From Candidatus Gracilibacteria bacterium CG2_30_37_12 (GTDB taxonomy: Bacteria > Patescibacteriota > Gracilibacteria > BD1-5 > UBA2023), in assembly GCA_001873165.1 (NCBI GenBank), contig MNYO01000038.1, positions 1 to 10,636 of the forward strand: a stretch of 10,636 nt of DNA, written 5' to 3'. Made by a program: the position numbers and the translations under genes. Numbering within the stretch: the first letter of the stretch is position 1; the number at the start of each line of letters is the position of its first letter. The notes beneath the pieces were generated by a model. The model searched no databases. It had not been told where the DNA came from and worked only from the letters and a program-made list of their open reading frames with translations. Below, one piece after another: positions 1 to 10,636 of the stretch.

Positions 1-15
1 ATTTCTCGCTAAATT

Positions 16-85
16 TGGCTTGTTTTTGACTAATTTACCCCCTTATCTGCCCTCTGGAAGCGGGGTTAAGTAGTCAAAACAGCCA
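16..85. repeat. Long imperfect inverted repeat (hairpin) next to the methyltransferase stop
   Basis: The segments 16-41 and 62-85 are imperfect reverse complements over about 24 bp. The shared core is TTTTGACTA...ACCCC against GGGGT...TAGTCAAAA. They enclose a loop of about 20 nt. The structure begins 15 bp beyond the methyltransferase stop codon. On the minus strand, DNA past the hairpin could again be read as protein, but the window ends. It could be a small non-autonomous insertion in the methyltransferase gene, a REP/MITE-like element, or an unusually long 3' hairpin. There is no T-tract typical of an intrinsic terminator. Confidence 0.55.
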
Positions 86-99
86 CACACTTTTTGCCA

Positions 100-696
100 T
101 TATGCCTCTTTTTTCTTAAAGAGTATTTCCATTTCTGTGTCTGTGAGTTCTATTTTTGGATGATTCCATAATGGATTACTTCACTTTGAATAGAAAAGAA
201 TCATATCTTTAATATTTCCATATGCTTTTCTGGGGAAATTTTTCGGATTACATTTAATTCTTGTAATATCATTTCGGAAGTTTTCTACTCAAAAAACCTC
301 ATCCATTATAATTTTTATATAATGCCCGATTTTATAATCTATGTGAAGATATATTGAGCCATCCTCTGATAATAATTCTCTCAGTAAAATCAATCGTTCT
401 CGAATAAATTCCAAAAACTCTGCTCACACACGGGTATCACTATAGGCTATAGTATCTTCTTTCCTCATACTTATTGTACTTGTTCTATCTGGATTTATTC
501 GAAATTCAGTATTTGTGGCAAATGGAGGATCAATATATACAAGTTTAACTTTTCATTTTAATCAGTTTTCTAATAATCCTTTCATTACAGAAAGATTATC
601 TCATAAAATGAGAATCTTTGAATCTTTAGAGGATATATCTATTTTTTTTGGCAATTGTATCGGAAAGAATCTGTTTCTCCGATTTTTTGCCTTCAT
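100..696 (-). CDS. Beta-class site-specific DNA methyltransferase, probably truncated
   Basis: The 198-residue product read with UGA as glycine is the N-terminal half of a beta-class (N6-adenine or N4-cytosine) DNA methyltransferase of a type II system. Visible motifs are ILILGDNLSVM at 28-38, the catalytic motif IV DPPF at 56-59 after KVKLVYI, and LLSEDGSIYLHID at 108-120. A family-typical IKDMILFYSK follows near 162-171. Six glycines are TGA, including the one in LGDN. In this class the target-recognition region, motif X and SAM-binding motif I (FxGxG) follow the catalytic half. Here a TAA ends the frame at 100, before any of them. Shifting frame by one base just before the stop gives a short stretch reading NGKK, which resembles the family continuation, so a frameshift in the A-rich tract near 105-120 is likely. 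The ATG lies 24 bp after the endonuclease stop, in the same frame and same operon. Activity without motif I is doubtful. Confidence 0.8.
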
Positions 697-720
697 AATG
701 AAGAAACATGGTCGGAGAAA

Positions 721-1503
721 TTAGATTTGATATAAAAATTCACGCAAGACTAAACTACTCATAATATTGGCATCAGAGTATTTTTCAGTTATGCTTTTAT
801 GGAGTTTGTTTCCTCCATGAATATAAAGAATCCCGTCAAGAATTGCTATAGGAATAGCTTTCAAATTTGGTGTATAGAGCGTGCTTATTGCATCTTCAAA
901 TTGAGCATTTTGATGTCATCAGAAATCCGTGAGAAATTTCGCTTCTCAAACAACATATTTTCCATTAAATCTCCCAATAAAATCAAGTCCTTTATTTCGT
1001 TCATATCAAAGATGTTCTTGTGCAAATCGCATCATCCCAGCATCTCATTCATCGAGAATTGCATTAGCATTTGAACTCAAAAAGTCATTAAGTTTTATTG
1101 GTTCGATTCCGAGAGATTTCTTTCGGAGCCAATTTCTGAATGCTGGTCCCATTTGTCGATTAGTTTCCTTTGCTTCGCTACAATTTTCGTAGACTTTATC
1201 TATTCACATCTCATAAATTCTTCCACAGATTCGATTTATTGTTGCAGGATTACGAGAAATAGAATTTTTATCTCGTTTGAGATATGCGACATACGAATCT
1301 TTTATAGGGAAAAGATCAAGTTCTATAAGATGTTTTATGAGTTTTGTATTATCTTGATTTTGATATGCAGATTCTACATCAGACCATATCCTTGTATTTA
1401 TATCCCTGATTCATTCAGGTATAGTTGGATAGACTTTAAATAAATCATCCAGATAACTTTGTTGATTTGCATATTCTATACTGAGCTTAAGCCATGGATT
1501 CAT
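721..1503 (-). CDS. Type II restriction endonuclease, PD-(D/E)XK type
   Basis: The 260-residue protein is continuous only if seven TGA codons are read as glycine (G31, G100, G153, G166, G186, G195, G196). A PD-(D/E)XK nuclease core is visible as GLDFIGRFNGKYVVGEAKFL at about 172-191: Asp174, then Glu187 and Lys189. It is followed by a conserved-looking TDFGGHQNAQFEDAI. Upstream, ETNRQMGPAFRNWL (113-126) resembles a motif I associate with Tsp45I-like endonucleases, but that family and the recognition site are guesses. The adjacent downstream beta-class methyltransferase fixes the role as cleavage of unmodified foreign DNA. The start is the ATG at 1503-1501, giving MNPWLKLS; there is no ribosome-binding site. 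A terminator-like hairpin ends a few bases before this ATG, so expression may need read-through. The gene itself looks intact. Confidence 0.75.
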
Positions 1504-1504
1504 A

Positions 1505-1719
1505 CAAAAAAGCATTTACGGAAGTAAATGCTAAAATAGAACTTGAATGTAGATATATGTTTTAGCGAAACAAAAGGGCAACTAATGCACTCGTTCGCTA
1601 AAACATACACACTTTTTTCATACTCGAAAGGACAATCAAAGGGCTGAGCAACAATTAGTTGCCCTTTTAATTTATTCGAGTATCTAAAAGATAGTACTTC
1701 AAAATATGTATATTTTAGC
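1505..1719 (-). ncRNA. Candidate structured RNA or leader with two kissing hairpins
   Basis: Read on the minus strand, hairpin 1 pairs 1675-1683 with 1620-1628 (9 bp). Hairpin 2 pairs 1594-1607 with 1556-1569 (14 bp, perfect; loop 1570-1593). The loop of hairpin 1 holds 1654-1668 and the loop of hairpin 2 holds 1572-1586. These two loop segments are perfect 15-nt reverse complements, so the loops can pair with each other. An alternative local hairpin (1638-1668, using GCAAC/GTTGC and AAAGG/CCTTT) competes for the same bases. A possible promoter lies at 1726-1753 and a terminator-like hairpin at 1511-1532, giving an RNA of about 210 nt. The structure could equally act at DNA level, for instance as a recombination site. 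The family is not recognised. Confidence 0.35.
1511..1532 (-). terminator. Terminator-like hairpin abutting the endonuclease start
   Basis: Perfect 9-bp stem AGCATTTAC/GTAAATGCT with a 4-nt loop. On the minus strand it is followed by a run of T, and then within a few bases by the endonuclease ATG. The polarity fits an intrinsic terminator or attenuator for a minus-strand transcript that starts between 1540 and 1790. Confidence 0.55.
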
Positions 1720-1725
1720 TCCGGA

Positions 1726-1753
1726 AGTATATGAAAATAGATAAAGAAAGCAA
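1726..1753 (-). promoter_or_regulatory. Possible promoter for the minus-strand leader and R-M operon
   Basis: TTGCTT (1753-1748), a 16-bp spacer and TATACT (1731-1726) on the minus strand. Transcription would start near 1719, upstream of the kissing hairpins. It is assigned by consensus only. Confidence 0.35.
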
Positions 1754-1783
1754 TATAAACTTTTTGTATTTTCTTTTTTCCCA

Positions 1784-1811
1784 TTGAAAACTCCCAAAAA
1801 AACTATATACT
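1784..1811 (+). promoter_or_regulatory. Probable sigma70-type promoter of rel
   Basis: TTGAAA (1784-1789), 16-bp spacer, TATACT (1806-1811). Transcription would begin near 1818 and leave a short leader of about 30 nt before the rel ATG. Confidence 0.55.
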
Positions 1812-1848
1812 ACTTTCGTAAAGATACTATTCATAAAAACTTCATTTC

Positions 1849-4080
1849 ATGTTTAAAGATGCCCCCATTGTACCTGACTACTTTCATATCAATATTCTCG
1901 TAAAATCCATAATCGATGAAGTTGCCGGGTATATGAAAAATGTTCCGAAAGAAAAAATTTCCGAAGAAATACAGAAAGCATATATCTACGCTCGAGACGC
2001 CCACGAGGGACAGTTTCGGAAATCGGGAGATCCATATATTCTTCATCCTGTGGAGGCAACGAGGGAGCTTCTTATTTTGCGACCTGATATTGTAACTATC
2101 CAATCTTGTCTTCTCCATGATGTTCCCGAGGATACGGATAAAACTGTGGAGGATATACGAGTGATATTTGGTGATGAAGTCGCACATATAACATCAGGAA
2201 TGGAGAAGCTTTCCAATCTGAAGTATCGTGGAGAGGAACGAACTATCGGAAGCCTTCGAAAGATGTTTATCGCCATGAGCGAGGATGTCCGTGTTATATT
2301 CGTGAAACTTGCGGATCGTCTCCATAATATGAAAACGCTCGAATTTCATCCAAGTAAGGATAAACAAGAACGAATCGCACTTGAGACTCTTAATGTTTAT
2401 GCTCCGATTGCTGATCGACTTGGAATTTTTGATTTTAAAGAAGCATTGGAGACTGAGTGCTTCAAGATTCTTCATCCTGAAGAATACGGGAAAATTAGAG
2501 AGGAGTTAGATGTATTTAGAGAGGCTCAAGAAATTTTTGCAACCAAGGTTAAACAACTCATTATGGATAATATGCCAGAAGGGGTACCTATTATCGATAT
2601 CTCTTATCGAGTGAAATCTCCCTGGAGTATTTATAAAAAAATGCAACGAAAAGGATATGAACGAGTACAGGATCTCTATGATCTTTTCGCTCTTCGTATC
2701 ATCACCGATTCTGTCCATCATTGCTATGATGTACTTGGGACTATTCATACAATTTGGACGCCCGTTCCGAATCGATTCAAGGATTATATAGCGCTCCCAA
2801 AAGAAAATGGATATCAGAGTCTCCATACAACCGTTGTTGGTATGTTTCATGAATTTCGCTCGCAACCAACTGAGATTCAGATTCGTACTCTTACTATGCA
2901 CCATCAAGCAGAAATCGGAGTTGCTGCGCATTTTGCGTATTCTGAAACAGGAGAATCTAAGACTGCAAAGGACACTTATTGGGCAGCAGAACTCAAGGAG
3001 ATTTTGAATAATTCCGAAGACTCTGATTTTATGACACAGATGAAAATTGGGGTATTTGATGATCGTATCTTTGCATTTACGCCAAAAGGACAGATTCAAG
3101 TTCTTCCCAGAGGTTCTACTCCTATTGATTTTGCCTACTCTATCCACTCGGATCTTGGCGATCATATTATCGTTGCTCGTGTGAATGGTCGTGTTGTACC
3201 GCTTGATTATGAGCTCCATAATGGGGAAAGTGTAGAAGTTGTTATAGACAAGAACAAATTTCCAAATATTACCTGGCTTTCATTTGTCAAAACAACGCGT
3301 GCTCGAGAATGTATCAAAGCGTATAGTAATCGAGTGAATAGAAGTGAACTGATAGAAAAATGACGTTTTATACTCAATTCTCATCTGCTGAAACATTTCA
3401 ATAAAACGCTCGATAAAGATCTTTCTCTCCTCAAAGTAATTGATGGAAAAACGCTCGATACCGAAGGACGAGAAAATGTCCTTGTGCAACTCGGGAATCT
3501 TTCTCGTAAACCCTCATCGGTAACGAAGAGTATTTTGGAAAATAGTAGTTCGGAGCTTCATAAAATTAAAGATCTCCAGGAACAAGTGAAAAAGGAAAAA
3601 CCTATATCTGCATCGAAAGAAGAGGCTATTACCCGTGAACTGATTATTGGTGGAGAAAAAGGTATTCCCTATCGTTTTGCACAATGTTGTAATCCAAAAA
3701 TACTCGATAAAGTGGTGGGATACATCACGAGAGAAGGGGTACATATTCATAAAATTGATTGTACTTCTTTGACACAAAAAGATTTTGATCGATATATTCC
3801 AGCACACTGGGATGGCATGAAAACGCAGGGATTACAAATACGAGCTGAGATGATTTTTGAAAATAAAATCGGGGTTCTTAAACAGCTTACTGAGATATTC
3901 TTTCTGATGCGTATTAATATTGATGAAATGAGTGCTCATCTTGAGGAAGATGGTTTTTCTCATGTGGTATTTTCTCTGAAAACCGAGGAAGAAGACTACT
4001 ATCTTTTCGAACGCCTTATGGAACGTGTCAAACTTTCTATTCCTTATTTTAAAGAAGGGAAATTATTGGAGATGAAATAG
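1849..4080 (+). CDS. rel: Bifunctional (p)ppGpp synthetase/hydrolase (RelA/SpoT family)
   Basis: A 743-residue, full-length long RSH protein that makes and degrades the stringent-response alarmone (p)ppGpp in the cytoplasm. The N-terminal HD hydrolase domain keeps His52, His90-Asp91, Glu94-Asp95 and KLADRLHNM at 153-161, so hydrolysis is probably active, unlike E. coli RelA. The synthetase domain has RVKSPWSIYKKM (254-265), DLFALRII (278-285), FKDYIALPKENGYQSLHTT (310-328) and EIQIRTLTMHHQAEIGVAAH (342-361). A TGS domain (about 405-466) starts at FAFTPKGQIQVLPRG. The C-terminal part has the Cys-Cys region FAQCCNPK and ends in an ACT domain of about 75 residues. Codon 505 (3361-3363) is TGA; the frame continues without other stops through the linker into the Cys-Cys and ACT domains, so UGA must be read, as glycine. 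No Shine-Dalgarno; the start is set by the family N-terminus. The following gene begins 59 bp later. Confidence 0.95.
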
Positions 4081-4107
4081 TTGTATTTTCCTTATTTTCG
4101 CTATACT
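4081..4107 (+). promoter_or_regulatory. Possible promoter of dcd
   Basis: TTGTAT (4081-4086), 15-bp spacer, TATACT (4102-4107), beginning directly after the rel stop. The -10 is good and the spacing short. A start near 4114 would leave a leader of about 26 nt. It would uncouple the nucleotide genes from rel. Confidence 0.4.
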
Positions 4108-4139
4108 CAAAATGTTTTAATTTCTTAAAATCACTCCAT

Positions 4140-4679
4140 ATGTTTCTTTCTGATATAGACATTAAGAAAGCTATTGTTGATCAATCTATTACTCTTAGTG
4201 ATTTTGATCCAAAACGACTCGGTCCTGCAAGTTATGACATCCTTCTGGGAAATAAATTTCTCGTGATAAAATCTCATTCCACTTCTTTCATAGATCCCGT
4301 GAATAAAATCCTTCCCGAATATGACGAGATTATCCTCAAGGATAATGAAAGCTTTACGCTTCATCCGGGAGTAAGTATACTCGGGATTTCTCATGATTAT
4401 TTCGGATCGGACAAATATCTAATACAACTTTCTGGAAAAAGTTCCCTCGCTCGTATCGGACTCATTGTTCATAATACTGCAGGACTTATCAATCCAGGAC
4501 ACTATTTGAATATCGTTTTTGAACTCTGTAATTTGAATAGCGTACCTATCATTCTCCGACCAAAGATGGAAATAGCTCAACTTATCTTTGCAGAGATGTC
4601 ATCTGTTCCAGAAGTGGATTATAAAGAAACAGGGAGATACCATGGAAAGAATTGGACCAGTTATACCACGAAAGAATAA
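4140..4679 (+). CDS. dcd: dCTP deaminase
   Basis: A 179-residue enzyme of the dCTP deaminase/dUTPase superfamily, converting dCTP to dUTP plus ammonia as the first step toward dTMP. The motif SGKSSLARIGLIVHNTAGLI (98-117) carries the Ser-Ser...Arg105 that binds nucleotide phosphate. The catalytic glutamate is probably Glu128 in NIVFELCN, matching ITLELxN in the family, and PKMEIAQLIF follows at 141-150. N-terminal LGPASYDILLG (27-37) matches the usual xxPASxDLRLG. The family IDPGW/F segment reads INPGHY here; the effect is unknown. There is no TGA codon. The next gene is a dUTPase 26 bp on, so this is likely the monofunctional deaminase that hands dUTP to Dut, although bifunctional family members exist. 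Confidence 0.9.
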   Translation: MFLSDIDIKKAIVDQSITLSDFDPKRLGPASYDILLGNKFLVIKSHSTSFIDPVNKILPEYDEIILKDNESFTLHPGVSILGISHDYFGSDKYLIQLSGKSSLARIGLIVHNTAGLINPGHYLNIVFELCNLNSVPIILRPKMEIAQLIFAEMSSVPEVDYKETGRYHGKNWTSYTTKE

Positions 4680-4705
4680 TTTATTTTCTCAATTTTTAAA
4701 AACCT

Positions 4706-5134
4706 ATGAAAGTTCGTATCAAAAATAGTACCGGAAAAGTTCTCGAATACAAGACTCCCGGAGCTTGTGCCTTCGATTTTGAATCACTTGAAAAAGTGGT
4801 TTTTGCACCAGGAGAATGGAAACTTGTAGACACCGGAACAGTTATTGCAACACCCGAGGGATACTGTCTCGTGATAGCACCAAGATCGGGAACATTCAAA
4901 AACTACGGACTTATGCAGGTAAATAGTATCGGGATTATCGATCAGGATTACTGCGGCGATAATGATAGTGTCAAATTTGCTTATATCAATATGCGCAAAG
5001 AGGAAGTGACTATCGAAAAAGGAGAACGAATCGGACAAGGAATGTTCGTAAAAATCGAGAAACCAGAATTTGAACTCGTGGAAAGTATGGGAGAAGCAGA
5101 CCGAGGAGGTTTTGGAACTACGGGAGTAAAATAA
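4706..5134 (+). CDS. dut: dUTP diphosphatase (dUTPase)
   Basis: A 142-residue trimeric-type dUTPase, hydrolysing dUTP to dUMP and diphosphate. This supplies thymidylate synthase and keeps uracil out of DNA. All five family motifs can be found: PGACAFDFES (motif 1, 18-27), PRSGTFKNYGL (2), NSIGIIDQDYCGDN (3, with the catalytic Asp), GERIGQGMF (4) and the C-terminal arm RGGFGTTG (5). Motif 3 is slightly divergent (NSIGIID for the usual GLID/GTID), but the Asp and Tyr are kept. No TGA codons and no Shine-Dalgarno. It sits between dcd and thyA on the same strand, consistent with one pathway unit. Confidence 0.93.
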   Translation: MKVRIKNSTGKVLEYKTPGACAFDFESLEKVVFAPGEWKLVDTGTVIATPEGYCLVIAPRSGTFKNYGLMQVNSIGIIDQDYCGDNDSVKFAYINMRKEEVTIEKGERIGQGMFVKIEKPEFELVESMGEADRGGFGTTGVK

Positions 5135-5136
5135 TA

Positions 5137-5300
5137 TTCTGTCATTCCGACCGTAGTGGAGGAATCCATGAAGAAATAGTTCTTTATACTTTTGTAGCCA
5201 AAAGTACCAAAAGCTTTTAGGGGTAAAAAACTCGTCAGGTGGTAACAAATAAACTGTTTATCGTCAGACTCAAGCAGTTTTCCCCCTAAAAACCCCATTT
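5137..5300. repeat. Intergenic inverted repeat between dut and thyA
   Basis: Arms CTTTTAGGGGTAAAAAACT (5214-5232) and AGTTTTCCCCCTAAAAA (5276-5292) are near-perfect reverse complements. They enclose about 43 nt and are followed by CCCCATTTTT. In front is GTCATTCCGACCGTAGTGG (5142-5160), which resembles a GTCATTCCGA-type intergenic sequence common in other bacterial genomes. On the plus strand the hairpin plus T-run could terminate dcd-dut transcripts. It may also be a dispersed repeat; no second copy is in this window. Confidence 0.5.
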
Positions 5301-5324
5301 TTAATAATTATCATTATAAAATCT

Positions 5325-6203
5325 ATGTCTCAGAGTGAGCAACAGTATCTCGACCTTCTTCGAAAGATTATGGATGAAGGAGTCGATAAAGGAGATCGAA
5401 CGGGAACAGGAACTCGAAGTATTTTCGGACATCAGATGCGATTTGATCTCTCTCAGGGATTTCCGCTTTTGACAACCAAGAAAGTATTTTTAAAGGGGAT
5501 TGTCCATGAGGTTCTCTGGTTTCTTCAAGGAGATACCAATATTAAATATCTGGTCGATAATGATGTTCATATCTGGGATGAATGGCCCTACAAAGCATAT
5601 GTACAACAAGGAGGAGAACTTTCTCAAGCGGATTTCATCGCATCTATAAAATCCGATGTGGATTTCGCAAAAAAATGGGGGGACCTCGGTCCCGTCTATG
5701 GATATCAGTGGCGTAATTTTAATAGCCAATGAATCGATCAGATGAAGAATGTCATCGAGACTTTGAAAAAGAATCCAAATTCCCGACGTATGCTCGTCGT
5801 AACCTATAATCCCGTGCAGGCAGATAGTATGCTCCTCCCTCCTTGTCACATGATGTTTCAGTTCTACGTCGCAAATGGGAAGCTCTCCTGTCAGATGTAC
5901 CAGCGCTCAGCTGATACGTTCCTCGGGGTACCTTTCAATATCGCCTCCTATGCCCTTCTGACTATGATGATTGCTCAGGTAGTTGGACTCGAACCAGGTG
6001 AATTCATCCACGTCCTCGGAGATACTCATATCTACTCAAATCATTTTGAACAAGTGAAAGAGCAACTCTCCCGAGAACCTCATCCGCTCCCCACTATGAA
6101 ACTGAATCCGGAGGTGAAGGATCTATTCTCATTCAAATATGTGGATTTTACCATCGAAGGGTATAATCCACATCCACCCATTAAAGCACCAATTGCAGTA
6201 TAA
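5325..6203 (+). CDS. thyA: Thymidylate synthase
   Basis: A 292-residue folate-dependent thymidylate synthase: dUMP plus methylene-tetrahydrofolate gives dTMP plus dihydrofolate. Visible are [20 protein letters not shown] near the N-terminus, [23 protein letters not shown] before the TGA, and the phosphate-binding pair SRR (153-155). The nucleophile is Cys174 in [33 protein letters not shown] and DTHIYSNH follow, and the protein ends in [11 protein letters not shown]. Codon 136 (5730-5732) is TGA in NSQ-G-IDQM. In E. coli ThyA the same place reads DGRHIDQ, so reading through it restores an unbroken alignment. The gene is intact under code 25 and looks like a pseudogene under the standard code. 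The start is the ATG at 5325, whose [12 protein letters not shown] matches family length. It needs a folate supply that this window does not show. Confidence 0.95.
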
Positions 6204-6226
6204 AATATTTACTATCTAGAACAGAA

Positions 6227-6709
6227 ATGATAAATCCAACAGAAAACAAAGATCTTGAATATATCTATACTCACCCAGAAGGATGACTCAATAAACTTCA
6301 GAGAGAGCATTTTTGTAAATATGTTAATGAAGTTCTTGTAAATCCCCGTTTTCAAGATAATACCATTCGAGATATGCTCTGATATATCTGGCATGGTTAT
6401 GATGTAGGTGGACATTCCGTGGGTCGTAGTGCTCGATCTATATTACTTGAAGCGGCGATGAAAGCTATAGATAACGGTAATATAGAAAAAGCAAAACAAT
6501 TTCTTGCCGTTCTTATATCTATGCACCATAATACTGAACATATTAATAGTCATAGTTGGTATGATTTTAAAGTAGAACATTTTACAGATAACGGACTTCA
6601 TAATCTCTTTAATCTTGCCGTTATAGGAATACTGCTTGGTATCGAAGAATTACCCAATGTATGAGAACTTACTAGCGATGATATATATCATATGGTTCGT
6701 GAAATTTAA
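6227..6709 (+). CDS. Unknown protein between thyA and tmk
   Basis: A 160-residue protein that exists only if three TGA codons are glycine: at PEG-G-LNK, DML-G-YIW and PNV-G-EL. Under the standard code only the middle piece would be called. I do not recognise a family. It is soluble by composition and rich in histidine, with ISMHHNTEHINSHSWYDF (about 103-120) followed by VEHF and GLHNLFNL. The centre, GNIEKAKQFLAVL, looks like a helical hairpin. It starts 23 bp after thyA and ends 39 bp before tmk on the same strand. Its place inside a complete dCTP-to-dTDP series suggests a link to nucleotide metabolism, but this is only context. The clustered His, Glu, Asn and Trp could form a metal or active site. 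Confidence 0.7.
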
Positions 6710-6728
6710 TGTTTTCCTCTTAATAATT

Positions 6729-6734
6729 TATAAT
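6729..6734 (+). promoter_or_regulatory. Possible -10 box of tmk
   Basis: A perfect TATAAT ends 14 bp before the tmk ATG; no good -35 box is visible. A start near 6741 would give an almost leaderless mRNA, in line with the missing Shine-Dalgarno. Confidence 0.35.
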
Positions 6735-6748
6735 TACTCATTGAAACT

Positions 6749-7369
6749 ATGTATATCGTCTTCGAAGGAATGGTGGGCTCTGGGAAATCTACACAGTCCA
6801 AGAAACTTTTTGAATATCTGAAAGCAAAATATCCTACTCGGAATATCATCCATGTTCGCGAACCAGGTTCTACCATTATCGCTCAAGAGATTCGACTTCT
6901 GGCTCAATCTCGTGTTTTCGAGGAAGATATGCACCATTTGACTGAAGCATATCTCTATGCAGCTGCTCGTGCCCAACTTCTCAATACGGTTGTAAAACCG
7001 ACGATTGAGGCAGGAGGTATAGTGGTAGCTGATCGAAGTTTTGTTTCCTCTCTTGCCAATCAGGGAGAGGCACGAGGACTTGGATTGGATATCATTATGA
7101 ATATCAATAAAGAAGCAGTGGGAAATGTTTTGCCAGATATGGTATTCTGCATGCATATAGATGTGGATGAGTCCCTCACTCGTACTTCTGATGCAACGGG
7201 TGATAAGTTTGAGAAGCTGGGTCGAGAATTCTATGAATGAGTACAACGAGGATATGAGAAAGCTTCTAAGCTTCCGATTCTCGAAAAAGCTTGGCGCACG
7301 ATTGATTCGCACGGAACTCAGGATCAAGTCTTTGCAAAGATATTGAATGTTCTTCCAGAGAATATGTAA
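6749..7369 (+). CDS. tmk: Thymidylate kinase (dTMP kinase)
   Basis: A 206-residue P-loop kinase that phosphorylates dTMP to dTDP with ATP, the step after ThyA. The Walker A is FEGMVGSGKSTQ (5-16). The dTMP-binding VREPGST follows near 37-43, and ADRSFVSSLANQGEARGLG corresponds to the family DRYxxSxxAYQGxxRGL. The lid region is TRTSDATGDKFEKLGREFYE. Codon 164 (7238-7240) is TGA; reading through as glycine gives FYE-G-VQRGYEK, matching the family FxxxVRxGY. A further 42 residues then bring the protein to normal length. DRS instead of DRY is a mild departure. It is the last gene of the plus-strand nucleotide block, and a terminator follows 11 bp after the stop. Confidence 0.93.
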
Positions 7370-7380
7370 TTGATTATATT

Positions 7381-7408
7381 AAAAGCCTCATCGTTTGATG
7401 AGGCTTTT
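7381..7408. terminator. Bidirectional terminator between tmk and the membrane-protein gene
   Basis: Perfect 12-bp stem AAAAGCCTCATC/GATGAGGCTTTT with a GTTT loop, ending in T4 on both strands. It lies between two convergent genes and would serve both. Confidence 0.85.
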
Positions 7409-7426
7409 AAATGAGATTTTTTTAGT

Positions 7427-7951
7427 TTATACTCGTATTTTCTTAATAATTTCCCCGTATTTAAGACATTTACTCGTGATGCATTTCCCGGTAATTCCTG
7501 CAAGAAGAGGAAGAATTCCGAGGAGAGCAATCCAGAAACCGACATTAATAGGAGTAGAAGGAACTTTTGTTGGGGCGAGCGTACTTACATCGAGTGTTCC
7601 ATTTTGAGTGGTAGGAGTCACTTCCTGAATAACGGGTGTTTTTACATCGATAAACCAATTCCCGATAATAATGAGTGCAACACCGAAACATATCTGGATA
7701 ATACGAACATATTTTCGTTTCGCGAGGCATATTCCACTGATTCCCATAAATATCGGAACGAGAGCGAATATAAAAAGTCCAAGTTTTTTATAGAATTCAT
7801 ACGGTTTCATAAAATCTGGGAGATGGAGAATGGAAATGTTTTGGAAATTGAATCCAACAAGCAGAGTAATTACGAGACCAAAAACGATTCGTCCGATACG
7901 GATCGTACTATCTTTTGGACGTTTCTGGAAAAATGCAACAAGTTTAAACAT
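7427..7951 (-). CDS. Small four-helix membrane protein, unknown function
   Basis: A 174-residue hydrophobic protein with no recognised family. Likely membrane segments are at about 19-36 (GRIVFGLVITLLVGF), 57-77 (LGLFIFALVPIFMGISGI), 86-102 (IQICFGVALIIIGNWF) and 137-156 (VGFWIALLGILPLLAGIT). A Thr/Pro-rich stretch of about 30 residues (TPTTQNGTLDVSTLAPTKVP) separates helices three and four and is probably outside the membrane. The N-terminus is basic and cytosolic-looking. There are no TGA codons. It lies downstream of trpS on the same strand, separated by a repeat element, so co-transcription is uncertain. Confidence 0.7.
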   Translation of the reverse strand: MFKLVAFFQKRPKDSTIRIGRIVFGLVITLLVGFNFQNISILHLPDFMKPYEFYKKLGLFIFALVPIFMGISGICLAKRKYVRIIQICFGVALIIIGNWFIDVKTPVIQEVTPTTQNGTLDVSTLAPTKVPSTPINVGFWIALLGILPLLAGITGKCITSKCLKYGEIIKKIRV

Positions 7952-8020
7952 AAGAGGAAAAATAAGTAGAAATTAAAGTGAGTGTATAGTATGGAAAATG
8001 GGGAAAAAGTAAAGAAGAGA

Positions 8021-8145
8021 CTTCTGAAAAACTTGTTCTTCAAGCTTAAATTTCCGTTTCCTTATTCACTGTACTATTCTGTACAGCTCATTCGGATACT
8101 CAATTTGCACTTGAATTACTTCCTTTTTGAGAAATCTCAGGATTC
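8021..8145. repeat. Dispersed hairpin repeat, copy A
   Basis: It aligns by eye along its length with 10149-10280 in the same orientation. Shared blocks are GAAAAACT.GTTCTT, GTTTCCT..TTCACTGTAC, GTACAGCTCA.TC and AATTACTTC. At its centre is CTGTAC-TATTCT-GTACAG (8069-8086). The stem is conserved between copies while the loop differs. It lies between trpS and the next gene, directly after the trpS stop on the minus strand. Confidence 0.65.
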
Positions 8146-9249
8146 TTATAACCCTACTACTTTTTTCACTTCCACCATCTTAGCTTCGATGCGAGCGTTC
8201 ATAATACGAGCTCATTCTTGAAGCTTGACTTCGATGAGCTCGGGATTCTGTTCGAGCATCGCACGAGCGTCGTGGTAGGGTTTGAGGTATTCGGTGAGTA
8301 TCTCCAAGAGTTCGAGTTTGGCATGGCCATACCCATACCCTGGTGCGAGGTATTTTGTTCGAATCGACTCGGTTCTGTCGGCAGTGGCGAACGTCTTGAT
8401 AAGGGCGAAAACATTGCAGGTATCAGGAGTCTTGATGTCATCGACTCACTTGGAATCGGTCACGATCGACATCACTTTTTTCTTCAGAGTTTTCGCATCG
8501 TCAAATATCCCGATGAAATTATTGTACGATTTGCTCATCTTGCGCCCATCGATTCCGGGGAGGATTGCAACGTTTGGTTCTATATGTTCGACAGGGAGTT
8601 TGAAAATATCTGCTTTGTAGGTTTTATTAAAAGCTTTGGCGATATCGCGGGTCATCTCGAGGTGCTGTTTCTGGTCGGCTCCAACAGGTACAATATCGGT
8701 ATCATAGGCGAGAATATCGGCAGCCATCAAGATTGGATAGTTAAAAACTCCCATGTTGAGTTGGGGAATAACTTCAATCTTCGCGTTCAAACCTTGCGTT
8801 TCCTCGCTCATCGTACTATCTCAGTACGCCTCGCTACGGTCCGCGGTTTTCGCACGAATATTATCGTTCTTTCCCAACTCAGATTCTTGTATTTCTGCGA
8901 GAATTTTATTTTCTGCATCCTTAAAACTATGTGCCCGAAGCATAAGCGAATACGGTGTCACTGTATTCAGTATCCAGTTGAGCTTAGGAATGAGCGGGAT
9001 ATCTGACTGGCGGAAGATATGAACAGGGGTATCGATGCCGAATATGGAAAAATAGGTGAGTATCATTTCATGAGTGTTTTTCTGAAGGTCCGTGGCATTC
9101 TTGACCGATGTGAGAGCATGGAGATCCGCAATGAAAATCGCTCCATCATTTTGTTCTGCAATGCGTTTAAAAGGAAGAACGGCCCCGAGGAGATTTCCGA
9201 GGTGCATCTGGTCTCCAGTTGGTTTCACTCCAGTAAGTATTTTCTTCAT
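8146..9249 (-). CDS. trpS: Tryptophanyl-tRNA synthetase with an internal insertion
   Basis: A 367-residue class I synthetase charging tRNA-Trp, somewhat longer than the common 330-350. The HIGH-type motif is in [14 protein letters not shown] (6-19), [12 protein letters not shown] follows at 169-180, [18 protein letters not shown] near 187-204, and KMSKS in [13 protein letters not shown]. Three TGA glycines (8821-8823, 8446-8448, 8212-8214) must be read for the whole protein. Between SFKDAENK and NMGVFNYP, where relatives have roughly 10 residues, there are about 50. They are polar and acidic and include [17 protein letters not shown]. The DNA of this segment resembles the dispersed repeat (see copy C). 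The start at 9249 gives [12 protein letters not shown], the normal N-terminus. A weak hairpin (9369-9377 with 9397-9405) lies upstream; no trp regulatory site is recognised. Confidence 0.95.
8765..8890. repeat. Diverged repeat copy C, inside trpS
   Basis: Plus-strand DNA here aligns by eye with copies A and B: GAATAACT...TTCAAA, then GTTTCCTCG.TCA (nine bases identical to copy B), a GTAC...GTAC hairpin, CTCGCT.CGGT, and further on CGCACGAAT..TTA and CAGATTCTT as in copy A. Its hairpin is CGTAC-TATCTCA-GTACG (8812-8828). The pair next to GTAC is C-G instead of the T-A of the other copies, so the fold is kept. The length matches the extra TrpRS residues. Identity is only moderate, so homology is not proven. 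Confidence 0.45.
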
Positions 9250-9423
9250 AAAAATCAGAAGGAAGGAATAATATGTATTTTTTTATGGAAAATATTTTTC
9301 TCATTTCCTGCGGGACTCGTCTTATATTGATGACTCAAACAAATCCTCGATGCATTCGAAAAGCATTTTCTATACTTGATGTATCTATTTCCCTGAAAGT
9401 ATAGAGAAGAGCTTCGAAAAAGC

Positions 9424-9459
9424 AAAAAAAAATCCTCTGACCGTGAAGTGAGAGGATTT
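9424..9459 (-). terminator. Terminator of the surface-protein gene
   Basis: 9-bp stem AAATCCTCT/AGAGGATTT (9430-9438 with 9451-9459), followed on the minus strand by a T-tract. It lies 11 bp after the stop of the gene at 9471-10007, upstream of trpS. Confidence 0.75.
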
Positions 9460-9470
9460 GATATCTCTTT

Positions 9471-10007
9471 TTAGAATTCGAGAGAAGTATTTGTCAGATT
9501 ATAAAGCGTACCATCGGAGCTTCTGAACTGCGTCTCTCCGAGATTCAATACGGTTTTTTGTACTGTTTTCTTGTATACAATCGTTACGAGCGGAGTTTTC
9601 TCGGTAAGAGTTTTTGGCTTCTTGAGGAGAAGGGTGATAGTAGAATTCCCTGGGATATTCGCATTTTGTACCACTTCTATATCTTTGTCTTCAGAGAATA
9701 CATTACTCATCGTGAGTCCTTCTGGATCGAAAGCGAGGGGGAGAATAACTCTAGAAACATTTTCTAATCGACTATTGGTTTGAATTTTGAGCATATCTGT
9801 ACCAGTTCCCGCACTGATTATATTAATATCAGCAGGAGTTGCGTTCGTATTAGTTGTAGAGTTGAGTACGGAAGTCTGAAGACGAGCTCCCATATCGGTA
9901 CTGAAGAGAAAAGCATTTATAGAAAATGCAAATGCCAAACTTGCCACGATAATAACCGTATTTTTCTTGGAATTTTGCTTTTTGTAGTCTTGGAAAAGGT
10001 TTCTCAT
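9471..10007 (-). CDS. Secreted or membrane-anchored protein, unknown function
   Basis: A 178-residue protein with a basic N-terminus (KKQNSKKN), then one hydrophobic segment at about 17-36 (NTVIIVASLAFAFSINAFLF). The remaining 140 residues are rich in Thr, Ser, Asn and beta-type sequence (ADINIISAGTGTDMLKIQT, STITLLLKKPKTLTEKTP, LVTIVYKKT), ending ...LYNLTNTSLEF. The layout fits an uncleaved signal-anchor or lipid-free secreted beta-sandwich. A cohesin- or Ig-like fold is possible, but no motif proves it. No TGA codon; no Shine-Dalgarno. It has its own promoter and terminator, so it is probably a single-gene unit. Confidence 0.7.
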   Translation of the reverse strand: MRNLFQDYKKQNSKKNTVIIVASLAFAFSINAFLFSTDMGARLQTSVLNSTTNTNATPADINIISAGTGTDMLKIQTNSRLENVSRVILPLAFDPEGLTMSNVFSEDKDIEVVQNANIPGNSTITLLLKKPKTLTEKTPLVTIVYKKTVQKTVLNLGETQFRSSDGTLYNLTNTSLEF

Positions 10008-10042
10008 AAGAATAGAAAAGAAGAGGATAAATATTTATATTC

Positions 10043-10069
10043 AGTATATGGGAATGGTCCATAAGTCAA
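10043..10069 (-). promoter_or_regulatory. Possible promoter of the surface-protein gene
   Basis: TTGACT (10069-10064), 15-bp spacer, TATACT (10048-10043) on the minus strand. It lies back to back with the plus-strand tRNA promoter 26 bp away. Confidence 0.4.
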
Positions 10070-10094
10070 ATTTTTAACTTTTTTTATAAAAATT

Positions 10095-10122
10095 TTGACA
10101 AAGCCTTACTTTTCTATACAAT
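10095..10122 (+). promoter_or_regulatory. Promoter of the tRNA-Thr/tRNA-Tyr unit
   Basis: A perfect -35 TTGACA (10095-10100), 16-bp spacer and TACAAT (10117-10122), the best sigma70-type match in the window. Transcription from about 10129 would carry repeat copy B as a 150-nt leader before tRNA-Thr. Confidence 0.6.
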
Positions 10123-10148
10123 GCCCGCACTTCTTTTGGGAAGAAACC

Positions 10149-10280
10149 TTTGAAAAACTCGTTCTTTACATTCAAAGTTCTGTTTCCTCGTTCACTGTAC
10201 AACTTTCGTACAGCTCACTCTGGTACGTACTTTTCATATAAATTACTTCGCTTTTGAAAGGTTTGCAGAATTTTTAGAAT
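10149..10280. repeat. Dispersed hairpin repeat, copy B
   Basis: Partner of copy A, with the central hairpin CTGTAC-AACTTTC-GTACAG (10195-10213). It lies between the tRNA promoter and tRNA-Thr, so it should be transcribed as part of the tRNA precursor leader. It could be a neutral insertion or a processing signal. Confidence 0.65.
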
Positions 10281-10283
10281 TTT

Positions 10284-10359
10284 GCCGCTTTAGCTCAGTT
10301 GGTAGAGCAACGGTCTTGTAAACCGTAGGTCGTCGGTTCGACTCCGACAAGCGGCTCCA
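10284..10359 (+). tRNA. trnT: tRNA-Thr (anticodon UGU)
   Basis: A 76-nt gene including encoded CCA. The acceptor stem GCCGCTT (10284-10290) pairs with AAGCGGC (10349-10355). The D-arm is AGCTCAGTTGGTAGAGC. The anticodon loop CTTGTAA lies between ACGGT and ACCGT, with TGT at 10317-10319. The T-arm is TCGGTTCGACTCCGA. It decodes ACN-type threonine codons. Confidence 0.95.
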
Positions 10360-10443
10360 TTGTTTTTGAAACAGTTCCTGGCGAATAGTTGAAAGATGAA
10401 AATCTCTTTTCTAAACTAGAAACTATGAACTTTTTTTCTTTTT

Positions 10444-10528
10444 GGGTCGGTTCCAGAGTGGTCAAATGGGGAGGACTGTAAATCCTTTGGCTTCGCCTTC
10501 GTAGGTTCGATCCCTACCCGGCCCACCA
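10444..10528 (+). tRNA. trnY: tRNA-Tyr (anticodon GUA)
   Basis: An 85-nt class II tRNA with encoded CCA. The acceptor stem GGGTCGG (10444-10450) pairs with CCGGCCC (10518-10524) through one T-G wobble. The anticodon GTA is at 10478-10480 in loop CTGTAAA. The long variable arm TTTGGCTTCGCCTTC is typical of bacterial tyrosine tRNA. The T-arm is GTAGGTTCGATCCCTAC. It shares a transcript with tRNA-Thr, 84 bp upstream. Confidence 0.95.
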
Positions 10529-10580
10529 TTTGTCATCAAAAAAGACTCCGTTTTTACGGAGTCTTTTTAGTGACAAATAA
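10529..10580 (+). terminator. Terminator of the tRNA unit with an extended stem
   Basis: Core stem AAAAGACTCCG/CGGAGTCTTTT (10540-10550 with 10557-10567), with a short T/A loop and a T-run. Outside the core, ATTTGTCA (10529-10536) and TGACAAAT (10571-10578) also pair, giving an almost 22-bp foldback. Confidence 0.8.
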
Positions 10581-10591
10581 TGAGATTGAAT

Positions 10592-10606
10592 GGGTAGGGA
10601 TCGAAC
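10592..10606 (-). repeat. Inverted 15-nt copy of the tRNA-Tyr T-arm
   Basis: GGGTAGGGATCGAAC is the exact reverse complement of 10505-10519 in tRNA-Tyr. The flanking bases form neither an acceptor nor a T-stem, so this is not a tRNA gene as far as the window shows. It may be a tRNA fragment left by recombination or integration. Confidence 0.5.
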
Positions 10607-10636
10607 GTGAGGTATTTTCGAAGTGAAACGGAGAAA

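Follow-up and report, generated by a model that had tools for sequence, protein, structure and literature searches.

A dispersed palindromic repeat within trpS and other protein genes of UGA-glycine Gracilibacteria

The trpS locus and its extra segment

The window, here the whole 10,636-nt stretch of contig MNYO01000038.1 (Candidatus Gracilibacteria bacterium CG2_30_37_12) that was analysed, contains trpS and three copies of a hairpin-forming repeat, two of them intergenic (copies A and B) and one within the gene (copy C; Table 1). The trpS product, tryptophanyl-tRNA synthetase (TrpRS), matches TIGR00233 at 240.7 bits (cut-off, 176.75). Its interval between the HSFKD and NMG motifs spans 53 residues vs 8 in two members of the genus with an empty site, and the surplus, estimated at about 40–45 residues in the initial annotation, is 45 when measured against these relatives. 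All but 10 of the 135 surplus nucleotides belong to the palindrome. An AlphaFold2 model based on a 31-sequence alignment has a mean pLDDT of 87.6, with 249 of the 367 residues at ≥90, and the sole reported stretch below 50 (residues 128–160) lies within the element-encoded part; the enzyme is predicted to be folded with the repeat-encoded segment disordered, and the element is probably without function for TrpRS. The trpS copy is known from one assembly. Among the best 120 of 7519 proteins, there was no near-identical second sequence and none sharing this insert, the best full-length identity being 80%; a 221-aa fragment reached 91% identity over 60%.

Table 1. Positions of trpS, the three repeat copies and the parts of copy C in the window
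Feature	Position	Strand	Remarks
trpS, tryptophan--tRNA ligase, host gene	8146..9249	-	367 aa in code 25
Copy C, palindromic element within trpS	8757..8881	+	125 bp; antisense to the gene; encodes approximately residues 123-165 of TrpRS
Copy C left terminal arm, TGAGTTGGG	8757..8765	+	perfect complement of 8873-8881
Copy C right terminal arm, CCCAACTCA	8873..8881	+	pairs with the left arm; 9-bp perfect inverted repeat
Copy C apical hairpin, CGTAC-loop-GTACG	8812..8828	+	helix well conserved across the family
In-frame TGA within copy C (TrpRS codon 143)	8821..8823	-	glycine in code 25
Copy A, intergenic, 3' of trpS	8017..8138	+	127.8 bits with model R1
Copy B, intergenic, ~20 bp 5' of tRNA-Thr	10144..10264	+	129.0 bits with model R1

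The palindrome of copy C aligns end to end with the two intergenic copies. A hairpin repeat inside trpS had been recognised in the initial annotation, and its presence holds, though the limits given there (8765–8890) are about 8 bp off the true ends; the GTAC..GTAC hairpin with an altered yet still paired flank is present as described, while the nine-base block reported as identical, GTTTCCTCG, is common to copies B and C and reads GTTTCCTTA in copy A. The likeness of A and B to C, for which a comparison with shuffled sequence had been proposed, was scored against 2000 dinucleotide shuffles; strict scoring found the A/C local score equalled in four shuffles and the B/C score in none, and softer scoring found neither equalled. 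A covariance model built from 11 copies with C left out (R1) matches positions 8758–8880 at 95.5 bits, with E-values of 5.9e-22 for the window and 5.3e-20 for the 946-kb genome that are rough because the model calibration was short. The reverse strands of A, B and C echo in the same search at 28.7–40.4 bits, and the next match in the window scores 16 bits. The nearest kin of copy C among the copies compared is L302, at 80%. At the level of sequence, these comparisons confirm bases 8757–8881 as a full copy of a dispersed palindromic repeat of approximately 120 bp.

The repeat family and its copies in protein genes

Across the source genome, R1 has 34 matches at E ≤ 1 and 31 at E < 1e-5, the latter mostly 116–146 bp long (one of 96 bp and one of 163 bp) and forming one long hairpin. 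All seven genomes of the genus that were searched have matches, from 10 to at least 61 per genome, and, with the source genome included, R1 is positive in 21 of the 59 genomes of the first search of relatives and in nine of 239 genomes drawn from the phylum. An alignment of 64 distinct copies (A4; 74 matches at E ≤ 1e-8 from 63 loci) forms one long hairpin of 36 base pairs with 92.9% of cells paired, and both sides have changed in 463 cells, a count as high as which occurred in none of 500 shuffles, though A4 was fitted to the covariance model and is hence biased toward structure. RNAalifold applied to an unfitted alignment (A2) recovers 36 pairs with double changes in 24 of them. Several copies (L102, L104, L123 and similar) have an additional internal hairpin of ~24 nt (ACCCC..GGGGG, then AGCTATGGCTTC or near variants).

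Copies were called in frame when the codon score of both flanks indicated coding and a frame was open through the element, with a codon training set that included six of the host genes, element masked. The test is conservative, because only 173 of 331 control positions were called coding; copies close to contig ends may fail it, and, as it demands open frames, disrupted genes may escape it. By this measure, 13 of the 30 copies examined in the source genome are in frame within protein genes; the other coding-region matches for which a genome scan had been proposed were found. The host proteins above NCBIfam cut-offs are TrpRS, AspRS, RadA, a heavy-metal P-type ATPase (two copies), RlmD and MurB, those matching below cut-off are RsmF-like, DinG-like and DusB, and the remainder comprise a PriA-type domain and an acetyltransferase domain, both above the Pfam cut-off, and one protein without a family. 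A further possible in-frame case (L100) failed the test, its upstream part being too short. The acetyltransferase-domain gene (L116:1265-2446) has two adjacent GKND-type stretches, perhaps two copies of which one is degraded. Four of 17 other copies in this genome have coding flanks on one strand; one of the four (L105) precedes a T4SS-pilin match, and L115 appears similar by eye.

In relatives from the genus, where copies were sampled by score and not exhaustively, 6 of 21 copies in G001, 3 of 21 in G005 and 1 of 18 in G003 are in frame. Judged by best family matches, their hosts include PheT above cut-off and a BatA-like VWA protein, PcrA-like helicases, SufS and RlmE below cut-off, along with two proteins without a name. 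Within genes, the element occurs in both orientations and is read in several frames, and the in-frame copies contain zero TAA or TAG codons in frame. The net insert length could be measured in six cases (117, 126, 129, 135, 162 and 195 nt) and is always a multiple of three.

Empty orthologous sites were shown among sister species for six genes (trpS, aspS, radA, dusB, copA and murB). The aspS site is empty in all five genus relatives searched, with 91–96% amino acid identity over the larger aligned part. For the P-type ATPase (copA), site 1 is empty in G001 and G005, while G001 aligns through site 2 and G005 does not. The DusB element occurs in G004 and G001, where the dusB match contains a TAG, and is absent from G002, G003 and G005; the MurB site is empty in G003–G005, and G001 has a copy elsewhere in murB. 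The RadA element is present in the source genome and G001 and absent from G002–G005. The two RadA copies (L099:1501-1620 in the source genome and L241:2541-2660 in G001) share one site but point in opposite directions and differ in the extra sequence at their flanks, and the site may be either an insertion hot spot or the product of an inversion. No clear target-site duplication was seen when the junctions of the six genes were compared by eye with the empty sites. The terminal arms in trpS, dusB and aspS seemed, also by eye, to hold short host-derived stretches.

For trpS, where genomes were assigned to loci L015–L018 and L023 by coordinates, the site is empty in G003 and G004 and spans 53–71 residues in G001, G005, G006 and two outer relatives (L019 and L020). 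None of the inserts in these five relatives is palindromic (fold z, -0.1 to -1.0 vs -4.2 for the window), and a search of them with R1 found no match. For the proposed check of whether the segment is unique to this lineage, two of the relatives compared lack an insert and five hold unrelated ones at the same site. An identical insert in all close relatives, which would have argued against the initial annotation, was not found, two of the relatives being empty and the other inserts differing. Judging from the sequences compared, the repeat is not alone in occupying the trpS site, which accepts inserts in other species too; it may either have entered an empty site or have replaced part of an older insert.

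UGA as glycine and the choice of frame

Within the TrpRS of Gracilibacteria, 33 of 40 TGA codons in conserved columns coincide with glycine in 22 homologues that use the standard code, and at loci of the source genome 25 of the 34 TGA codons that close a coding stretch are followed by further coding vs 1 of 34 TAA/TAG codons. All 23 in-frame copies from four genomes contain in-frame TGA (one to four each), with TGA making up 53 of 954 element codons vs 31 of 7038 control-window codons. Frame ('-',2) is open in 45 of the 64 distinct copies under code 25 and in one of 64 under code 11. The repeat would accordingly seem translatable here largely through UGA read as glycine, a point absent from the initial annotation, with translation inferred from open frames and homology.

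The frames differ in what they encode, the '-' frames, which are open mainly through UGA being glycine, having a hydrophilic mean GRAVY of about -0.95 and 1.4–2.5 TGA per copy and the '+' frames about +0.1 and 0.4–0.7. The 23 in-frame copies use '-' frames in 19 cases and '+' frames in four (AspRS, RsmF-like, ATPase site 2 and the RadA of G001), and their peptides have a mean GRAVY of -0.95. An even choice among open frames was rejected, as the absence of any TGA-free copy among the 23 would then have P = 6e-5; the bias in frame can be explained by hydropathy and is no proof of selection for TGA. In G005 (L292:208-1743) and G003 (L293:586-2160), a gene that a motif suggests to be RimO-like contains a copy in frame that belongs to the trpS-type subfamily and has zero TGA in the matched stretch; these copies were found by protein similarity and stand outside the 23.

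Beyond the genus, R2, a second covariance model for which 11 distant copies were used, has 31 matches in G161, 17 in G209, 16 in G286 and two to seven in each of five other genomes. Distant relatives of the element (L316, L317–L326 and L327–L355) occur in several families of Patescibacteria, often directly adjoining gene ends. In the eight genomes, coding continues beyond only 1 of 15 TGA codons (one of two in G107; no TGA was seen in G096), and UGA appears to be a stop. Under code 11, one of the 72 copies examined from these genomes lies in frame, its host being a RarA-like ATPase of G286 (best family match below cut-off). The in-frame share differs between the genus (23/90) and the distant genomes (1/72) with a Fisher p of 8e-6, and between the source genome (13/30) and the distant genomes with p = 1.5e-7, a contrast that is a lead and not proof because copies are non-independent and sampling is unequal. 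UGA recoding helps in-frame copies and is not required, because the RimO-like insertion is TGA-free and the rarA-like copy is in frame in a genome with UGA as stop.

Origin of the element and comparison with known systems

Copy C is best read as one member of a dispersed, probably selfish palindromic element of UGA-glycine Gracilibacteria, a reading to which we assign a probability of about 0.86. The element would be copied at the DNA level, the majority of its insertions into genes would be lost, and those retained would be the ones by which the frame is preserved and the protein gains a soluble, flexible, hydrophilic and disordered loop. A more tentative proposal, to which we give somewhat less than even odds, is that an old element of the Patescibacteria, located mainly between genes, became a source of new protein loops when UGA changed from a stop to a glycine codon, because this opened its hydrophilic antisense frames and would have let insertions into housekeeping genes be translated and retained.

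Several other explanations were weighed. That the trpS segment is an ordinary variable insert of TrpRS which resembles the repeat by chance or composition can draw on the unrelated stretches at the same site in five relatives and on the four shuffles that equalled the strict A/C score, but can hardly be right: a model blind to copy C recovers it over its full length, paired ends included, and the inserts of the relatives are unmatched by R1 and fold no better than shuffles. For the window copy, the leave-one-out score refutes both the ordinary insert and the chance likeness. It is also very improbable that the element is spliced out after transcription or skipped by the ribosome to leave mature proteins without it. 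The hosts are conserved enzymes and a hairpin could assist excision or bypass, yet excision or bypass would require none of the features seen, namely the lack of in-frame TAA/TAG, the insert lengths in multiples of three and the hydrophilic peptides, and removal is disfavoured because of this. A functional RNA or RNA-level signal, such as a terminator or processing hairpin, with the genic copies as by-catch, is unlikely as well, though it would fit the strong compensatory pairing, the many intergenic copies and the position of several copies near gene ends in distant genomes. RNA families normally favour G-U over A-C pairs. On the strand as read, the cells of the alignment comprise 2026 Watson-Crick pairs, 78 G-U (44 of which fall at a single column pair), 86 A-C and 76 others, giving no excess of G-U; on the opposite strand there are 86 G-U vs 78 A-C, and without that one column pair 86 vs 34, a mild wobble excess that would suit an RNA. 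Because these counts swap with the strand, they favour upkeep as a DNA palindrome over upkeep as RNA only weakly. Further against an RNA, all three window copies score on their reverse strands as well, and genic copies occur in both orientations. An Rfam 15 search of the window at gathering score returned two tRNAs and nothing else.

Mobilisation in trans, as of a REP/REPIN-like or MITE element that depends on a transposase of the IS200/IS605 type (Y1) or of another kind, is doubtful but carries more weight. The hairpin shape, the dispersion and the presence or absence of copies among sister species are all as would be expected, and the source genome has 14 Y1_Tnp matches. However, in a transposase search that covered Y1_Tnp alone, the domain was found in two of seven genus genomes vs the element in all seven, and G005 has at least 60 scored element matches and no Y1_Tnp match; additionally, the terminal arms vary between copies and the junctions have no clear target duplication by eye. 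Mobilisation by a Y1 transposase or RAYT is not supported, as Y1_Tnp does not track the element. The Y1_Tnp matches of the source genome are often fragments (G000:C124:8786-9160, L310 and L312–L315), and none was found in five genus relatives.

The selfish palindromic element preferred here resembles most closely the Rickettsia palindromic elements (RPE). RPE and their Wolbachia counterparts are described, as far as these sources go, as hairpin-forming, dispersed sequences of 100–150 bp that occupy intergenic positions as well as in-frame positions within many conserved genes (PMC10969869, PMC2229807, PMC4316617, PMC3767692), and the parallel with in-frame RPE insertion drawn in the initial annotation is supported by the leave-one-out model, the 13 of 30 copies in frame and the empty sites. 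The Gracilibacteria element is likewise a dispersed palindrome mostly within the 100–150 bp range, with intergenic copies, in-frame copies in conserved genes and empty sites in orthologues. Loci with different inserts in orthologues have been reported for RPE (PMC3767692), to which trpS and radA would correspond here, and for Rickettsia gmk the account given is that a translated RPE product was found and the host enzyme was active (PMC2229807). By behaviour and published descriptions, the analogy that the element works like RPE is supported. Unlike RPE, the element belongs to a different phylum, inserts in two orientations and several frames, depends for its in-frame copies largely on UGA as glycine, and has distant relatives in several families of Patescibacteria.

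Other systems are less alike. Bacterial MITEs (ERIC, Correia/NEMIS, RUP and YPAL) are characterised in the source consulted as small, hairpin-forming and dispersed, some fusing in frame to genes (PMC2229807), whereas the element has palindromic ends with arms that differ between copies in place of fixed terminal inverted repeats, showed no clear target-site duplication in the six genes inspected by eye, and had no parent IS in the search with Y1_Tnp alone. REP sequences, given as 20–40 bp (PMC3733652), are also interspersed palindromes, but the element is far longer and lies inside genes, and, unlike in a REP/REPIN-RAYT system, Y1_Tnp occurs in just two of the seven genus genomes that bear it. 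The coding palindromes of nematomorph mitochondria are, in the account available, inverted repeats in translated genes with both arms encoding conserved host protein (PMC6649704), while the element here is added and dispersed. The repeat treated in PMC6851277 is, by its description, a different one arranged in tandem. A search by titles and the openings of abstracts, mainly outside the subscription literature, found no publication on palindromic elements within Gracilibacteria genes.

Palindromic elements inserted in frame have been described chiefly in Rickettsia and Wolbachia, along with sporadic examples among other bacterial MITEs, and would now extend to an unrelated lineage with genomes of ~1 Mb, where they lie within housekeeping enzymes at sites that are filled in some sister species and empty in others. 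Such sites provide a natural experiment in how proteins absorb approximately 40 foreign residues and connect the reassignment of a stop codon with the expansion of a repeat into coding sequence; if the proposed role of UGA is true, a change of the genetic code has shifted the range of sites open to a selfish element. Annotation under the standard code would truncate the genes that bear the element. Elsewhere in the window (100–1515, minus strand), two ORFs resemble, by eye, a DNA methyltransferase and a restriction-type partner.
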